This document shows, piece by piece, positions 1 through 64,000 of a stretch of DNA of 64,000 bases. The DNA comes from Candidatus Anammoxibacter sp. GTDB taxonomy: Bacteria; Planctomycetota; Brocadiia; Brocadiales; Anammoxibacteraceae. The stretch covers positions 1 through 64,000 of the forward strand of contig JAIQZQ010000051.1 of NCBI GenBank assembly GCA_021777105.1, in the 5' to 3' direction. The notes under the pieces were generated by a model. The model had not been told where the DNA came from. It made no database searches and saw nothing but the letters and a program-made list of their open reading frames with translations. The position numbers were made by a program, and so were the translations under genes. Each line of letters starts with the position of its first letter. The first letter of the stretch is position 1.

Positions 1-1
1 A

Positions 2-1753
2 AAAGTATTTCTGGACGGACACGCCTTAAATATGCCTTTTAACGGCAACGCCGCGTTTTACTTTGACGATCTTCCCCTGAAAAACGTTAAAAGAATAGAA
101 ATTATGAGAGGGCCGGGCTCGGCATTATATGGTGCCAACGCCTTTCTTGCGGCTATTAATATTATTACAAAAAAAGCGGATGATATTGATGGTGTTGAAG
201 TTTCAAGCGGATTCGGAAGTTTTGACACGCAGGATTACAATATTTTATATGGAAAGCGCATTCATGATGTGGATGTCACGGGATTTGTCAATCTCTACAA
301 TTCAAACGGCATGAGTTATCAAATTAAGGAAGACGCCCTTTCAGGACAGCCGTTTTTTTTAAGCAGGTATTCAATTGCCCCAGGGGATACTGATGACGGC
401 AGAAAAAAAATGGAGCTTAGCATGAAACTAGGATACAAAGATATTGAGTTTAAAGGCAAATATATGAATAAGGATACCGAGCCGTTTGTAAGCTCTAGCT
501 ATGTGTTAACGGACGATGGAGGTCAAAATTATAATTATGCCACCGGCGAGCTGAGTTATAAATTTGATATAGGGAAAAAATTAAGCGTAAAACCAAGGGT
601 TTATTATGACCAGTACGACATGTTAATGTCAATTGAGACATTGCCTGACGGCATTGTGTTGCCGCCTGATATTGACGGTGACGGAAATAATAAAGTTTTT
701 CCGGACGGCAAACAAGCTTTTTCCACCCTAACTAATCGAAGGCTGGGCGGCGAAACGCAAATGGAGTATGAGCTGTTTGACAACAATAAATTTACGCTCG
801 GTTTTAGTTACGAATGGGAAAGGCAGGACAATGTTCAATCTTACGCAAATAGCGATCCTTTTACGGGAATGCCGCTTGATTCAGTAAAAAGGTCCGAAAA
901 GGAGTGGATAAGGGAGGCTCTAAGACAAATATGGGCCGTATATATTCAGGACAAATGGGATATTACTGAAAACCTCGGGCTTACATTCGGCGTTCGGCAC
1001 GACCATTACAGCGATTTTGAAGGCACAACCAATCCCAGATTGGGGCTAGCGTGGGAATTTGTTGACAACGCGACGTTAAAGCTGCTGTACGGCCAAGCGT
1101 TCCGCGCCCCAACATTCGGCGAGCTATATTTGATAAACAATAGCTCTTTTATAGGGAACCCGGATCTACAGCCGGAAAAGATGCGGTCTTACGAGGTTTC
1201 TCTGGGCTACGGATTCGCCAATGATATAAGCGTAAACGTGAACTACTTTTTTAATGTATTGAGGGATCGCATTAGACTTCTGCCGAAAGAAAATCCTGAT
1301 GATCCGTTTGTGTTCGGCAACCTTGGAAGCTCGAATAACCAGGGCATTGAATTCGAGGCGCGAAAAGACTTTGGCAATGGAAATTACGCTTACGCCAATT
1401 ACACATATCTGGACGCAGAGGGCGAAGGAGACGCGCTGCCGGACGTGCCTAAACATAAAGGAAATATCGGTTTTAACGTAGGATTGACAAAATATATTAA
1501 CGCGAATATTCACGCCTTTATAAGCGATGAAAGGGTCAGGGTTGAGACGGATGAAAGAGACGCAAATCCAGGTTATGCCCTGCTTAATCTAACGTTAATA
1601 GCAAAAGAATTTTTTAATGATATGAAGGTTAAAGCGTCGCTCTCTAACCTGCTTGACAAGGATTACTCCGACCCTGCGTTGCAAAACACTATCCCCCATG
1701 ACCTCCCCCGCCCAGGCCGAACTTTTTTCATAGAGCTGGAGTATAAGTTTTAA
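2..1753 (+). CDS. TonB-dependent outer-membrane receptor (5' end missing)
   Basis: This is the C-terminal part of a TonB-dependent receptor, which imports large ligands such as siderophores, cobalamin or glycans across the outer membrane using TonB energy. The reading frame is open back to the window edge, so the signal peptide, TonB box and first part of the plug are missing. The end of the plug is clear: the run VKRIEIMRGPGSALYGANAF followed by an INIITKK strand is the classic plug motif. The rest alternates amphipathic strands typical of the 22-stranded barrel and ends in ELEYKF, the terminal Phe used for barrel insertion. The ligand cannot be read from the sequence. Confidence 0.93.
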   Translation, partial: KVFLDGHALNMPFNGNAAFYFDDLPLKNVKRIEIMRGPGSALYGANAFLAAINIITKKADDIDGVEVSSGFGSFDTQDYNILYGKRIHDVDVTGFVNLYNSNGMSYQIKEDALSGQPFFLSRYSIAPGDTDDGRKKMELSMKLGYKDIEFKGKYMNKDTEPFVSSSYVLTDDGGQNYNYATGELSYKFDIGKKLSVKPRVYYDQYDMLMSIETLPDGIVLPPDIDGDGNNKVFPDGKQAFSTLTNRRLGGETQMEYELFDNNKFTLGFSYEWERQDNVQSYANSDPFTGMPLDSVKRSEKEWIREALRQIWAVYIQDKWDITENLGLTFGVRHDHYSDFEGTTNPRLGLAWEFVDNATLKLLYGQAFRAPTFGELYLINNSSFIGNPDLQPEKMRSYEVSLGYGFANDISVNVNYFFNVLRDRIRLLPKENPDDPFVFGNLGSSNNQGIEFEARKDFGNGNYAYANYTYLDAEGEGDALPDVPKHKGNIGFNVGLTKYINANIHAFISDERVRVETDERDANPGYALLNLTLIAKEFFNDMKVKASLSNLLDKDYSDPALQNTIPHDLPRPGRTFFIELEYKF

Positions 1754-1770
1754 GTTTTACAAATAATGAA

Positions 1771-2010
1771 CCAAAGCTTCAGTTTGGGCATCATCAGGCA
1801 GCCTTTTGAGAAGTCCGCTTACGCAGCCAACTCTTCCCGCAAAAGAGAAGAGTTGGCTTTCAACCCGTTTAAGATCATATTTAAATTCAGGCCAATCAAC
1901 CTTTTGCCGGTTATATATCATGAGCCAATTATAGCAGATATTCGGCTCAATAATGACCTAAATAATGAGCCGATTAAGCTCATTGTTTAACTCTGGAATT
2001 CTATGAAGAG
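1771..2010 (+). repeat. Direct repeat A flanking the HEPN/MNT and ATPase-relic segment
   Basis: About 200 bases here recur, diverged but clearly alignable, at 3902-4095 in the same orientation. Shared blocks include TTGGGCATCATCAGGCA, CGCAAAAGAGAAG, AGGCCAATCA and TATATCATGAGCC. On the minus strand both copies contain the short coding-like string LPDDAQ, so the repeat may derive from a decayed gene end. No intact gene fits it. Confidence 0.6.
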
Positions 2011-2058
2011 CCTTAAAAATAAAAATCCGCAAATTATTTCTTTCCGAGCCTTTAACTT

Positions 2059-2376
2059 TTACAAGGCTCCTGTATCAATCTTTTGCCCATACTTCAATAT
2101 TTCATGCGCAACAGGATTTGACATGTTGAAGTCTTTTTCTCTAAAAGGGTGTGGCTCAATCCTGCTGTCAATTTTACGTCTCAACCTCATTAGCTCCAAT
2201 TGTATATCCATTGAATTCTTAAATTCATTGAGGATAACGGCAATATCAATATCGCTTTCCTCATGATTAGTTCCTTTAGCATATGATCCGAAAAGAAAAA
2301 CCTGTTTACAGTCATAATTTGTGCTTAATACCGTGGCATATTGCCGGGCAATATTTAAAGCTTCAGTTCTATCCAT
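2059..2376 (-). CDS. MNT-type nucleotidyltransferase (HEPN/MNT antitoxin)
   Basis: A 105-residue minimal nucleotidyltransferase. The diagnostic motif is FLFGSYAKGTNHEESDIDIA, which matches the GSx10DxD signature of the pol-beta-like fold and keeps the metal-binding aspartates. In HEPN/MNT systems this partner neutralises the HEPN ribonuclease, in characterised cases by adenylylating it. The gene lies downstream of the HEPN gene and overlaps its 3' end by 22 bases, the usual two-gene arrangement. Assignment of the fold is firm; activity on the neighbour is inferred from context. Confidence 0.88.
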   Translation of the reverse strand: MDRTEALNIARQYATVLSTNYDCKQVFLFGSYAKGTNHEESDIDIAVILNEFKNSMDIQLELMRLRRKIDSRIEPHPFREKDFNMSNPVAHEILKYGQKIDTGAL

Positions 2377-2750
2377 TTGCGTAACTCCTTTATTCGTTTA
2401 ATCCATAACTCGGTATATTCTTTTGTGCATAGATTATAAAACTCTCTTTTATAATCGTCGTATCGCGCATTTATATTAAATGAAGTGATAGTGTCAAGCC
2501 AATCTGAATAGTCATCAGTTAAATCTAATTTACATAATTCCGCTAATCTGTATAGATTATGAATTGTTGGCGCGTGTTTAGCATTCAATTTTACATATAG
2601 AGCTTTTAATAGTTTTTCTACTGAAATATGCTCTACAAATAAAGCCCAGTTGTATGATTTTGATTTGAATAAGTTGTTTATCGTTTTAAAATCATCATCA
2701 GAAGTTTTGATCCAATGCTTCTTTATTTCTTCGATATTGATGTCATTCAT
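2355..2750 (-). CDS. HEPN-domain protein (HEPN/MNT toxin)
   Basis: A 131-residue all-alpha HEPN protein, first gene of the pair. The family pattern is visible: a long N-terminal helix with SKSYNWALFVEHISVEKLLK, a HAPTIHNLYRLAE helix, and an ARYDDYKREFY segment equivalent to the ARYPDY motif of HEPN partners of MNT enzymes. Such proteins are metal-independent ribonucleases or substrate-binding partners. It begins at an ATG and overlaps the nucleotidyltransferase gene, implying translational coupling. It is probably an orphan mobile toxin-antitoxin unit in an accessory region. Confidence 0.85.
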   Translation of the reverse strand: MNDINIEEIKKHWIKTSDDDFKTINNLFKSKSYNWALFVEHISVEKLLKALYVKLNAKHAPTIHNLYRLAELCKLDLTDDYSDWLDTITSFNINARYDDYKREFYNLCTKEYTELWIKRIKELRKWIELKL

Positions 2751-3246
2751 TATTTAGTTCCAATTCGCTTACTCTTTAAAGATACAATGTTCAACGTTTT
2801 AAACCGTCTAATAAAACTACAACTACGGCGCAATCACTCGTATTTGTTTTTTTGCCTAAAGTGTTTATGGTCTTATACTTTATTATCAGATCACGAAAAC
2901 TAACGCGCATAAAGTAATTTTAAAATTTACCAAATACTCTCAAATAAAACAATTTAAAATCGAAAAACTATAGCCACTGTCGCAATTTCTCTAATAAAAT
3001 AAAAATTAGGCAAAACCGGAGCGTCTTAAATGTTAAGTTTTTTTACTTTTTATGCCTTTGTGTTTTGGTTGCGATCCACTTTTGCTTTGCTTTTACCAAT
3101 TATCATTTACCAATCACTTTCCTTTCATGCTTTAGCTTGTTTTTAAGGTTCTTAGGCTTATATTTCCTATATTTCAAGTAAATATTGATCATGTTAACCA
3201 TCCAGCGCTCTGTTTAATCAAGCTTTTTGTTTGGCGAGTTGTTAAT
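2751..3246. other. AT-rich intergenic stretch
   Basis: About 500 bases of AT-rich DNA between the HEPN gene start and the ATPase relic. I see no coherent coding frame, RNA gene or strong hairpin. It should hold the promoter of the HEPN/MNT pair near 2750-2850, but no convincing -35/-10 pair stands out. Confidence 0.4.
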
Positions 3247-3779
3247 ATGCATGGTATATTGACAACTATGTTTACACGTTTATTGCAAAATAGATTGCCA
3301 AAAACTAGTTTTTTCCTTTTTGGCGCTCGTCAGGTAGGCAAAAGCGCTCTATTAAAAAAACTTAATCCAGATTTGTCAATTGATCTTCTAAACCCTGAAT
3401 TGCAGCTAAGTTACAACAAAAACCCAAATCGTTTACAGCATGAAATTGATGAGAAGGATTGCCATTTTACTGTTTTAATTGATGAAGTTCAACGAGCCCC
3501 ACGCCTCCTTGATGTTGTTCATGCCATTATGGAAGAGAAACCGAGATAAGGTTTATTCTTTGCGGTTCTTCGGCCAGGAAATTGCGTCATGGAGCTTCAA
3601 ATTTGATTGAATACAAATTGTGTCCCGACATTTCTGCAAAAAATTTGACAGGTTTAAAATCTTTTCATGAAATTAATCCTGATGTTCCTTGCTTTATTGT
3701 TGCCCCTGTTAATAATAATTACCGTTTTTCATTTGCGCGTGTCGTTTCCCCTGAAAAAATATTAGAGGAGTTAAAGTAA
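3247..3779 (+). pseudogene. Broken DUF4143/AAA_14-type ATPase
   Basis: Remnant of an ATPase of the AAA_14-DUF4143 family. The 5' frame holds RLPKTSFFLFGARQVGKSAL (a Walker A site, GARQVGKS) and TVLIDEVQRAPRLLDVVH (Walker B). A stop follows at about 3547. The protein continues in another frame with RFILCGSSARKLRHGASNL, then jumps straight to the end of the DUF4143 domain, IEYKLCPDISAKNLTGLKSF. So there is one frameshift and a large internal loss (the family is about 370-400 residues). It lies between repeats A and B. The same domain type is intact at the N-terminus of the giant protein at 46904-52792. Confidence 0.85.
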
Positions 3780-4336
3780 ATCTTGATAGAATAGCCGAGC
3801 GAACTAGAAAATTATGAAATAATTGGCGGCAGATACAAATTCGATATTCTCCTTTAATTCCTGATATCTTAATGGGCTCGGAAACCATCGTATCAATCAT
3901 CGTTTCAGCTTGGGCATCATCAGGCAACCCTTTGAGAAAACCACTTACGCAGCCTACTCTTTCCGCAAAAGAGAAGTGTTTGTTTTAACCCTTTTAAGAT
4001 TATATTTAAATTTAGGCCAATCAGCCTGTTGTCGGTTGTATATCATGAGCCGATTAAGCTCTATATTCAACTCAAAAATTCTTTAAAAAACATTAAAAAA
4101 AGAATAATATTCGGGAACGCTCTTGAAAACATAAAATACAATTTAGGCGTGAATATGTTTAAAATGTTCTGTTTTTAACAAAGAAGATGCAGATGTAGAC
4201 CTTAGCCTTACGGTTTTAAATTGTTTTCCCTGTAAGTATTTGGTAAATTTAACAAAACATCGTTTGTGTGGTAGTTTGCAACTCTTTGTCGTTACATCAT
4301 ATTTCAATCAATAACTTAAAAAGGAGTTTATATTTC
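3780..4336. other. Intergenic stretch containing repeat B
   Basis: Between the ATPase relic and the small gene at 4337. Positions 3902-4095 are repeat B; the remainder is AT-rich and shows no gene or RNA I can support. Confidence 0.4.
3902..4095 (+). repeat. Direct repeat B
   Basis: Diverged second copy of the 1771-2010 repeat, same orientation, with small deletions. The two copies bracket the HEPN/MNT pair and the ATPase relic. Confidence 0.6.
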
Positions 4337-4558
4337 ATGAAAGAAACTTTGACATCAATTATTGCCGCTATTAAAGTTTTACGTAAAGAAAACAAGGATA
4401 GCCAGGCAATAGAAATATTAGAAGACGCCTTGAAACATATGTGCAAGTTGTATGTTATGGATATGTCTGCGATGTCCAGCGTGATAGGTTTTGAACAGAT
4501 AAAAGAAGAACTGCAAAATGCGCTAAAACTTTTGGATCTTGTGCCAAATAAGTCATAA
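4337..4558 (+). CDS. Small hypothetical protein
   Basis: A 73-residue protein I do not recognise. The ATG at 4337 is preferred because AAGGAG lies about ten bases upstream; an upstream in-frame start lacks a ribosome site. The product is predicted to be mostly helical, with an N-terminal helix carrying IIAAIKVLRKEN, a helix with QAIEILEDALKHM, and a C-terminal EELQNALKLLDLV helix. It lies upstream of xisH in the same direction but 150 bases away, so co-transcription is possible rather than shown. Confidence 0.55.
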   Translation: MKETLTSIIAAIKVLRKENKDSQAIEILEDALKHMCKLYVMDMSAMSSVIGFEQIKEELQNALKLLDLVPNKS

Positions 4559-4708
4559 ACAAAAGAACTCGATTTAACCTAACCTGGATAAACCTGAAAT
4601 TTTTTAATTAAAAGCTGGAGTAGTTTTGTAGGCTTCTTTTAAACGTTTTTGCTTTGCGATTTTTGATAAAACAACTATATATTTAAAAAATAAAGGAATA
4701 AATACCAA

Positions 4709-5125
4709 ATGCCGGCGAGAGATATCTACCACAACAATGTTAAAAACGCACTCATAAAAGATGGATGGACAATCACTCATGATCCATTAAGGCTATCTTT
4801 TGGCGGAAAAGATATGTATGTTGATTTAGGGGCTGAACGATTTATAGGCGCTGAACGAAATGATCAACAAATAGCTGTAGAAATTAAAAGTTTCATTGGT
4901 GACTCAGCGATAGATGATCTTGAAAAAGCTATAGGTCAATATATTTTGTATAATACAATTTTAGAAGAAAAGGAGCCTAATCGTATTCTATATCTTGCTG
5001 TTTCTGAATATGTAATTCAAGAGATATTTGAAGAGCCTTTGGGCAAATTATTGCTAAAAAACAAGCTCTTGAAAATTATTGGATTTAACCCGGAAGTGGA
5101 GGAAATAGTAAAATGGATAATTTAG
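4709..5125 (+). CDS. xisH: XisH family protein
   Basis: A 138-residue homologue of XisH, named in Anabaena as a factor needed for excision of the fdxN element in heterocysts and since found as a common accessory pair with XisI. The family start MPARDIYHNNVKNALIKDGW, the central FIGAERNDQQIAVEIKSFIG and the LEKAIGQYILYNTIL segment are textbook. The D/E and ExK pattern resembles PD-(D/E)XK nucleases, although nuclease activity is unproven. The start has AGGA upstream. It overlaps xisI by 13 bases. No site-specific recombinase is present nearby, so a role in element excision here is doubtful. Confidence 0.93.
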   Translation: MPARDIYHNNVKNALIKDGWTITHDPLRLSFGGKDMYVDLGAERFIGAERNDQQIAVEIKSFIGDSAIDDLEKAIGQYILYNTILEEKEPNRILYLAVSEYVIQEIFEEPLGKLLLKNKLLKIIGFNPEVEEIVKWII

Positions 5126-5451
5126 ACACATATCGCGAAATTATAGAAAAGGTTTTAAGCGAATACACAAAAATTCCGTATGCCTATGACGATATAAAAG
5201 TTGAAGCAATTTTTGACCGTATAAATAACCGGTATATATTGGTGAATGTTGGATGGGAGGATACAGGTAGAAGAATTCATGGAAGTTTAGTGCATATTGA
5301 TATTGTTGACAATAAATTATGGATTCAACGTGATGGCACTGAGCATGGAATTGCCAAAGAGCTTATAAAAGCAGGAATAACCAAAGACAATATTGTGTTG
5401 GGGTTTAAACCTCCCAAAATCAGGCCGTATACAGAATATGCGGCATTATAA
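5113..5451 (+). CDS. xisI: XisI family protein
   Basis: A 112-residue XisI homologue. The N-terminal YREIIEKVLSEYTKIPYAY, the central YILVNVGWEDTGRRIHGSLV and the terminal GITKDNIVLGFKPP with RPYTEYAAL are family hallmarks. The start codon lies inside the 3' end of xisH, so the two are translationally coupled. XisH/XisI pairs behave like toxin-antitoxin modules in distribution, but biochemical roles are unsettled. Confidence 0.93.
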   Translation: MDNLDTYREIIEKVLSEYTKIPYAYDDIKVEAIFDRINNRYILVNVGWEDTGRRIHGSLVHIDIVDNKLWIQRDGTEHGIAKELIKAGITKDNIVLGFKPPKIRPYTEYAAL

Positions 5452-5458
5452 AACAATT

Positions 5459-5518
5459 GCCTAACAAATCATTCCAGCGAACTCCAAGAAACAACACCGT
5501 TTAATTCAAGCGTTAATG
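5459..5518 (+). other. attC-like site after xisI
   Basis: Just after the xisI stop the sequence reads GCCTAACAAATCATTCCAGC, then about 30 bases, then TTAATTCAAGCGTTAATG. The left end fits the integron attC R'' core RYYYAAC and the right end resembles an L'/R' end, though GTTAATG departs from GTTRRRY. A degenerate cassette recombination site is plausible. The rest of 5452-5782 holds no gene I can support. Confidence 0.3.
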
Positions 5519-5782
5519 AGAGAAAATTAGAAATGGATAAACGCATTGCCGGATTTGAAGGGTGGATTCTGTAGAATAATGACAGATACCGGAGAACTTT
5601 CTAAAATCGAGCAAGAAGAAAAGGTCGGTTTGTTTTAGAAAACCCAAAATGCCGCCCATTAGAGGTTCCCTGTCAAACGCAAAAGAGCCACCTGTTAAAA
5701 ATCCGCGCGTCATAGAAAAAAGACAAATTATTAACGATGAAAGTGAAAGCGTTAAAAAAGCAAAAAAATGAATTATTAAAAC

Positions 5783-6898
5783 CTATAAAAATAATCCATT
5801 TTTATAAATAAGGTTTCCGTCTGCGTATATCTCGCCGCCTTCGCGCATGTCTTTTAACATATCCCAATGGATTGCTGATTCATTTTTGCTTCCTGTTTGT
5901 GGTATTCCAGTGCCGATAGCAAGATGCACCGTGCCGCCCATCTTTTCATCAAAAAGAATATTTTTTGTAAAACGGTTAATATTGTCATTTGTGCCAATTG
6001 CGATTTCACCTACATATCTTGCATTTTCATCCGTATCCAGCAATGACAACAATAAATCCTCGCCCTTTGCGGCTTTAGCTTCAATTACTTTTCCCTTTTC
6101 AAATCGTAAAAATATATCTTCAATTTCTTCTCCCTGAAATATTCCCGGATAAGTAAAACGAATCGTGCCTTCAACAGAATCCTCTATTGGGCCTGTATAA
6201 ATCTCGCCGTCGGGAAAATTGATTCTGCCGTCGCTGTTAACCCATTTGCGCCCTTCACACCGAAACCTCAGGTCTGTATTGTCTCCCACATACCGCAACT
6301 CTTTAGCGTCTTCTAATCTATCACAAAGTTTTTGCTGTTTTTTTGATAAATTCTTCCAAAACTCAACCGGATCATCCGCATTAAGATGCATGCATGAAAA
6401 TACAAACTCTGAATATTCATCCAATGACATATGCGCTTCCTGCGCAAGGGCAGGGGTTGGGAATAGGGAACCAACCCAACTAAGCGAGCCGTCTCCCCAA
6501 CGTTTCTTAAACGCTTCTAAAATTGGTTTCTGCGCCAAAGCTAATTTTTGTTTTTTTTCAGGATCAATTGAAGTCAATTCATGCGGATTAAAATCAGGAA
6601 TTAATTGAATGACTACATCGCTATTTTCCACTTCATATAGAAAAAACGGATCAGTATATTCTAATTGATAATCGTTAGCATTTTTATAAAACAGATATTG
6701 CCGGTCATGAAATTCCATATGTAAAACCGGATGAGCTCCCAAGCAAATAACTTCCCGGTATATTTCCCGGAGCAGGGGTTCTGATGCCGTGGAGCCAAAA
6801 ATAATGACTTTGTCCCTCTCTTTCACACTCGTGGAATACTGAACTAATATTTGAGCAAGTTTTGTAATACGATGATCAGATTTCATAAATATCTCCAA
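5783..6898 (-). CDS. M29 family aminopeptidase (thermophilic metalloprotease type)
   Basis: A 371-residue cytosolic metallopeptidase of family M29 (AmpS/aminopeptidase T group), which removes N-terminal residues from peptides using two metal ions. The N-terminal domain has LAQILVQYSTSVKERDKVII. The catalytic domain retains Glu in EEIEDIFLRFEKG, Glu in VGEIAIGTN, His in GGTVHLAIGTG and the HWD motif in ESAIHWDML, so the metal site looks intact. The length matches the family. It is a single gene on the minus strand. A copy with an internal deletion is present at 26508-26768. Confidence 0.93.
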   Translation of the reverse strand: MEIFMKSDHRITKLAQILVQYSTSVKERDKVIIFGSTASEPLLREIYREVICLGAHPVLHMEFHDRQYLFYKNANDYQLEYTDPFFLYEVENSDVVIQLIPDFNPHELTSIDPEKKQKLALAQKPILEAFKKRWGDGSLSWVGSLFPTPALAQEAHMSLDEYSEFVFSCMHLNADDPVEFWKNLSKKQQKLCDRLEDAKELRYVGDNTDLRFRCEGRKWVNSDGRINFPDGEIYTGPIEDSVEGTIRFTYPGIFQGEEIEDIFLRFEKGKVIEAKAAKGEDLLLSLLDTDENARYVGEIAIGTNDNINRFTKNILFDEKMGGTVHLAIGTGIPQTGSKNESAIHWDMLKDMREGGEIYADGNLIYKNGLFL

Positions 6899-6930
6899 TT
6901 AGTTTTATTCTCCCCTCAGGGGAGAATTCT

Positions 6931-7000
6931 CACTAAGGCAGCCAAGCAGCCAAGTGTTCATTTATCACTAGAGCAGACAAGCTGCTCAGTTTTCATTTAT
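6931..7000 (+). repeat. Two tandem 35-base units of an intergenic repeat family
   Basis: Unit 1 (6931-6965) begins CACTAAGGCAGCCAAGCAGC, unit 2 (6966-7000) CACTAGAGCAGACAAGCTGC; both end TTCATTTAT. Further copies lie at 26807-26841, 27278-27312 and, inverted, 32117-32159. Some units fold as short hairpins (GAGCAG...CTGCTC). REP-like, function unknown. Confidence 0.6.
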
Positions 7001-7029
7001 AAAAGGCAATAAAATATTTACATTAAGAG

Positions 7030-7182
7030 TATGAAGAAACCAAGTATAATGATTTATCAATCCTTGCCATAGATGAAATAGCAATATCAAAAGGACATAG
7101 TGTTTTTGGGCGATTGTCATGGATTATTTGAGAGGTCGGATATTCCGGTCAGGCAAAGACCGCGCAAAAGAAACACTAAATA
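7030..7182 (+). pseudogene. ISL3-type transposase fragment
   Basis: Decayed fragment of an ISL3-family transposase. One frame gives DLSILAIDEIAISKGHS, matching the catalytic ...IDEI..KGH... motif of the DDE domain. After a shift at about 7115 another frame continues VMDYLRGRIFRSGKDRAKET, matching the next family segment (V.D...GRV...GKDR..ET). No terminal inverted repeats or other parts of the element remain nearby. Confidence 0.6.
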
Positions 7183-7314
7183 ATAACACAAAAATAATTG
7201 TAATTCTTTAATATTTTTAACAAGTTTTAAACCTCTTACCGCAATTAAGAGGTTTTGTTCTTAAAAAAGATCGCTTAACAGTTAAGCTGCTCAAATTAAG
7301 CTATGAGGCGCAAA

Positions 7315-7461
7315 TCAACGATTTAGTTGCTTTGCGCGGTTGATCTCCGGGCGTGATAAAATATTTTGTAAGAAATGTATAAACCTTTTGCCGTTTAATT
7401 TGCAGGTTTCAAGCAAACGCAACTGGTCAAATCTCCATTTGACTGCTAGCGTATTTTTGTC
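7315..7461 (-). pseudogene. Possible IS66-like transposase C-terminal fragment
   Basis: A 48-codon open frame on the minus strand encodes LRLLETCKLNGKRFIHFLQN and then ILSRPEINRAKQ. This resembles the C-terminal segment of IS66-family transposases (a Leu/Glu-Thr-Cys-Lys helix followed by an aromatic-rich helix). There is no start or catalytic part. The assignment rests on a short pattern and is tentative. Confidence 0.35.
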
Positions 7462-7583
7462 TCAAAGTTTAAAAGATGATGCAGTTAAGAGATGATTTAG
7501 CCCCTTATTGTTCCTCATATGGATTTGAAATGGATAAAAGACTGGGTCTTGTATTGATTTTTGGTGAACAACTTTAGGATGAA

Positions 7584-7747
7584 ATGCAAATTTTGCATTT
7601 GTGAATAGTAACATGCGCAATATTTGTATTGATTCTTTCTGTTACAGCCCCTGCCTGTCAACATAAAAAATAAGGTAACTAATTAATATCAAATAAGATG
7701 TATGGCGCATGGAGCTTCTAATTAATATATTTGGCATCTAGTTTGCG
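7584..7747 (+). promoter_or_regulatory. Sigma-54 promoter with two activator sites, before the two-component genes
   Basis: The element TTGGCATCTAGTTTGCG (7731-7747) fits the sigma-54 -24/-12 consensus TTGGCACG-N4-TTGCW. Upstream are a perfect palindrome ATGCAAATTTTGCAT (7584-7598) and a weaker related site ATGCGCAATATTTGTAT (7613-7629). Their centres lie 154 and 124 bases before the -12 GC. The same layout recurs at 11454-11619 and 24634-24794. The palindromes are the expected binding sites for the NtrC-type regulator encoded just downstream. Confidence 0.75.
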
Positions 7748-7751
7748 CTAC

Positions 7752-7787
7752 TGATTAATTGAGCAACTTTAGTTGTTCGATTAATCA
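7752..7787 (+). other. Strong hairpin at the predicted transcript start
   Basis: Arms TGATTAATTGAGCAACT (7752-7768) and AGTTGTTCGATTAATCA (7771-7787) pair along all 17 positions if two G-U pairs are allowed, with a two-base loop. It begins five bases after the sigma-54 -12 element, so it overlaps the expected transcription start. It could be an operator or a 5' RNA structure. No T-run follows, so a terminator is unlikely. Confidence 0.5.
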
Positions 7788-7842
7788 ATGGTCCAAGTAT
7801 CTCGCTTGAACCAGGCCGGCTTTAGCAATACTCAGTATTGCG
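7788..7842 (+). repeat. GGTTCAA palindromic repeat, copy 1 (diverged)
   Basis: ATGGTCCAAGTATCTCGCTTGAACC followed by a CCGGCTTTAGCAATACTCAGTATTG tail is a diverged member of the family seen best at 44882-44939. Confidence 0.4.
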
Positions 7843-8043
7843 TATTATTTTAAGATCATTTTCGAAAAAGCAGGTATAATTAGAAAAATTAGATCTAGAT
7901 GTAAATGTATCTTGTGAGCGGAAAACCAACAGTTGAATTATTTAGCATCCGGAAAGCTACAATCAACGGCGTCTTGAATTCCGGCTCGTAACTATCTCAA
8001 TAGCCGCAAATTTTTTAGTATATTAAAATTGCTTTACAAATTT

Positions 8044-9372
8044 ATGAAAACGCAAGAGAACTCTTTTCCAATACGTGTATTTTTAGTTATAATCATCTGC
8101 GTCTGTGTCTGGCTTGCAGCCAGCAGTGTTATTGGTTTTATGATGTTGTCGCGCATGCGTGATAAACATTTGGAAAACCTGGGACATGAAATTTTACAGG
8201 CTAATATGTTGTATGGAAAAAATCGCGTTAAGTTTGATCTGAAAAATATAGAAAAAGAAGGGCTAAATTACTATCCGTTAGTTAATCTATCAATTTTCCA
8301 GGAGGCGCTTGAAGAAACTTATAATGAGTACAAGGAAAAAGTAATCTTTTTACTGATTTCAGATGATTCGGGCGAAGCTCTGGCAAGCGCGGGCAAGGAT
8401 ATTCCAAAATCCAACAGCCTTAAACCCGGGATTACGAACATAGGGGGCGCTACTTTTTATTTATTTGAGAGCAAGATTCGCCCGCCGCCATTTGTTGCTA
8501 AGGGAATTATGAGGAACCCATTTGATGAAGCATTGTATTTTCGCGCGGGCATTAACCCTTCCTATGCTGATTTAATAATGAACCATGCGTATCTCCATGT
8601 TTTGACGCAAGGTATAGCGATTATTATTCTCTTAGTTTTGTCGTTCTATCTCAGGCGGGTACTGCGTCGATTTCTTAAGCTGAAAGTCCGTGAAGAGTCG
8701 GAACGGAGCCTGACAACACTTGGAAGAATGGCGGCGACTCTCGCCCATGAGATCCGAAATCCTCTGGGAGCAATGAAAGGTTTAACCCAGGTGGTTCAGG
8801 AAGAGATACCGGAAGATCATCATACTCAAAAGTTAATGCAAACTGTTGTAAATGAATCTATACGATTAGAGCTGTTGGTAAACAATTTACTTGAATTCTC
8901 CAAACCTAAAAAATTTGAAATCAATACATTTGATCTTAATGAGTTAATTGTTGATGTCAGGTCTATGTTGTTTGAAAAGTTAAATAAGACAGGGGTTGGC
9001 ATTGAGATTGTCACAGGAAACGGCGCGTTTATGATCAATTCAAATCAAGATGGATTGCGTCAAGTCTTGCTCAATGTAATGATTAATGCGATTGAGTCAT
9101 CTTCGCTGGATAAAATAGTTGAAGTCGCCGCAAAACTTGATAAAAAAACAAAAGAGGCCATAATCGAAGTAAAAGACAACGGTTCTGGATTAAGCAACCA
9201 AAATGTAAATGACCTGTTTGAACCTTTTGTCACTAATAAGATTAAAGGCACTGGGTTGGGATTGCCGATATCCAGGCAAATCATAGATCAATTGAAAGGT
9301 AAGATCGCCCTCTCCAATAGGCCTGAGGGCGGCGTTCAATGTTTTATAAGGATACCTACTAATTCAATTTAA
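8044..9372 (+). CDS. Membrane sensor histidine kinase (NtrB/AtoS type)
   Basis: Sensor kinase of the two-component system with the downstream sigma-54 activator. A transmembrane segment near the N-terminus (about residues 15-35), a roughly 150-residue extracytoplasmic sensor without a recognised domain, and a second segment (about 190-210) precede the kinase core. The H-box LAHEIRNPLGAMKG, N-box NVMINAIESS, G1 DNGSGL, F-box FEPFV and G2 GTGLGLPIS are all intact. ATG 8044 is chosen; TTG 8029 in the same frame would add five residues. Neither has a good ribosome site. The stop is 64 bases before the regulator gene. The signal sensed is unknown. Confidence 0.93.
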   Translation: MKTQENSFPIRVFLVIIICVCVWLAASSVIGFMMLSRMRDKHLENLGHEILQANMLYGKNRVKFDLKNIEKEGLNYYPLVNLSIFQEALEETYNEYKEKVIFLLISDDSGEALASAGKDIPKSNSLKPGITNIGGATFYLFESKIRPPPFVAKGIMRNPFDEALYFRAGINPSYADLIMNHAYLHVLTQGIAIIILLVLSFYLRRVLRRFLKLKVREESERSLTTLGRMAATLAHEIRNPLGAMKGLTQVVQEEIPEDHHTQKLMQTVVNESIRLELLVNNLLEFSKPKKFEINTFDLNELIVDVRSMLFEKLNKTGVGIEIVTGNGAFMINSNQDGLRQVLLNVMINAIESSSLDKIVEVAAKLDKKTKEAIIEVKDNGSGLSNQNVNDLFEPFVTNKIKGTGLGLPISRQIIDQLKGKIALSNRPEGGVQCFIRIPTNSI

Positions 9373-9436
9373 GCATTTTTATTTTAAAAAAATAAATTCA
9401 ATTCAATAAGTTTTCAATCAGAGGTTTGACGCTAAT

Positions 9437-10777
9437 ATGAAAAATTCGATTTTAATTGTTGATGACGAGGCGGCGCAAAGGCAGTTATTAAGCGCTGTGG
9501 TTGAAAAAAATTACATAATACAAACCGCAAATGATGGATATGAGGCTAAAAAGATATTGGAGCAGCATAGTTTTGATCTCATAATTACAGACGAACGTAT
9601 GCCTAATATGGACGGTATTCAGTTAATCAAGTGGGTTAGAGCTAACATTCCGGAAATGCCCGTCATAGTCCTTACTGCTTATGGCTCAATTCAGACGGCA
9701 GTTGAAGCAATCAAATTAGGAGCGCAGGATTATCTTACCAAACCGCTCAAAAATCCGGATGAACTTCGTTTAATGGTGGCTAAAGTCCTTCGCAACCGAT
9801 TGTTAAGAGATCGGCAAATAGTTAACCAGGCAGAGAACGATTCACGCTTTCCTTCCGACATCATTGCTGAAAGCGACGCAATGAAACAAGTCATGATATT
9901 GGCTAACCAAGTTGCCACACTGCAAACCACAGTGCTTTTAACAGGAGAATCAGGTGTAGGCAAAGAGGTCGTTGCCCGTTATGTTCATCGCTCAAGTCCA
10001 CGCAAGGATAATCAATTTGTGGCTGTAAATTGCGCGGCATTAACAGAGACGTTGTTGAAATCGGAACTCTTTGGACATGAAAAAGGCGCGTTTACCGGAG
10101 CTACTAACGCTAAACGCGGCCGTTTTGAATTAGCGCATGGAGGCGCCATTTTTTTAGACGAAATCGGCGAGATGAGTATTGAATTACAGACTACATTGCT
10201 TCGAGTTCTTCAGGAGCAGGAATTTGAGAGAGTCGGAGGGACAAGAACTATCACTGTTGATGTGCGTGTAATCGCCGCGACAAATAAAAATTTAATAGAC
10301 GCAATCGAAGCGAAAGAATTCAGGGCGGATCTTTTTTACCGTCTCAATGTTTTTCCGATTCATATACCGCCTCTTAGATCGCGACGCGATGACATTGGCC
10401 CTCTTGCAGACTATTTTGTAAATGAAATTTCCTCTAAAATAGGGCAAACTAAAAAATCGCTAAGTTCTGCGTCGATGGATATTCTGCATCATTATGATTG
10501 GCCCGGTAATATACGCGAACTTCAGAACGCAATAGAACGAGCGCTCATTGTTTCACAATCCAACGAAATCCAACCTAAGGATTTACCTTTACAGTTATCC
10601 AATAATTCATCAGAGGAATCAAAGCCTGAAACACTAGCTGAAATCGAGAAGACTACGATTCTTGAAACTCTGCTCAAAAATCAAGGCGACCGCCGTAAAA
10701 CATGCAACCAGTTAGGCGTCAGCCTTCGAACACTTCAGTCCAGACTCAAAGAGTATGGGATCGCAGGAAAATCATGA
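9437..10777 (+). CDS. NtrC-family response regulator (sigma-54 activator)
   Basis: A 446-residue enhancer-binding protein with three domains. The receiver (1-120) has the acidic pair DDE, phospho-acceptor Asp52 in TDERMPNMDG and Lys in LTKPL. The AAA+ domain (about 145-380) has Walker A GESGVGKE, the sigma-54-contact loop GAFTGA, Walker B GGAIFLDEIGE and an R-finger region. The C-terminus holds a Fis-type helix-turn-helix (NQGDRRKTCNQLGVSLRTLQ). Phosphorylated by its partner kinase, it should drive open-complex formation at sigma-54 promoters. The three promoters with ATGCAA-type palindromes in this window are its likely targets, including its own operon. Confidence 0.96.
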   Translation: MKNSILIVDDEAAQRQLLSAVVEKNYIIQTANDGYEAKKILEQHSFDLIITDERMPNMDGIQLIKWVRANIPEMPVIVLTAYGSIQTAVEAIKLGAQDYLTKPLKNPDELRLMVAKVLRNRLLRDRQIVNQAENDSRFPSDIIAESDAMKQVMILANQVATLQTTVLLTGESGVGKEVVARYVHRSSPRKDNQFVAVNCAALTETLLKSELFGHEKGAFTGATNAKRGRFELAHGGAIFLDEIGEMSIELQTTLLRVLQEQEFERVGGTRTITVDVRVIAATNKNLIDAIEAKEFRADLFYRLNVFPIHIPPLRSRRDDIGPLADYFVNEISSKIGQTKKSLSSASMDILHHYDWPGNIRELQNAIERALIVSQSNEIQPKDLPLQLSNNSSEESKPETLAEIEKTTILETLLKNQGDRRKTCNQLGVSLRTLQSRLKEYGIAGKS

Positions 10778-11453
10778 ATTGTAGCCGAGTTGCGGTAAGT
10801 TCCTGAAAGAGACTATAACCGTTAATCCAATCTCACGGTTCAGCTCTGTTGCGCCGTAAATGATGCATGCCAGTCCGTCAATCATCAATGTTTTTGTAAC
10901 TGTTCAGCATGATTACAATATAAAACATAATAAAATATTAGAAAATACGTTGAGCAGATAATAGGAAATAGCAGGCTCCAAGGCGCAATTATCTTAAGAT
11001 TCTACAAAGGTCTCTTATAATTTAAGAGATTCCATAAAACCTTACGCATAATACATTCCGCGCCAATCTATAACATCATCGTCGAATACAAGCATCTTCT
11101 TAAATAATAAATCTTTAGTCTAACTAGCTTAAACCCAAATACCTTCTCCCCTAACCCGGATTAACCGGATAAGTAAAAAGTAAAAAGGCAAAAGTAAAAA
11201 GGTCGGAATTATCTTTTTAAAAATATCCTGTCAAAAATTGTCACAATATAACTTATAAGATACTAATCTCTCCCACTAAAGGGAGGGGAATTTGGCTTTT
11301 TGAGCTTGTTTTAGCTAAAACCGGCAACTTAAAAAGCTTCACCCTCTGGTGAATATTAAATTTAAATATTTACCTTTAATTTCATCTCCATTGATAGGAA
11401 GGGTTAGGGGAGGGCGCTGGAAGTTGCTAAATATTAAGGTTGCGGTTTTCATT
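10778..11453. other. Intergenic region, no intact gene
   Basis: About 680 bases before the next regulated promoter. A 38-codon open frame on the minus strand near 10785-10900 (MIDGLACIIYGATELNREIG...) looks like a gene fragment of unknown origin. Around 11150-11200 and 11290-11420 are low-complexity runs (CCCGGATTAACCGG, GTAAAAAGTAAAAAGG) related to repeats elsewhere. Nothing else is supportable. Confidence 0.35.
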
Positions 11454-11619
11454 TTGCGCAAGCCTTGCATTGGTTTCGCGCGTTAATATGCAAGCTTTGC
11501 ATTGGAGTTAATAGCCGCGCTTGCTTCTTTGGAACAAAAGACATTTCTTTAACTAATTAGTTCCAAACAGGATAGATACCGTTTCATTGTCAAATTATGT
11601 TTTTGGCATCTATTTTGCT
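11454..11619 (+). promoter_or_regulatory. Sigma-54 promoter with two activator sites, before the MBL-fold gene
   Basis: TTGGCATCTATTTTGCT (11603-11619) is an excellent -24/-12 element. Two palindromes lie upstream: GCAAGCCTTGC (11458-11468) and ATGCAAGCTTTGCAT (11488-11502), centred 154 and 122 bases before the -12 GC. Almost the whole block aligns with 24634-24794 (for example GCATTGGTTTCGCG is shared). The gene starts about 125 bases downstream. Confidence 0.8.
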
Positions 11620-11743
11620 AAAACTAAATTACAGTAACTATTTAGTGATATTTACTATTTACCGTTAAGGCAAAACAAGTATTTTATTTTATTTTATTTT
11701 AATTTACATTATTTTTACAAAATATTTAAGAAAGGAATGAGAT

Positions 11744-13369
11744 ATGAGATACAATGCGCGAATTTTAATTACCCTGATTTGTTTCCTCACATTGAGCTAC
11801 GCGATTCCCTCGCCCAGCGAGGCCCAGCTGAATAGCCCACAATCGGCTCAAGACATTTTGAACAAGGCGGTCAGATTTATCGGCGGCGAAAAAGCTTTGA
11901 TGAATCTGAGCGCGTTTAGGATTGAGGCTCAGGGCCAACGTTGGGCGCTTGATGAAGGGTTTGACATTGGCGGAGGGGCCGGCGAGCAAAGCTCCTTTAC
12001 CGCCGAGCAGTTTTACGACGTTGATGGAAACCAGTTGCGTCTTGATTATCTCATAGATGGATTTGGCGGCCGGCGTGGTGTGCGTGAGATCATTTCAGCT
12101 GACATGGGCTATATCCGCGGCAGGGATACAGCCATTGGGCAGTCGACGGATGACCCTGCTATGCTCTCGGATCGTTTGGAGTCCATTCGCAAACATCAAC
12201 GCTTGCTTAACCCGTTTCTACTCCTGCGCGGCGCTATTTCTGATCCTGGTTTGGTAACGATGGTAGATGATGCGCAACTGGAAAACGGCCGGCACAATGT
12301 GTTACAGCTGGAAGTGTCCGAGGGATTCCTCATGTTATTTGTCAAATCAACGACCGGCGCCGTCACTAAAGTGACTACGATAGAGAACGATGGGTTGAGG
12401 CGCGACATCCTTCTGGAGGTTTATTATAAACGCTGGCGTTGGGCCGACTTCGGCGTTGCTAACGACGAGCAGGGATTGAGAGATAGGACTCCACGCGGGC
12501 AACGGCTGCGTTTCCCAACCATTCTGGAGGTGATATACGGCAACGAGATGGTCCATTCCGAAACGCGCGGCGTTGTGGATATCAATCCTGACATTGATAT
12601 GAGCATATTTGATATTCCAGAATCGGTTAACCATGTTTTTGACGCTGATCTTGCGGCTCGCGGTAAAACAAGCCACCAGCAAATTCAGTCATTTGCGGCC
12701 TGGGGTTTTCCGATTGATGGTTTCCAGACTTTAGTTGAGGCAGCTGAACTCGCCCCGGGAGTCTTTTTCTTGACAGGCGGCGCTTATAACTCGCTGGCGG
12801 TTGCGCAAGACGACGGGGTAGTCATTGTTGGCGCGCCATTATATGAGGAGCGCAGTCATGCAGTGATGGATTGGGTGGAAAGCAATATTCCTGAAAAGCC
12901 TATTACTCACACAATCATGTCACACCATCATACTGATCATTCGGGCGGGGCGAGGTCTTATGTGGCGGCAGGCGTCGCCATCGTAATGCACGAAACAGCA
13001 GTTCCTTTTTTTGAGGGCATCTTTACCGCTCCGTCGACCATTGTAGCGGATGCCCTGGCGGTAAACCCGGTAACCGCAAACATTATTCCTGTCCCAATGG
13101 ATGGCTCCTTAATCCTGGAAAGCGGCTCTAATCCAGTGAACGTGTATCCTCTCAACAATGACCACGCGGAGGACATGGTCGTTATTGAGGCCGGAGGCGT
13201 ATTATTTGTGGCGGATATTTATACTCCTATCCCCAACGCGCCACTTCCACCGGAAGCTGAAATTATTCATGATCTAATTACAGAGTTAGGGCTACAGGTG
13301 GATACGATAGCAGGCGCTCATGGACAGACAATACCGTTTGAGGTGTTTGATGAGAAATTTCCACAATAG
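11744..13369 (+). CDS. Exported metallo-beta-lactamase-fold hydrolase
   Basis: A 541-residue protein with a signal peptide (LITLICFLTLSYAIPSPSEA) and a C-terminal MBL-fold domain. The zinc ligands are present: HHHTDH in IMSHHHTDHSGG, then His in VIVMHET, His in NNDHAEDM, Asp in FVADIYTP and His in AGAHGQT. The first 300 residues look like the N-terminal beta-rich region found in some periplasmic MBL proteins; no catalytic motif is visible there. A ribosome site (AGGAATGAG) precedes the ATG. It is transcribed alone from the sigma-54 promoter above. Substrate unknown; hydrolysis of an ester, phosphodiester or lactone is possible. Confidence 0.88.
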   Translation: MRYNARILITLICFLTLSYAIPSPSEAQLNSPQSAQDILNKAVRFIGGEKALMNLSAFRIEAQGQRWALDEGFDIGGGAGEQSSFTAEQFYDVDGNQLRLDYLIDGFGGRRGVREIISADMGYIRGRDTAIGQSTDDPAMLSDRLESIRKHQRLLNPFLLLRGAISDPGLVTMVDDAQLENGRHNVLQLEVSEGFLMLFVKSTTGAVTKVTTIENDGLRRDILLEVYYKRWRWADFGVANDEQGLRDRTPRGQRLRFPTILEVIYGNEMVHSETRGVVDINPDIDMSIFDIPESVNHVFDADLAARGKTSHQQIQSFAAWGFPIDGFQTLVEAAELAPGVFFLTGGAYNSLAVAQDDGVVIVGAPLYEERSHAVMDWVESNIPEKPITHTIMSHHHTDHSGGARSYVAAGVAIVMHETAVPFFEGIFTAPSTIVADALAVNPVTANIIPVPMDGSLILESGSNPVNVYPLNNDHAEDMVVIEAGGVLFVADIYTPIPNAPLPPEAEIIHDLITELGLQVDTIAGAHGQTIPFEVFDEKFPQ

Positions 13370-13502
13370 GGCATTTAAACGTAGTGTAGTGTAATGTAAT
13401 TGGCGGCGAATCAAACACAGTATCATCTGTATCTATTCTGCAAGTTTGGGGCAATTGGCGCTAAACGATTTTTAAACACGCAATTATTACCGCCGTAAAC
13501 CA

Positions 13503-13544
13503 GGAATTTTGGAGACTTTAAAACGCTAAAGCCTCCAAAATTCC
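13503..13544. terminator. Long hairpin after the MBL-fold gene
   Basis: Outer arms GGAATTTTGGAG (13503-13514) and CTCCAAAATTCC (13533-13544) pair perfectly; after one A-C mismatch CTTTA/TAAAG extends the stem, leaving a six-base loop. No T-run follows on either strand, so it may be a processing or regulatory structure rather than a simple terminator. Confidence 0.45.
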
Positions 13545-13624
13545 AATCAAGGCTCCGTTACTCTAATTGCCCTATTAAAAAGCGGATAATAGCGGTGAAT
13601 AGCAGTTTATTCTATTTTTGATAT

Positions 13625-13666
13625 GGCTCTATAGGTGTTTTTACCCACAAGAACACCTACAGAGCC
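13625..13666. terminator. Second hairpin before the cytochrome genes
   Basis: Arms GGCTCTATAGGTGTT (13625-13639) and AACACCTACAGAGCC (13652-13666) pair with a single A-C mismatch and a 12-base loop. Not followed by a clear T-run. It separates the MBL gene from the cytochrome operon. Confidence 0.45.
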
Positions 13667-13873
13667 CTGTTTATTAGTTAGCTAATACCTTAGATCCGTT
13701 TAGCGAAACCTTAAACTAAAATCTGCAATTTGTCATAGGAGTGAAAACTTAAACCTCAGTGTGAGATATGGAAGAAATAATTATGTTTCCCGTATTAAGC
13801 CCTGTAAAGGGCAAAAGAATTGTCTTTTCTCCCCTGTGATCAATTACAACGCTCATCTCCATATTGAAATGAA

Positions 13874-15322
13874 GTGGCGCATTTAGAAAAAAACGGCATA
13901 ACAGTGAAAAGTAAACATGGCCTGATCTTAATAATTATCATATCTATCTTTGCTCCCATAAGAGATGTATTTACGCAAACTACTGATATAACAACAGAAT
14001 CTTCTTCGTCCGAAAACAGTTCCAACAGCATATTTAATCAGTTATATGGAGCTTTGACATTCCGATATCAAGGAAGACACGCCGAAGGGGAGGGAAAGTC
14101 TGATCAGGATTTAAATGAATCTCTTCGCCTGAATTACGGTAGTCCTTATAATGACAAAATATCAGGATATATCCATGGAGCATTACGCCAGGACATTGAT
14201 GATCCCAGCTCCTTGTTTAGGTCTATAGATGATACTTATGATAACAGTTTAAGGGGGTATCTATATGAGTTTTATGCCAATGTCAACGATATCAGCATTA
14301 TTGAATCCGCTAAAATAGGCCGGCAGTATTCATCTGATGTTGAAAATTTACATTTTGACGGCCTACATCTAAGCTTTAAACCTTTTGATAATATTCGTTT
14401 CGCTACTTTTGGAGGTGTTCCTGCGCATTTTCACGAATCAAGTTCAGACGGGGACTGGATAAGCGGGATATCATTTAAAATTAAACCGTTAAAAAACTCT
14501 ACTGTCGGATTCGATTATATCTTTGCAAGCGACAAGAATGATGATATCGGCAATCACCATGACAACCTTTTCATAATCAGCGCCAGGCATAATGTAAAAC
14601 AGTGGTGGGGCATATACGGCAGATACTCAAAATTAGGCTCCATAAGCCGCGACTTTCAAATCAGCTCTTCATGGAACTTTTCGGAGCTTGATCTTAATAT
14701 CCGGTTCTCATACTACAAACAAGCTCAGGCGCTTGGCGATTTTACAATTGAATTCAACGAGTTTGCGCCTTCAATGGGAGAATATGAACCGTATGATCAA
14801 TATACACTGGACATCTACAAAGGGATTGGAAATCATATGGGCCTCAACGTGGGAGCAAGTCTGAGGGAATTAAAAGATGAGTCGGATGAGAACACATTTA
14901 ACCATGATTATGAACGATATTATATCGCCTATTCACTCTTTGATTTTCCGTTAAAAGGATTAACTATGTCTCTAACCGGCGAGGATTTTGAAACTGCCGG
15001 CGATGATGTTCAATCTATTAGTTTTGATGTTACGCAAAATTTTAATAAAAAGTTTAAAATCAGCCTTGGCTCATATTATTCTCTGTATAAATACGACACA
15101 ACTTCCGGTGGCAACCTTGCCGCGTTCAATAGTTTTTCCGAGGACGCATTTTTTCCTGTTGAATCGCTGACGGAATCTGAACGGGACAATGTCAGGAGTT
15201 ATTATCTAAAAATAAAAAAGAAGATTTTTAATAGTTGGGAAATTTGGGGGAAATATGAGTATGAAAGTTTTGACTCGGATATCTTTCATACTTTTCAAAC
15301 CGCATTGAAAGTTAAATTTTAG
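13874..15322 (+). CDS. Outer-membrane beta-barrel protein of the cytochrome cluster
   Basis: A 482-residue barrel-like protein. A signal peptide is visible (KSKHGLILIIIISIFAPIRD), followed by a Ser/Thr-rich linker and many amphipathic strands ending in ALKVKF, with the terminal Phe of barrel proteins. Start choice is uncertain: GTG 13874 is used here, and GTG 13904 would give a shorter, more typical signal peptide. It has no CxxCH motif. Its position directly before two multihaem cytochromes suggests the porin part of a porin-cytochrome conduit, but I do not see recognisable MtrB sequence motifs, so this is inference from context. Confidence 0.75.
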   Translation: MAHLEKNGITVKSKHGLILIIIISIFAPIRDVFTQTTDITTESSSSENSSNSIFNQLYGALTFRYQGRHAEGEGKSDQDLNESLRLNYGSPYNDKISGYIHGALRQDIDDPSSLFRSIDDTYDNSLRGYLYEFYANVNDISIIESAKIGRQYSSDVENLHFDGLHLSFKPFDNIRFATFGGVPAHFHESSSDGDWISGISFKIKPLKNSTVGFDYIFASDKNDDIGNHHDNLFIISARHNVKQWWGIYGRYSKLGSISRDFQISSSWNFSELDLNIRFSYYKQAQALGDFTIEFNEFAPSMGEYEPYDQYTLDIYKGIGNHMGLNVGASLRELKDESDENTFNHDYERYYIAYSLFDFPLKGLTMSLTGEDFETAGDDVQSISFDVTQNFNKKFKISLGSYYSLYKYDTTSGGNLAAFNSFSEDAFFPVESLTESERDNVRSYYLKIKKKIFNSWEIWGKYEYESFDSDIFHTFQTALKVKF

Positions 15323-15413
15323 AAATCGTTTATGCGCGCTTATTTATTATTTTTATTAAGATTATTCAAGATTTGGTATATCCATTAAATTACCGATATC
15401 TAAACTAAAAATT

Positions 15414-16868
15414 ATGATAAAAAACAGATGCAATATAACAACATACATAACTTTGACGGCTTCTATTATTACTGTTCTATTGATAGCGGGATGCGCGTAC
15501 AAATTTGGCAAAGATCAGGAAGCTTCTCAGAAAAAAGCGCGAAACTATGTTCACAAGGTCCATAATAAAGGCGGAACCGGCAATTGCGAAACTTGTCATA
15601 CCACCGTATATGAGAGTTCATTGGCCGGCATGCCCAGTGAAAAGATATGTATTTTCTGCCATGAAAAGACGAGGCATGGGCAATCGGTAAAGGGGTTATA
15701 TAATAAAGACAAATGGTCGGCTAATTATAAAATCGCCATGGCAAAGTATGAAGAGATTAAAATATCTCACAAACAACATATGGTTGTCAAAGAAATGGCT
15801 TGCAAGGATTGCCATGGCAATATAGCGGACAGCGTTGAAGTTACAAAGGAACATGCCCCGTTAATGGAAACATGTTTTAAATGCCATGAAGAATGGATTG
15901 GCCCTATGCAATGCGGTAAATGCCATAAGGAGATACGTTCCGATACCCTTCCAAAGTCGCATTTAGTTAATGATTTTAAAAACAGGCATGGAAATATAGC
16001 AAGGGAAAAACATGTAGACTTTGCAAAACGTTTAACATCCGGTTCCAGTTGTTTCATATGCCACACTCAGGATACATGCGATAACTGCCACCATGCAATG
16101 CCGCCGGAGAATCATAACAATCAATGGAGGCTAATTGGTCACGGCATAACAGCCGGCATAGACAGAGACGGATGCGCTACATGCCATAAAACAGACTTTT
16201 GTGCCGGATGCCACGAGAACGTAAAGCCCAGGAGTCATTTTAAGGCCGGATGGGGAGAGCCGGACTCAAATCATTGTATTTCGTGTCACTTGCCAATCGG
16301 CGCAACTAGTTGTAAGGTTTGTCATAAAGCAACTCCAAGCCATTTAGAGAAAAAGCCGGTTAACCATGCGGGAGGCTGGGGTACTCCGGTAAATAACCAC
16401 TGCGCGGCCTGTCACTTAAATCCTTCAACATGTATGGTTTGTCACGAGGAGAATTCCACTCATAACATCGATAGTTATTTAGAATCCCATTTACATATAG
16501 CCGAATGGGGCCGCCCTATGAACAAACACTGCGCCGCTTGTCACACTAATCCGAATCCATGCAGGGTCTGCCATGAAGATACCCCCAGTCATGAAGAAGT
16601 GGAGCCGTCAACCCACACTGCTTTTTACGGCTCGCCCAGGCATAAACATTGTTCGCAATGTCATATGCCGATTTCCGGTTCGCCTCAATGTCATATCTGT
16701 CACAACGCGACAGTAGGGGGGCATATTAGCGAAGCTCCCGCGGTTCCCGACGATTTTCGCCATCGGCCCGGGGCTATTATTAACTGCCGAAAGTGTCACT
16801 TCCCGGGTGGCCCGCTATTAAAACACGCTAATAACGGCCAGGCATGCAGGATATGTCATAAGCGTTGA
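15414..16868 (+). CDS. Multihaem c-type cytochrome lipoprotein, 19 CxxCH sites
   Basis: A 484-residue cytochrome with a lipoprotein signal ending LLIAGC, so it is anchored to a membrane, probably the outer one. I count 19 CxxCH haem-binding motifs. The middle consists of repeated two-haem modules of about 45-50 residues, pattern WG.P...HCAACH....C.VCH.....H (around 275-430). Such arrays act as molecular wires. It lies about 90 bases after the barrel gene and 85 before the membrane cytochrome. Terminal oxidoreductase activity on a metal, nitrogen or sulphur substrate cannot be excluded, since no substrate-specific motif is visible. Confidence 0.95.
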   Translation: MIKNRCNITTYITLTASIITVLLIAGCAYKFGKDQEASQKKARNYVHKVHNKGGTGNCETCHTTVYESSLAGMPSEKICIFCHEKTRHGQSVKGLYNKDKWSANYKIAMAKYEEIKISHKQHMVVKEMACKDCHGNIADSVEVTKEHAPLMETCFKCHEEWIGPMQCGKCHKEIRSDTLPKSHLVNDFKNRHGNIAREKHVDFAKRLTSGSSCFICHTQDTCDNCHHAMPPENHNNQWRLIGHGITAGIDRDGCATCHKTDFCAGCHENVKPRSHFKAGWGEPDSNHCISCHLPIGATSCKVCHKATPSHLEKKPVNHAGGWGTPVNNHCAACHLNPSTCMVCHEENSTHNIDSYLESHLHIAEWGRPMNKHCAACHTNPNPCRVCHEDTPSHEEVEPSTHTAFYGSPRHKHCSQCHMPISGSPQCHICHNATVGGHISEAPAVPDDFRHRPGAIINCRKCHFPGGPLLKHANNGQACRICHKR

Positions 16869-16953
16869 TAATAAGACGCGAGCATCCATGCAATGCGCGT
16901 CCGGATAAATCAAGATTTCATATTTTTATATTCGCTTTGTATAACTATAAACT

Positions 16954-19425
16954 ATGTCAAATAAAACGCGCGATATCATGCAAACTGCTTTGACGCGTAG
17001 ATTTGCTATTGTAGAAGTTGTCTACCACGCTATTCAGGCGTCGCTATACCTCGTCCTGTTTAATACAGGCGGCGCGCTTCTGTTTCAACGATTGTTTGAA
17101 ATAGAAAAAATTGATTCCGCAAAATTGTCCAATATCCACCGCTTTGTCGGAATATTATTAATCTCATTTATTTTGCTGACTATTTTTTTAAGCCTTTTTT
17201 TTAAAAATATGCGACCTCTCTGGGCAACGTTTCAAGAGGCTTTTAAATGGCGTTTTATTGACATTGTTTGGTTCGTTAAAATGCCGTTAAATTTTATTAA
17301 TCCTAAAGTTGACGTGCCCGCCTCTGCCCGGTTTAATCCAGGGCAAAGAATACATCTGTTGGTTATTTTGTCTCTTATATTTGTTTCAGGCTCTACCGGG
17401 TTAACCATGATATACAGGCCGGGAGCTATTGGCCCATGGATTGCGCATGCCTCATGCATCGCTCCCGCCATATTCTTTCTTGGCATACATACTTTTTTGG
17501 CTTTAATAAACCCCGGCACACGCAAAGCGTTAAAAGGCATAATCACCGGTTTTGTTTCCCGGGATTATGCTGAAGAGCATCACCCCCTTTGGTTAAAAAG
17601 CGCAAGGTCTGTTCATCACGGCGGATATGTGTCGCGTAAGGCGGTTATTATTACCGGGTCAGTGGCAATTACAATTGGGAGTTTTGTAATATTATATGTG
17701 GGCGCGGGCAATATCTACGCGCAAATAACAAAGGTTGTAAGCAATAAAGGCAGGGAGGTTATTACTCCAGGCAAATTAATTTCGTATCATAATGATGAAA
17801 TAGATGCAAAGCATTGCGCCTCATGTCATGAATACTTTAATTCGCCGCCGTCAGGCAAGTGTCTGAAATGTCACAAGGATATTCAAAGAATATTAGCCGA
17901 AGGCCGGGGGTATCACGGCGCATTTACTGAACAATGCTCCATATGCCACACCGATCATAAAGGGCTTGACGCTAAGATTATAGAGCTGGACCATGACTCG
18001 TTCGACCACGATCTTGCCAATTATTCCTTACTTGGCAAGCATCGCGGCCTGGAATGCGGGAAATGTCATCTGAAACAAGCAAAAGGAACCGCCCTTGCTA
18101 AAATAAGATATACTAATCTGGATTCTGCATCTTGCGCATCGTGCCACTTAAATCCACATCCGGGACTTGCCCATGATAAAGATTGCCTATCCTGCCACAC
18201 CATGCGTGGATGGTCAAGGGGGCAATTGATATTTAAACACAATCTAGACAGCCAATTCAAGCTTGTTGAGAAACATGCCGGGGTTTCTTGTGAAAAATGT
18301 CATAAAACTATTATCAAAAGAGATAAGATTGTTCAGGTTAAGCTTACTAATATAGGTAAACATTGCAAGGATTGTCATGATGATCCACATAATGGACAGT
18401 TTATTGCAGAGTGTTATTATTGCCATTCCGAGAAAGGGTGGAAAGATTTACGGCCTGGTAAAATACATACGGCTGATTCTACATTTCCGCTTAAAGGCCT
18501 GCATTTAAAAGTAAAATGCTGGGAATGTCATAAACCTTTACATTCGGAAACGGCGCCGGCTCCGGTAAAGTTCGTTGGATTGTCCCATAAATGTGGTTCT
18601 TGCCATAACGATCCACATAAAGGTCAAATGGCTTATCCTTGCGCGACGTGTCACACGGAACAGGGCTGGAAAGATGAAAATCTTTTATTTGCGCATAACA
18701 AGCACTCCTTATTTGCGCTTAAAGGCGCTCATTCGAAAGTCAAATGTGATGAATGCCATAAGCATGCAAACTCTCAGGCAAAATTTTCAGAAGCGTTGTT
18801 TGCCGGCCTATCCCATGAATGCGGTTCCTGTCATAAGGATCCACATAGAGGACAGATGTCTCACTCCTGCAAGACATGCCACATAGAAAAAGGTTGGAAA
18901 GGCGATAATCTATTGTTTGTTCACAACCAACATTCTATTTACAAGATTAAAGATTTACACAGTCATGTTTCATGTTCATCATGCCATTTATCAGGTAATG
19001 ATAAGATTGTCAGGTATAGACCATTGCAAAATGAGTGCAATTCTTGCCACAAGGATGTTGATAATTTTATAAATGGAGTGTCTGATTCTATTGAAGCCGA
19101 GCCTGATCATCATGCTTGTAAAGTGTCGTGTTTAGATTGCCACTCTGAAAACATAAATAAACAATCTGATCATGAATATGCGCAAAGGTGCGCGTCCTGT
19201 CATAACCATGGATATTTTTACATGTATTTTTTTTGGATGGAAGGAAAAGCAAAAAAAGCGGAGAGGTTTTTAGAAATGGTTGATGAATCAAATAATATCC
19301 ATAATAAACAAAAAGAGCTCTACAAAAACAGGATTAGAACGATAGAAAAAATATGCTTTCACAATATTCAACTTGCTAGAAAATTGCTTAAAGACTTAAT
19401 AGAGTCTGCCAACATAAAAAAATGA
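16954..19425 (+). CDS. Cytochrome b (FdnI-like) fused to a 19-haem c-type cytochrome
   Basis: An 823-residue fusion. Residues 1-260 form a di-haem cytochrome b membrane domain with about five helices and conserved histidines (EVVYHAIQ, RIHLLVILSL, FFLGIHTFLALINPGTRKAL) plus the motif AEEHHPLWL typical of formate dehydrogenase gamma subunits. After the last helix, residues 280-770 carry 19 CxxCH motifs. Three clear repeats of about 75 residues follow the pattern CGSCH.DPH.GQM...C.TCH.E.GWK. The end is charged and helical. The protein should take electrons from menaquinol at the inner membrane and pass them to periplasmic partners, such as the upstream lipoprotein. The stop overlaps the next start (ATGA). 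Confidence 0.95.
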   Translation: MSNKTRDIMQTALTRRFAIVEVVYHAIQASLYLVLFNTGGALLFQRLFEIEKIDSAKLSNIHRFVGILLISFILLTIFLSLFFKNMRPLWATFQEAFKWRFIDIVWFVKMPLNFINPKVDVPASARFNPGQRIHLLVILSLIFVSGSTGLTMIYRPGAIGPWIAHASCIAPAIFFLGIHTFLALINPGTRKALKGIITGFVSRDYAEEHHPLWLKSARSVHHGGYVSRKAVIITGSVAITIGSFVILYVGAGNIYAQITKVVSNKGREVITPGKLISYHNDEIDAKHCASCHEYFNSPPSGKCLKCHKDIQRILAEGRGYHGAFTEQCSICHTDHKGLDAKIIELDHDSFDHDLANYSLLGKHRGLECGKCHLKQAKGTALAKIRYTNLDSASCASCHLNPHPGLAHDKDCLSCHTMRGWSRGQLIFKHNLDSQFKLVEKHAGVSCEKCHKTIIKRDKIVQVKLTNIGKHCKDCHDDPHNGQFIAECYYCHSEKGWKDLRPGKIHTADSTFPLKGLHLKVKCWECHKPLHSETAPAPVKFVGLSHKCGSCHNDPHKGQMAYPCATCHTEQGWKDENLLFAHNKHSLFALKGAHSKVKCDECHKHANSQAKFSEALFAGLSHECGSCHKDPHRGQMSHSCKTCHIEKGWKGDNLLFVHNQHSIYKIKDLHSHVSCSSCHLSGNDKIVRYRPLQNECNSCHKDVDNFINGVSDSIEAEPDHHACKVSCLDCHSENINKQSDHEYAQRCASCHNHGYFYMYFFWMEGKAKKAERFLEMVDESNNIHNKQKELYKNRIRTIEKICFHNIQLARKLLKDLIESANIKK

Positions 19426-20189
19426 AAAAACTTATTATTTTCGTTGTTTATCCGGTTTTGGTTTTCTTTATTAATATTCTTTGCCGAATGCCGTTTTTAT
19501 TTTCCTTAATATCTTTCTACGGAGCTCCGGCTTTTTATGTTTCAACAAGAAACAGGCGATATATACCACATGCCATGGCTGTATCTTTTGCAGTATTTCC
19601 ATTATTCGTAGTCTTTGATTATATGGGTCTTATCAATAAGGCATGGTATAATGGAGACAGTTTATGGGGTTTTAGAATAATCGATATTTTTACAATAGAA
19701 GAATTGCTGTGGGCTCTTTTCCTAAACTATTTTATTGCCATTGTTTATTTCTCTTACATTAATAATAAACCGGTTATTCGTTCTAAATTTATTCCATATT
19801 TTGCAATATTCAACCTTTTATTAATCGGGCTTTTTTTTGTTATTAATAATAATAAAGAGTTATTCGTTATTCCGCGCTTTTATCTAGTGTTCGGACTGAT
19901 TGTAGTAGTATCGCCTATATTTTTTAATTTTTACAAAAAGATTATTCCGATTAAACGATTCCTATGGCTAATGCTCTATTTTACATTTTTTCATTTTCTA
20001 TACGAAATTGCCGGTGTTCGTCTAAAATGGTGGGAATTTCAAGGGGTTGATTATCTTGGCCAGGTATCAATCTTCGGCGCAACTTTTCCTTTTGAAGAAC
20101 TTCTATTTTGGGTAATCATGGGCGCTCCTTCGTCATTCGTATATCTGCATTTAGCATATAAATCAAAAGCAAGTTCAAACATAGTGTAA
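19422..20189 (+). CDS. Lycopene-cyclase-domain membrane protein
   Basis: A 255-residue integral membrane protein resembling fused CrtYc/CrtYd-type lycopene cyclases. It has seven to eight hydrophobic segments and two internal repeats. Each repeat ends with a Glu-Glu motif, FTIEELLWALFLNYF and FPFEELLFWVIMG, equivalent to the P(I/F)EE motif of the family; a WWEF segment precedes the second. Its start overlaps the stop of the cytochrome gene by four bases, so the two are translationally coupled. Carotenoid genes (crtB, crtI) are absent here. Cyclisation of a different isoprenoid, for example one attached by the nearby UbiA enzyme, is an alternative. Confidence 0.75.
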   Translation: MKKLIIFVVYPVLVFFINILCRMPFLFSLISFYGAPAFYVSTRNRRYIPHAMAVSFAVFPLFVVFDYMGLINKAWYNGDSLWGFRIIDIFTIEELLWALFLNYFIAIVYFSYINNKPVIRSKFIPYFAIFNLLLIGLFFVINNNKELFVIPRFYLVFGLIVVVSPIFFNFYKKIIPIKRFLWLMLYFTFFHFLYEIAGVRLKWWEFQGVDYLGQVSIFGATFPFEELLFWVIMGAPSSFVYLHLAYKSKASSNIV

Positions 20190-20248
20190 TTAAGCTAAGG
20201 GCTCGGAAGGAAGACACAAAAAATAACTATCTAAACAGGTAAAAATTA

Positions 20249-21364
20249 ATGAAAGATATAATTGTTATAGGAGGCGGAATGGCCGGATTGGTAAGCGCTA
20301 TTAATCTCGTGAATCATGGGCTGGATGTCCTTGTAATCGAAAAAAACTCATACCCATTTCATAAAGTTTGCGGTGAATATGTTTCTAATGAAGTAAAGCC
20401 CTTTCTGGAATCTTTAGGCGCGTTTCCTGATAAATATAACCCGTCTCGAATTTCACGTTTTGTTTTAACATCATGCAGAGGCAAAAGTTGCGGTATGCAA
20501 CTGGATCTAGGCGGGTTCGGTATAAGCCGCTATACTCTTGATCAGTTTTTGTTCGAAAAGGCGACAAGCGCGGGTGTAAAATTCTTATTAAATACTCAGG
20601 TCGATCAAGTCTCGTTTGCCGATGATTCTTTTTGTCTACAACTGTCTGACGGAAGCCGCTTGGCTTCCCGCCTGGTAATAGGCTGCCAGGGAAAACGATC
20701 AAAGATTGACAAGCTGCTGGAAAGAGATTTTCTTAATCATAAAGGCGAATATATAGGCGTAAAGTATCATATCCGATATGACTTTCCGGATGACACTATC
20801 GCCTTGCATAATTTCAAAGGCGGGTACTGTGGAATATGCAAGATCGAAGGCGATAAATATAACCTTTGTTACTTAGGACAAAGAAAGGATTTGAAAAGAT
20901 TCGGCAATATCAAGCGTATGGAAGAGGAGTTACTATACCGGAATCCGCATTTAAAGGATATTTTTAATAATGCTGATTTCCTGTTTGGCAAAGCAATGAT
21001 GGTTACAGGGATAGGATTCACGCCTAAAGGTTTAATAGAGCGCCATGCGCTAATGTGCGGCGATTCCGCGGGTGTTATCACCCCGCTTTGCGGCAATGGA
21101 ATAGCGCTTGCCGTTCATGCCGCTAAAATAGTATCGGAATTGACGCTAAAGTATTATAAGGAAGGGAGCTTTGACAGGTCAAAACTAGAAGCGGAATACT
21201 ATGCGAGATGGAAAAAATTATTTGCTTTTAGATTAAAAGCGGGCCCTATAATGCAAAATTTATTTGGATCCGGTTTTTCAACGGAAATTGCGGTAATGAT
21301 AATGAAATACTTTAAACCGGTTGCCCGGTATATGATGAGTCAGACTCACGGCAAACCGTTTTGA
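20249..21364 (+). CDS. FAD-dependent oxidoreductase (geranylgeranyl reductase / hydroxylase family)
   Basis: A 371-residue flavoprotein. The N-terminal dinucleotide motif is IVIGGGMAGLVSAINLVNHG with Glu in VLVIEKN. The signature HKVCGEYVS follows, and the second FAD motif is ALMCGDSAGVITPLCGNGIA. These match the geranylgeranyl reductase/aromatic hydroxylase group that commonly accompanies type III polyketide synthases. It could hydroxylate a polyketide-derived ring or reduce isoprenoid double bonds. It lies 59 bases after the lycopene-cyclase-like gene on the same strand, and its 3' end overlaps the convergent UbiA gene by 19 bases. Confidence 0.9.
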   Translation: MKDIIVIGGGMAGLVSAINLVNHGLDVLVIEKNSYPFHKVCGEYVSNEVKPFLESLGAFPDKYNPSRISRFVLTSCRGKSCGMQLDLGGFGISRYTLDQFLFEKATSAGVKFLLNTQVDQVSFADDSFCLQLSDGSRLASRLVIGCQGKRSKIDKLLERDFLNHKGEYIGVKYHIRYDFPDDTIALHNFKGGYCGICKIEGDKYNLCYLGQRKDLKRFGNIKRMEEELLYRNPHLKDIFNNADFLFGKAMMVTGIGFTPKGLIERHALMCGDSAGVITPLCGNGIALAVHAAKIVSELTLKYYKEGSFDRSKLEAEYYARWKKLFAFRLKAGPIMQNLFGSGFSTEIAVMIMKYFKPVARYMMSQTHGKPF

Positions 21365-22227
21365 ATTAACTTAAAAAGTAGAAAGAATGCATTCAAGCCG
21401 GCGGCGGTTATAAAATTAAGACGCATGGTATTTGTAAAGTCAGCTTTTGTTTCGTCTTTTATTACTTTTAAAAACCATCTTATGAAAAATGTCATGACCG
21501 GCAATAAAAACAGTTGAAAAATAATAGCCGACCGTAAATTGAAATTGTTTAGATAAAAGATTATGAAACAGGCATTAGTGATTGAAAACACAACGGCTGT
21601 AAACAGAAAGGTGCCTTTAGCGCCTAAAACTATACTCAAAGTTCTATCGCCGCGTTTAGAATCTTCAACATGTTGATAGACCTGTGTCATAGGGTAGGAA
21701 CCCCAGAGCAGCATTGATGACAAGAGCGCCGGTATTAAAACCGTTTTATTCATAAAGATACTGAATCCAATATCGTTTAAGGCCATGGCGGTCATTACAA
21801 ATGTAAAGAATCCTTGAAAAAAGCCCGCTATAAACAAACTGATAAACGGGTATTTTTTTAATCTGATGGACGGGTGACTGTAAGCCTTGGAAGCCAGGCC
21901 GTACATAAGAAGCATAAAAGAAAACTCGCGACTTATTAACAGCCCTAAAACCAGGGCGATAAAATCCATTGCCAATGCGGTATAATACAACTGCTTTTTA
22001 ACTTGAGGAGGGTTTTTTAATCCCCCTATGCTGCTCTCATCCTTGTCAAAATAGCTATTGTATCCGTTGCTGGCCGGGTAAAGCAGAAAATGGATAATGA
22101 AAAAGGCCAACAAGGCCGGCCGGCATTCAAAATCCGTTGAAAGACTCAGGGCAAACAGAAATACCGGCAATAAAAAGAATGAAAACGGTATGCGTAAATG
22201 TAGAAGTGTGGAACGCGATATCATCAT
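21346..22227 (-). CDS. UbiA family prenyltransferase
   Basis: A 293-residue membrane protein with about eight to nine helices. The first Asp-rich motif reads NGYNSYFDKDESS (consensus NxxxDxxxD), the second region has YSHPSIRLKKYP, which resembles the family's YS.P..RLK signature, and VYQHVEDSKRGDRTLS is the second Asp-rich loop. UbiA enzymes attach isoprenoid chains to aromatic or other acceptors. It is convergent with the FAD oxidoreductase and divergent from the polyketide synthase. A product of these three genes would be a prenylated phenolic lipid or quinone; this is inference. Confidence 0.88.
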   Translation of the reverse strand: MMISRSTLLHLRIPFSFFLLPVFLFALSLSTDFECRPALLAFFIIHFLLYPASNGYNSYFDKDESSIGGLKNPPQVKKQLYYTALAMDFIALVLGLLISREFSFMLLMYGLASKAYSHPSIRLKKYPFISLFIAGFFQGFFTFVMTAMALNDIGFSIFMNKTVLIPALLSSMLLWGSYPMTQVYQHVEDSKRGDRTLSIVLGAKGTFLFTAVVFSITNACFIIFYLNNFNLRSAIIFQLFLLPVMTFFIRWFLKVIKDETKADFTNTMRLNFITAAGLNAFFLLFKLIQNGLP

Positions 22228-22360
22228 TGGCTCGCTAATTAGCTTTAATTTAACTTTAACTAATTATAACCTGAATTGAACGATTTTAATTGACCCTACC
22301 CTTCCCACTAAGGGGAGTGGGATTGGCTACACAGCCTCATTTTGTCTTAAATAATAAACT

Positions 22361-22428
22361 TAGATTTTTACCGAAACTTTAGTTCACTTTTAACTTTAGA
22401 ACACTTTAGTCACTTATCCGGGTTAGGA
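22361..22428 (+). repeat. ACTTTAGTTCACTTTT repeat, copy 1
   Basis: Element of the form TTTTTACC.AAACTTTAGTTCAC...ACTTTAG..CACTTTAGTCACTT, ending ATCCGGGTTAGG. Other copies: 22577-22652, 40193-40245 and (inverted) 54706-54770. Confidence 0.65.
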
Positions 22429-22576
22429 TCGTATCAGTTAAGTTGTGACAATTTTTGACAAGATATTTTGGAGCGCTATTGTAACACGTTATATTATAAG
22501 CGTTTATCTACATTTGATAATAATTGAACTTTTGAATTTTAACCCTGGTTTTACTCTGAATAAACGCCAAAAATCT

Positions 22577-22652
22577 TAGATTTTTACCAAAACTTTAGTT
22601 CACTTTTAACTTTAGCTCACTTTAGTCACTTTTCCAGTTTATCCGGGTTAGG
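22577..22652 (+). repeat. ACTTTAGTTCACTTTT repeat, copy 2
   Basis: Fullest copy of the family, ending directly before the start of the polyketide synthase gene. Confidence 0.65.
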
Positions 22653-22663
22653 TATAATACAAT

Positions 22664-23788
22664 ATGAACAAGATTATCACAAGCAATATAAGATCCATTG
22701 GATTGGCTACACCTCCGTATAAATACGAACAGAAAACCATCCTGGATTTTATGCTGCGCGCTAATCAATTTGCGAACGGCAACCTCAAACGATTGAAAGC
22801 TATGTATAGGGCAAGCGGAATTAAATACCGATATTCCGTGTTGGGAGATTATGATAAAGATGTTCAGGATTTCAGCTTCTATCCTTCAAATCGTGAATTA
22901 GAACCGTTTCCATCCACCTCACAAAGGATGCGCGTATATAAACAAAACGCGTTTCAATTGGCTGAAAAAGCTATCAATGATTGTTTAAAACATTTGCCTG
23001 ATGTTAATCTCAATCAAATTACTCACCTCATCACAGTAAGCTGCACCGGCATGAGCGCGCCGGGTTTAGACCTGGAGATTATTGAAAAGATGAATTTAAA
23101 TAGATCCGCGCAAAGAACGTCAATCAATTTCATGGGATGCCATGGCGCGTTTAACGCTTTGAAGATTGCGCAATCTATCTGCCTCGCTGATCCCGAATCC
23201 TTGACGCTTGTGGTTTGTGTGGAATTATGCACTTTGCATTTTCAAAAAGAAAATAGTGAAAATAATATGCTTGCTAATGCCCTGTTTGGCGACGGAGCCG
23301 CAGCGGCTTTAATCAGTCCGCGAAAAGAGCCTGGCGTAAATTTCTCTATTAAAAAATTTTACTGCGATGTGGATTTTCAGGGCAAAAAGGATATGACCTG
23401 GAATATCGGCGAATTTGGTTTTGAGATGGCTCTCTCTCTTGATGTGCCCAGGGTCATCAAATCAGGCATTGCGAGGTTATCCGCTAAATTGCTAAAAGAC
23501 CTCTTTCTGTCACTGGATGAAATTGATTTTTTCGCGATTCATCCAGGGGGAATGAAAATATTACGCGCGGTTGAGGACGAATTGAAAATTGAAAAGCAAC
23601 GAAACCGTTTTGCATATGAAATCTTGAGAAACTACGGAAACATGTCGTCATCCACAATCCTTTTTGTGTTAAAAAATATTTGGGATCAATTGTCCGAAAA
23701 CGATTCAGAAAAGAAGATTCTAAGTTTCGCATTTGGCCCCGGGCTCACACTTGAAAGCATGTTGCTTGAAGTGGAATACAGAAATTAA
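22664..23788 (+). CDS. Type III polyketide synthase
   Basis: A 374-residue homodimeric ketosynthase of the chalcone/stilbene synthase family, which extends an acyl-CoA starter with malonyl-CoA and cyclises the chain to a resorcinol, pyrone or phloroglucinol. The catalytic triad is present: Cys159 in NFMGCHGAF, His293 in FAIHPGGMKIL and Asn326 in NYGNMSSST. The FGDGAAAAL loop is conserved and the length is normal. The methyltransferase gene follows five bases after the stop. The FAD oxidoreductase and UbiA genes lie upstream. Together they suggest a modified phenolic lipid or quinone. Confidence 0.95.
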   Translation: MNKIITSNIRSIGLATPPYKYEQKTILDFMLRANQFANGNLKRLKAMYRASGIKYRYSVLGDYDKDVQDFSFYPSNRELEPFPSTSQRMRVYKQNAFQLAEKAINDCLKHLPDVNLNQITHLITVSCTGMSAPGLDLEIIEKMNLNRSAQRTSINFMGCHGAFNALKIAQSICLADPESLTLVVCVELCTLHFQKENSENNMLANALFGDGAAAALISPRKEPGVNFSIKKFYCDVDFQGKKDMTWNIGEFGFEMALSLDVPRVIKSGIARLSAKLLKDLFLSLDEIDFFAIHPGGMKILRAVEDELKIEKQRNRFAYEILRNYGNMSSSTILFVLKNIWDQLSENDSEKKILSFAFGPGLTLESMLLEVEYRN

Positions 23789-23792
23789 TCCT

Positions 23793-24488
23793 ATGTTTTC
23801 AAAACGATCCGAACAAATTGAACTTATGGATGATCTCGCCTTTACAGGCGATGAGATGCGTATTACTCTCAAAGAGCTGGAGACTATTAACCGATGGTTG
23901 GGAGGCAACAGCGCAACTATTTCCGGACTGAACATTCTGATCTCCGGCAACGATACGCCCACAACGATAGCAGACATAGGCTGCGGGCGTGGTGATATGC
24001 TCAAATTGATGGCGAAATGGGCGCAAACAAAGGGTTTAAAGTTGCGTTTAACCGGCATAGACGCTAACCGGTCCATCATAGATTATGCAAAGGAAAATAC
24101 TATTGATTATCCTGAAATTACATATGAATGCTTGAATATTTTCTCGGATGATTTCCAAAATAAAAAATACGATATAATCTCCTGCTCCCTTTTTGCTCAT
24201 CATTTCACGGATCAGGAATTGGTTGCTTTGCTTAAAACCTTGCATAATCAAACAAAACTGGGAATAGTAATCAACGACCTTCACAGACATTGGCTGGCCT
24301 TTCACTTTATCAAATATGTCACTGCGGCATTTTCCGGTTCCCGCATGATAAAAAATGACGCCCCTTTGTCAGTCTTGCGCTCTTTCACCCGCGATGATTG
24401 GTCGAGAATATTGAGCCTGGCATGCGTCAAAAATTACAGCCTGGCATGGAAATGGGCTTTTCGTTGGCAATTAATAATAAGGAAATAA
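23793..24488 (+). CDS. SAM-dependent methyltransferase
   Basis: A class I methyltransferase of 231 residues from the ATG at 23793, chosen because it lies just after the polyketide synthase stop; the open frame extends 60 bases upstream into that gene. Motif I is TIADIGCGRGDMLKL, an acidic residue (TGIDANRSI) ends the second strand, and SCSLFAHHFTDQELV follows the fourth strand. It belongs to the type commonly paired with bacterial type III polyketide synthases, where it methylates the ring oxygen or carbon. The target here is unknown. Confidence 0.9.
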   Translation: MFSKRSEQIELMDDLAFTGDEMRITLKELETINRWLGGNSATISGLNILISGNDTPTTIADIGCGRGDMLKLMAKWAQTKGLKLRLTGIDANRSIIDYAKENTIDYPEITYECLNIFSDDFQNKKYDIISCSLFAHHFTDQELVALLKTLHNQTKLGIVINDLHRHWLAFHFIKYVTAAFSGSRMIKNDAPLSVLRSFTRDDWSRILSLACVKNYSLAWKWAFRWQLIIRK

Positions 24489-24633
24489 GCCTGAGCCTTT
24501 TCTGTAAAAACTCGCTGTTTTTCTATTATGCTAACAATATCAATTATTCCCCTTGTTCCGGTATTTTTCTTAAATTTAAATAGATCAAATCCGTTATTTA
24601 TAAATATACATTCATATTGCATTGTCATTTTAC

Positions 24634-24794
24634 GCAAGTCTTGCATTGGTTTCGCGCTTTATTATGCAAACTTTGCATTGAAGTTAATAGCTACACTTAT
24701 TACGCCTGAGAAAAAGATATTTTTTAACTTATTAATTCCAGACAGGATAGGCAATATTGCGCTGTTCAATTATATTTTTGGCAGCTAATTTGCT
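24634..24794 (+). promoter_or_regulatory. Sigma-54 promoter with two activator sites, before the SUMF1-fold gene
   Basis: TTGGCAGCTAATTTGCT (24778-24794) is the -24/-12 element. Palindromes GCAAGTCTTGC (24634-24644) and ATGCAAACTTTGCAT (24664-24678) are centred 153 and 121 bases before the -12 GC, as at the MBL-fold gene. The whole block is a diverged copy of 11454-11619. This ties the SUMF1-fold gene to the two-component system at 8-10.8 kb. Confidence 0.8.
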
Positions 24795-25104
24795 AAATAC
24801 TAAATTATTAATTGTCTAAATTGTTTATGTTTAATTCTTGATGATGGAGAGCCCAAAACAAGTGAAGGGCAAAGATCTGCTGAAAACAGTCCGGAAGCCC
24901 TTCCTGAAACAAGGTCATAACATATATGCAAAGATTATCCTGAACAAAACCGAGCCCTCCCCGAGATGAGCGCTTTTGCCGTGGATCATCGGGCCGGTAT
25001 GAGCAGCGCAATATTCCTGAAGCGCAATGCAAACCGGGCGTCGCCCCGGCAGTCTTTAATCTGCGGGGAGAATTAATAAGGAAAAATTTAAAGGAGAATT
25101 AAAG
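24795..25104 (+). other. Long 5' leader of the SUMF1-fold gene
   Basis: About 300 bases separate the sigma-54 promoter from the gene. A short frame starting ATG 24841 (about 42 codons, MMESPKQVKGKDLLKT...) has no ribosome site and I do not recognise it. Near the end, CCGGGCGTCGCCCCGG can form a compact GC-rich hairpin about 60 bases before the ATG. It may be a regulatory leader or decayed sequence; no known riboswitch is recognised. Confidence 0.35.
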
Positions 25105-26394
25105 ATGATGAAAATAAATGTTTTGGCGCTAATTATTGCCATGCTTCTTACAATTTGCGCCCACGGCGTTTGCTATGCGCTGGAGGATCCGTTTGGTGGG
25201 CCCAGGCCGGCGGAATTTCGTGAACAAATATATGACCGTCAAAATGAATTTGAAAAACTCGATGTGGACGGCAATGGCTTCCTGTCATTTATGGAGTATA
25301 ATGGAACCTCTCGACTGTTCAAAGATATGGATATAAATAAGGATAGGAAACTAAGCCCTGAGGAAGCAAAATACATGATAACATTTGCGCAGATCCCTTC
25401 GGGCAGTTTTATTATGGGCGCCAATGTGCCTATACGCGCCTTTTTCGAACCGGCAACGGATGGAGCCCCGGCACACAAGGTCATAATTAGCGGGTTCAAG
25501 ATGTCTGCAACGGAAATCACAAATGCACAATATTGCATGTATTTAAATTCCGCGCTTAAAGCAGGACAGATAATCGTTCGGCTGGGCGATGCCGGAGGGA
25601 TTGAAACACGTGTCTATGTTCCTGTGCCCGCGTATGTGGTAGATGGCGCCCCGGGTACGGAATTTGCCGGAAAAATCTACACTGTGTTGAGTCCGGTTAC
25701 AGGTCTGTCCCATATTCAGGCGGAAAACAGCCCGCTCCTTATTCCTGAACACCCACTTAATCAGTCCTGGATTAGATATAATCCTGAATTAGAGCGCTTT
25801 CATGTCCACCCGGGATTTGAAGACTGGCCCGCAGCATTTATTAAATGGCACGGGGCAAATGCATTTGCCCAATATTACGGTTTGTCGCTGCCCACGGAAG
25901 CGGAGTGGGAGTATGTGGCAAGCGGCGGCCAACAGTATCGATTTCCCACCAGTGACGGAACAAACGACGGCCAACGATCTAATTACAAATGTTACAATGT
26001 TATGCAGGAGCCATTTTTCAGGGGCGCTGACACGCCTGATGAGTATGTGGGCTTTAAGATGAATGTCGGCAGTTATCCTCCTAATCCTTATGGTGTATTT
26101 GATCTGGCGGGAAACGTATGGGAATGGACCATTGACTGGTATAGTGAAGATTTCTACCAATACTGCGTGGATAATGGAATTAGAATCAATCCGGTTAACC
26201 TTGAAGGAGAGGAACCACCTATGGACGAAAGCGTCACAGTAGGGCCCGGGCAATCTTTATCCCATGATGCCCGAGTTTGCCGCGGAGGCAGTTATAATTA
26301 TCATGAACCTGTAACTCGAACGGAATTTCGCTTCCCGGTTTATCCTTTTATCGGCAACGACCATTTTGGCGCCCGTGTCGTGCTGCATGATTAG
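25105..26394 (+). CDS. Exported SUMF1/FGE-fold protein with two EF-hands
   Basis: A 429-residue protein with a signal peptide (VLALIIAMLLTICAHGVCYA). Two EF-hand calcium loops follow, DVDGNGFLSFMEY and DINKDRKLSPEEA (about 50-90). A formylglycine-generating-enzyme fold (about 95-429) has the marks GSFIMGAN, SATEITNAQYCMYLNS, LPTEAEWEYVASGG, GVFDLAGNVWEWTIDWY and VCRGGSYNY. The catalytic cysteine pair of true FGE is not evident: the segment after RGGSY reads NYHEPVTRTEFR. It may therefore be a binding or other oxidoreductase member of the fold. A strong ribosome site (AAAGGAG) precedes the ATG. Confidence 0.88.
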   Translation: MMKINVLALIIAMLLTICAHGVCYALEDPFGGPRPAEFREQIYDRQNEFEKLDVDGNGFLSFMEYNGTSRLFKDMDINKDRKLSPEEAKYMITFAQIPSGSFIMGANVPIRAFFEPATDGAPAHKVIISGFKMSATEITNAQYCMYLNSALKAGQIIVRLGDAGGIETRVYVPVPAYVVDGAPGTEFAGKIYTVLSPVTGLSHIQAENSPLLIPEHPLNQSWIRYNPELERFHVHPGFEDWPAAFIKWHGANAFAQYYGLSLPTEAEWEYVASGGQQYRFPTSDGTNDGQRSNYKCYNVMQEPFFRGADTPDEYVGFKMNVGSYPPNPYGVFDLAGNVWEWTIDWYSEDFYQYCVDNGIRINPVNLEGEEPPMDESVTVGPGQSLSHDARVCRGGSYNYHEPVTRTEFRFPVYPFIGNDHFGARVVLHD

Positions 26395-26412
26395 TAGAGC
26401 TCCGGGCTCTAC
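26394..26412 (+). terminator. Hairpin at the end of the SUMF1-fold gene
   Basis: GTAGAGC (26394-26400) and GCTCTAC (26406-26412) form a seven-pair stem directly at the stop codon. No long T-run follows, so termination is probable but not certain. Confidence 0.45.
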
Positions 26413-26507
26413 CTGTATGACCTCTATTTAAATTTTGCCGTTAAAGCGGGCAAGATAACAGTCATGTTGGATGATAAAAAATCGCTATAATCGCAAGATT
26501 CCTTTAT

Positions 26508-26768
26508 TTATAAAAAAACATTTTTATAAATAAGGCTTCCGTCTGCGTATATTTTGTCGCCTTTACGCATATCTTTTAACATATCCCAATGGATTACCGA
26601 TTCATTTCTGCTTCCTGTTTGCGGTATTCCTGTGCCGATAGCAAGATGCACGGTTCCGCCCATCTTTTCATCAAAAAGAATTACTTTGTCCCCCTCTTTC
26701 ACACTCGTGGAATACTGAACTAATATTTGGGCAAGTTTTGTAATACGATGATCAGATTTCATAAACAT
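26508..26768 (-). pseudogene. Internally deleted copy of the M29 aminopeptidase gene
   Basis: An 86-codon open frame made of the first about 30 and last about 55 residues of the aminopeptidase at 5783-6898, joined in frame. The N-terminal part reads MKSDHRITKLAQILVQYSTS and the C-terminal part starts FDEKMGGTVHLAIG. The join falls in a short homology ATT-(A/C)TT-TTT-G present at both parental sites, as expected for slippage or microhomology deletion. Two metal-binding Glu residues are lost, so it cannot be an active peptidase. Upstream flanks also match, so a larger block was duplicated first. Confidence 0.85.
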
Positions 26769-26806
26769 CTCCGATTAGATTTATTATCCACTCAGGGGAT
26801 AATTCT

Positions 26807-26841
26807 CACTAGAGCAGACAAGCTGCACTGTTTTCATTTAT
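26807..26841 (+). repeat. 35-base repeat unit
   Basis: Single unit (CACTAGAGCAGACAAGCTGC, ending TTCATTTAT) in the duplicated upstream flank of the truncated aminopeptidase copy; the parental locus has two units. Confidence 0.6.
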
Positions 26842-27129
26842 AAAAGGCGATAAAATATTAATATTTTATTTGCTGTTTTTTTCATGGTTAAACAATAAAC
26901 TTCAGAATTTGAAGAAAATCATTGTCAATTTTAAAATATTTTTTTGCTTATTTAATAATTTTCAGGGTATTGTCTTAATATTATTTAATAATTATAATAT
27001 ATAGCCATGAAAAACAAAGAAATTAATCTGTTTTGAGGTTGCGGCAACAAGCCGGAAAAGCGATGTCGGATTAAATAAAAGAAAAAGGAAACGGTTTGGA
27101 CGGAGTTTGTTCACTAAAATGGATTACCG

Positions 27130-27165
27130 GTTGGTTCAAATCTCCTGATTTGAACCACATCTGAC
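27130..27165 (+). repeat. GGTTCAA palindromic repeat, copy 2
   Basis: TTGGTTCAAATCTCCTGATT continuing TGAACCACATCTGAC; GGTTCAAATC and GATTTGAACC form the inverted arms. Confidence 0.5.
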
Positions 27166-27277
27166 CTTTGCGCAACTCAAGTTGCAAGTGTGTTCAGCTT
27201 ATTCGAAAACCATCACAATAAATCAATAGAGCTTTCAATAATGTTGTTAATTTCTTCTCCCCTCATGGGATGATTCT

Positions 27278-27312
27278 CACTAAGGCAGCCAAGCAGCCAA
27301 GTGTTCATTTAT
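27278..27312 (+). repeat. 35-base repeat unit
   Basis: Unit CACTAAGGCAGCCAAGCAGC ending GTTCATTTAT, identical to unit 1 at 6931-6965. Confidence 0.6.
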
Positions 27313-27367
27313 ATACGGAGTATAGTTAATGCCGGATGCGGTTCAAGTCGGAGACATTGAACCAACA
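27312..27367 (-). repeat. GGTTCAA palindromic repeat, copy 3
   Basis: Reverse-strand copy, nearly identical to 44882-44939: CCGGATGCGGTTCAAGTC, GGAGACATTGAACCAACA and a TACGGAGTA block. Confidence 0.7.
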
Positions 27368-27512
27368 AATAGGAGTGTATTGTCTTGTGAAAACACGCTG
27401 AACAGGTGCAATTATTTAAATATAGAGGCGCAGTGGACGTAGATAGGTAGTGATGGGGTATAAACAAACATGCAGGTTTGCGTTGACAGGCGCAAAAGCA
27501 AGCGTCATAATA

Positions 27513-27558
27513 TATAACAAGTCATTTGAGTGGATGCGCAGCTCAATTCATTGTTAGG
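27513..27558 (+). other. attC-like site before the DUF4160 gene
   Basis: TATAACAAGTCATTTGAG and CTCAATTCATTGTTAGG form an imperfect inverted repeat around TGGATGCGCAG. This resembles a short integron attC (R''-L''-loop-L'-R' with GTTAGG). It lies about 20 bases before the small gene pair, where a cassette junction would be expected. No integrase is in the window. Confidence 0.4.
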
Positions 27559-27578
27559 ATAGGAATAGAGGAGCAGTA

Positions 27579-27827
27579 ATGCCGGAGATAAGCAGATTTC
27601 TTGGGATTATTATTTCAATGTATTTTGATGAACATAATCCGCCGCATTTTCACGTGAAATACAATGAATATCGAGCATCAATGAGTATAAAGGATTTGAA
27701 TCTCACTGCGGGATTTATTCCTGCTAAGGTTCGTGGGCTTGTTGAAGAATGGGCGGAATTGCATCAAGATGAACTTTTGCAAATGTGGGAAACTAAAGAG
27801 TTTCACAGCATTAAACCACTTGTCTAA
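27579..27827 (+). CDS. DUF4160 protein
   Basis: An 82-residue protein of the DUF4160 family. The start PEISRFLGIIISMYFDEHNP followed by PHFHVKYNEYRA is the family signature. These small proteins occur in pairs with DUF2442 proteins and behave like toxin-antitoxin modules in their distribution; a biochemical role is not settled. A GAGGAG ribosome site precedes the ATG. It is 15 bases from its partner. Confidence 0.92.
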   Translation: MPEISRFLGIIISMYFDEHNPPHFHVKYNEYRASMSIKDLNLTAGFIPAKVRGLVEEWAELHQDELLQMWETKEFHSIKPLV

Positions 27828-27842
27828 ATAGGGGGAATCATT

Positions 27843-28112
27843 ATGGATTGCATTTATTTATTAGAAGCGCGCTATGTAAAGGATTTTAAGATATTCTTAA
27901 AATTCAATACAGAAGAATCAGGAGAAGTTGATCTTAAAGATATTGTAAATAAATATAAAGTCGCAACTCCTTTGCGTGATCCTGCTGTTTTTTCAAATTT
28001 TTATCTGGATTCATGGCCTACATTAGCCTGGGAATGCGGATTTGACGTTGCTCCGGAATCATTATACTTTATGGTTACCGGTAAAACTAAAATAGAATCA
28101 ATAACCGCTTAG
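27843..28112 (+). CDS. DUF2442 protein
   Basis: An 89-residue DUF2442 protein. The family pattern is visible: YVKDFKIFLKFNTEESGEVD near the start, LRDPAVFSNFYLD in the middle and DVAPESLYFMVTG at the end. It is the usual downstream partner of DUF4160, here with a ribosome site GGGGGAA. The pair is probably a mobile accessory module, consistent with the attC-like site upstream. Confidence 0.92.
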   Translation: MDCIYLLEARYVKDFKIFLKFNTEESGEVDLKDIVNKYKVATPLRDPAVFSNFYLDSWPTLAWECGFDVAPESLYFMVTGKTKIESITA

Positions 28113-28217
28113 GCTCCCGTCAAGAAAAAACTCAGGGACAGGCCTTGACAGGCTAAAGGTTCAATATAGTAGCTTTATTATTGGCCTCAGTAATAGCTCG
28201 CCGGATCAAAGGATGCT

Positions 28218-28613
28218 TTATAAATAATTAACCAGGACGTTTGATTTCAGGGCAAGGAAGATGTCTCCTTTTACGTCGATTTTTCTGGCGAAAAAGGCTT
28301 TTTGGGGGGTTGTTTCTTTGCGGACGACCTCAAGAAAAACGCTGCTATCCATTTTAAAAGAGCAATTAGGTTTGTTAGGATATGGATAGCCCGATTCATC
28401 TATTACATCCTTAGCCCAGCCGTTCTCTATCAAAAGTCCCCATTTACCGCCCTTTTCACCGGTTATGTGAAACTCTACAAGGACGTTTAGTTTTTTGATC
28501 TTTGGAATGGTTGACAGGTTTATCCTGTCCTTCATTAGGTGGTTAAAATATTCCCGCGGAGTTGCGTTGTCCGGTATATCCGGCCGTCTCTTTGTTTCTG
28601 CTGCTGTTGTCAT
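28218..28613 (-). CDS. SCP2 sterol-carrier-domain protein
   Basis: A 131-residue SCP2-like protein. The central part fits the fold: VLVEFHITGEKGGKWGLLIE strands, then PNCSFKMDSSVFLEVVRKET, and KIDVKGDIFLALKS (the V.G...LAL end motif). Members bind lipids; UbiT, a relative, holds ubiquinone intermediates for the U32 proteins UbiU/UbiV. It is the last gene of a minus-strand run, 30 bases after the reductase gene. Binding of a lipid intermediate made by the neighbours is a reasonable inference. Confidence 0.8.
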   Translation of the reverse strand: MTTAAETKRRPDIPDNATPREYFNHLMKDRINLSTIPKIKKLNVLVEFHITGEKGGKWGLLIENGWAKDVIDESGYPYPNKPNCSFKMDSSVFLEVVRKETTPQKAFFARKIDVKGDIFLALKSNVLVNYL

Positions 28614-28643
28614 CTGTTTTTCTCTTTTTAATCTCGTTATCTT

Positions 28644-29864
28644 TTAAGAATGCGCGTAAATTTTCTTTAATTTCTTTTCTTTATTAGCAAACTTAGGCGC
28701 GTAATTATCTTGTGTTTCATCCACCTTATCGCCCCAGTTTACATCTAATGCGTAATTTATAAGTTTCGAAATTACCTCTGTCGTTATACGGGGGCATTTA
28801 ACGCAATTATCGTTTAATATTGTATGAGCGTTGTTTTGTTGAAAATATGGTTCGTTGCGCATATACAAATCGTAAACCTTGATATTTCTCCAAATAAGTT
28901 TTTCAATGCGTGTCATATCTTCCGCTGTAAATTCCTCCGATTCCACAATCTTAAGGCCGCTAATGTCCAGGGTTTCGCTTACCGACTCAAGTATAAATGA
29001 AAGTGTCGTTGTTTGCGGGTTGACAATATGAAACGTTTTGTTGCGGCTTTGCTTATCAAGCGATATTGACATTATAGCGTTTGCCGTAAAATCAACAGGA
29101 ACCAGATTGACCGACGCGTTAGGGTTTATCGGGAGCCGAGCGGAAATAATTGTCTTTTTGTTTTTATTAACGTCGCTATTATTTGCCTTGCTAACTCTTT
29201 GTTTAAGCTGCCAAAGCGTTTTTGCAAAAGAGTATAAATTGTCAAAATTTTTTGAAACGCCGGTTGTCGAATCTCCCACGATAATGGATGGTCTGTAAAT
29301 AATGCGTGTCAGATTGTGCTTAAGAGAAAATTTCTCTATCTCTTGTTCAGCCAGGAATTTTGTATATTCATATTGGTTATTGAAGCCATATGAATCGTTT
29401 AAGTCGTTTTCATATATAATGCCTTTTTTTCTGCCGGATACGTAAGCCGTGCTGATATGGTGAAGGCATTTCTTTTTGCCGGATACGCAAAACTCAAGAA
29501 TATTTTGAGTTCCAGTAAAATTTGTTATTAACAATTCTTCGTCCCCGACTCCAGAGAACTTTGTCGCGGCGGCGCAGTGGAACACCTCGTCTACACTATC
29601 GGCCAGCTCTCTGTAGTCGTCTTCATGCAAATCAAGGTTCTTTTTAGTGATATCGCCAACAAATATCCTTGTCTTAAATGTTTTAAAGTTGCTTTTTTGC
29701 CGCATTGCAAGCAATTGAGGCATCTCCAGCTCTTTAAACTGTTTATATTTGCCGGGACGTATTAACAGGTTAATGTTATATCCGACAAGCATAAATCGTT
29801 TTGCCAGCTCTTCGCCCAGAAATCCAGTGGCGCCTGATAACAATATAGTTTTAGTGTTTGTCAT
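28644..29864 (-). CDS. NAD(P)-dependent thioester/fatty-acyl reductase-like SDR
   Basis: A 406-residue extended SDR of the NAD_binding_4 (male-sterility/thioester reductase) type. The nucleotide motif is LLSGATGFLGEELAKRF, followed by VFHCAAATKF, a substrate-side ISTAYVSGRKKG and the catalytic YEYTK. Such enzymes reduce acyl-CoA or carrier-bound acyl thioesters to aldehydes or alcohols. No carrier protein or adenylation domain is fused here; an adenylating enzyme is encoded upstream at 35417-36574. The ATG is preceded by about 90 untranslated bases after the hydrolase. Confidence 0.85.
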   Translation of the reverse strand: MTNTKTILLSGATGFLGEELAKRFMLVGYNINLLIRPGKYKQFKELEMPQLLAMRQKSNFKTFKTRIFVGDITKKNLDLHEDDYRELADSVDEVFHCAAATKFSGVGDEELLITNFTGTQNILEFCVSGKKKCLHHISTAYVSGRKKGIIYENDLNDSYGFNNQYEYTKFLAEQEIEKFSLKHNLTRIIYRPSIIVGDSTTGVSKNFDNLYSFAKTLWQLKQRVSKANNSDVNKNKKTIISARLPINPNASVNLVPVDFTANAIMSISLDKQSRNKTFHIVNPQTTTLSFILESVSETLDISGLKIVESEEFTAEDMTRIEKLIWRNIKVYDLYMRNEPYFQQNNAHTILNDNCVKCPRITTEVISKLINYALDVNWGDKVDETQDNYAPKFANKEKKLKKIYAHS

Positions 29865-29952
29865 ATGATGAATTAGCGGCGTCTAACCAGGCCTGATCGG
29901 ATAAAGGAACAATAAAAAATTAAAGCAGTCCAGCAGGTTTCTTATAAATGTT

Positions 29953-30681
29953 TCAGCTTTTTAAATATTTAAAAACTTTTTTTGCTATCACGTCTTCCAT
30001 GCCTCGGCAAAAATGGTCGCAATTGTTAACCATCTCCATTGATTTAGGCTCTGAAAATCGTTTATAACCATTTTGCGCCTCTTCAGAGCTTGCGGCAAAA
30101 TCATTGTCAAAGCAGATAAAATATTTAGGTTTGTCTGAAGTTTCGGCAAATTGCAGGTCATATTTGCCAAAGGGCAGTGAGATGCAAACTGTCTTTTTAA
30201 TTAAATTATCCATATGCGCCAGTCGCATAGCCTGTATTGAGCCAAAGGAGTATCCAATTACAAAGTATTCCTGATTTGTGTCTGTCGCAAATGTTTTGCT
30301 TGTTGCGTCTTTAAGGAATTTCATGGCCGCCTGAGCGTCGGCCACAAAATCATGATAATTTTCAGAGCCCATTGTCTCTTCCCAATACTCATACTTTTGC
30401 GCTATATCGGCGAATCTGCTTTCGCTCTCGCCAACGCCTCTGTAATTAAAACGCAATGTGACAAAACCGTTTTTATTAAGTGTTTCAGCCACTTCAAGGA
30501 TAATATTATTATCCATATCGCCTCCAAGATTTGGGTGCGGCGAACATAGCAACGCGGCTTTTGATTTTATGTTAGACGTTGGTTCAGCGTTTTCAGTGAG
30601 CCCTTCATCTTCGTTATAACTTAAGACGCCCTGAAGCAAAAAATTGTCTGAATAAAAATTTACTGTTTCTTCTTCAATCAA
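29953..30681 (-). CDS. Alpha/beta hydrolase
   Basis: A 242-residue hydrolase. The fold marks are CSPHPNLGGDMDNNI after the third strand, LRFNYRGVGESESRF (oxyanion region), the nucleophile elbow GYSFGS, and a C-terminal His in NCDHFCRG; an Asp precedes in CFDNDF. It starts at TTG 30681; no nearby ATG gives a better beginning. It belongs to the small serine hydrolases of the dienelactone-hydrolase/KANL3-like type acting on esters or thioesters. It lies 48 bases after the aminotransferase gene. Confidence 0.85.
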   Translation of the reverse strand: MIEEETVNFYSDNFLLQGVLSYNEDEGLTENAEPTSNIKSKAALLCSPHPNLGGDMDNNIILEVAETLNKNGFVTLRFNYRGVGESESRFADIAQKYEYWEETMGSENYHDFVADAQAAMKFLKDATSKTFATDTNQEYFVIGYSFGSIQAMRLAHMDNLIKKTVCISLPFGKYDLQFAETSDKPKYFICFDNDFAASSEEAQNGYKRFSEPKSMEMVNNCDHFCRGMEDVIAKKVFKYLKS

Positions 30682-30729
30682 TGTATATTCCGTTTTTTTA
30701 TAACGACAAAGTTATATGTTGTTGAACCA

Positions 30730-32025
30730 TTATTTCAACTCGGAAAGGGCCTTGTCTAAAGCGTTGACAGCCTCTTCCAGATCGGATTCAGTTATAATCA
30801 AAGGTGGTTGAAATGTAATAACATTGCGACCGGGGCCGGTTTTGCCGACCAAAACGCCTCGATCCTTCATCATCTCCAAAACTAAATCCGCATCGTCCGT
30901 TGCCGGTTGTTTGTCGTCTTTGACAAGTTCCGCTCCCTGAAACAGGCCTATGCCCCGCACATCGCCGATGGTTTTGTGTTTATCTTTAAGCTCCAACAAT
31001 CGGTTCTTTAGATATGCTCCAAGTTTTTCAGCGTTGGAAGCCAGGTTGTGTTTTTTTATAAACTCTATTGTCGCCAGCGCCGCAACTGATGAAACCAGGT
31101 TGCCTCCGAAAGTTGACGCTCCCGGCCTTGTGTAAGAGGCCGCGATTTTGTCAGTGGTTATAAAGGCGCCTATGGGCAAGCCGTTGCCTAACGTCTTAGC
31201 CATTGTCATAATGTCTGGGGTTATTCCCCAATGTTCCATGGCAAACATCTTGCCGGTTCGGCCAAATCCGCACTGTATCTCGTCAGCTATTAACAGTATG
31301 CCGTATTGATCCAATATTTCCCGGACTCTTTTAAAATATTCCGGCGGCGGCGCAATAACGCCGCCGTTGCCCTGAATAGTCTCCGTGATCATAGCTGCGA
31401 CTTGTTTTGATGAGCTTGTTTCTATTACCTCTTTAATGTAATCCGCGCATTTTAAATCGCAGTTCGGGTAAGTGGCCCCAAAAGCGCATCTGTAACAGTA
31501 TGGATTTGGAACAAAACTAATTCCTCCGACAGGGTTTGAGTCCGTGCGCCAAAATGATAAGCCTGTAAGGCTCATGCCAAGTTTTGTTCGTCCGTGCAAT
31601 CCGCTCTTTAACGCTAAAAGCTCGCTACGGTTTGAAAATAGCTGCGCTAGCATAACCGCGCCTTCGTTAGCTTCCGACCCGCTGGCGCAAAAAAACGATT
31701 TCCGCAACTCCCCCGGCGCAATGCCGGCTAACTGTTCGGCCAAATCAACAACCGGCTGAGTTAGATAGATTGATGTTGTGTGCTGCAAACGTTTTAACTG
31801 GTCGCAGGTTTTCTCTGTTATATCAGGGTTGCAATGTCCCGCGCCTACAACAGACACGCCTGCGTAACAGTCCACATATCTTTTGCCGGTATGGTCGTAA
31901 ACATACTGCATATCACCCCTGACGATTTGCATTGGCTTTTTATAAAAATGATAAACGCATGGGATTAGAAATTCTTTTTTTTTCCGAATAATCTCTTCAG
32001 GCCCAAGGTAACTGTTCTCTTCCAT
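30730..32025 (-). CDS. Class III PLP-dependent aminotransferase
   Basis: A 431-residue fold-type I aminotransferase of the AGXT2/acetylornithine group. It has the N-terminal DHTGKRYVDCYAGVSVVGAG, the FCASGSEANEGAVMLAQ phosphate loop, LIADEIQCGFGRTGKMFAME with the PLP-binding Asp, and the Schiff-base Lys in TMAKTLGNGLPIGAF. A GASTFGGN segment follows. A cysteine-rich insertion (YCYRCAFGATYPNCDLKCAD, about 175-195) is typical of one subgroup. Substrate not determinable; a beta-alanine, amine or amino acid donor is likely. It heads the second half of the minus-strand run, after a strong hairpin. Confidence 0.93.
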   Translation of the reverse strand: MEENSYLGPEEIIRKKKEFLIPCVYHFYKKPMQIVRGDMQYVYDHTGKRYVDCYAGVSVVGAGHCNPDITEKTCDQLKRLQHTTSIYLTQPVVDLAEQLAGIAPGELRKSFFCASGSEANEGAVMLAQLFSNRSELLALKSGLHGRTKLGMSLTGLSFWRTDSNPVGGISFVPNPYCYRCAFGATYPNCDLKCADYIKEVIETSSSKQVAAMITETIQGNGGVIAPPPEYFKRVREILDQYGILLIADEIQCGFGRTGKMFAMEHWGITPDIMTMAKTLGNGLPIGAFITTDKIAASYTRPGASTFGGNLVSSVAALATIEFIKKHNLASNAEKLGAYLKNRLLELKDKHKTIGDVRGIGLFQGAELVKDDKQPATDDADLVLEMMKDRGVLVGKTGPGRNVITFQPPLIITESDLEEAVNALDKALSELK

Positions 32026-32050
32026 ATTTTTCCCAATTTAAACTCAAGTT

Positions 32051-32089
32051 AAGCATAATGTTCAGGCTAACAGCCTGAACATTATGCTT
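32051..32089 (-). terminator. Strong terminator-like hairpin
   Basis: Arms AAGCATAATGTTCAGGCT (32051-32068) and AGCCTGAACATTATGCTT (32072-32089) are perfect complements with a three-base loop. It lies between the unknown gene at 32307 and the aminotransferase gene, so it probably divides the run into two transcription units. The flanking T/A tracts are short. Confidence 0.6.
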
Positions 32090-32116
32090 TTGGTCTTTGT
32101 TATTCCCGAAGTGGGT

Positions 32117-32159
32117 AAATGAACACTGAGCAGTTTATCTGCTCCAGCAAGAATTATCC
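32117..32159 (-). repeat. 35-base repeat unit, inverted
   Basis: Reverse-strand member of the CACTARRGCAG family; the arms GAGCAG and CTGCTC around ATAAA show that the hairpin is retained. Confidence 0.5.
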
Positions 32160-32173
32160 TCGGAGAGGACAAA

Positions 32174-32252
32174 ATTCCCCGTCCCATTAGCCTATTTCTA
32201 AAAAGGGGTATAAAAATAGGGCAAAACTTGTTTGCAAAAATGGGACGGGAAT
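32174..32252. repeat. Small inverted-repeat element
   Basis: Ends ATTCCCCGTCCCATT and AATGGGACGGGAAT are inverted copies (one extra base on the left), enclosing 50 bases with an inner CCTATTT...AAATAGG pair. No target duplication is evident. Confidence 0.4.
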
Positions 32253-32306
32253 ATATAGTTGTATAATTCGCAAAAAAGATATTTAAATGTTTTACAATTG
32301 TTTTAT

Positions 32307-33050
32307 TTATTCATCGAAAATCATACTCTCGTTAAATCCGGCCAAAGCCATTTCAAGTTCAAGTGAAACCAGCTTGAACGCGTTAGCCGTGTCGTAAACA
32401 ATGCGGTCTTTTGAAAAAAATATAACGACAACGAGGTTGCCTGAATTTAACATGCCTCCAAAACCAAGCGTCGACTTTATCCTATAAGGTATAACAAATT
32501 CATTCTGAGCCGGTATATATTTGCTGCCTTCGGCCTTTGGCACATAAAAGACGTTGTAAGTCTTTTGTGAAACATCAATAATCATTTTAGGGTCCGGTTC
32601 AAGCAGATGTTTAATTTCCACGCCCATTTGTTTAAGCAGTTGCGAAATCATTGGAAAATGGTTTATCATTTCTCCGCTGGGCAACGGTATGGCTCTGTGG
32701 TTAGCAGAGCTTTTCCGGCTGTTCCAGGCCGTCTCCTCTCCCGCCGACGCCAACAGTGTTAAATTTCTCATTTCCGGGTCGTCTACGGTTTTGTTTAATT
32801 TATTTGAAACAAACTCCTTTAAATCATCAGTAAGCCTTTTGTGCGGCAATGTTATATAGAACCTAACCAGTGAAAAAGAGTTTTCCCCGGTTTCACTGTT
32901 TTTAAAGTTTTCATAAAAAAACCTGACAATTCTGCGGGCCGCGCTTTCAATACTTTTGGAACCAACACACTGTTTGCGTATATCTTCTCCGCAGGCATCC
33001 ACGTGCTCATGATCGAATTTCGAGATGTTATAAATTTGAGTCATGTTCAA
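32307..33050 (-). CDS. Hypothetical protein, possibly a sensor-like domain
   Basis: A 247-residue protein I do not recognise. It starts at the ATG before NMTQIYNISKFDHEHV. The N-terminal half is helical with ESAARRIVRFFYENFKNSET; the C-terminal half has strands with FVIPYRIKSTLGFGG and NLVVVIFFSKDRI, reminiscent of a GAF/PAS-like ligand domain, then a final helix FKLVSLELEMALAGF. No catalytic motif, signal peptide or membrane segment is visible. It follows the U32 gene by 82 bases and ends before a strong hairpin. Confidence 0.7.
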   Translation of the reverse strand: MNMTQIYNISKFDHEHVDACGEDIRKQCVGSKSIESAARRIVRFFYENFKNSETGENSFSLVRFYITLPHKRLTDDLKEFVSNKLNKTVDDPEMRNLTLLASAGEETAWNSRKSSANHRAIPLPSGEMINHFPMISQLLKQMGVEIKHLLEPDPKMIIDVSQKTYNVFYVPKAEGSKYIPAQNEFVIPYRIKSTLGFGGMLNSGNLVVVIFFSKDRIVYDTANAFKLVSLELEMALAGFNESMIFDE

Positions 33051-33132
33051 TTATCCCGAATAGTAAAAAAACTGTTTAACAATATCGTTTTATGATATGG
33101 GAATTAATGAACAAAATAAATAATTATATAAA

Positions 33133-35388
33133 TTATGCATTGACTAATGATCTAATAACTTTTGCCGTATTTTGCGAATTAAAAACATCTTGTTTGTACG
33201 CCCCCAGATTTAGTTTGCGCGGGCTTCTTTCCGTCAATTCATTCCAAATATCCAAAGGCAGTCCAGTATCTTTTGAATCCGGAGATGATAATATGTCAAG
33301 ACGGTTTCGGTATAGCCTGACAATGGTTCCGACAAAATCATCATTATAATACTGAGCTTCAATGCGGAACGCGGCGACTTTAGAGTTCATAAATGAGTAA
33401 AGATACGGCAGCGCGCATAAGTCAGACGCAAAAAATATGTGGTTTCTGCAATATTGATCAACTTCAATAGGTCTAATCTCGCCTTTCTCGTCCCGCAATG
33501 CGTAATTCATATGCCTGCAAGGTTGCCTGCACACTCCATTAGCATTGGATTTAGAGGTTATAATATTCGCGGGCAAACAATGTTCCAGAACCATAAACGG
33601 TATTTGACCGTGGACAACGCATTCGATATCCGCCTTGCAGTTTTCAGCTATAAATTGCAGGTTTTCAAATGAAGACTCTAATGAAGCGGTTATCCTTCCC
33701 GCGCCCAGTCTGTTTAACAACGACGCGGAATAAGTGTTTATTATATTAAAAGAGAAATCCGCGACAATTTTAAACCCCATCTCCCTTGCAAGCCTCAAAG
33801 CTCCTAAATTATGAACAACAACTGTATCAACTCCATAATCTTTAACATTCTCCAGTGTTCTCTTAAAGTCGCCTATCTCTCTGTCTGTTGTAATTCGCGA
33901 AGCGCACAAGGCAAACCCGGCTCCTTTATCCTGGGTCAACTTGGCGGCCTCTTTTACCATATCGGTTGTCCATTTTTGGCCTCTTGCCGGCGAGATGTCG
34001 CCGTTTAAATAGATATAGTCGGCCCCTTCGTTCACAGCGTTTTTTAAAGCCTCAATTGTGCTTACCTTTACAACAAGTTTTTTCGTTTTGGATATGTCAC
34101 GCTCTGATTCCTGATATGAATTGGTTAACAAGGATATGTCGTCATCCTTTTTTGAAAAAGAATGAAATTGATCGGCTTCAAGTTTCGCAACATCGTCGAC
34201 CGGATTGGTAAATGTATTAAGATAAAGATCTCTATTTTCGGCGGATTGAAAACCTTCATCATATGTTCCTAAGTCGTTTAGCAATTTGTCGCATTTGGTT
34301 CCTTTGGAACAATCATTTTTTGCGCAAATAGATATTTCACAGGATTTTGATCTGTTCTCATTCTCGGTTAACGGGTTCTCATCCAGATCATCGCTTGTCA
34401 ACTCTCTTTCACGTCCAAATTTGCTTAAAAACAGAGGTTCCCTCATGCCGGAGTAATCAAACATACCGGCGTTTCCTTTGCCAAAACTTAACGATGTTGA
34501 AAGGTTTCTTACGCGGGTTTTGTAGATAGTTTCCAAATCAACAGCGTCTGTATAGTGGAATGCAGGCGCATCCAGATATGAATCAATTGCCCTGCGGTAT
34601 ATTGAAACCACTTCGCCAAGGTATTTAGCGTCTCTCATTCTGCCCTCAATTTTGAACGAACATATGCCGGCTTCAGCCAGGGCGGGTATATGTTGCAGCA
34701 TGCAACTATCATTCATGGCCAGGAAATGCCCATCCTTGATTTCGCCGATTGGCTCCCCTGTTTTTGCCTCAACCAGGCCATAATTCCACCTGCATGGTTT
34801 CATGCATTCGCCCCTATTCCCACTTTTGGCAAATAGAACGCCGCTTGCGTAGCACTGGCTGCTTTGAGCGGCGCACATGTCGCCGTGAACAAAAAACTCA
34901 ATCTCTATATCGCACTTTTCATGCATCTCTTTTGCCTGAGCAAGGGTAATATCTCTGGATGTGATTATTCTGCTAACGCCAAGGTCTTTTAACTCTCTGG
35001 CCGTATAAACGCTGTGTGTGTTCATCATTGTGCTGGCGTGGACAGGTATATTCAGCCCTGTTTTTTTTACGCATCTTATGACTCCTAAATCCTGCGAAAT
35101 GATAGCGTCAACGCCAATTTCATTTAAAAACTCAAGAAAAAGATAAAGCTCCCCTATCTCTTCTGTAGACAATAAATTATTTATAGCCACGTATATCTTT
35201 ACTCCCTGTTTATGGGCAAAGTTTACGGCCCTTGCCAATTGCTCATCAGTGAAATTGTAATCGCCTCTATGCCTTCTCATATTAAACTTCTTGCCGGCAA
35301 GATACACCGCGTTTGCTCCGGCTGAAACAACCGCCTCAAGCGCGTCCCATTTACCGGCAGGGGCTAAGAGCTCAATTTCATTTTGCAT
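33133..35388 (-). CDS. Double-domain U32 family protein
   Basis: A 751-residue protein with two U32 units. The first (1-330) begins ELLAPAGKWDALEAVVSAGA and has the Cys cluster HGDMCAAQSSQCYASG...RGECMKPCRW, which in characterised relatives binds a 4Fe-4S cluster. A variable linker of about 120 residues follows. The second unit (about 455-751) repeats the barrel with VVHGQIPFMVLEHCLPAN...GVCRQPCR and DQYCRNHIFF. U32 proteins function in tRNA/rRNA hydroxylation (TrhP, RlhA) or O2-independent ubiquinone hydroxylation (UbiU/UbiV); protease activity is rarely proven. A GAAAGGAC ribosome site is present. It is 28 bases after the adenylating-enzyme gene. Confidence 0.9.
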   Translation of the reverse strand: MQNEIELLAPAGKWDALEAVVSAGANAVYLAGKKFNMRRHRGDYNFTDEQLARAVNFAHKQGVKIYVAINNLLSTEEIGELYLFLEFLNEIGVDAIISQDLGVIRCVKKTGLNIPVHASTMMNTHSVYTARELKDLGVSRIITSRDITLAQAKEMHEKCDIEIEFFVHGDMCAAQSSQCYASGVLFAKSGNRGECMKPCRWNYGLVEAKTGEPIGEIKDGHFLAMNDSCMLQHIPALAEAGICSFKIEGRMRDAKYLGEVVSIYRRAIDSYLDAPAFHYTDAVDLETIYKTRVRNLSTSLSFGKGNAGMFDYSGMREPLFLSKFGRERELTSDDLDENPLTENENRSKSCEISICAKNDCSKGTKCDKLLNDLGTYDEGFQSAENRDLYLNTFTNPVDDVAKLEADQFHSFSKKDDDISLLTNSYQESERDISKTKKLVVKVSTIEALKNAVNEGADYIYLNGDISPARGQKWTTDMVKEAAKLTQDKGAGFALCASRITTDREIGDFKRTLENVKDYGVDTVVVHNLGALRLAREMGFKIVADFSFNIINTYSASLLNRLGAGRITASLESSFENLQFIAENCKADIECVVHGQIPFMVLEHCLPANIITSKSNANGVCRQPCRHMNYALRDEKGEIRPIEVDQYCRNHIFFASDLCALPYLYSFMNSKVAAFRIEAQYYNDDFVGTIVRLYRNRLDILSSPDSKDTGLPLDIWNELTERSPRKLNLGAYKQDVFNSQNTAKVIRSLVNA

Positions 35389-35416
35389 TCGTTATCGTCC
35401 TTTCATTAACAGGTTT

Positions 35417-36574
35417 TTAATATAATCCAGTTTTAACGGTCTTGTCTATTCCGTTTAAAAGCCTTGGGTTTCGCGCGCCGTCCAGTTCAATGCCCAACGA
35501 TTTAACAAGTTTAGTAGGCTTTATTCTGATCGCCTCGTCCCGCTCAAACATATTAGGTATAAAAAAACTCTCGTCCAGGCGATGGAAAACAACTTGCCCT
35601 TTCTCCCCGTAATCAACATGCTGCAAAAGCCTGTTTTTAGAAGGCGTTGTCCCATCTTGAGTCGAAACCACCTGTAATATCATTCTAGGTCCCGGCGGAA
35701 AATAATCAAGGTCAAGATTTTCCGACTCCTCAATCTCCAGGCACAACCCAAACAACGTATTTCCATAACCTGAAATGTGAACGGCGTTTGGAAAATACTC
35801 CTTTTTAAACATCCTGAAATCGTCTTTGTTAACAGGCATGCCGCCGTAATGCACCCCTTTTATGCGCAGTCGGTCTGTCTCGCTCATTGAAAGCGTCAGC
35901 TCTTTAAGCACAACCGGAGTTGTGAAAATCACTTCTATATTTTGTGTTTTTAATATATCTATTGCCTGGGTTTTAACATGCTCAAGATAACGTTGCGCGC
36001 TCATTGAACCGGGCCTGAGACGTTTTGCCCACCGTGGATCAAAATCAACTGAAAACGGGTCCATGCTGCCCATTCTCCTGGCGACATGACCCACCGCTTT
36101 TCCAATAATATGCGGTCCGCTCGGCCCCACCCACAACCAGTTGCCGCCTTTGTTAAAATTTCGAACTTCCGCGACATATCTAAAATAATCCACAAACGTC
36201 GCATAAAATTCATCAAACTTGTATGCCGTGACCTTTGGTTTGCCGGTTGTGCCCGACGTCTCGCCAAGGATCATATCAAGTTTAAAATCAAAAAAAGCCT
36301 TAGGGATAAAATGCTCCACCGGATAACGGCGCAAGTCATCCTCCTGCATTGGGCCAAAAATTATTAGATCCTCAATGGTATTTATATCCCTTATAGGGTC
36401 TATCCCAAGCTCCTTTGCCTTGTTTAGCCAGTAAGCAGAGCCGTATTCAGGGGAAAAATGAATCGCAATGATATATTTCAGCCATTGATCAGCCGGCCGC
36501 TTAAACCATTTCGCCTGCTTTAAAGGCATAAAACTCATTCTACTGTCAGTTGTTGTTTTTGTGGCGCAAATCAT
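35417..36574 (-). CDS. LuxE/PaaK-like acyl-adenylating enzyme
   Basis: A 385-residue member of the ANL superfamily branch containing LuxE acyl-protein synthetase and phenylacetate-CoA ligase. The ATP loop is GETSGTTGKPKVTAY; VFTTPVVLKEL-type helix, VHYGGMPVNKDDF and SGYGNTLFG (adenine pocket) follow. A C-terminal VDYGEKGQVVFHRLD precedes a short end that lacks the large mobile domain of full-size ligases, as in LuxE. It should activate a carboxylic acid as an acyl-AMP. It is the first gene of the minus-strand run and could feed the reductase at 28644-29864. Confidence 0.82.
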   Translation of the reverse strand: MICATKTTTDSRMSFMPLKQAKWFKRPADQWLKYIIAIHFSPEYGSAYWLNKAKELGIDPIRDINTIEDLIIFGPMQEDDLRRYPVEHFIPKAFFDFKLDMILGETSGTTGKPKVTAYKFDEFYATFVDYFRYVAEVRNFNKGGNWLWVGPSGPHIIGKAVGHVARRMGSMDPFSVDFDPRWAKRLRPGSMSAQRYLEHVKTQAIDILKTQNIEVIFTTPVVLKELTLSMSETDRLRIKGVHYGGMPVNKDDFRMFKKEYFPNAVHISGYGNTLFGLCLEIEESENLDLDYFPPGPRMILQVVSTQDGTTPSKNRLLQHVDYGEKGQVVFHRLDESFFIPNMFERDEAIRIKPTKLVKSLGIELDGARNPRLLNGIDKTVKTGLY

Positions 36575-36969
36575 TGTTTTCTATATTTTGAAATTTATTG
36601 TTAATTGCAAAGGGTGTGCCGAAAAAGAAACAAAGGTAAAATATTAAACGCATTCCGGTTGTAATCCGTTAGCATCAAATATAATACGGCAATTCAATGC
36701 GGCATAAAGTAAATATTGAAAAAATTAAAAAGGTCGTTTTGTAGATTTTATTTGTAAAACTTACATACCGGACATGTAAGTTTTACAAATAATTGTCTGG
36801 AAGTTTGCGCATTATCAATCATTATTTATCGGCAGGCCCTTAAGTCGATCATGCGCCGAAGTTGGCGTGTTTGCGGTGGATTTAGCAGTCGTTATCCCCC
36901 TTCGATGATACAATGAGTAAAAGCGGAAAGACCCAGGCCGTTAGCCTGAGCCTTTGGCTTAGCTCAAGT
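36575..36969. other. Intergenic region with a terminator
   Basis: About 395 bases between the REC-PilZ gene and the adenylating-enzyme gene, both on the minus strand. It contains the hairpin at 36751-36789 and a weaker CAGGC...GCCTG hairpin near 36931-36945. No gene seen. Confidence 0.5.
36751..36789 (-). terminator. Terminator-like hairpin after the REC-PilZ gene
   Basis: TTTGTAAAACTTACAT (36751-36766) and ATGTAAGTTTTACAAA (36774-36789) are perfect complements with a seven-base loop. The A/T-rich arm ends could act as a terminator in either direction. Confidence 0.65.
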
Positions 36970-37782
36970 TTATTTATTTTGGTCCATAAATTTATCAACT
37001 TCGTCCTGATTTAACCATTTGGCGTCTTTCGTGCTCTCCTCATTGAAAGATTTTGATACTTCGGCAAGCTTCGTTTTGTCCTCGTCCGACATCTTTACAA
37101 TTTGCCAGACTACGCGCATATGTTGTGGCGCGCATTTTGGGAAATACTCTTCATCCCAATCTAAAACAATAACCCTGAACAGCTTGCACCATAGTATTTT
37201 TATTTCAGCTCCTTTATGTTTTGCGGGGAACTTTACGGTGATATGGGAGCTGTCTACTAAATCGTTAAATCTTGTTGTTGACGCGATGTCGCATAAAAGT
37301 CCGGTTTCGCTTAAATTAATAACATCCGCCTCAACATCGCAATCTTTCAAATGGATAGTCGCTTTAGTGTCCGGTATGCTTACTCTGTCGTGAACACGCC
37401 AATTTCTGGGGTCGCACACCTCGTTAATCTTTACGCGCAAATCAAAATGCGTAAAAGGTATAACCATGTAATGTTTAATGCCCTCTTTTACAAACTCGTC
37501 TATATTTTCAACCGTGCAGGTTGACGTCAGAATGATAACCGGAGTCTCTTTGTTTAAAGAGATCTCTTCCATTTTTTTATGAAGAAACGTTTGCCCTATT
37601 TCGTTGGCAACTTTGCCGCAAAGAATCACTTCAAATTTTTTATCCTGAAGTTTTTCTAAAGCCTCTGCCGCCGTCTCTACCTCAAAAATAACGGCGTCAT
37701 CCAGTTCGGAAACAATATATGTTTTTAGAAGTCTTCTAACCGATCTTGAGCCATGAACAATTAAAATATTTCGCAATTGCAT
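36970..37782 (-). CDS. REC-PilZ protein with degenerate receiver
   Basis: A 270-residue protein. Residues 1-125 have the receiver fold (ILIVHGSRSVRRLLKTY; PVIILTSTCTVENIDEFVKEG), but the phospho-acceptor position after the third strand reads VILCGKVANE instead of the usual Asp, and the acidic pocket DD is replaced by HG. Phosphorylation is therefore unlikely. Residues about 145-225 match PilZ (RVHDRVSIPDTKATIHL, DVINLSETGLLCDI), the cyclic-di-GMP-binding fold, but the RxxxR motif is weak. The C-terminus is acidic and helical. It is a single gene with no clear partner. Confidence 0.8.
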   Translation of the reverse strand: MQLRNILIVHGSRSVRRLLKTYIVSELDDAVIFEVETAAEALEKLQDKKFEVILCGKVANEIGQTFLHKKMEEISLNKETPVIILTSTCTVENIDEFVKEGIKHYMVIPFTHFDLRVKINEVCDPRNWRVHDRVSIPDTKATIHLKDCDVEADVINLSETGLLCDIASTTRFNDLVDSSHITVKFPAKHKGAEIKILWCKLFRVIVLDWDEEYFPKCAPQHMRVVWQIVKMSDEDKTKLAEVSKSFNEESTKDAKWLNQDEVDKFMDQNK

Positions 37783-38226
37783 AAAACAGCTCCTAATTAA
37801 AAAAAAGTTGTAAATAATTTAGCGATGTTGGCTTAACTGCCTAACATTTTTTTTGCTGTAAAGCGCTAATTGTTTTTTTTGGTAGCAAAGTTTTGCGTCT
37901 CTATTTGTAAAAGCAGGGTTAGCTCTTATTATCAGCAAATTTCACGCCAATTTACACGGTAATGTCTAAAAAGTCATATCGCACTATATAACAATATGTT
38001 AGCGCGGCGTTAAACGGAGATGTTTTCTTTAAATAAAGACGGTGTGTAACATATGTGTCATTTTAAAAGTTGAAAGCTATGAGGTGTGTCGTTGTAACTT
38101 GTGTTGCTGTTTGATGTTACGATGGTTGTTATAAAAGTTACATGCTGGTGTAACTTTTCTGTTGTTGGGTAGTTGATTTTTAATACTGCATCCAGTCGTA
38201 TTTAGTCATCTTTGCGTTTGAATGTT
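37783..38226. other. Intergenic region downstream of queC
   Basis: About 440 bases. The part 38040-38160 repeats GTTACA/TGTAAC strings; AGTTACA (38139) and TGTAACT a few bases on make a short hairpin that could terminate the queC transcript. No gene seen. Confidence 0.35.
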
Positions 38227-38904
38227 CTAGCTTTTATATTGAATAGGGTCTTTAATTCCCGCCTTTTGAAACGCATTTAATCGCAGAACGCAACTATTGC
38301 ATTTGCCGCACGCCACATCGCTATCCTTGTAACATGACCAGGTAAGGTTTAGCGGCGCGTTAAGTTCCGTTCCCTTTTTTACTATTTCGTTTTTAGTAAA
38401 TTCTATAACCGGCGTAATTATTTTAACTTTGGTTGAGACTTTTGTGCCTGCTTCGGCAAGTTTATTAAATATGTTAAAATATTCCGGTTTGCAATCAGGG
38501 TACCCCGGCTGGTCCTGGGCAACCGCGCCGATAACGATTGCCTTAGCCCCGATTACTTCCGCCCAGGAAACCGCGATGGTTAAAAAATGCGTGTTTCTAA
38601 AAGGGACGTATGTGTTCTGCGTTCCATTATCATCGCCTCCGTCCATATCCATCTCTACTTTGCGGTCGGTCAGGCTTGAGCCGCCTATTTTTGTTAAATA
38701 GGATATATCCGCAATCAGACGGTAGTTATTTTCAACTTCATAATAATCAGCAATTTCGTTAAACGCCTTTAACTCTCTCTGTTCGGTAAGCTGACCATAA
38801 TTCACGTGCAAAAACGCCAACTCATATTCAACCGCCGCAATAGCCGTCGAAACACAACTGTCCATTCCGCCGCTTGCCAAAACAATTGCTAACTCTTTTT
38901 TCAT
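38227..38904 (-). CDS. queC: 7-cyano-7-deazaguanine synthase QueC
   Basis: QueC converts 7-carboxy-7-deazaguanine to preQ0 using ATP and ammonia in the queuosine pathway. The PP-loop motif is LASGGMDSCVS near the N-terminus. The family segment NTYVPFRNTHFLTIAVSWAE is present, and the C-terminal zinc site has CYKDSDVACGKCNSC. ATG 38904 is preferred to the TTG six codons upstream. It follows queE by 72 bases on the same strand, so the two form a small operon. No queD or queF is in the window. Confidence 0.96.
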   Translation of the reverse strand: MKKELAIVLASGGMDSCVSTAIAAVEYELAFLHVNYGQLTEQRELKAFNEIADYYEVENNYRLIADISYLTKIGGSSLTDRKVEMDMDGGDDNGTQNTYVPFRNTHFLTIAVSWAEVIGAKAIVIGAVAQDQPGYPDCKPEYFNIFNKLAEAGTKVSTKVKIITPVIEFTKNEIVKKGTELNAPLNLTWSCYKDSDVACGKCNSCVLRLNAFQKAGIKDPIQYKS

Positions 38905-38976
38905 ATTTTTACGCGAGCCCAAAGCCCTGTTTTTTTAATTGAAAATAATTGCGTCAATTCTAATTTATAAACCAAT

Positions 38977-39603
38977 CTATTTCAGCTTTAGATATTTGTG
39001 GAGCTGTATTTGCAAACGCGCCTTTAATTTATCCGTCAACATCCACTGCGCCATATCCGCCGCCTCAAGGCTGCCGAAAACAGGCGCAAACAGCAACTTG
39101 ACCTTCTCTTCCAGATTGTTTTCGCGGGCAACATCCCGAGCCCATTCATAATCATCTTTAGAGCCCACAACAAACTTTACCTCATCATGCGGATTTAGGT
39201 AAAAGAGATTATCCCAATCCATCTTGTCACACACTCCGCTGCCAGGGCATTTTATATCCATAACTTTTATAGCCTTCTCCGGCAAACAATCCACCCTTAC
39301 GCTGCCGTTTGTCTCAACCAACGTCGTGTATCCGGCTTCGCATAACCGCGCCACCAGATTTGCGGCCCCATCTTGCATTAAAGGCTCCCCGCCGGTGACG
39401 CACGCCAGATTATGCCCAAACTGTTCAACCTTAACGCAAATTTCATTAATATCCATCACCTCCCCGGTTTCAAAAGCATACCCCGTGTCGCAATAACCGC
39501 ATCGCAGGTTGCACCCGCTAAGCCTTACAAAAGAGCATGGCATTCCCGCAAATATAGATTCCCCCTGAATGCTTTCAAATATCTCGTTGATCTTTAGTTT
39601 CAT
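38977..39603 (-). CDS. queE: 7-carboxy-7-deazaguanine synthase QueE
   Basis: A 208-residue radical SAM enzyme making the deazaguanine ring from 6-carboxytetrahydropterin. It opens with KINEIFESIQGESIFAGMPC and the cluster-binding CNLRCGYCDT (CxxxCxxC). TGGEPLMQ provides the SAM-binding GGE motif, and FVVGSKDDYEWA is typical. It is in operon with queC. Function is clear from family motifs; product use for tRNA queuosine is expected, since no DNA-deazapurine genes are nearby. Confidence 0.95.
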   Translation of the reverse strand: MKLKINEIFESIQGESIFAGMPCSFVRLSGCNLRCGYCDTGYAFETGEVMDINEICVKVEQFGHNLACVTGGEPLMQDGAANLVARLCEAGYTTLVETNGSVRVDCLPEKAIKVMDIKCPGSGVCDKMDWDNLFYLNPHDEVKFVVGSKDDYEWARDVARENNLEEKVKLLFAPVFGSLEAADMAQWMLTDKLKARLQIQLHKYLKLK

Positions 39604-39665
39604 GTGTATATAAAGAATTGTTTAAAGAATAAACCAAAACTGTTCTGTTCTTAGCGTTCCTCGTA

Positions 39666-40151
39666 TTAAATTATTTTCCATACAAAAACGCCTATCATAA
39701 TAAACCCAATAACAAGTTTAGCAAATGAGCCGCCTAAGAATCCTAAAAAAGCGCCCAATCCGGCGTTAAACGAAGTCTTCAGACTTTTGCCCAGCATCAA
39801 CTCAAACAGAACCGCGCCTAAAAATGAGCCTACTATTAATCCTATAACTCCGGCTGTTATCGTGCCGGCAATCATGCCGATGGTTGAGCCCGCAATACCC
39901 CATTTGCCTGCCCCAAACTTCTTTGCCCCATAAATATTAGCAAAAAAGTCCACAACCAGTGTAAAAATTGTAAGCGCCCCGAAAATTATCAGGATAGTCC
40001 ACGTTATCTCCTCAAACCCGGTATAAACCGCGTACAAAAAAGCCCCGCACCAAATCAAAGGCGTGCTCGGTATAATAGGGACGATAATGCCCACAATCCC
40101 CGCCACCATTAACACAAGAGACACTATTAATATAATAACTGTCCATGGATC
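39666..40151 (-). CDS. DUF456 membrane protein
   Basis: A small membrane protein of about 161 residues, DUF456 family. It begins MDPWTVIILIVSLVLMVAGI if ATG 40151 is used; an upstream TTG would add 11 charged residues. The family features are GIIVPIIPSTPLIWCGAFLY, the FANIYGAKKFGAGKWGIAG loop and glycine-rich helices GLIVGSFLGAVLFE and GLGAFLGFLGGSFAK. Four to five membrane segments. Function unknown. It precedes queE by about 60 bases on the same strand and may be co-transcribed. Confidence 0.88.
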   Translation of the reverse strand, partial: DPWTVIILIVSLVLMVAGIVGIIVPIIPSTPLIWCGAFLYAVYTGFEEITWTILIIFGALTIFTLVVDFFANIYGAKKFGAGKWGIAGSTIGMIAGTITAGVIGLIVGSFLGAVLFELMLGKSLKTSFNAGLGAFLGFLGGSFAKLVIGFIMIGVFVWKII

Positions 40152-40192
40152 CATAAGTTTGCCCGGCTCTTTTAAAATACCCAAAAATCTAT

Positions 40193-40245
40193 GATTTTTA
40201 CCACAATTTTAGTTCACTTTTAACTTTAGCTCACTTTAGTCACTT
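40193..40245 (+). repeat. ACTTTAGTTCACTTTT repeat, copy 3
   Basis: Between the UbiD-type gene and the DUF456 gene; same core as copies 1 and 2 without the CCGGGTTAGG tail. Confidence 0.6.
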
Positions 40246-40316
40246 CTTTTTGCTTTTATCCATGGAAATCCGCGTCATCCGCGTTCCATCGCTTATGCTC
40301 TCCGCTCTCCGCGCCT

Positions 40317-42095
40317 TTACTTCCAATAAGCGTCCCATCTTTCATCCACCCTTGACATTATCTCATCCGGCATTACAAGCGGCGCCGGGTATCCGGGTTT
40401 CCATGTGGCGTCAATGCCCATTTTGCCTTTAAATATCGGGCTGATCCCTATCAGCTTCTGTTCCGTAAACTCAATATCGCGTTCAGCGTCAAATCTGGTA
40501 AACAGCCCCCAAATAGCTTGTTCCTCGCTATGTATATCAACATCGTCGCTAACGGCGGCGATTATTTTTGGGCCAGTGAAGTCTGGATTGTCCAGCAGTT
40601 TGCGCACAACCTCCTTGCCACCCTCTTTTACAATCATAACCAAAAGCGTATCGCCGTACAGTTTGCAATCCGTAATCCGGTTGTCTATTCTTTTTGCAAA
40701 TGCCTCAACTTCCTCTTTTGATTTTCGCGCGCTCTCTTTTGGCTTGTCGCTTACGCCAGGTGATTTTGTGGCGTCAATAATCATTTTGCTGCCCTGGTTC
40801 ATCTTGTAGCTTGTAAAATCAAGGGTGTCGAGGGGGACTTTTGGAATCATCAGGAAATCGTAATGAGGGTCGTAATTTTCATGCACGGCGCGAAGCACAG
40901 CGCTGAAATCGCGCGGATCTACATCGGATGAAACCGTAATAATACATTTTGTAAGCGAAAGCTGCCCCTCGCCCATAATTGATAGAGCCGTCTTCATAGC
41001 CTCTTTGCGGTACCTCTCCTCAATCGACACAACCAGCAGGTTGTGGAAACCCGCCTCGTAATATGCCCATAAACTGTTAATCTCATGATGTATTAACTTA
41101 ATCAACGGGCCGAGTATCTGTTGAGTTGAGTTGCCGAGATATTTGTCCTCCATTGGAGGTCTGCCCACAACCGTGGCCGGATAAACAGCGTTGTTGCGAT
41201 GCGTAATTGTATTTATATGAAACACCGGAAATTTCGACGCGTTTGAGTAGTGGCCGAAATGGTCGCCAAACGGCCCCTCCATTCTCAACTCATTTAAATC
41301 AACCTTGCCTTCAAGCACAAATTCAGCGTCCGCCGGCACGCGAATAGACACTGATTTGCCTTTAGTCATCCTTGTTCGCCGGCCTCTGAGGAAACCGCTG
41401 AACATGACCTCGTCCAACCCTTCAGGAAGCGCCGCAACGGTTGCCAGCAACAGCGCCGGGTCAGTCCCAAGCGCCACGGCTATTTCAAATTCTTTCCCAA
41501 GCTTTTTAGCCTGATAAAAGTGGAAACCTCCCCCTTTTTGAATCTGCCAATGCATGCCTGTAGTATTTGCGTCAAACACCTGCATGCGGTACATACCCAC
41601 GTTGCGTTTGCCGTCATGCGGATCGTAAGTAAACACCTGCGGCAGGGTAACAAAGGGCCCCCCGTCGTCCGGCCAGCATGTTATAACCGGCAGCGAGTTC
41701 ATGTCGGGTTGCGTCACATTCTCTTGCGAATGCGGATGACATGCGCGTTTTGTAAGCGTGGAAAAGAAGCGTTTAGCCATGTCCGGGTATTTAAAAGGAA
41801 GGCTTGGTTTTGGCGGCATAGCCGCTTCCATAAACGTTATAAGCTCCTTGCCCAGTTGATCGGGATCTTTGCCCAGAGCCATCTCTATCCTTTTATCAGA
41901 GGCCAGAGCGTTCATAGCCAAAGGGAATTTTGCCCCCTTAACATTTTCAAAAAGTATGGCGGGCTTGCCCTCTTTCAAAGCGCGAATGGATATCTCCGCC
42001 GCTTCAAATTTAGAGTCAACCTCCATTTTAACCCTTGCCAACTCCCCGTTTTGCTCCAGATATCTTAAAAAATCCTGCAATGAATCTATTCTCAT
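40317..42095 (-). CDS. UbiD-family decarboxylase (menaquinone-biosynthesis type)
   Basis: A 592-residue UbiD-type prenylated-FMN decarboxylase from ATG 42095, which has AGGAG upstream; a longer frame exists. It begins MRIDSLQDFLRYLEQNGELA. GMYRMQVFDANTTGMHWQIQ and PFGDHFGHYS match the family's substrate and cofactor regions, and VVGRPPMEDKYLG is a hallmark. The length, about 100 residues above E. coli UbiD, matches the subgroup annotated as menaquinone biosynthesis decarboxylase. It decarboxylates an aromatic acid, probably in futalosine-route menaquinone synthesis; the mqn genes and the flavin prenyltransferase UbiX are not in the window. Confidence 0.9.
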   Translation of the reverse strand: MRIDSLQDFLRYLEQNGELARVKMEVDSKFEAAEISIRALKEGKPAILFENVKGAKFPLAMNALASDKRIEMALGKDPDQLGKELITFMEAAMPPKPSLPFKYPDMAKRFFSTLTKRACHPHSQENVTQPDMNSLPVITCWPDDGGPFVTLPQVFTYDPHDGKRNVGMYRMQVFDANTTGMHWQIQKGGGFHFYQAKKLGKEFEIAVALGTDPALLLATVAALPEGLDEVMFSGFLRGRRTRMTKGKSVSIRVPADAEFVLEGKVDLNELRMEGPFGDHFGHYSNASKFPVFHINTITHRNNAVYPATVVGRPPMEDKYLGNSTQQILGPLIKLIHHEINSLWAYYEAGFHNLLVVSIEERYRKEAMKTALSIMGEGQLSLTKCIITVSSDVDPRDFSAVLRAVHENYDPHYDFLMIPKVPLDTLDFTSYKMNQGSKMIIDATKSPGVSDKPKESARKSKEEVEAFAKRIDNRITDCKLYGDTLLVMIVKEGGKEVVRKLLDNPDFTGPKIIAAVSDDVDIHSEEQAIWGLFTRFDAERDIEFTEQKLIGISPIFKGKMGIDATWKPGYPAPLVMPDEIMSRVDERWDAYWK

Positions 42096-42644
42096 ATTTT
42101 GTTTTCTCCTATTTTTGTATTTTTGCAACTATCAAATCCGCGCCTTCAATGGACATCTTTCCACTAAAGCCTGAAAGGCTGAATATGGAGTGCATTAACC
42201 GTGTTAATGTGTAAACAAATACAATCTCAAGTTTGTATAAATTCAAATGAAGCGATATCGTTATACTTATTTTCTAAAAACCAACCATGAAGACTGTGAA
42301 ATTTAAATGTATATAATAGAATTAACACGGTTAATTCACTCCAAAAAGCTGCAATGGTTACATAAACCGGTCTTCACAGAACCATTTTAAGTGATGATTG
42401 TATTCAAAAACAGTGTAAATTGTCAATCGGATTGACAATTAGCGCTGTTTTTGCGTTATAAATTCAATTTTATTGTGTATAACTGTTGCAATTACTTGCC
42501 AAATAGTTAAAGAGCGTGATTGACTTTGCCCTCTGTTTTGCGTACATTTATGAGCATATTCTAATACTGCGGCTTAAATATCGTATAACGAAAAAGGGTA
42601 TTATTCATATTTACATTGAAAACGATACTATTTTGAGGTTAATT
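42096..42644. other. Divergent intergenic region containing a small inverted-repeat element
   Basis: About 550 bases between the UbiD-type gene and speE. The element at 42186-42343 occupies part of it. A GTGTAAATTGTCAATC / GATTGACAATT inverted pair lies near 42411-42440. No gene seen. Confidence 0.5.
42186..42343. mobile_element. MITE-like element with 23-base terminal inverted repeats
   Basis: The left end TGGAGTGCATTAACCGTG (to 42208) and right end (42321-42343, CACGGTTAATTCACTCCA) are inverted copies with one mismatch over 23 bases, enclosing 112 AT-rich bases without coding capacity. No clear target duplication is visible. It fits a non-autonomous transposon remnant. Confidence 0.6.
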
Positions 42645-43502
42645 ATGAAATCAGATTTATGGATAGAGGAGAAGTGCGACAACATAATGGGTTTAAAATT
42701 CAAGGTTGAAAAGACGCTTTTTTCAGGTCAAAGCGAATTTCAGTCTGTTGATGTGGTTGAGACAAAAGGGCATGGGAAGATGCTTTTAAACGACGGCCTG
42801 GTAATGCTTTCAGAAAGGGACGAGTTTGTTTATCACGATATGATCGCCCATCTCCCCCTGTTTGTTCACCCTTGCCCTGAAAATGTTCTGATAATCGGCG
42901 GCGGGGACGGGGCAACTGCGCGTGAAACGTTTCGGCATCATGATGTTAAAAGATGCGTTATGGTTGAAATTGATAAAATGGTGGTTCACGCGTGCAAAGA
43001 GTTTATACCATCCTGCTCATGCGAGCTGGACAATCCCAAATTAGACCTGATTATCGGCGACGGTGTCAAATTTGCCAAAGAGACAAAGGAGAAATTTGAC
43101 GTAATTCTTATTGATTCTACCGACCCCATAGGCCCGGCGCAACCCCTATTCGGCGAAGAGTTTTATCGTGATATCCATAACTGCCTGAACGACAACGGCA
43201 TTGTGGTCTCGCAAGGCGAGTCGCCATGGTACCAGAACAAGATGCAAAACAAACTTATGTCAATCAAAAGCAAATTGTTCGACGTGGTTAGCGTTTACAA
43301 CTTCAGCAACCTAACATATCCCGGCGGGTTATGGTCGTTTACATTCGCCTCAAAAGGGCTTCATCCAATTAAAGATTTTAAGGAAGAGAAGGTTTCTAAA
43401 TCAGGCCTTAAATTTAAATACTACAACGAATCAATCCACAAAGCAGCATTCGCCCTGCCGCAGTTTCAGAAAGAAAACGTTCAGGAATTTGTTAAGGGGT
43501 AA
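42645..43502 (+). CDS. speE: Spermidine synthase (polyamine aminopropyltransferase)
   Basis: A 285-residue aminopropyltransferase that makes spermidine from putrescine and decarboxylated SAM. ATG 42645 is preferred (GAGG six bases upstream); the open frame extends further but the family begins about here. Motifs: FQSVDVVETKGHGKMLLNDG, VLIIGGGDGATARE (nucleotide loop), MVEIDKMVV with the ribose-binding acid, and DVILIDSTDPIGPAQPLF with the catalytic Asp. It is a single gene. A second, membrane-type relative is at 57227-60307. Confidence 0.95.
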   Translation: MKSDLWIEEKCDNIMGLKFKVEKTLFSGQSEFQSVDVVETKGHGKMLLNDGLVMLSERDEFVYHDMIAHLPLFVHPCPENVLIIGGGDGATARETFRHHDVKRCVMVEIDKMVVHACKEFIPSCSCELDNPKLDLIIGDGVKFAKETKEKFDVILIDSTDPIGPAQPLFGEEFYRDIHNCLNDNGIVVSQGESPWYQNKMQNKLMSIKSKLFDVVSVYNFSNLTYPGGLWSFTFASKGLHPIKDFKEEKVSKSGLKFKYYNESIHKAAFALPQFQKENVQEFVKG

Positions 43503-43570
43503 AAATATAAGACGATCCTAATTCGTTATCCATAACTTTAAAGGCTGGAAAGAGCAAGCTCTACGAACAT

Positions 43571-43588
43571 CCCCTCTAAAAAGAGGGG
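43571..43588 (+). terminator. Short hairpin after speE
   Basis: CCCCTCT and AGAGGGG around AAAA, about 70 bases after the speE stop. A T-run comes only after about 15 further bases, so termination is uncertain. Confidence 0.4.
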
Positions 43589-43624
43589 AACGAGGGGTGT
43601 GTAAATTTTTAAGGAGCCTAAACC

Positions 43625-43936
43625 ATGAAAGAGGTTGATAAATACATTAAGGACAAAATAGAAGCCAACCCAGATCTTAAAGCTCGTTATGATTTAATAT
43701 CAGAAAAAGCTGATGTTGTAACAAAGATAATTAAATATAGAGATCAACACAATTTATCACAAACACAGCTTGCGCGAAAAATTGGGGTTAGCCCCCAATA
43801 TATTTCAAAAATAGAAGAGGGGGAATTCACTAATCTTAAAACAGTTGACAAGATTCTAAATTATATGGGTTTTGTTTTGCAGTTAAGAGCGATACCTATC
43901 AAGAAAAACGTCTCTAAAAAATTAGCAAAAGCATAA
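43625..43936 (+). CDS. XRE-family transcriptional regulator (HigA-like)
   Basis: A 103-residue protein with a central helix-turn-helix: HNLSQTQLARKIGVSPQYIS, then KIEEGEFTNLKTVDKILNYM. The N-terminal helix region (KDKIEANPDLKARYDLISEK) is typical of HigA-type antitoxins, but no toxin gene adjoins it. An AAGGAG ribosome site lies before the ATG. It may be an orphan antitoxin or a lone regulator at the edge of the accessory segment. Confidence 0.88.
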   Translation: MKEVDKYIKDKIEANPDLKARYDLISEKADVVTKIIKYRDQHNLSQTQLARKIGVSPQYISKIEEGEFTNLKTVDKILNYMGFVLQLRAIPIKKNVSKKLAKA

Positions 43937-44020
43937 TGAGCGCTGAACCGCTTTGCCTTAAGATGACAGTGAAAACCCAAGTTATTTTTGAATTGAGCCC
44001 TTAAATCATATAAATAATGG

Positions 44021-44040
44021 CACAGGCATCCTTGCCTGTG
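44021..44040. repeat. CACAGGCA hairpin, copy 1
   Basis: CACAGGCA-TCCT-TGCCTGTG, followed by TTTCAATTAATC. The same hairpin with nearly the same flank occurs inverted at 53173-53192. Confidence 0.6.
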
Positions 44041-44358
44041 TTTCAATTAATCTGCAACGCGATTGCCTGCCAAACTCCTGTTGCGCGTGTTATGAGATGC
44101 GACTCTAAACGAGAAACAGGAGTTCCTCATTACAGTTGTATTCCCAAATGAAATTTGGGAACGAGTCGATTTAGATTCTTGCCTTTTGCACTTCGCTCTC
44201 TGCTCTTCGCCTTTACTTCACGATTCTACATTCGATATTCTGCGGTTCGAAATTCGTTTTTTTGTTTTTCGTATCATTGCAACGCTTTTGCTTCTTCAAC
44301 AATCGGCTTGAATCATACAAAATGCAAATATGCCCTCTTTTTGCGGGCAATTAAGGAG

Positions 44359-44535
44359 CTAATAGACAATTTAGACGAAAAATGCCCAAAAATGTCCGAA
44401 AATACCAAATATGTGAAATAGAAAAGATAAAAAAGGACATTTTTGTCTAGTCGCGCAATATTTGCTCTCTTTTTGAGGGCAAATATTGCGCCTGATAGGC
44501 AAGAATGGCAAAATATTGAATTTCTATTCCCTATA
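44359..44535 (+). repeat. Direct repeat C, left copy
   Basis: About 177 bases starting CTAATAGACAA and ending CTATTCCCTATA. It recurs at 52908-53073. Within it, AAAAATGTCC and GGACATTTTT form one hairpin, and GCGCAATATTTGC with GCAAATATTGCGC form a perfect second one. In the other copy the sequences differ but pairing is kept (GCTA...TAGC; GCCCT...AGGGC), suggesting selection on structure. Confidence 0.6.
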
Positions 44536-44663
44536 TATGACTCTGTTGATTAACCTCAAAAAAACGGCTATTTTGAAAAATCGCATGTTGTAAGTTGATA
44601 GTATTAAAAGACTTAATTTTTGGCAACTTTTCAAAAACAGGGTAAATCAACAGAGTCATATAT
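44533..44663. mobile_element. MITE-like element with 18-base perfect inverted repeats
   Basis: ATATATGACTCTGTTGAT (44533-44550) and ATCAACAGAGTCATATAT (44646-44663) are perfect complements 95 bases apart. The element sits exactly at the end of repeat C, after CCCTATA, consistent with insertion into a TA-rich target. No coding capacity. Confidence 0.6.
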
Positions 44664-44881
44664 GCGAGTTTTGGCATAAAAAGTGTGGAAATGTGTAATA
44701 AGAAGCAAAAACAAACGCTTTTAAACCACTAACTTTCGATAATCTTTACCAACAACTTTGAGTATTGAAGTGATCAAAAACAAGTAGCATCACCTTTAAA
44801 AGGAGAGGGGTAGGTTTGGTAGAGGAACGAAACCCAACATTAAACAAATTCCATAATATCATAAAAGGCTTAAAATTAACG

Positions 44882-44939
44882 TGTTGGTTCAATGTCTCCA
44901 GACTTGAACCGCATCCGGCATTAACAATACTCCGTATTG
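44882..44939 (+). repeat. GGTTCAA palindromic repeat, copy 4
   Basis: TGTTGGTTCAATGTCTCC, GACTTGAACCGCATCCGG and AATACTCCGTATT; near-identical to the reverse strand of 27312-27367. Confidence 0.7.
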
Positions 44940-45127
44940 ATCAATTCGCCTCCAAAGCATAATTCTCCTCTAAGGGGGGATTGAGTGGTGTGTATAAATG
45001 ACGCAAAACTTGCTATATAGTTGTAAAAAACGCGTCTATAAAAAAATGCAGCTTTTTTTAATAGCTTTTTTACGTGGATTACAATTTAAATTTTGCCATA
45101 TGGCAATAAATACCATATAATAGCGCA

Positions 45128-45433
45128 ATGAAGTGGACTGTAATGATAATGGGGCAAGCAAAAAAGAATCAGAAAAAGTTGCCTGTAAAGACCCGCCATA
45201 TGCTGGACACTTTTATTAAAAAACTTGAATTGTTTGGTCCGCGTCTTGAATCATGGACGCCGGATGAAAGGCTCAAGTATAAAAACTATGGACCTTTAAA
45301 GGGTATTTTAAAAGGAAGTTATCATTGTCATTTGAATGCTCATGGAAAACCTGCATATGTAGTGTGCTGGAAAGTGACAAATTTTAAAGTGGAGGTTTGG
45401 TATGCCGGAACTCATGAAAAAGCGCCTTATTGA
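45128..45433 (+). CDS. RelE-like toxin
   Basis: A 101-residue basic protein of the RelE/ParE-like type II toxin group. The visible pattern is a helix pair with KKNQKKLPVKTRHMLDTFIK, followed by strands with LKGILKGSYHCHLNAHGKPA and YVVCWKVTNFKVEVWYAGTH, which fit the beta-sheet of ribosome-dependent mRNA interferases. The antitoxin gene overlaps its 3' end by 32 bases. Toxin-first order is seen in HigBA-type systems. Confidence 0.82.
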   Translation: MKWTVMIMGQAKKNQKKLPVKTRHMLDTFIKKLELFGPRLESWTPDERLKYKNYGPLKGILKGSYHCHLNAHGKPAYVVCWKVTNFKVEVWYAGTHEKAPY

Positions 45434-45776
45434 TGAAACCGAGATTATTGTAATGGGAAAAAAGCCCAAACGCTTTGCCGTGCCCAAGGATAAGGCAACA
45501 GGCGTGGTTAAGCTTTTAAAAGATTATGAAATAAGAGATGACGGCATTACACGCATGAATGCATTCAAGGACTTGCATGAAAAAAATAGTGAAGCCGGCT
45601 CAATTTTAAAGGGAGAACGGTATACCGCCGGAATGACTCAAGTTGAATTAGCTGAAAAGCTTGGCATAGATCAGGCTGACGTGTCTAAAATGGAGTCAGG
45701 AAGGCGTCCAATAGGCAAAATTATGTCAAAACGTTTAGCAAATGTGTTTAAGACAAATTATAAGATATTTCTGTAA
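45402..45776 (+). CDS. XRE-family antitoxin
   Basis: A 124-residue protein with a C-terminal helix-turn-helix: GMTQVELAEKLGIDQADVSK, then MESGRRPIGKIMSKRLANVF. The N-terminal part with KRFAVPKDKATGVVKLLKDY is presumably the toxin-binding region. It overlaps the upstream RelE-like gene, so the pair is translationally coupled. It likely represses its own operon. GTG or ATG starts a little downstream are possible. Confidence 0.85.
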   Translation: MPELMKKRLIDETEIIVMGKKPKRFAVPKDKATGVVKLLKDYEIRDDGITRMNAFKDLHEKNSEAGSILKGERYTAGMTQVELAEKLGIDQADVSKMESGRRPIGKIMSKRLANVFKTNYKIFL

Positions 45777-45902
45777 TCATTCCCATTCCCTCTTTCATCT
45801 ATAGTCCGAAAAGAGCAAAAAACGGTATAAATGCCTGATTTATTTAGTAGTACGCAGCTGTAAAAATGAGCTTATAGAACCATAATTTAAAGGCCTAACA
45901 AT

Positions 45903-46226
45903 ATGAAATTTAAAGGAATATGGCATATTCAGGAAATGGACATGTGGGATGCCGACTATTTTAATGAGGAGGTTCAGGCTTATATCAAAATTAAATCAGA
46001 CGGCTTGGGCGAGTTCCAGTTTGGCTACGTTTCTGGCGAAATAGACGGAGAGATACTAAAGGGTGAATCAGACGAGAGACTGGTTTTTTCGTGGGAAGGA
46101 GATAATGAATGCGACCCTGTGACCGGCGCCGGTTGGTTAAAATTAAAAGATAAAAATACACTCGAAGGATGGTTTAAATTCCATTTAGGAGATAGTTCCG
46201 GATTTATAGCCAAACGGGCAAAATAA
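45903..46226 (+). CDS. Small conserved-type hypothetical protein
   Basis: A 107-residue protein of unknown function. It starts MKFKGIWHIQEMDMWDADYF and continues with regularly spaced strands (GEFQFGYVSGEIDGE, LVFSWEGDNECDPVTGAGW, LEGWFKFHLGDSSGF), suggesting a small beta-barrel. I recall similar sequences as isolated small genes, often in accessory DNA, but cannot name a family. GGCCTAACAAT just before the start and GGCGTTATG after the stop resemble integron cassette boundaries. Confidence 0.7.
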   Translation: MKFKGIWHIQEMDMWDADYFNEEVQAYIKIKSDGLGEFQFGYVSGEIDGEILKGESDERLVFSWEGDNECDPVTGAGWLKLKDKNTLEGWFKFHLGDSSGFIAKRAK

Positions 46227-46266
46227 CCGCATTTGTAATGTTTGGCGTTATGAAACATATACTTGA

Positions 46267-46648
46267 ATGGCTAAAAAGAAGAAAAATATAAATAAAGGCC
46301 CTCGCAGAAAACGAATGGCTCGTGAAAGAAGGCTCTCTTCAGGCGCGCTATGGTTGCAAGGTTGTAAGGGCAAGAATGTTGTGCGGAAATATATGAAGTG
46401 GTTTGGGCAATATGAAGTTTGCGCTATAACTGAACTGCGTCTTTTAGGCATTTCCATATCCGATGAACGGCTGGAACAGGCAAGACGTAATTGTGATGAT
46501 AAAGCAAAACATCGCAAAAGAAGAACAGCAACTGTTTTTAGAAGATTCAGATGAGAATTTCTATTTTATAGCGGGATATACATCCAGTGGATTTCCATAT
46601 GGCGTAGCATGGGATGAAATAGAGGATGCTCCTGATTTTGAAAAATAG
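46267..46648 (+). pseudogene. Frameshifted small hypothetical gene
   Basis: Two overlapping open frames look like one gene. The first encodes KGPRRKRMARERRL, KYMKWFGQYEVCAITELRLL and DERLEQARRNCDDKAKHRKR; the second encodes LEDSDENFYFIAGYTSSGFP followed by YGVAWDEIED. Removing one T from the T5 run at 46535-46539 would join them into a protein of about 126 residues. The break is either a real inactivation or a sequencing/assembly error in a homopolymer. Function unknown. Confidence 0.65.
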
Positions 46649-46903
46649 ATTTTAATTGCGCTTTATTTATAAAATTCAAAATGCGTGATATCACTTAAAA
46701 CAACCAGCCGAATATTATCACTTCATCTATTTTCTTTATCGTGCTCGTAATCGTAATCATTAATATCCGATTAAGATTATGAGTTAAGATTATGAGTTAA
46801 GATTACGATTACGAAACAACTTTTTGTCTCATTTAAATTCCGCGAGGTAAGGAGTTCTGAATGTATTATTATTTTTATATTGGCAAGCACGCTGAATAGT
46901 TGT

Positions 46904-49900
46904 CTACCCCTTCAAAAACCTGCCCAAATCATACAACGCCAATGTGCCGTTAGCGTTAGCAGTGATAATATGCATAGGGTTCGCTGTTGAAAAGGCTATA
47001 TGCCATGGCATCCATTTTAGCGGCAATGTTTCAATCTCTTTAGCCGCTTCAGTATCCCAAAGTTTAAGGATACCGTCAAAAGAACCGGACACAACTGTTT
47101 TACCGTCAAAAGAGAATGTACAAGAGGTGACAGGATACTTATGTCCTTCAAATGTAAGTATCTCTCTGCCTGTATCTATGTTCCACAATTTTAAGGTATT
47201 GTCATGTGAACCGGATAGTACCGTTTTTCCGTCAGGCGAGAACGCGCATGATCTTATAGAATCTTTATGTCCTTCAAATGTCAGCGACTCTTTGCCTGTC
47301 TCTATATCCCACAGTTTAAGGTTATTATCATGTGAGCCAGATAAAGCCGTTTTTCCGTCCGGTGAAAATGCGCACGATATTACAGGATCTTTATGTCCTT
47401 CAAATGTGAGTATCTTTCTACCTGTATCTACGTCCCAAAGTTTAAGTGTACTGCCCTCTGAATCAGCAAGCACAGTTTTGCCATTAGGAGAAAATGCGCA
47501 CGAAAATACATAATTATTATGGCCTTCAAAAGTAAGAATCTCTCTGCCTGTATCAACGTTCCACAATTTAAGGGTTTGGTCACCAGAACCGGAAAGTGCA
47601 GTTTTACCATCTGGCGAAAAAGCACACGATATTACACGGTCTTCATGGCCTTCAAAAGTAAGAATCTCTCTGCCTGTCTTAACGTTCCACAGTTTAAGAG
47701 TGTTATCAGATGAACCGGAGAGGATCGTTTTTCCGTCTGGTGAGGATGCGCACGTTTCAACATTGCCATTGTGCCCTTCAAAGGGGAGAATCTCTCTGCC
47801 ATTCTCAATATCCCAAAGCTTAATGGTGTTATCAAACGAACCTGATAACGCGGTTTTGCCATCTGGGAAAAGGCCACACGACAAAACATTGGATTTATGA
47901 CCTTCAAAAGTTCTCAGTTCTCTACCCGTTTCAACGTTCCAAAGTTTAAGTGTGCTGTCATATGATCCGGAGATAGCAGCTTTCCCATTCGGCAAGAATA
48001 CACACGTTTCAACATGGCCATTGTGTGCTTCAAAGGAGAGGAGTTCTTTTCCGGTCTCAACATCCCAAAGTTTAGAGGTGTTGTCATATGATCCAGACAC
48101 TACTGTTTTACCGTCCGGTGAGAATGCGCACGATGTTACACGATCTTTATGACCTTCAAAAGTATGAATCTCCCTGCCAGTCTCTGCGTTCCAAAGTTTA
48201 AGGGTGTTATCCGTTGAACCTGAGAGTATAGTTTTGCCATTAGGAGAAAATGCGCACGAAGAAACTGAGCCTTTGTGCCCTTGAAATAAGAGAAGTTCTT
48301 TTCCAGTCTTAATATTCCAAAGTTTAAGTGTATTATCATGAGAACCGGAAAGCATTGTTTTACCACAAGGAGAAAATGTACAAGGACCAACAGAATCTTT
48401 GTGCCCTCCAAATGTAAGGATCTCTTTCCATGTCTCAACGTTCCAAAGTTTTATGGTGTTGTCATACGAACCAGTGAGCATTGTTTTACCGTCAGAGGAG
48501 AATACACACGATGTTACACAGCTTTTATGGCCTCTTAAAACGGAAATTTCCCTTCCAGTCTTTACGTCCCACAGTTTGAGGCCACTGTAAAAAGAACTGG
48601 AAATGATTGTTTTACCATTAGGAGTGCAAGAAACGGCGACAACAGCTCCAGAATGCTTTAAATTAGGAGAACCGTATATTCCAATAAGAGCGCCTTTGGC
48701 TGAATTTTCCTTATAATAACTGAAGTTTTTGTCAAACGGTGACCCTGGCAGATCTAATTTAAGAATGGATTGAATCTTTTCCCCTTTCACAGTCCTAATC
48801 TTATCCATTGCTTCATTTAAACCTTGAGAGGTCAATTTGTTAACGAGTTCTATGTTGATAGTCGCTTTTAAAAAAAGTTTCCTTCTTGCCACAATTTCCG
48901 ACGAGATCTCTTTATCCCAACTCAGAATGTACCCTTTCCAAAAAGTATCCATACACAATGGGATTATATTGCCATACTCTTTAATATAGGTTTCCAGCTC
49001 CTTTTTATTATCACTGAAAAGCATATTTTTTAACCCGAGGTAAACCCACTCTTTCCTCTTTAACTCTCTGTTTATTGCCTCTTCTTCCCTGTCTCGATAT
49101 TTTTTCAGGTTACGGCAGTTAAGAGCTTTGCGTTCAGTCGCTTCTACTTCCGACAGGCAACGGAACGGGAGTGTGGAAGGCCATCTGGCGTCCTTAAAAT
49201 ATTGGCTGACGGACTGAAGCAGGGCCGCGCCCTTTTTATAATCGCCATGGCCGCAAGCAAGGGGCAGCGATTCCAGATTGTGGCGTTCAACATCCTTTGC
49301 CATAGCGTTTACTATGCTGCTCTTTATTCTGCTATTTCTGTTTTCCATTGCGTTTACAAGATGACGCGCCGCAAGGAACTCCATTATTGTGGAGTGGATA
49401 AACAGGTACTCTCTATGGCCCGTGGATATAAACATATGCTCGGTTATAAAGAACCTCAGCCACTCTTTTGCTTTTGATTCTATATCCGGTTTGTCAATTT
49501 TTTGACTGCCGCTTTTTTCAATTGCCCGGTAATACACCTTTAAACACTCTCTAAAATGGTCGAGTATGTCGTCCTCTTGTAAAGTCCTGCCTTTTTGTTT
49601 TTCATCAGAGTTAAAAAGAGTCTCAAATGCCAGGCTTGAGAGTGCGTTGTATTGGTTGGCGATCTCGGGCTTCTTTTCCAGAAAGTCGTCCCTGTCCGAC
49701 TCTGTAAAAAAACTTGGTATATCCCGGTACTCGCCCTGGAAATCCCCTGTCTTTATCCCCATCCACGCCTTGCAAATAACAAACTTTACAATAAGATCGT
49801 ATGTGGGATATCTAAGGTTAAACTCCTTATAGGTTTCGAAATAGACAAGCAGAAGCATGGCTGTTAGAGGCGTGCCGGCGATTGATTTGACCACCGGCTC

Positions 49901-52792
49901 CTGCCATATCCTGTCGTTAAAGAGCCTCAGGGTTTCAGACTTGTTGCTGTAGAATTGACGCGCCATCTGTTGCATCTGGTGCATGGTGATCGGGTTGACG
50001 TGAAATACAGGCTGGTCGATGCGGCTAACCCTGTGGTATTCGGCTGTGCGCGATGAGATAAAGACGCGGTTCTCCGAGGCTTCATCCTCTTCCTTTTCAG
50101 GGTTGTTTATCTTTGTCATTAGAAATTGGGTTATGTTTACAACCCAATCCTTTGCGTCAATAGACGGCGACTCGTCCAGGGCGTCGATAAATATTGTAAG
50201 CCCCCTCTTTTGCCAGGCAAACATGGCGTCGTTGCATGCGATTTCAAGCTCTTCCTTCTGGTCGTCCGTAAGCTCTTCAATTCCCAGTTTAGGGAATAGA
50301 AAGGCCAGGCTGAGCATGCCCAGGACATCTTTTATTGAACCATGCTTTTCGGCCCCGTTAAAACTTGCGGGATCAAGATCCATGCAGTTTATATATATAA
50401 GGTACGACTCTCGACAATCCAAAAGGAGCTGAAACGCCAGATGTTTTAAAATAGTGGTCTTGCCGGCGCCGGGAACGCCCAGTATTATCCCTTTGTTAAA
50501 ACGGCTCAATATATCCTTTGCGTTAATAGCGTTATTGTCGCGGCATTTTGCCTTTTGCAGGTCATCTTCAATCATATGCCTTTTGTTGTAATCCTTAAAC
50601 TCCCTGAAATCGCCGCGCTCTCCTTCCATCTTCCATTCAGTGTCAAGTGATAGGTCTATGAAGTTGTCGTCCATCTCAATATCAGGATAGAGGTTGCCGA
50701 AGATGCGAATCTTCTTTACCGAATCAAACAGGGTCTCAAGCCGTTTTTTATAGGTATCGCTAATGAGTCTGCCTTCGACCTTATCTTCCCTGGGCGGTAT
50801 AAGTTTGTATGTGCTATGTATGGGGCCCAGGGCCTCAAAGCCTTTTAGCGGGTCGGGCCATATCTCCTTAACATGCGTAATTTTGTTCTTTTCCAGCAGC
50901 GGTTTTAAGCCGGTGAAAAGGCTGTCGGACACAACCAGCTCGCACGCCCCGGCGTACTTCTCCTGCCGAAACGCTTTAATCGACTCCGACCCTGCTGCAT
51001 CAGCCTTTTCGCCTCGGCTTCCTTTAAAAAATGTGAAGAACCCTGAATTTGCAATCATGCGCAGTTTTGCGTCAAAGCCAAACCTGCCGGGAATTGGGCG
51101 GCGCACAAAAAAGTCGAGCATCAATTCAATAAGATCATTAGGGTTTTGCCCGAAAAAGAGGATCGCGTCCCCAATGCTTTTAATATATTCGAAACGGTTC
51201 TCGTCGATTATTTTGCGGGATTCAGCGATAAAATACTCAATGAATTGGACAGTCTTGTGGTCGCCAAATTTATTTACCTGCGATGTGAACTTAACAATGT
51301 CGATAAGGGCCATTATGCCCATCTCCTGAAACGGCTCGCCGGTTTCTGTTGCGCGTCGCTGCTCAATAACTATCTGTTCGTATGATGGTCTTGCTGTCCA
51401 GCGCCCAACTGTAACCGGCGCCTCTTGTGTCTGTTTTGGGTTTTTAGAAATAGCAACCCGGCTTTCAATAAATATTTCCTCACGCAACAGCGCCAGCCAG
51501 AGCGGGACAACGGCTATCCCCTGCGCGGGGTTGGGGTTGTATTCGTCGCCTGAGATTATTATGCCTTTGGAGAATTGAGAGTTATCGCATAATTTAAGCA
51601 GTTTCTCATTTTTCTCCGGCGCAGGCGAATCAGTTGAAGTTATTTCAACGGCAATATCATTGTCGTTGTATGATGCGGTAAAATCCGCTTCCATTGAATT
51701 GTCAAGGTAGTATGCGGCGTCAATATCGCGGCGAAGCAGTTCAATGAAAAATATATTCTCAAATATCCTGCCGCGATTTTTTAACAAACTATTGCCCGCT
51801 GCCTGAACCATGCCGTGGTCAATGCAGTATATCTTTGGTTTTTCGCGCATCCTGACCTTGTCTTTATAGCTGAAAAACGGAAGTTCGGTAAAAAGGAAAT
51901 TTGTTTTAAGCTCTTCCAGATAGTTTTGAACCGTTTTTACGGTAACGTCTGCCGCATCGCTCAGAGATCGAGCGGAAAAGCGAGAGCCAAAATTTTTAGC
52001 AAGATAGTCCGCCAGTTTTTTAAGGGCAAACGGCGCGCGAATACTGCCGGCGCGAACCTTGATGTCCCTTTCAATGATATCTATAAAATACCTTTTTAAA
52101 GTAGCGCGCCTGATATCGTCAGTCTCCAGTATAGCGGCAACTTCAGGAAAGCCGCCAATCTTAATGTAATCCTCAAAATGGTTTTTTACAATATGGACAT
52201 CGTTTGAATAAGCCAGGCCGCTTTCATCGCCTTCATATTGAAAACCGCGCGCGGTCAGATACTCTTTAAATGAAAACGGGAATACTGTAATTAAATTGTT
52301 GCGGCCTGTAAGCGCGGTTGAAGCGGACGACTGGTTTATCTTGCCGGACGAGCCGGTGATGATTAGTTTAAACGTTTTTTCATCGTCAAAGATGCGTTTG
52401 GCCCACCACTCCCAATCTTCAACTTCCTGTATCTCATCCAGAAGCAGGTATATCTTTCCTTTTTCAGGCGGGTGCTTCTCTTTTTGAAGCTTTAACAGAT
52501 CGTCGAGATCGGATGAATCAATTTTGCCTAAATAGTCGTGGTCAAGTTTGAAGTATATTATGTTTGCTTTTGGCGCCGGCAAATCAAAGATAAGATGTTG
52601 GGCAAGCTGTTTAAGCAAAGTCGTTTTGCCCGATCGCCTGACACCGGCTATAATATCGACCTTTGCGTCGTCCAGATTGGCGACAAGCTGGTCAAAATAG
52701 CTCCTTTGAACTATTTCTTCCTTGCCCAGGGTATCCAGAAACTCCCTGGATTTGACAATAAATTTCGTGAAATTTTTTACTTTAGCGGTCAT
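46904..52792 (-). CDS. Giant ATPase - cyclase-like - NACHT - 14 x WD40 fusion protein
   Basis: A 1962-residue, apparently cytosolic protein. Residues 1-460: AAA_14/DUF4143 ATPase with Walker A GVRRSGKTT (about 53), Walker B YLLLDEIQEVEDW, a DUF4143 domain and a PD-(D/E)XK-like end (EADFTASYNDNDIAVEITS). About 485-680: class III nucleotidyl-cyclase-like domain with the two metal-binding Asp (LIDIVKFTSQ, KSIGDAILFFG), but no clear VNxAxR motif. About 690-1365: STAND NTPase with a NACHT module, Walker A GVPGAGKTT (about 770) and Walker B FIDALDES (about 870), plus helical repeats. About 1370-1960: 14 WD40 repeats of 42 residues, enough for two seven-bladed propellers. STAND proteins sense ligands through such repeats; defence or signalling is likely. 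The ATG is clear. Confidence 0.93.
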   Translation of the reverse strand: MTAKVKNFTKFIVKSREFLDTLGKEEIVQRSYFDQLVANLDDAKVDIIAGVRRSGKTTLLKQLAQHLIFDLPAPKANIIYFKLDHDYLGKIDSSDLDDLLKLQKEKHPPEKGKIYLLLDEIQEVEDWEWWAKRIFDDEKTFKLIITGSSGKINQSSASTALTGRNNLITVFPFSFKEYLTARGFQYEGDESGLAYSNDVHIVKNHFEDYIKIGGFPEVAAILETDDIRRATLKRYFIDIIERDIKVRAGSIRAPFALKKLADYLAKNFGSRFSARSLSDAADVTVKTVQNYLEELKTNFLFTELPFFSYKDKVRMREKPKIYCIDHGMVQAAGNSLLKNRGRIFENIFFIELLRRDIDAAYYLDNSMEADFTASYNDNDIAVEITSTDSPAPEKNEKLLKLCDNSQFSKGIIISGDEYNPNPAQGIAVVPLWLALLREEIFIESRVAISKNPKQTQEAPVTVGRWTARPSYEQIVIEQRRATETGEPFQEMGIMALIDIVKFTSQVNKFGDHKTVQFIEYFIAESRKIIDENRFEYIKSIGDAILFFGQNPNDLIELMLDFFVRRPIPGRFGFDAKLRMIANSGFFTFFKGSRGEKADAAGSESIKAFRQEKYAGACELVVSDSLFTGLKPLLEKNKITHVKEIWPDPLKGFEALGPIHSTYKLIPPREDKVEGRLISDTYKKRLETLFDSVKKIRIFGNLYPDIEMDDNFIDLSLDTEWKMEGERGDFREFKDYNKRHMIEDDLQKAKCRDNNAINAKDILSRFNKGIILGVPGAGKTTILKHLAFQLLLDCRESYLIYINCMDLDPASFNGAEKHGSIKDVLGMLSLAFLFPKLGIEELTDDQKEELEIACNDAMFAWQKRGLTIFIDALDESPSIDAKDWVVNITQFLMTKINNPEKEEDEASENRVFISSRTAEYHRVSRIDQPVFHVNPITMHQMQQMARQFYSNKSETLRLFNDRIWQEPVVKSIAGTPLTAMLLLVYFETYKEFNLRYPTYDLIVKFVICKAWMGIKTGDFQGEYRDIPSFFTESDRDDFLEKKPEIANQYNALSSLAFETLFNSDEKQKGRTLQEDDILDHFRECLKVYYRAIEKSGSQKIDKPDIESKAKEWLRFFITEHMFISTGHREYLFIHSTIMEFLAARHLVNAMENRNSRIKSSIVNAMAKDVERHNLESLPLACGHGDYKKGAALLQSVSQYFKDARWPSTLPFRCLSEVEATERKALNCRNLKKYRDREEEAINRELKRKEWVYLGLKNMLFSDNKKELETYIKEYGNIIPLCMDTFWKGYILSWDKEISSEIVARRKLFLKATINIELVNKLTSQGLNEAMDKIRTVKGEKIQSILKLDLPGSPFDKNFSYYKENSAKGALIGIYGSPNLKHSGAVVAVSCTPNGKTIISSSFYSGLKLWDVKTGREISVLRGHKSCVTSCVFSSDGKTMLTGSYDNTIKLWNVETWKEILTFGGHKDSVGPCTFSPCGKTMLSGSHDNTLKLWNIKTGKELLLFQGHKGSVSSCAFSPNGKTILSGSTDNTLKLWNAETGREIHTFEGHKDRVTSCAFSPDGKTVVSGSYDNTSKLWDVETGKELLSFEAHNGHVETCVFLPNGKAAISGSYDSTLKLWNVETGRELRTFEGHKSNVLSCGLFPDGKTALSGSFDNTIKLWDIENGREILPFEGHNGNVETCASSPDGKTILSGSSDNTLKLWNVKTGREILTFEGHEDRVISCAFSPDGKTALSGSGDQTLKLWNVDTGREILTFEGHNNYVFSCAFSPNGKTVLADSEGSTLKLWDVDTGRKILTFEGHKDPVISCAFSPDGKTALSGSHDNNLKLWDIETGKESLTFEGHKDSIRSCAFSPDGKTVLSGSHDNTLKLWNIDTGREILTFEGHKYPVTSCTFSFDGKTVVSGSFDGILKLWDTEAAKEIETLPLKWMPWHIAFSTANPMHIITANANGTLALYDLGRFLKG

Positions 52793-52907
52793 AACATTAA
52801 AATATCATGTTTAAAAACTAATTATATACACACTTAACATCCTGTGTAATATATGTTTATATCACCTAATTACCAAACTGTCAAGTTAGAAACTGAAAAT
52901 TTAACAT

Positions 52908-53073
52908 CTAATAGACAAAATCGCTAAAAAAATAGTAAAAATATCAAATATGTGGAATAGAAAAGTTAAAAAATAGCGTTTTTGTCTACTAACTCAAAAT
53001 TGGCCCTGTTTTTGAGGGCAAAATCACGACTAATAGACAAAAACGTCAAAATATAGATTTCCTATTCCCTATA
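52908..53073 (+). repeat. Direct repeat C, right copy
   Basis: Diverged copy of 44359-44535 in the same orientation. Shared blocks are CTAATAGACAA, CAAATATGTG.AATAGAAAAG, TTTTTGTCTA, TTTTTGAGGGCAAA and CTATTCCCTATA. The pair brackets the toxin-antitoxin genes and the giant fusion gene. Confidence 0.6.
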
Positions 53074-53172
53074 AATTGCAAATATTAGTGTGACAATATA
53101 AGTAAATGAGGAAAAAGAGTGAAATTGGACTGAAAAAGATGGCAAATTTGAATAAATAGGAATCAACTGAAA

Positions 53173-53192
53173 CACAGGCAAGGATGCCTGTG
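53173..53192. terminator. CACAGGCA hairpin, copy 2, after the ABC permease gene
   Basis: CACAGGCA-AGGA-TGCCTGTG, about 20 bases after the stop of the minus-strand transporter gene. It may terminate that transcript; the same hairpin is at 44021-44040. Confidence 0.5.
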
Positions 53193-53210
53193 CCACTATT
53201 TTTAAATTTA

Positions 53211-54701
53211 CTATTTATTCGCAAGCCTGAGCCCTTTTGGTATCAGGAGCTTGTCCACCCATTCAAACAATGATTGTAAAATCAGTGCTAAAATGGCAGA
53301 CGGAACGGCGCCGTGAAGGACAACACTTATGTCATTCAGGGCGAGGCCGGTTACTATGAAACTGCCGAGGCCGCCGCAGCCGATGAACGCGGCTAGTGTG
53401 GCTGTGCCAACATTGATTACGGCGGATGTCTTTATGCCTGCTAAAATACCGGGCATGGATATGGGCATCTCTATCCAGAATAGAATCTGGAATTTTGTAA
53501 GGCCAAGGGCATAGCCGGTCTCTTTGAGTTTGTTGTCAATTGATTCAATGCCGGAGCAAGTGTTTCTTACTATCGGCAGGAGGCCGTAAAGGAAGAGGGC
53601 TGTTAATGCGGGAGCTTTGCCTATGCCTAAAAATGGAATGAGAAAACAGAGCAAGGCAAGTGACGGGATTGTCTGGATAACGCCGCTTACGGCAAATATT
53701 GATTGGCGAAGCCATGGAAAGCTTGCGGCAAAACAGCCAAGGGTTACTCCTATAATAATTGAAAAGCTGAGGGAAACGAAAACAAGGAAAAGATGCTCTT
53801 TTGTTTTTGTCCATATTTGGCCGTATTTAATACCGCCTGTTTTGGAAAAGGCGCCGCCTGTTTCAAAAAAGGTTGAGGCCGCCTCTTTAAAGGAGCGCTT
53901 TTCAAGATCAACCAAGGCGTTCATGTTAACCATTTTGGAACTGTCAATGCCGGCTTCAAGTCCTTTTAACTTTTGCCAGACAGCAGGGTTGTTCCGCGCA
54001 AAATCGACACGGGCCAGTATTACGGCGTCATACCTTGGGAAAAAATCCAGATCATCTTCAAGTATCTTCAGGTCGAGTTTTTTTATCTTTGCGTCTGTAG
54101 TGTAAACATCTATAAGGTCAACCGATTCCGTTTCTATTGCCTGGTAAGCCAGGCTGTGTTGCATGCCGCGAACAGCTTCATGTTTAAGGCCGTACTCTTT
54201 AGCCAGGGCGTAATAGCCGTCCGACCGTTTCAGAAATTCATAACTGAAAGCAAACCGCAGGTCAGGGAACTTTGCCAGATCGCTTATTGTGTTCAGGCCA
54301 TATTTTTGCGCGGTCTTTTTTTTTACGGCAAAGGCGTATGTGTTGTTAAACCCCAGGGGCCGGCTGATTACCAAACCCAAAGGCAGAAGGGCCTTGGTTA
54401 TATCGTGAAATGTTGTCAACTCGGGCCGTTTTAACATTGCTTCGGCTATGGTGCCGGTGTACTCGGGGTAGATGTCAATATCGCCGCTTTTAAGGGCCTC
54501 AAAAAGAATGCCGGTGCCGCCCATTCCAAGGTTGAGTTTGACTTCCTGTTCAGGAAAACCGTCTGTGATTGTTTTTGAAAATATCTCGGCAAGGATGTAA
54601 CTTTCAGGGAAGTTTTTTGAGGATATTCGGATTGGTTCAGGCTGCGAAAAGCAGATATCGCAGGAGGACAGGATAAGGATGAGAGTTAAAATAGTTTTCA
54701 T
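53211..54701 (-). CDS. Osmoprotectant ABC transporter, substrate-binding protein fused to permease
   Basis: A 496-residue fusion. A signal peptide (LTLILILSSCDICFS) leads into an OpuAC/ProX-type binding domain (about 20-280) with IRISSKNFPESYILAEIFSK, then GGTGILFEALKSGDIDIYPE and YTGTIAEAML. After TGGAFSKTGGIKYG, five to six membrane helices form a ProW-type permease (about 300-490) with the cytoplasmic EAA-type segment ETGYALGLTKFQILFWIEMP. The pair imports betaine, choline or a related compound with the ATPase encoded upstream. The binding domain is N-terminal, whereas many known fusions have it C-terminal. Confidence 0.9.
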   Translation of the reverse strand: MKTILTLILILSSCDICFSQPEPIRISSKNFPESYILAEIFSKTITDGFPEQEVKLNLGMGGTGILFEALKSGDIDIYPEYTGTIAEAMLKRPELTTFHDITKALLPLGLVISRPLGFNNTYAFAVKKKTAQKYGLNTISDLAKFPDLRFAFSYEFLKRSDGYYALAKEYGLKHEAVRGMQHSLAYQAIETESVDLIDVYTTDAKIKKLDLKILEDDLDFFPRYDAVILARVDFARNNPAVWQKLKGLEAGIDSSKMVNMNALVDLEKRSFKEAASTFFETGGAFSKTGGIKYGQIWTKTKEHLFLVFVSLSFSIIIGVTLGCFAASFPWLRQSIFAVSGVIQTIPSLALLCFLIPFLGIGKAPALTALFLYGLLPIVRNTCSGIESIDNKLKETGYALGLTKFQILFWIEMPISMPGILAGIKTSAVINVGTATLAAFIGCGGLGSFIVTGLALNDISVVLHGAVPSAILALILQSLFEWVDKLLIPKGLRLANK

Positions 54702-54705
54702 AACA

Positions 54706-54770
54706 CGGAAAAGTGACTAAAGTGATCTAAAGTTAAAAGAGAACTAAAGTTTTGGTAAAAATTTTCAATT
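54706..54770 (-). repeat. ACTTTAGTTCACTTTT repeat, copy 4, inverted
   Basis: Ends directly before the ATG of the transporter gene and has the same orientation relative to it as copy 2 has to the polyketide synthase gene. Confidence 0.6.
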
Positions 54771-54847
54771 TTTGAATAGATTTTATACTTGGCTCCCAAA
54801 TCCCAGTATGGCAACCAGAGAGCTATAACTCTCTCACTTAAACGCAA

Positions 54848-54865
54848 AGGCGCGAGGACGCGCCT
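54848..54865 (-). terminator. Hairpin between the ABC ATPase and permease genes
   Basis: AGGCGCG and CGCGCCT around a four-base loop, about 25 bases after the ATPase stop on the minus strand. It may terminate or attenuate between the two genes. Confidence 0.4.
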
Positions 54866-54890
54866 ACACTACAGGACGAATTACTTACGG

Positions 54891-55619
54891 TTAAAAATGT
54901 TGCGCCTGCGCCTGGAAGAAGGTCTTTACAAATTCGGAGGCGGGATTCTCCTTTAAATCGCGCATAGCTCCTTTTTGTTCAATGTTTCCCTGGTTTAAGA
55001 GAACAATTTCGTCGCCCAGGGCTGAGGCCTCGTTTAGATCGTGGGTTACAAAGATAACGGTCTTTTTAACCTTTTGAAATATTTTTTTTAGCTCGTTTTG
55101 CAAGGCGGACCTGATCATGGGGTCCAGCGCTGAAAAGGGCTCGTCCATTAACAGATATGGGGGATCTAAAATAAGGGCTCTTATTAAACATGCTTTTTGC
55201 TTTTGACCGCCGCTAAGTTGTGAGGGGTATTTCTCCGTTAAACCTTTGTCAAACTGGACCAGGTCTTCAAGATAATTAAACCTTTCTTTGACCGTTTCAT
55301 ATTCAATCTTGAGAGCCCTGGCCGGCAGCATGATGTTGTCAAAGGCGTTCATGTGCGGCATAAGGGTTTTGTCCTGAATAACATAGCCGAAGTATTTGGG
55401 CAGTTCGCTGTTTTTAATTTCATGGTTGTTTTTGCCGTCAACGGATATTTCGCCGGCGTTTGCTTTTTCCAGCCCAATGATCAGGCGTAAAATAGTGGAC
55501 TTTCCGCAACCGGACCGGCCAAGAAGGATATGTGTCTTTTCCGCGGTAAACTTGTTTGAGAACTCGTTTAAAACAACCTGGGTTCCGAAAGATTTTGAGA
55601 TTTGGAAAAGCTCTATCAT
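54891..55619 (-). CDS. ABC transporter ATP-binding protein (osmoprotectant type)
   Basis: A 242-residue ATPase. Walker A GRSGCGKST, Q-loop in FGYVIQDKTLMPHM, signature LSGGQKQKACLIRAL, Walker B PYLLMDEPFSALD and the switch His in VIFVTHDLNEA are complete. It lacks the C-terminal CBS domains of ProV/OpuAA, so it is the short type. It lies upstream of the fused binding-protein/permease gene on the same strand, 189 bases away, and is its likely partner. Confidence 0.93.
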   Translation of the reverse strand: MIELFQISKSFGTQVVLNEFSNKFTAEKTHILLGRSGCGKSTILRLIIGLEKANAGEISVDGKNNHEIKNSELPKYFGYVIQDKTLMPHMNAFDNIMLPARALKIEYETVKERFNYLEDLVQFDKGLTEKYPSQLSGGQKQKACLIRALILDPPYLLMDEPFSALDPMIRSALQNELKKIFQKVKKTVIFVTHDLNEASALGDEIVLLNQGNIEQKGAMRDLKENPASEFVKTFFQAQAQHF

Positions 55620-55794
55620 GTTATTTTAGGCGTAACCAGAACAAACCAGACAAGGCAAAAGGCAAAAGCGTATCAACCACTAATCTTCACTAATCCACAC
55701 TAATAAAAGGGCAAAAACAAAAGCTAAAGACAGGATTTACAGGATAAATGCAAAAAAACAAAAACGAATTAACTCTTAATTTTTACTAGCCAGG

Positions 55795-57087
55795 CTACGG
55801 ATATATGCGATAAAGCATTCTTGGAAACGGTATGGTCTCTCGCACGTGGCTTGAGCCGCACAACCAGGAAACCATGCGTTCAATGCCCAGGCCGAATCCT
55901 GCGTGGGGGACTGAGCCGTATTTTCTTAAATCAAGATACCAGCCGAATGCTTCATCAGGCAAACCGTGATCAGCGATTTTTTTCTGCAATATTTCAAGGT
56001 CGTCTTCGCGTTGGCCGCCGCCTATGATTTCTCCTACGCCTTCAGGGGCGAGCATGTCAACGCAGAGCGCGAGGTCGTTGTTTTCAGGATCGTTTTTCAT
56101 ATAAAATGCCTTGATCTGGGCCGGAAATCTGTGAACGATTACGGGTTTGTCGAAATTGCCGGAGATTAACGTCTCGTCCGGCGCGCCGAAATCGCCGCCC
56201 CATTTAAAATCAATGCCTCCCTTTTTTAACATGTCAACGGCTTCGTCATATGAAACCCTTGGAAATGGAGGCGTTACATTTTGAAGTATTTTTGTGTCGC
56301 GTTCCAGCACGGCAATCTCATCTTTTCTGTTCTTTAATACACGTTGAACAATGTAGCTTACAAAATCTTCAGACAATCCCATAACATCGTTAAGGTCTGC
56401 GTAGGCTATTTCGGGCTCAACCATCCAGAACTCGGTTAGATGCCTTTTTGTCTTTGATTTTTCAGCGCGAAAGGTTGGGCCAAAGCAGTACGCTTTGCCG
56501 AACGCCATGCACGCGGCTTCCATATAGAGTTGCCCGCTTTGCGTAAGATAAGCTTTGTCGTCAAAATAATCTACTTCAAAGAGGGTGGTTGTTCCCTCGC
56601 ACGCGGCCGGGGTAAATATAGGGGCGTCGACCAGGGTGAAATCTTTATCATAAAAGTAGTCGCGTATTGATTTAATAACTTCGTCCCTTATCCTGAGAGT
56701 GGCATGCTGCTTTTTTGAGCGTATCCACAGATGCCTGTTGGTAAGCAAGAAATCCGCGCCGTGAGATTGTGGGGTAATTGGGTAATCGTGCGCCTCCTGA
56801 ACGACTTCAATTTTTAAAATCGAGAGTTCATAACCGCCGGGCGACCTTGTATCCGCTCTAACCGATCCGGTCACTTTTATGGATGACTCTTGCGGGATGG
56901 CGCCGCAGAGTTTAAATAGCTCTTCGTCTGCGTCGCCTTTGAAGAGTACTGCCTGGACTATGCCTGTGCCGTCTCTTAATTGTAAAAATTGCATTTTCCC
57001 GCTGGATCGTTTATTGTATAGCCAGCCGGTTATGGTTGCTTCTTTGTCAACAAATTTGCTTAGTTCATTAATGTATGTTTTCGCCAT
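55795..57087 (-). CDS. asnS: Asparaginyl-tRNA synthetase
   Basis: A 430-residue class IIb aminoacyl-tRNA synthetase. The N-terminal OB-fold anticodon domain has [20 protein letters not shown]. The catalytic core shows motif 2 in [20 protein letters not shown] with [10 protein letters not shown], and motif 3 in [15 protein letters not shown]. The order and length match AsnS; the TEFWMVEPE segment and the absence of GatCAB-type context favour Asn over Asp. It is a single gene. Confidence 0.95.
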
Positions 57088-57226
57088 ATCAATAAAACCT
57101 CCTTGCGCGGCATTTAATTTTTAACCGCCGTTTAACCGGCATAAATTTACTATGATTGAAGCCTGGGCATCAAAATTAGGTTGTTATGATACAAAAGAGA
57201 TGATTGATTTATCAATTGAAAATTAA

Positions 57227-60200
57227 ATGAAGATTTCAGCTAAAATAATAGTTGCTGCCCTGTTTTTTATGTCGGGGGTTAGCGGTTTGATATATGAGGT
57301 GACGTGGATCAGGATGTTCGGCCACGTATTCGGCATCACAACATACGCCGTCAGCGCCGTTATTGGGGCCTTTTTTGCGGGGTTGGCGTTAGGCGGCTTT
57401 TTAGCCGGAAAGCGCGCGGACATTGCAGGAGCCGGGCCTGTCGATGAAGCGGGAGCTATCGCAAACCCGCATATTAAAAGTCGGCTAATCTTGATTTACG
57501 CATACTTGGAGCTTGGCATCGCGGCCTCGGCGGTAATGGTTTATGCGGCAATGCCGGGCCTGAAAAGCTTGTTTGTGTGGTTTAATCATAGCGCCGGAGG
57601 CTCTCCCGTAACATTAAATATTGCCCGGTTTGTTTTATCGTTTGCCATTTTGCTTATACCTTCGACCCTTATGGGCGCGACATTGCCGATATTAAGCAAG
57701 TTCTTTATAAGCCGGTATCAGAAGGTTAAACAGGGGCTTGGGCTGCTTTACGGCATTAATACTTCAGGCGCGGCGATTGGATGCCTGGCCGCAGGTTTCT
57801 ATCTGGTTGGTACTTTGGGGGTATTTGAAACCATCTGCGTTGGGGCGGCAATAAACCTGGCAATCGGCGTGGCGGCATTAATACTGAACAAAACGAGCGT
57901 TTTTAACATAGCGGATGAAAAAGAGCCGCAAACTGCAACAGAGCATGAACTTGAAGACAAAAATTGCAAACAAAAATCGTCTCGCGCAAAATCAGCCGTA
58001 AAAGAGCGAACTTTAAAAGCGCGTTCAACATTAAAACCAGGCAATGCGACGCGTAAAAATAATGATTTGCCGAAACCGATAATCAACGCGCTTATGATAG
58101 CTTTCGGGGTTTCAGGTTTTACCTCAATTGCTTACGAGATTATATGGACGCGCATGCTCTCTTTAGTATTTTTAAACAGCATTTATAGCTTTACTACAAT
58201 GCTGGTTACTTTTTTGACGGGCATTGCAGTTGGGGCTTTAATCGCCGCAAGATTTTTTAGAAAAGGGGTTAAGCCTATTGCGCTGTTCGGCATAGTGGAG
58301 TTCGGCATCGGGGTTTCAACGATATTGTTGATATTGCTTTTTCATAAAATACCTGATATTTCGGCCTGGCTGGGATCCTCCAACGCCTTTAACGGCGGAG
58401 CTATGACCTGGGGCGGCAATGTTAAAATTGAATTTGCCCTGTCGTTTATGATTATGATTGCGCCCAGCGTGTTGATAGGCATGACGCTGCCTATTGTGGG
58501 TCAAATTATTACAAACGATGTAAAAATCCTTGGACGCAAAATTGGGAGCATTTATTCTATAAACACTGTTGGCGGGATTATTGGGGCGTTGGTTGCGGGC
58601 GTTTTATTAATACCTGCTCTGGGTTTTAAAAATAGCGAGCTTTTGTTAGGGGGAATAAACATTTGCATAGGTTTAATATTCTTATGCATTGCCGATAAGC
58701 GCAACAAGGTTTGGGGCGGCAACGCTCACCCGGCAAGAAAGGTTTTGGCCCCTGTTTTGTGCGTATCGGCCATTGGGATTGGATGTTATTGCTCTTTTAA
58801 AGACATACGGGTGTGGGATAAAAATAACGAGCTGCTATATTATAAGGAGGCTGCGGCCGCCACGGTATCGGTAACGCGCGAAAAAGACGGCAACAGAAAA
58901 CTTGTGGTAAACAACAGGTATACGTTGGGCACAAGCGTGGCCGAGCCGCTCCAACTGCGCATGGGCTACATCCCCCTGCTGCTTCATGGGGAGCCGAAAG
59001 AGACGCTGATAATCGGCATGGGCACGGGCATTACCGCCGCCGCCGCAGTCATGCATGAACAGACGGAGACGGTTAATTGCGTTGAGGTGATATCCGACGT
59101 GGCAAAGGCCGCGCAAAAATATTTTGCTAATGAGAACGGGGCTTTATGGCAAAGCGAAAAACTTAATATAATAATTGGCGACGGCAGAAACCATTTGCTG
59201 CTGAACAAAAAGCAATACGATGTTATCATTTCAGATCTGTTTGTGCCGTACCACGCCGGAGCCGGATCGCTTTACACAAAAGAGCATTTTAATGTATGCA
59301 GGGAGCGTTTGCTTGAGGATGGGCTGTTTTGCCAATGGTTGCCGCTTTACCAGATGTCTGAAAAGGAGTTTAAGGCGATTTGTAAAACATTTACACAGGC
59401 GTTTCCGCATGCAACGCTCTGGTTTTGCAATTTTGAGCGGGGTTTGATATGCGGTTTGATCGGCTCAAATCACAAACAGATGATAGATCCTTTTTATCTT
59501 GCCGGCAATATGAGGGCCGGCAACATGAGAAACAAACTGAAAACCGCCGCTATTGGAGGCCCGAAAGAGCTGTTAAGCCTTTATATAACTGACAAGGGCG
59601 GAATAGAAGCGTTTGCGGAAGAGGGGGCTATAAACACTGATAATCTGCCTGTAATAGAGTTCTTCTCCCCTAAAAACATATTCGCCGGACAGGATAGAGA
59701 CTTAAAGAGCGCAAAAAAAGGGTTCACTCATCCCGGGCTTAAAAATCTTTCAATCGCCGCGAATTTAAAAGGCGACGTCGCCAATGTTGTAAGTTTTAAC
59801 GGTAGAAAATATGCCCGCCCCTCAACTTTAGAATCAAAGGAAGCTGAGAACGCCGAGCTTAAAGACGCGGGCTATTACTCGGACGCGGCGCGCCACATCA
59901 TCGCAGGAATGATATACTTTTATAGAGATATGTTGGCCGAGGCTGAGGAGGAGTACCTGACGGCATGGGAACTTGCGTCCGACCATCTTTATCTGCGAAA
60001 AGTGTTCCAGGACCTTTCGGTAAAATTCTACCGTATGGGGAATTATAAAGAGACGATTTTTATAAACGAAAAGCTTGCCGACGCTGAGGCCGATATTATA
60101 GACCCATATTTACATTTCTATCTTGGGCTCGCTTATCAGGCAGTGGGCGAGGATGTAAACGCTATTTCCGCGTACCGCAACGCAATTGCTTTAAAACCAA

Positions 60201-60307
60201 AAAACATTGCGGCTATACATTATAATATGGGCATTATATATCAAAATCAGGGATTTCATGAAAAGGCGAGCGTAAAATTTGACGAGGCCAAAAAGGCTGC
60301 TCAATAG
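57227..60307 (+). CDS. Membrane-fused spermidine-synthase-like protein with TPR tail
   Basis: A 1026-residue protein. Two sets of membrane helices (about 1-225 and 280-495) are MFS-like and each begins with a GxxxLIYExxWxRM-type signature (SGVSGLIYEVTWIRMFGHVF; SGFTSIAYEIIWTRMLSLVF). A basic linker of about 60 residues joins them. The aminopropyltransferase domain (about 540-730) has ETLIIGMGTGITAAA, CVEVISDVAKAA, IIGDGRNHL and YDVIISDLFVPYHAG. The last 150 residues contain TPR units (YLHFYLGLAYQAVGEDVNAI, IHYNMGIIYQNQGFHEKA). Such proteins are widespread; their polyamine activity is unproven. Confidence 0.92.
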   Translation: MKISAKIIVAALFFMSGVSGLIYEVTWIRMFGHVFGITTYAVSAVIGAFFAGLALGGFLAGKRADIAGAGPVDEAGAIANPHIKSRLILIYAYLELGIAASAVMVYAAMPGLKSLFVWFNHSAGGSPVTLNIARFVLSFAILLIPSTLMGATLPILSKFFISRYQKVKQGLGLLYGINTSGAAIGCLAAGFYLVGTLGVFETICVGAAINLAIGVAALILNKTSVFNIADEKEPQTATEHELEDKNCKQKSSRAKSAVKERTLKARSTLKPGNATRKNNDLPKPIINALMIAFGVSGFTSIAYEIIWTRMLSLVFLNSIYSFTTMLVTFLTGIAVGALIAARFFRKGVKPIALFGIVEFGIGVSTILLILLFHKIPDISAWLGSSNAFNGGAMTWGGNVKIEFALSFMIMIAPSVLIGMTLPIVGQIITNDVKILGRKIGSIYSINTVGGIIGALVAGVLLIPALGFKNSELLLGGINICIGLIFLCIADKRNKVWGGNAHPARKVLAPVLCVSAIGIGCYCSFKDIRVWDKNNELLYYKEAAAATVSVTREKDGNRKLVVNNRYTLGTSVAEPLQLRMGYIPLLLHGEPKETLIIGMGTGITAAAAVMHEQTETVNCVEVISDVAKAAQKYFANENGALWQSEKLNIIIGDGRNHLLLNKKQYDVIISDLFVPYHAGAGSLYTKEHFNVCRERLLEDGLFCQWLPLYQMSEKEFKAICKTFTQAFPHATLWFCNFERGLICGLIGSNHKQMIDPFYLAGNMRAGNMRNKLKTAAIGGPKELLSLYITDKGGIEAFAEEGAINTDNLPVIEFFSPKNIFAGQDRDLKSAKKGFTHPGLKNLSIAANLKGDVANVVSFNGRKYARPSTLESKEAENAELKDAGYYSDAARHIIAGMIYFYRDMLAEAEEEYLTAWELASDHLYLRKVFQDLSVKFYRMGNYKETIFINEKLADAEADIIDPYLHFYLGLAYQAVGEDVNAISAYRNAIALKPKNIAAIHYNMGIIYQNQGFHEKASVKFDEAKKAAQ

Positions 60308-60375
60308 AAATGAAGATTGGAACGACGATTGTTTTGCGGTGTAACGCGAATTACGTTTTATAACGGAGGATGGAG

Positions 60376-60395
60376 GCGGTTTATCGACCGCTTTT
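60376..60395 (+). terminator. Hairpin between convergent genes
   Basis: GCGGT and ACCGC around TTATCG, followed by TTTT on the plus strand. It overlaps the stop codon of the minus-strand response regulator and could end the plus-strand transcript. Confidence 0.45.
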
Positions 60396-61187
60396 AATGA
60401 ATCTCTCATCCCATCTTTTTAACATATCCATATCGGCGACTATATTTCCGGTAAGCGTGACTATTATATCCAAAAAATGATAGAGGAAATGCATAAAACC
60501 TTCGGCAATTTCATCCCATGAAATATTTTCAACTCCGGATGCGGCATCGTCTATCTGTATGCCTCCTTCGGTCGCTGTGAAGCCGTCAACAAAGCTATAC
60601 TTTCCTCCAAGCGTTTTTTTTGCTCTTTCCAGAGTGACCTGAAGAGGCATAAATCCCATTATTGGAAAGATTTTGTTCCATATAACGCGATTAAACCCTT
60701 TAGACAAGGCAATCAAAAACCGCGACTTGTCGCCGCCCTCTTTTAAAGATAACAAAAATTCAATCAGCGCAAGGTCGATAACCCCTTTCATATACTTTTT
60801 AGACTGCATGTCGTCAATTATAAACCTTATTCGCTCTGAAAAATAATCAGTTTCAAACGGCTTTAATAAAAAGAGGTCGGCCCCGGAGTCCAATCCGGAA
60901 ATAATATCATTCGGTCTGCCTCGAAAAGTAAGCAATACCAGCGGCACGTTTTTTGTCACTTCATCTGATTTTAGCCTTCGGCAAACCTCAAGGCCTTCTG
61001 TTATGCCGCCCGGAAAATCGGCGTCCAGAATACAAAGATAGTATAAAGAAGGTTTTATCTTAATCTTTGAAAAAGCCTCCTTTAAACTGTAAGCGACGCT
61101 AACGGTGTAGCCGGTCTCTTTCAGCCAGCTTTTAATTACATTTGCCTGTTCTACATCAGGCTCAACTAAAAGTAGGACATTGTCCAT
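60381..61187 (-). CDS. Response regulator with an unknown C-terminal domain
   Basis: A 268-residue protein. The receiver (1-130) has VLLLVEPDVEQAN, the phospho-acceptor in LCILDADFPGG, and LLKPFE with the conserved Lys. The C-terminal half (about 140-268) is helical and strand-rich with IWNKIFPIMGFMPLQVTLER and ENISWDEIAEGFMHFLYHFL. I do not recognise it and it has no DNA-binding motif. The gene is divergent from the large sensor kinase starting at 61476, a likely signalling partner. Confidence 0.85.
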   Translation of the reverse strand: MDNVLLLVEPDVEQANVIKSWLKETGYTVSVAYSLKEAFSKIKIKPSLYYLCILDADFPGGITEGLEVCRRLKSDEVTKNVPLVLLTFRGRPNDIISGLDSGADLFLLKPFETDYFSERIRFIIDDMQSKKYMKGVIDLALIEFLLSLKEGGDKSRFLIALSKGFNRVIWNKIFPIMGFMPLQVTLERAKKTLGGKYSFVDGFTATEGGIQIDDAASGVENISWDEIAEGFMHFLYHFLDIIVTLTGNIVADMDMLKRWDERFIKSGR

Positions 61188-61475
61188 ATATTTCCCTGTT
61201 TTTATATTAAAATTTTCTTACAGCCATTTCTCCAAAACCGACGAAAAAAGAGCGTATAACGAATATTTCTCAGATTTTAGAATCCAAAGCCGGAGCGCCC
61301 TGAAAACCGACGCTGGTGTCAAAGTTGCATTATAGCAAAATCGCAAAATCTTCCAAACACAAAATTAACTCAACAAATAGGTATTTCCTTGACTATTTAT
61401 GTTATAATATTTAAACTTTTTAAATTCAGATTCGGTTTTCATAATTTTATATAAGATACTGCGAAACATATAATT

Positions 61476-64000
61476 ATGGCATTATTTAAACGCATAGACA
61501 GAAAGCTGTTGTTTTCGTTTCTAACCATCACAATTTTGTTATTGGTTATCATCACTTTCACTGCTTATTATCGCGCGGTAAATGAAACAAAGAAACAGAC
61601 AATCAATCATCTGCGGCAGACCGCAATCGCCCTGAAAGGGCACTTAAATACATTTTTAACCTCCCAAAAAAACATAGCAAGAGATTTTGCATCCGACAGG
61701 CATATTATTAACAGCCTTAAGGATTTAAGCCTTCCCTACACGGACCGGGCCTCAATCGTAAAGCAATTAAACGAGCATATCACTCTTAACAAAATGTCTT
61801 TATACTCCCCGCGCATACTTGGCATTAGGGTTCTAAACCACGAGGGCATAGTGGTATTTGCCACGAATAAGACAACAATAGGGGCGGACACATCTAATAA
61901 AGATTACTTTGCCATGGTAAAAAGCGAAGGTTTTTTAGGAGATATCCATTTTTCCGAAACATTTTTTGAGCCTGTATTTGAAGTTTCGGCGCCTATTATT
62001 GACAAAAAGACCGGCGATTTCCACGGCGTAATCGTAAACACTATGAGCGGCAGCTCGCTTGCGGATATAACGCGTAGCCATTGGATTGAAGAGTACGAAA
62101 AAGTCTCGACCGGTTCGTTGTTTAGCGCGTATTATTACGGAACCTCTAAAAATGATAATGCCGCAGAGCAAAAAGACGACCTGCCTTTTTCCAACTCAAC
62201 CGAAGATATTTATATAGTAAATGGAAATAAAAAGATGATTACCGTTTCCAGATTTCAGGAAAACGCCGTTTTAAAGCAGGAAGTAGACACGGAGCCGGTC
62301 AGAAAGGCCCTGAATGACGGCGAGGAGATGGTCGGCATATATGATGACTATAGAGGGGAGTCAATTATTGGCGCTTCAATATATGTTGGCGAGCTGAAAT
62401 GGGTGATCCTGGCTGAAAAAGACGTTGCGGAAACCTTTGCGCCGTTATTTAGATTAAAAGCTCAATTGATAACGTTGGGCATTGTCGCGTTCGGCATTGT
62501 TATTTTTGTGTCATCTGTAGTCGCCAGAAAGATATCCCTGCCTATCAGAAACCTCTCAATCGCCACAATAAAAAGGGCGGAAGGCGATATGGGGCACAGG
62601 CTTGAGGAAACAGACGATGATGAGTTAGGGGCTTTATCCTCGTCGTTTAATAAAATGTGCGACGATATCCAGAAAGTAACCGTCTCTAAAGACTATATGG
62701 AAAAGGTTTTTCACGGCATACATGAATCCCTTATTATCACCGGCATAAATTTCGAGATAAAAAAGATAAATCCCGCAACTCTGGATATGCTGGGTTATAA
62801 AAGGGATGAAGATCTGATAGATAAACCGGTTTCCACTATCTTCGCAAAGGATATGCCGTTTCTGGATGCATTGGGTTTGCAGGAGTTGATTAAGCACGAC
62901 CACGCGCTTATCAATCACGAGGGAGCTTATAAAGCAAAAAACGGCGAAAACGTGCCGGTAAACATATCCGCCTCTATAATAAGGGAATGCAAACATAAAA
63001 AACATCCTGATGATTGCCCGAATTTCAGTTTGTTGTCTTCATGCAGTTCATGCAAAGCGGTAAATATTGTTATTGTCGCCCGCGACATGCGCCAGATTAA
63101 CGCCCTGATCCAAAAAGAGAGGGAGCGTGTATTTGAGCTTAAAACCATACAGGAAATTTCAATGCAATTGGGATACACTTTGAATTACGATGACCTGTTT
63201 AAGCTCATACTTAACCCGCTGCACACCGCCATAAACTTTGACATTGCCGGAGCTGTGCTTTGCAACGACCCGGACGACCTGATTTACATAAGACACACAA
63301 AACCTATCGGCAATGAGATGCTTGGGTATTACAAAAATTCTCTCATGGAGACTTTCATTAAACTTTCCGGAAACAACCATAAAGAGTGCCGAAAAGAGAT
63401 AGTAGACATCACCGGCCAGGACCTGGCCGATAAAGATGGAAGCCCGGCGGTTAACGAACAGTTAAATGACAAAATCAAATCATACTTTAATGTGCCTTTA
63501 ATAGTAAAAGGGAACATAGTCGGCATTATAAATATATCGTCATTCAACGAAAACGCGTTTGAGGCCAACCACATCAGGATGTTGTACACTGTGGCAAATC
63601 AGGTCACAATTTCAATTCAGCATCTGATCTCATTAATTGAGCATGAAAAAGGGAAACTGGCTTCAATTTTAAGAGATATGGTCGACGGCGTAATTATGAT
63701 TGACCCAAGGGGCGTAATCGACATGGTAAACCCCGCCGGCGAAAAACTGCTAAAACCTTTGAGCGTCAGCAAACAAGGCGAGCCTATAGCGCATCTTGGA
63801 GATTACTTTTTAAAAGAGCCTATGCAGTTGGTTTTAAGCAATAAGAAAGATTATATCTCTCAAAAACTAACTATCACCAACGAAATGGGCCAAATGACGT
63901 TTTCAATGATTTTGGCCCCAATAAGAGGCGAAGGGCAGAATGTAGGAGTGGTAATAGTGCTTAGAGACGTCACTAACGAGACCAACCTTCAGCAACAACT
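61476..64000 (+). CDS. Large membrane sensor kinase (Cache-HAMP-PAS-GAF-PAS), 3' end missing
   Basis: Open from ATG 61476 to the window edge (841 codons), so the kinase core itself is beyond the window. A first membrane helix (about 12-32) leads into a periplasmic double-Cache-like domain with GADTSNKDYFAMVKSEGFLG and FEVSAPIIDKKTGDFHGVIV. A second helix (about 330-350) precedes HAMP (SLPIRNLSIATIKRAEGDMG). Then come a PAS domain with a Cys-rich stretch (ECKHKKHPDDCP...SSCSSCK), a GAF domain (YTLNYDDLFKLILNPLHTAI) and a second PAS (MVDGVIMIDPRGVIDMVNPA). The histidine-kinase identity is inferred from architecture. Confidence 0.88.
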   Translation, partial: MALFKRIDRKLLFSFLTITILLLVIITFTAYYRAVNETKKQTINHLRQTAIALKGHLNTFLTSQKNIARDFASDRHIINSLKDLSLPYTDRASIVKQLNEHITLNKMSLYSPRILGIRVLNHEGIVVFATNKTTIGADTSNKDYFAMVKSEGFLGDIHFSETFFEPVFEVSAPIIDKKTGDFHGVIVNTMSGSSLADITRSHWIEEYEKVSTGSLFSAYYYGTSKNDNAAEQKDDLPFSNSTEDIYIVNGNKKMITVSRFQENAVLKQEVDTEPVRKALNDGEEMVGIYDDYRGESIIGASIYVGELKWVILAEKDVAETFAPLFRLKAQLITLGIVAFGIVIFVSSVVARKISLPIRNLSIATIKRAEGDMGHRLEETDDDELGALSSSFNKMCDDIQKVTVSKDYMEKVFHGIHESLIITGINFEIKKINPATLDMLGYKRDEDLIDKPVSTIFAKDMPFLDALGLQELIKHDHALINHEGAYKAKNGENVPVNISASIIRECKHKKHPDDCPNFSLLSSCSSCKAVNIVIVARDMRQINALIQKERERVFELKTIQEISMQLGYTLNYDDLFKLILNPLHTAINFDIAGAVLCNDPDDLIYIRHTKPIGNEMLGYYKNSLMETFIKLSGNNHKECRKEIVDITGQDLADKDGSPAVNEQLNDKIKSYFNVPLIVKGNIVGIINISSFNENAFEANHIRMLYTVANQVTISIQHLISLIEHEKGKLASILRDMVDGVIMIDPRGVIDMVNPAGEKLLKPLSVSKQGEPIAHLGDYFLKEPMQLVLSNKKDYISQKLTITNEMGQMTFSMILAPIRGEGQNVGVVIVLRDVTNETNLQQQ

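What the first reader, a model, noticed from the sequence alone, without database searches (positions are those of the whole stretch)
46904..52792. DUF4143 ATPase, cyclase-like domain, NACHT NTPase and 14 WD40 repeats in one protein
The 1962-residue chain carries two separate P-loop NTPases (Walker A GVRRSGKTT and GVPGAGKTT), a class III cyclase-like domain keeping both metal aspartates, and exactly 14 WD40 units. STAND/NACHT proteins with repeat sensors are known in antiviral defence and signalling, and cyclase domains can make second messengers. I know of no described system with this domain order. It lies in accessory DNA beside a toxin-antitoxin pair.
Basis: partly seen in the sequence, partly recalled or inferred. 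Interest (0 to 1): 0.85.

Follow-up and report, generated by a model that had tools for sequence, protein, structure and literature searches.

The report
NLR-like bacterial protein with cyclase domain
A 1962-residue protein from an anammox-order planctomycete joins a repeat-built sensor and a molecular-switch ATPase, the layout of plant, animal and bacterial immune receptors, to a nucleotide-cyclase domain and an extra ATPase; this combination has not been described as far as I could check, but its function is untested.

Summary
One uninterrupted ORF (46904-52792, minus strand, 1962 aa) encodes AAA_14-DUF4143 ATPase, class III cyclase-homology domain (CHD), NACHT STAND ATPase, helical linker and 14 WD40 units of 42 aa. 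The CHD assignment survives profile, profile-profile and structure tests (best PDB match: Rv1900c cyclase domain). Both metal aspartates, the adenine-type Lys/Asp pair and the transition-state Arg are kept. The transition-state Asn is Ile, as described for DUF2652 cyclase-like proteins. Activity is therefore plausible but unproven.

The only relative found, in a Candidatus Brocadiaceae MAG, has CHD-NACHT-WD40 without DUF4143. So the core is a STAND/NLR-like receptor whose effector slot holds a CHD, and DUF4143 is a lineage-specific N-terminal fusion. It occurs in 2 of 75 genomes of its class, in different families, so it is patchy accessory content. The same genome also encodes a TIR-NB-ARC-WD40 protein with the same plan and a different effector.

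Most likely mechanism (inferred): a ligand binds the double WD40 propeller, NACHT oligomerises, CHDs pair and form active sites, and a cyclic nucleotide is made. Defence is the likeliest role but no defence evidence exists. New variant of a known kind.

The parts
46904..52792 (-). Whole ORF, 1962 aa: AAA_14-DUF4143 / class III cyclase-homology domain / NACHT / helical linker / 14 WD40 units
51473..52792 (-). aa 1-440: AAA_14 ATPase + winged helix + DUF4143 (PD-(D/E)XK-like fold from family knowledge; acidic EADF kept, but VEITS where an ExK would be expected), Walker A aa 50-58
   Evidence: Pfam 3.8e-33 and 3.8e-20; PADLOC PDC-S01 7e-93; alignment with stand-alone relatives
51341..51472 (-). 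aa 441-484: linker between the DUF4143 module and the CHD; no in-frame start codon; weak but in-frame coding signal
   Evidence: sequence; codon score 0.12 against 0.33 (sd 0.10) for 45-codon stretches of the ORF; 1.3% of off-frame stretches score as high
50753..51340 (-). aa 485-680: class III cyclase-homology domain; D498 and D542 (metal), K538 and D598 (adenine-type base recognition), R609 (transition state), LKG 649-651 kept; transition-state Asn replaced by I605
49343..50569 (-). aa 742-1150: NACHT STAND ATPase with winged-helix end; Walker A 772-780, Walker B FIDALDE 868-874, SSR 913-915, FIHSTIMEFLAAR 1131-1143
48707..49342 (-). aa 1151-1362: linker between NACHT and WD40 with no Pfam match; about 100 aa longer than in the homologue; ends near the shared DKNFSYY...GSPNLKH motif, which runs into the first WD40 unit
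46925..48688 (-). aa 1369-1956: 14 WD40 units of 42 aa, enough for two 7-blade propellers
45128..45433 (+). Neighbour, probably unrelated: RelE/YafQ-like candidate toxin, 101 aa
   Evidence: weak
45402..45776 (+). Neighbour, probably unrelated: HTH_3 candidate antitoxin, 124 aa

Best explanation
It is a STAND/NLR-like signalling receptor that carries a class III cyclase domain in the effector position. Shown by sequence and structure comparison: domain identity and order, an intact NACHT switch, most of the CHD active site, and a CHD-NACHT-WD40 core shared with one relative. Inferred: at rest, two 7-blade WD40 propellers hold the NACHT ATPase closed. Binding of a partner (a foreign or damaged protein) opens it, ATP replaces ADP and the protein oligomerises. 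This brings CHDs together; class III cyclases form their active sites between two CHDs, so oligomerisation would switch them on and a cyclic nucleotide (cAMP by the K538/D598 pair, possibly relaxed specificity because Asn is Ile) would be made as the alarm signal. The N-terminal DUF4143 ATPase is a lineage-specific addition of unknown role, perhaps a second output or a regulator. The most likely biological use is conflict or defence signalling; that last step is the least certain.
For: CHD, NACHT and WD40 keep their order and 39-43% identity in a Candidatus Brocadiaceae homologue, so this core is the selected unit. NACHT motifs are intact in both. CHD fold supported by HMM against shuffles, hhalign and model plus Foldseek, top hit Rv1900c CHD, E=3.4e-11. 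D498, D542, K538, D598, R609 are kept in both proteins. Asn-to-Ile is the described state in mycobacterial DUF2652 cyclase-like proteins, and Rv1900c lacks the Asn too (PMC4886424). The layout effector-NACHT-sensor is the one described for bNACHT proteins (PMC12169576). Patchy distribution, 2 of 75 class genomes in different families, fits accessory conflict genes. The same genome has a TIR-NB-ARC-WD40 protein. cNMP cyclase domains are described as parts of bacterial conflict systems (PMC7159879).
Against: No activity, ligand or phage data. The transition-state Asn is missing, so the CHD may be weak or dead. The homologue lies among housekeeping genes (clpP/tig on one side, nitroreductase/murA on the other) with no defence neighbour. 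No gene for a cyclic-nucleotide receptor was seen among the neighbours scanned. Only two members are known, so conservation arguments rest on one comparison. The homologue's contig has only 3 WD40 units, too few for a closed propeller (possibly collapsed in assembly).
Confidence: 0.5

Rival explanations
1. Pseudo-cyclase: the CHD no longer catalyses; it binds a nucleotide or only dimerises, and the output comes from NACHT assembly or from the DUF4143 ATPase module.
For: Asn replaced by Ile605 and shortened glycine-rich loop. Several cNMP cyclase domains in conflict systems are reported as catalytically inactive (PMC7159879).
Against: Both metal Asp, the base pair K/D, the Arg and LKG are all kept in two proteins only about 40% identical, which argues for retained function. 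Asn is dispensable in Rv1900c according to PMC4886424.
Confidence: 0.3
2. Ordinary regulatory adenylate cyclase, comparable to mammalian soluble adenylyl cyclase (CHDs followed by a predicted STAND module): it tunes cAMP in response to a metabolite or cell state and is not a defence protein.
For: sAC joins class III catalytic domains to a predicted STAND domain with a P-loop (PMC12802110). The genome has eight other CHD proteins. The homologue has housekeeping neighbours.
Against: Very patchy occurrence: absent from 73 of 75 held genomes of the class, including the sister genus of its own family. NACHT plus a long WD40 array is typical of receptors rather than metabolic cyclases (established knowledge).
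Confidence: 0.3
3. The DUF4143 part and the rest are two genes: the fusion is a recent stop-codon loss, or the CHD-NACHT-WD40 protein is made from an internal start (M490 or M494).
For: The only relative starts at the CHD. In the 199 phylum genomes searched, DUF4143 relatives lie in stand-alone frames of 340-522 aa; the one longer frame (904) has a non-homologous GC-rich extension. Linker coding signal is about 2 sd below the ORF mean. An AGGAG lies 9 nt before M494.
Against: The frame is open over the whole length with no start codon in the linker, linker codons still score above 98.7% of off-frame stretches, and weak similarity to the relative begins upstream of M490.
Confidence: 0.2

Closest known systems
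Bacterial NACHT (bNACHT) / Avs STAND anti-phage proteins
   Same: Tripartite plan: N-terminal effector, central NACHT ATPase, C-terminal sensor (PMC12169576)
   Different: Effector is a CHD, plus a DUF4143 ATPase; sensor is WD40. Described effectors in the papers read are nucleases or undefined. No defence test.
NWD1/NWD2/TEP1 and APAF-1; fungal HNWD receptors (HET-D/HET-E)
   Same: Effector-(NACHT or NB-ARC)-helical linker-WD40; two 7-blade propellers are modelled for HET-E (PMC12222747) and WD40-gated oligomerisation is known for APAF-1 (PMC13174449)
   Different: Effector is DUF4062, CARD or HET there, CHD here. Repeats here are 63% identical with saturated synonymous sites, not concerted-evolution arrays.
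Soluble adenylyl cyclase (ADCY10)
   Same: Class III catalytic domains followed by a predicted STAND module (PMC12802110)
   Different: Two CHDs there, one here; the WD40 array and the DUF4143 module have no counterpart described there.
DUF2652 cyclase-like proteins and Rv1900c
   Same: Class III fold without the transition-state Asn; Ile at this position in mycobacterial DUF2652 (PMC4886424); Rv1900c CHD is the top PDB match
   Different: No DUF2652 Pfam match for this protein; those proteins are mostly single-domain.
Pycsar (PycC)
   Same: Class III cyclase used in phage defence
   Different: No PADLOC PycC match for this protein and no adjacent cyclic-nucleotide-binding effector among the neighbours scanned.
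AAA_14-DUF4143 ATPases (PADLOC candidate PDC-S01)
   Same: aa 1-440 is a full-length member
   Different: All others examined are stand-alone proteins; role untested.

Membership tests
NACHT-clade STAND ATPase | Walker A, Asp-rich Walker B, SSR-type sensor, winged-helix EFLAA-type motif | tested here: met
   All present in both proteins; PF05729 E=4e-5 but 2.8 bits below cut-off
NLR-like / bNACHT defence protein | Tripartite effector-NACHT-sensor order | tested here: met
NLR-like / bNACHT defence protein | Protects against phage or triggers cell death on ligand | not testable with these tools
   needs phage challenge
Class III nucleotide cyclase | CHD fold | tested here: met
   (the model's alignment contained other CHDs, so the fold match is partly guided; searches are independent of that)
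Class III nucleotide cyclase | Two metal-binding Asp | tested here: met
   D498, D542
Class III nucleotide cyclase | Transition-state Asn and Arg | tested here: not met
   Arg609 kept, Asn replaced by Ile605; known exceptions exist, so this lowers the claim of canonical activity rather than of class III ancestry
Class III nucleotide cyclase | Makes cyclic nucleotide | not testable with these tools
   needs enzyme assay
Pycsar PycC | PycC profile match and adjacent cUMP/cCMP receptor effector | tested here: not met
DUF2652 | Pfam PF10851 match | tested here: not met
   no match in own genome or domain scan
AAA_14-DUF4143 ATPase | AAA_14 and DUF4143 profiles over cut-off with Walker A/B | tested here: met
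WD40 repeat family | Tandem 40-44 aa GH...WD units, in propeller-compatible number | tested here: met
   14 units of 42 aa; propeller closure itself not modelled

The most novel reading that the evidence does not exclude
A single-protein immune receptor in which ligand-driven NACHT oligomerisation directly switches on a class III cyclase, joining NLR-type sensing and second-messenger alarm signalling (as in Pycsar/CBASS) in one chain, with a second ATPase module added in this lineage.
Probability: 0.3. Interest if true: 0.85.

Novelty: new variant of a known kind. Interest (0 to 1): 0.6.

Why it matters
NLR-like receptors and cyclic-nucleotide alarm systems are two main branches of bacterial immunity and are normally separate. 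A protein with a cyclase in the effector slot of a NACHT-WD40 receptor would be a direct link between them and is a compact test case for whether STAND oligomerisation can drive CHD pairing, an idea also open for mammalian soluble adenylyl cyclase.

Tried and rejected
A first AF2 model with a two-sequence alignment was useless (pLDDT 44.6) and is not used. Pattern scans for relatives in 84,980 genomes and in viral contigs, and tblastn in phages and plasmids, gave only the Brocadiaceae homologue; the scans depend on exact short peptides, so distant relatives may be missed. A possible second DUF4143 fusion (G178, 904 aa frame) was rejected: the extension is GC-rich frame noise. Recent homogenisation of the WD40 repeats was rejected: synonymous sites are saturated and overall dN/dS is 0.15. 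The blade-to-blade variable positions (14, 15, 17, 33) lie where WD40 repeats vary generally, so I do not claim diversifying selection. A DUF4143 nuclease effector was not adopted: this protein has VEITS where an ExK would be expected, and the relatives aligned also lack the motif. A functional link to the toxin-antitoxin pair was rejected: separate, opposite strand, over 1 kb away, absent from the homologue's locus. Two further class-wide searches around other planctomycetes gave nothing but covered only 21 genomes.

Full report
Observation. The ORF at 46904-52792 on the minus strand is 1962 codons long without a stop. Domain scans place AAA_14 and DUF4143 at aa 1-440, a class III cyclase-homology domain (CHD) at 485-680, NACHT at about 742-1150, and 14 WD40 units of exactly 42 aa at 1369-1956.

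The cyclase domain. Pfam alone is marginal (E=6e-4, below the curated cut-off). Three further tests settle it: an HMM built from 12 other CHDs scores it at 33.6 bits against 10.6 for the best of 500 shuffles; profile-profile comparison gives 96.9% probability, E=1.7e-10 over 153 columns; and an AF2 model built on a 24-sequence alignment (pLDDT 75.8) matches class III cyclases in the PDB, first the CHD of Rv1900c, E=3.4e-11. The alignment for the model contained known CHDs, so the fold result is partly guided; the first two tests are not affected. D498 and D542 (metals), K538 and D598 (adenine-type recognition), R609 and the LKG motif (649-651) are kept; the transition-state Asn is Ile605. The homologue shows the same pattern, also with Ile. 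Ile at this place is described in mycobacterial DUF2652 cyclase-like proteins, and Rv1900c has His there (PMC4886424). Activity is therefore plausible, not shown.

The relative and what it says. Searches of 84,980 genome species by pattern, 392 genomes of the phylum and all 75 held genomes of the class found one relative, in a Candidatus Brocadiaceae MAG (JACVXV010000056.1), 945 aa. The taxonomy of that record places the window in the anammox order of Planctomycetota, in another family. The relative has CHD, NACHT and WD40 in the same order at 39-43% identity and shares the motif DKNFSYY...GSPNLKH before the first repeat, but has no DUF4143 module and only 3 WD40 units. Two of those units share a long near-identical DNA stretch (75% identity over the whole unit), so an assembly collapse is possible. 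Its neighbours are clpP, tig, a nitroreductase and murA, named from their sequences: no evident operon partners.

The DUF4143 fusion. Stand-alone AAA_14-DUF4143 ATPases are numerous in the genome (over 20 matches) and in the phylum, with open frames of 340-522 aa. Only the window protein continues into other domains. The 44-residue linker has no start codon and a weak but in-frame coding signal, which fits a recent fusion. An internal start at M490 or M494 cannot be excluded.

The WD40 array. Fourteen units fit two 7-blade propellers. Units are 63% identical in protein and 68% in DNA, synonymous sites are saturated and dN/dS is 0.15: an old array under constraint, unlike the concerted arrays of fungal HNWD receptors (PMC12222747).

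Context. The gene lies between a weakly supported toxin-antitoxin pair plus two small unknown ORFs and a glycine-betaine transporter operon. In the sister genus G001 the transporter genes are present at 67-69% identity, but the gene is not beside them and is not found in that genome. This supports accessory status. The genome also codes for a TIR-NB-ARC-WD40 protein, TIR-like and WD40 proteins (TIR there judged by eye) and a WD40 protein ending in a complete CHD.

Mechanism. The best reading is a STAND receptor whose CHD effectors are paired and activated by NACHT oligomerisation on ligand binding to the WD40 propellers. Domain identity, order and residue conservation are shown. Autoinhibition, oligomerisation, catalysis, ligand and purpose are inferred from known families: bNACHT plan (PMC12169576), APAF-1 and TEP1 (PMC13174449), sAC (PMC12802110), cNMP cyclase domains in conflict systems (PMC7159879). 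Rivals are a dead CHD, a non-defence regulatory cyclase and a two-gene reading of the fusion. These are not mutually exclusive (the two-gene reading is compatible with any of the others), so the confidences do not sum to one.

Novelty. No paper in the library searched describes CHD-NACHT-WD40 or the four-part order, but that library lacks most subscription journals. I rate it a new variant of a known kind: STAND receptor with a new effector, rare, function open.

Noticed in passing
L144 (own genome contig C1) 542-7624: Type III-D CRISPR RAMP genes (Cas5_IIId, two Cas7_IIId) followed by a 412 aa class III cyclase-like protein (PF00211 1e-10, weak PADLOC PycC matches) that also lacks the transition-state Asn (Val); a stand-alone cyclase next to a type III CRISPR module looks unusual.
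   Followed up: partly
L143 (own genome contig C109) 2244-5858, minus strand: TIR-NB-ARC-WD40 protein of 1204 aa, an APAF-1/plant-NLR-like layout in the same bacterium.
   Followed up: partly
L054 (own genome contig C67) 2400-5513: 1038 aa protein with N-terminal WD40 repeats and a C-terminal class III cyclase with a complete catalytic set, no STAND domain noticed.
   Followed up: no
L055 3665-8029 and L056 2184-5225 (own genome): Proteins with an apparent TIR-like N-terminus followed by WD40 repeats (and TPRs in L055); TIR assigned by eye only.
   Followed up: no
own genome, many contigs: More than 20 AAA_14-DUF4143 ATPase matches in one genome; the family's role is unknown and PADLOC lists it only as a defence candidate.
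   Followed up: partly
window 45903-46226 and 46267-46554: Two small ORFs without any Pfam match between the toxin-antitoxin pair and the finding.
   Followed up: no
window 57227-60307: 1026 aa protein combining an MFS-like membrane part, a spermidine synthase domain and TPR.
   Followed up: no
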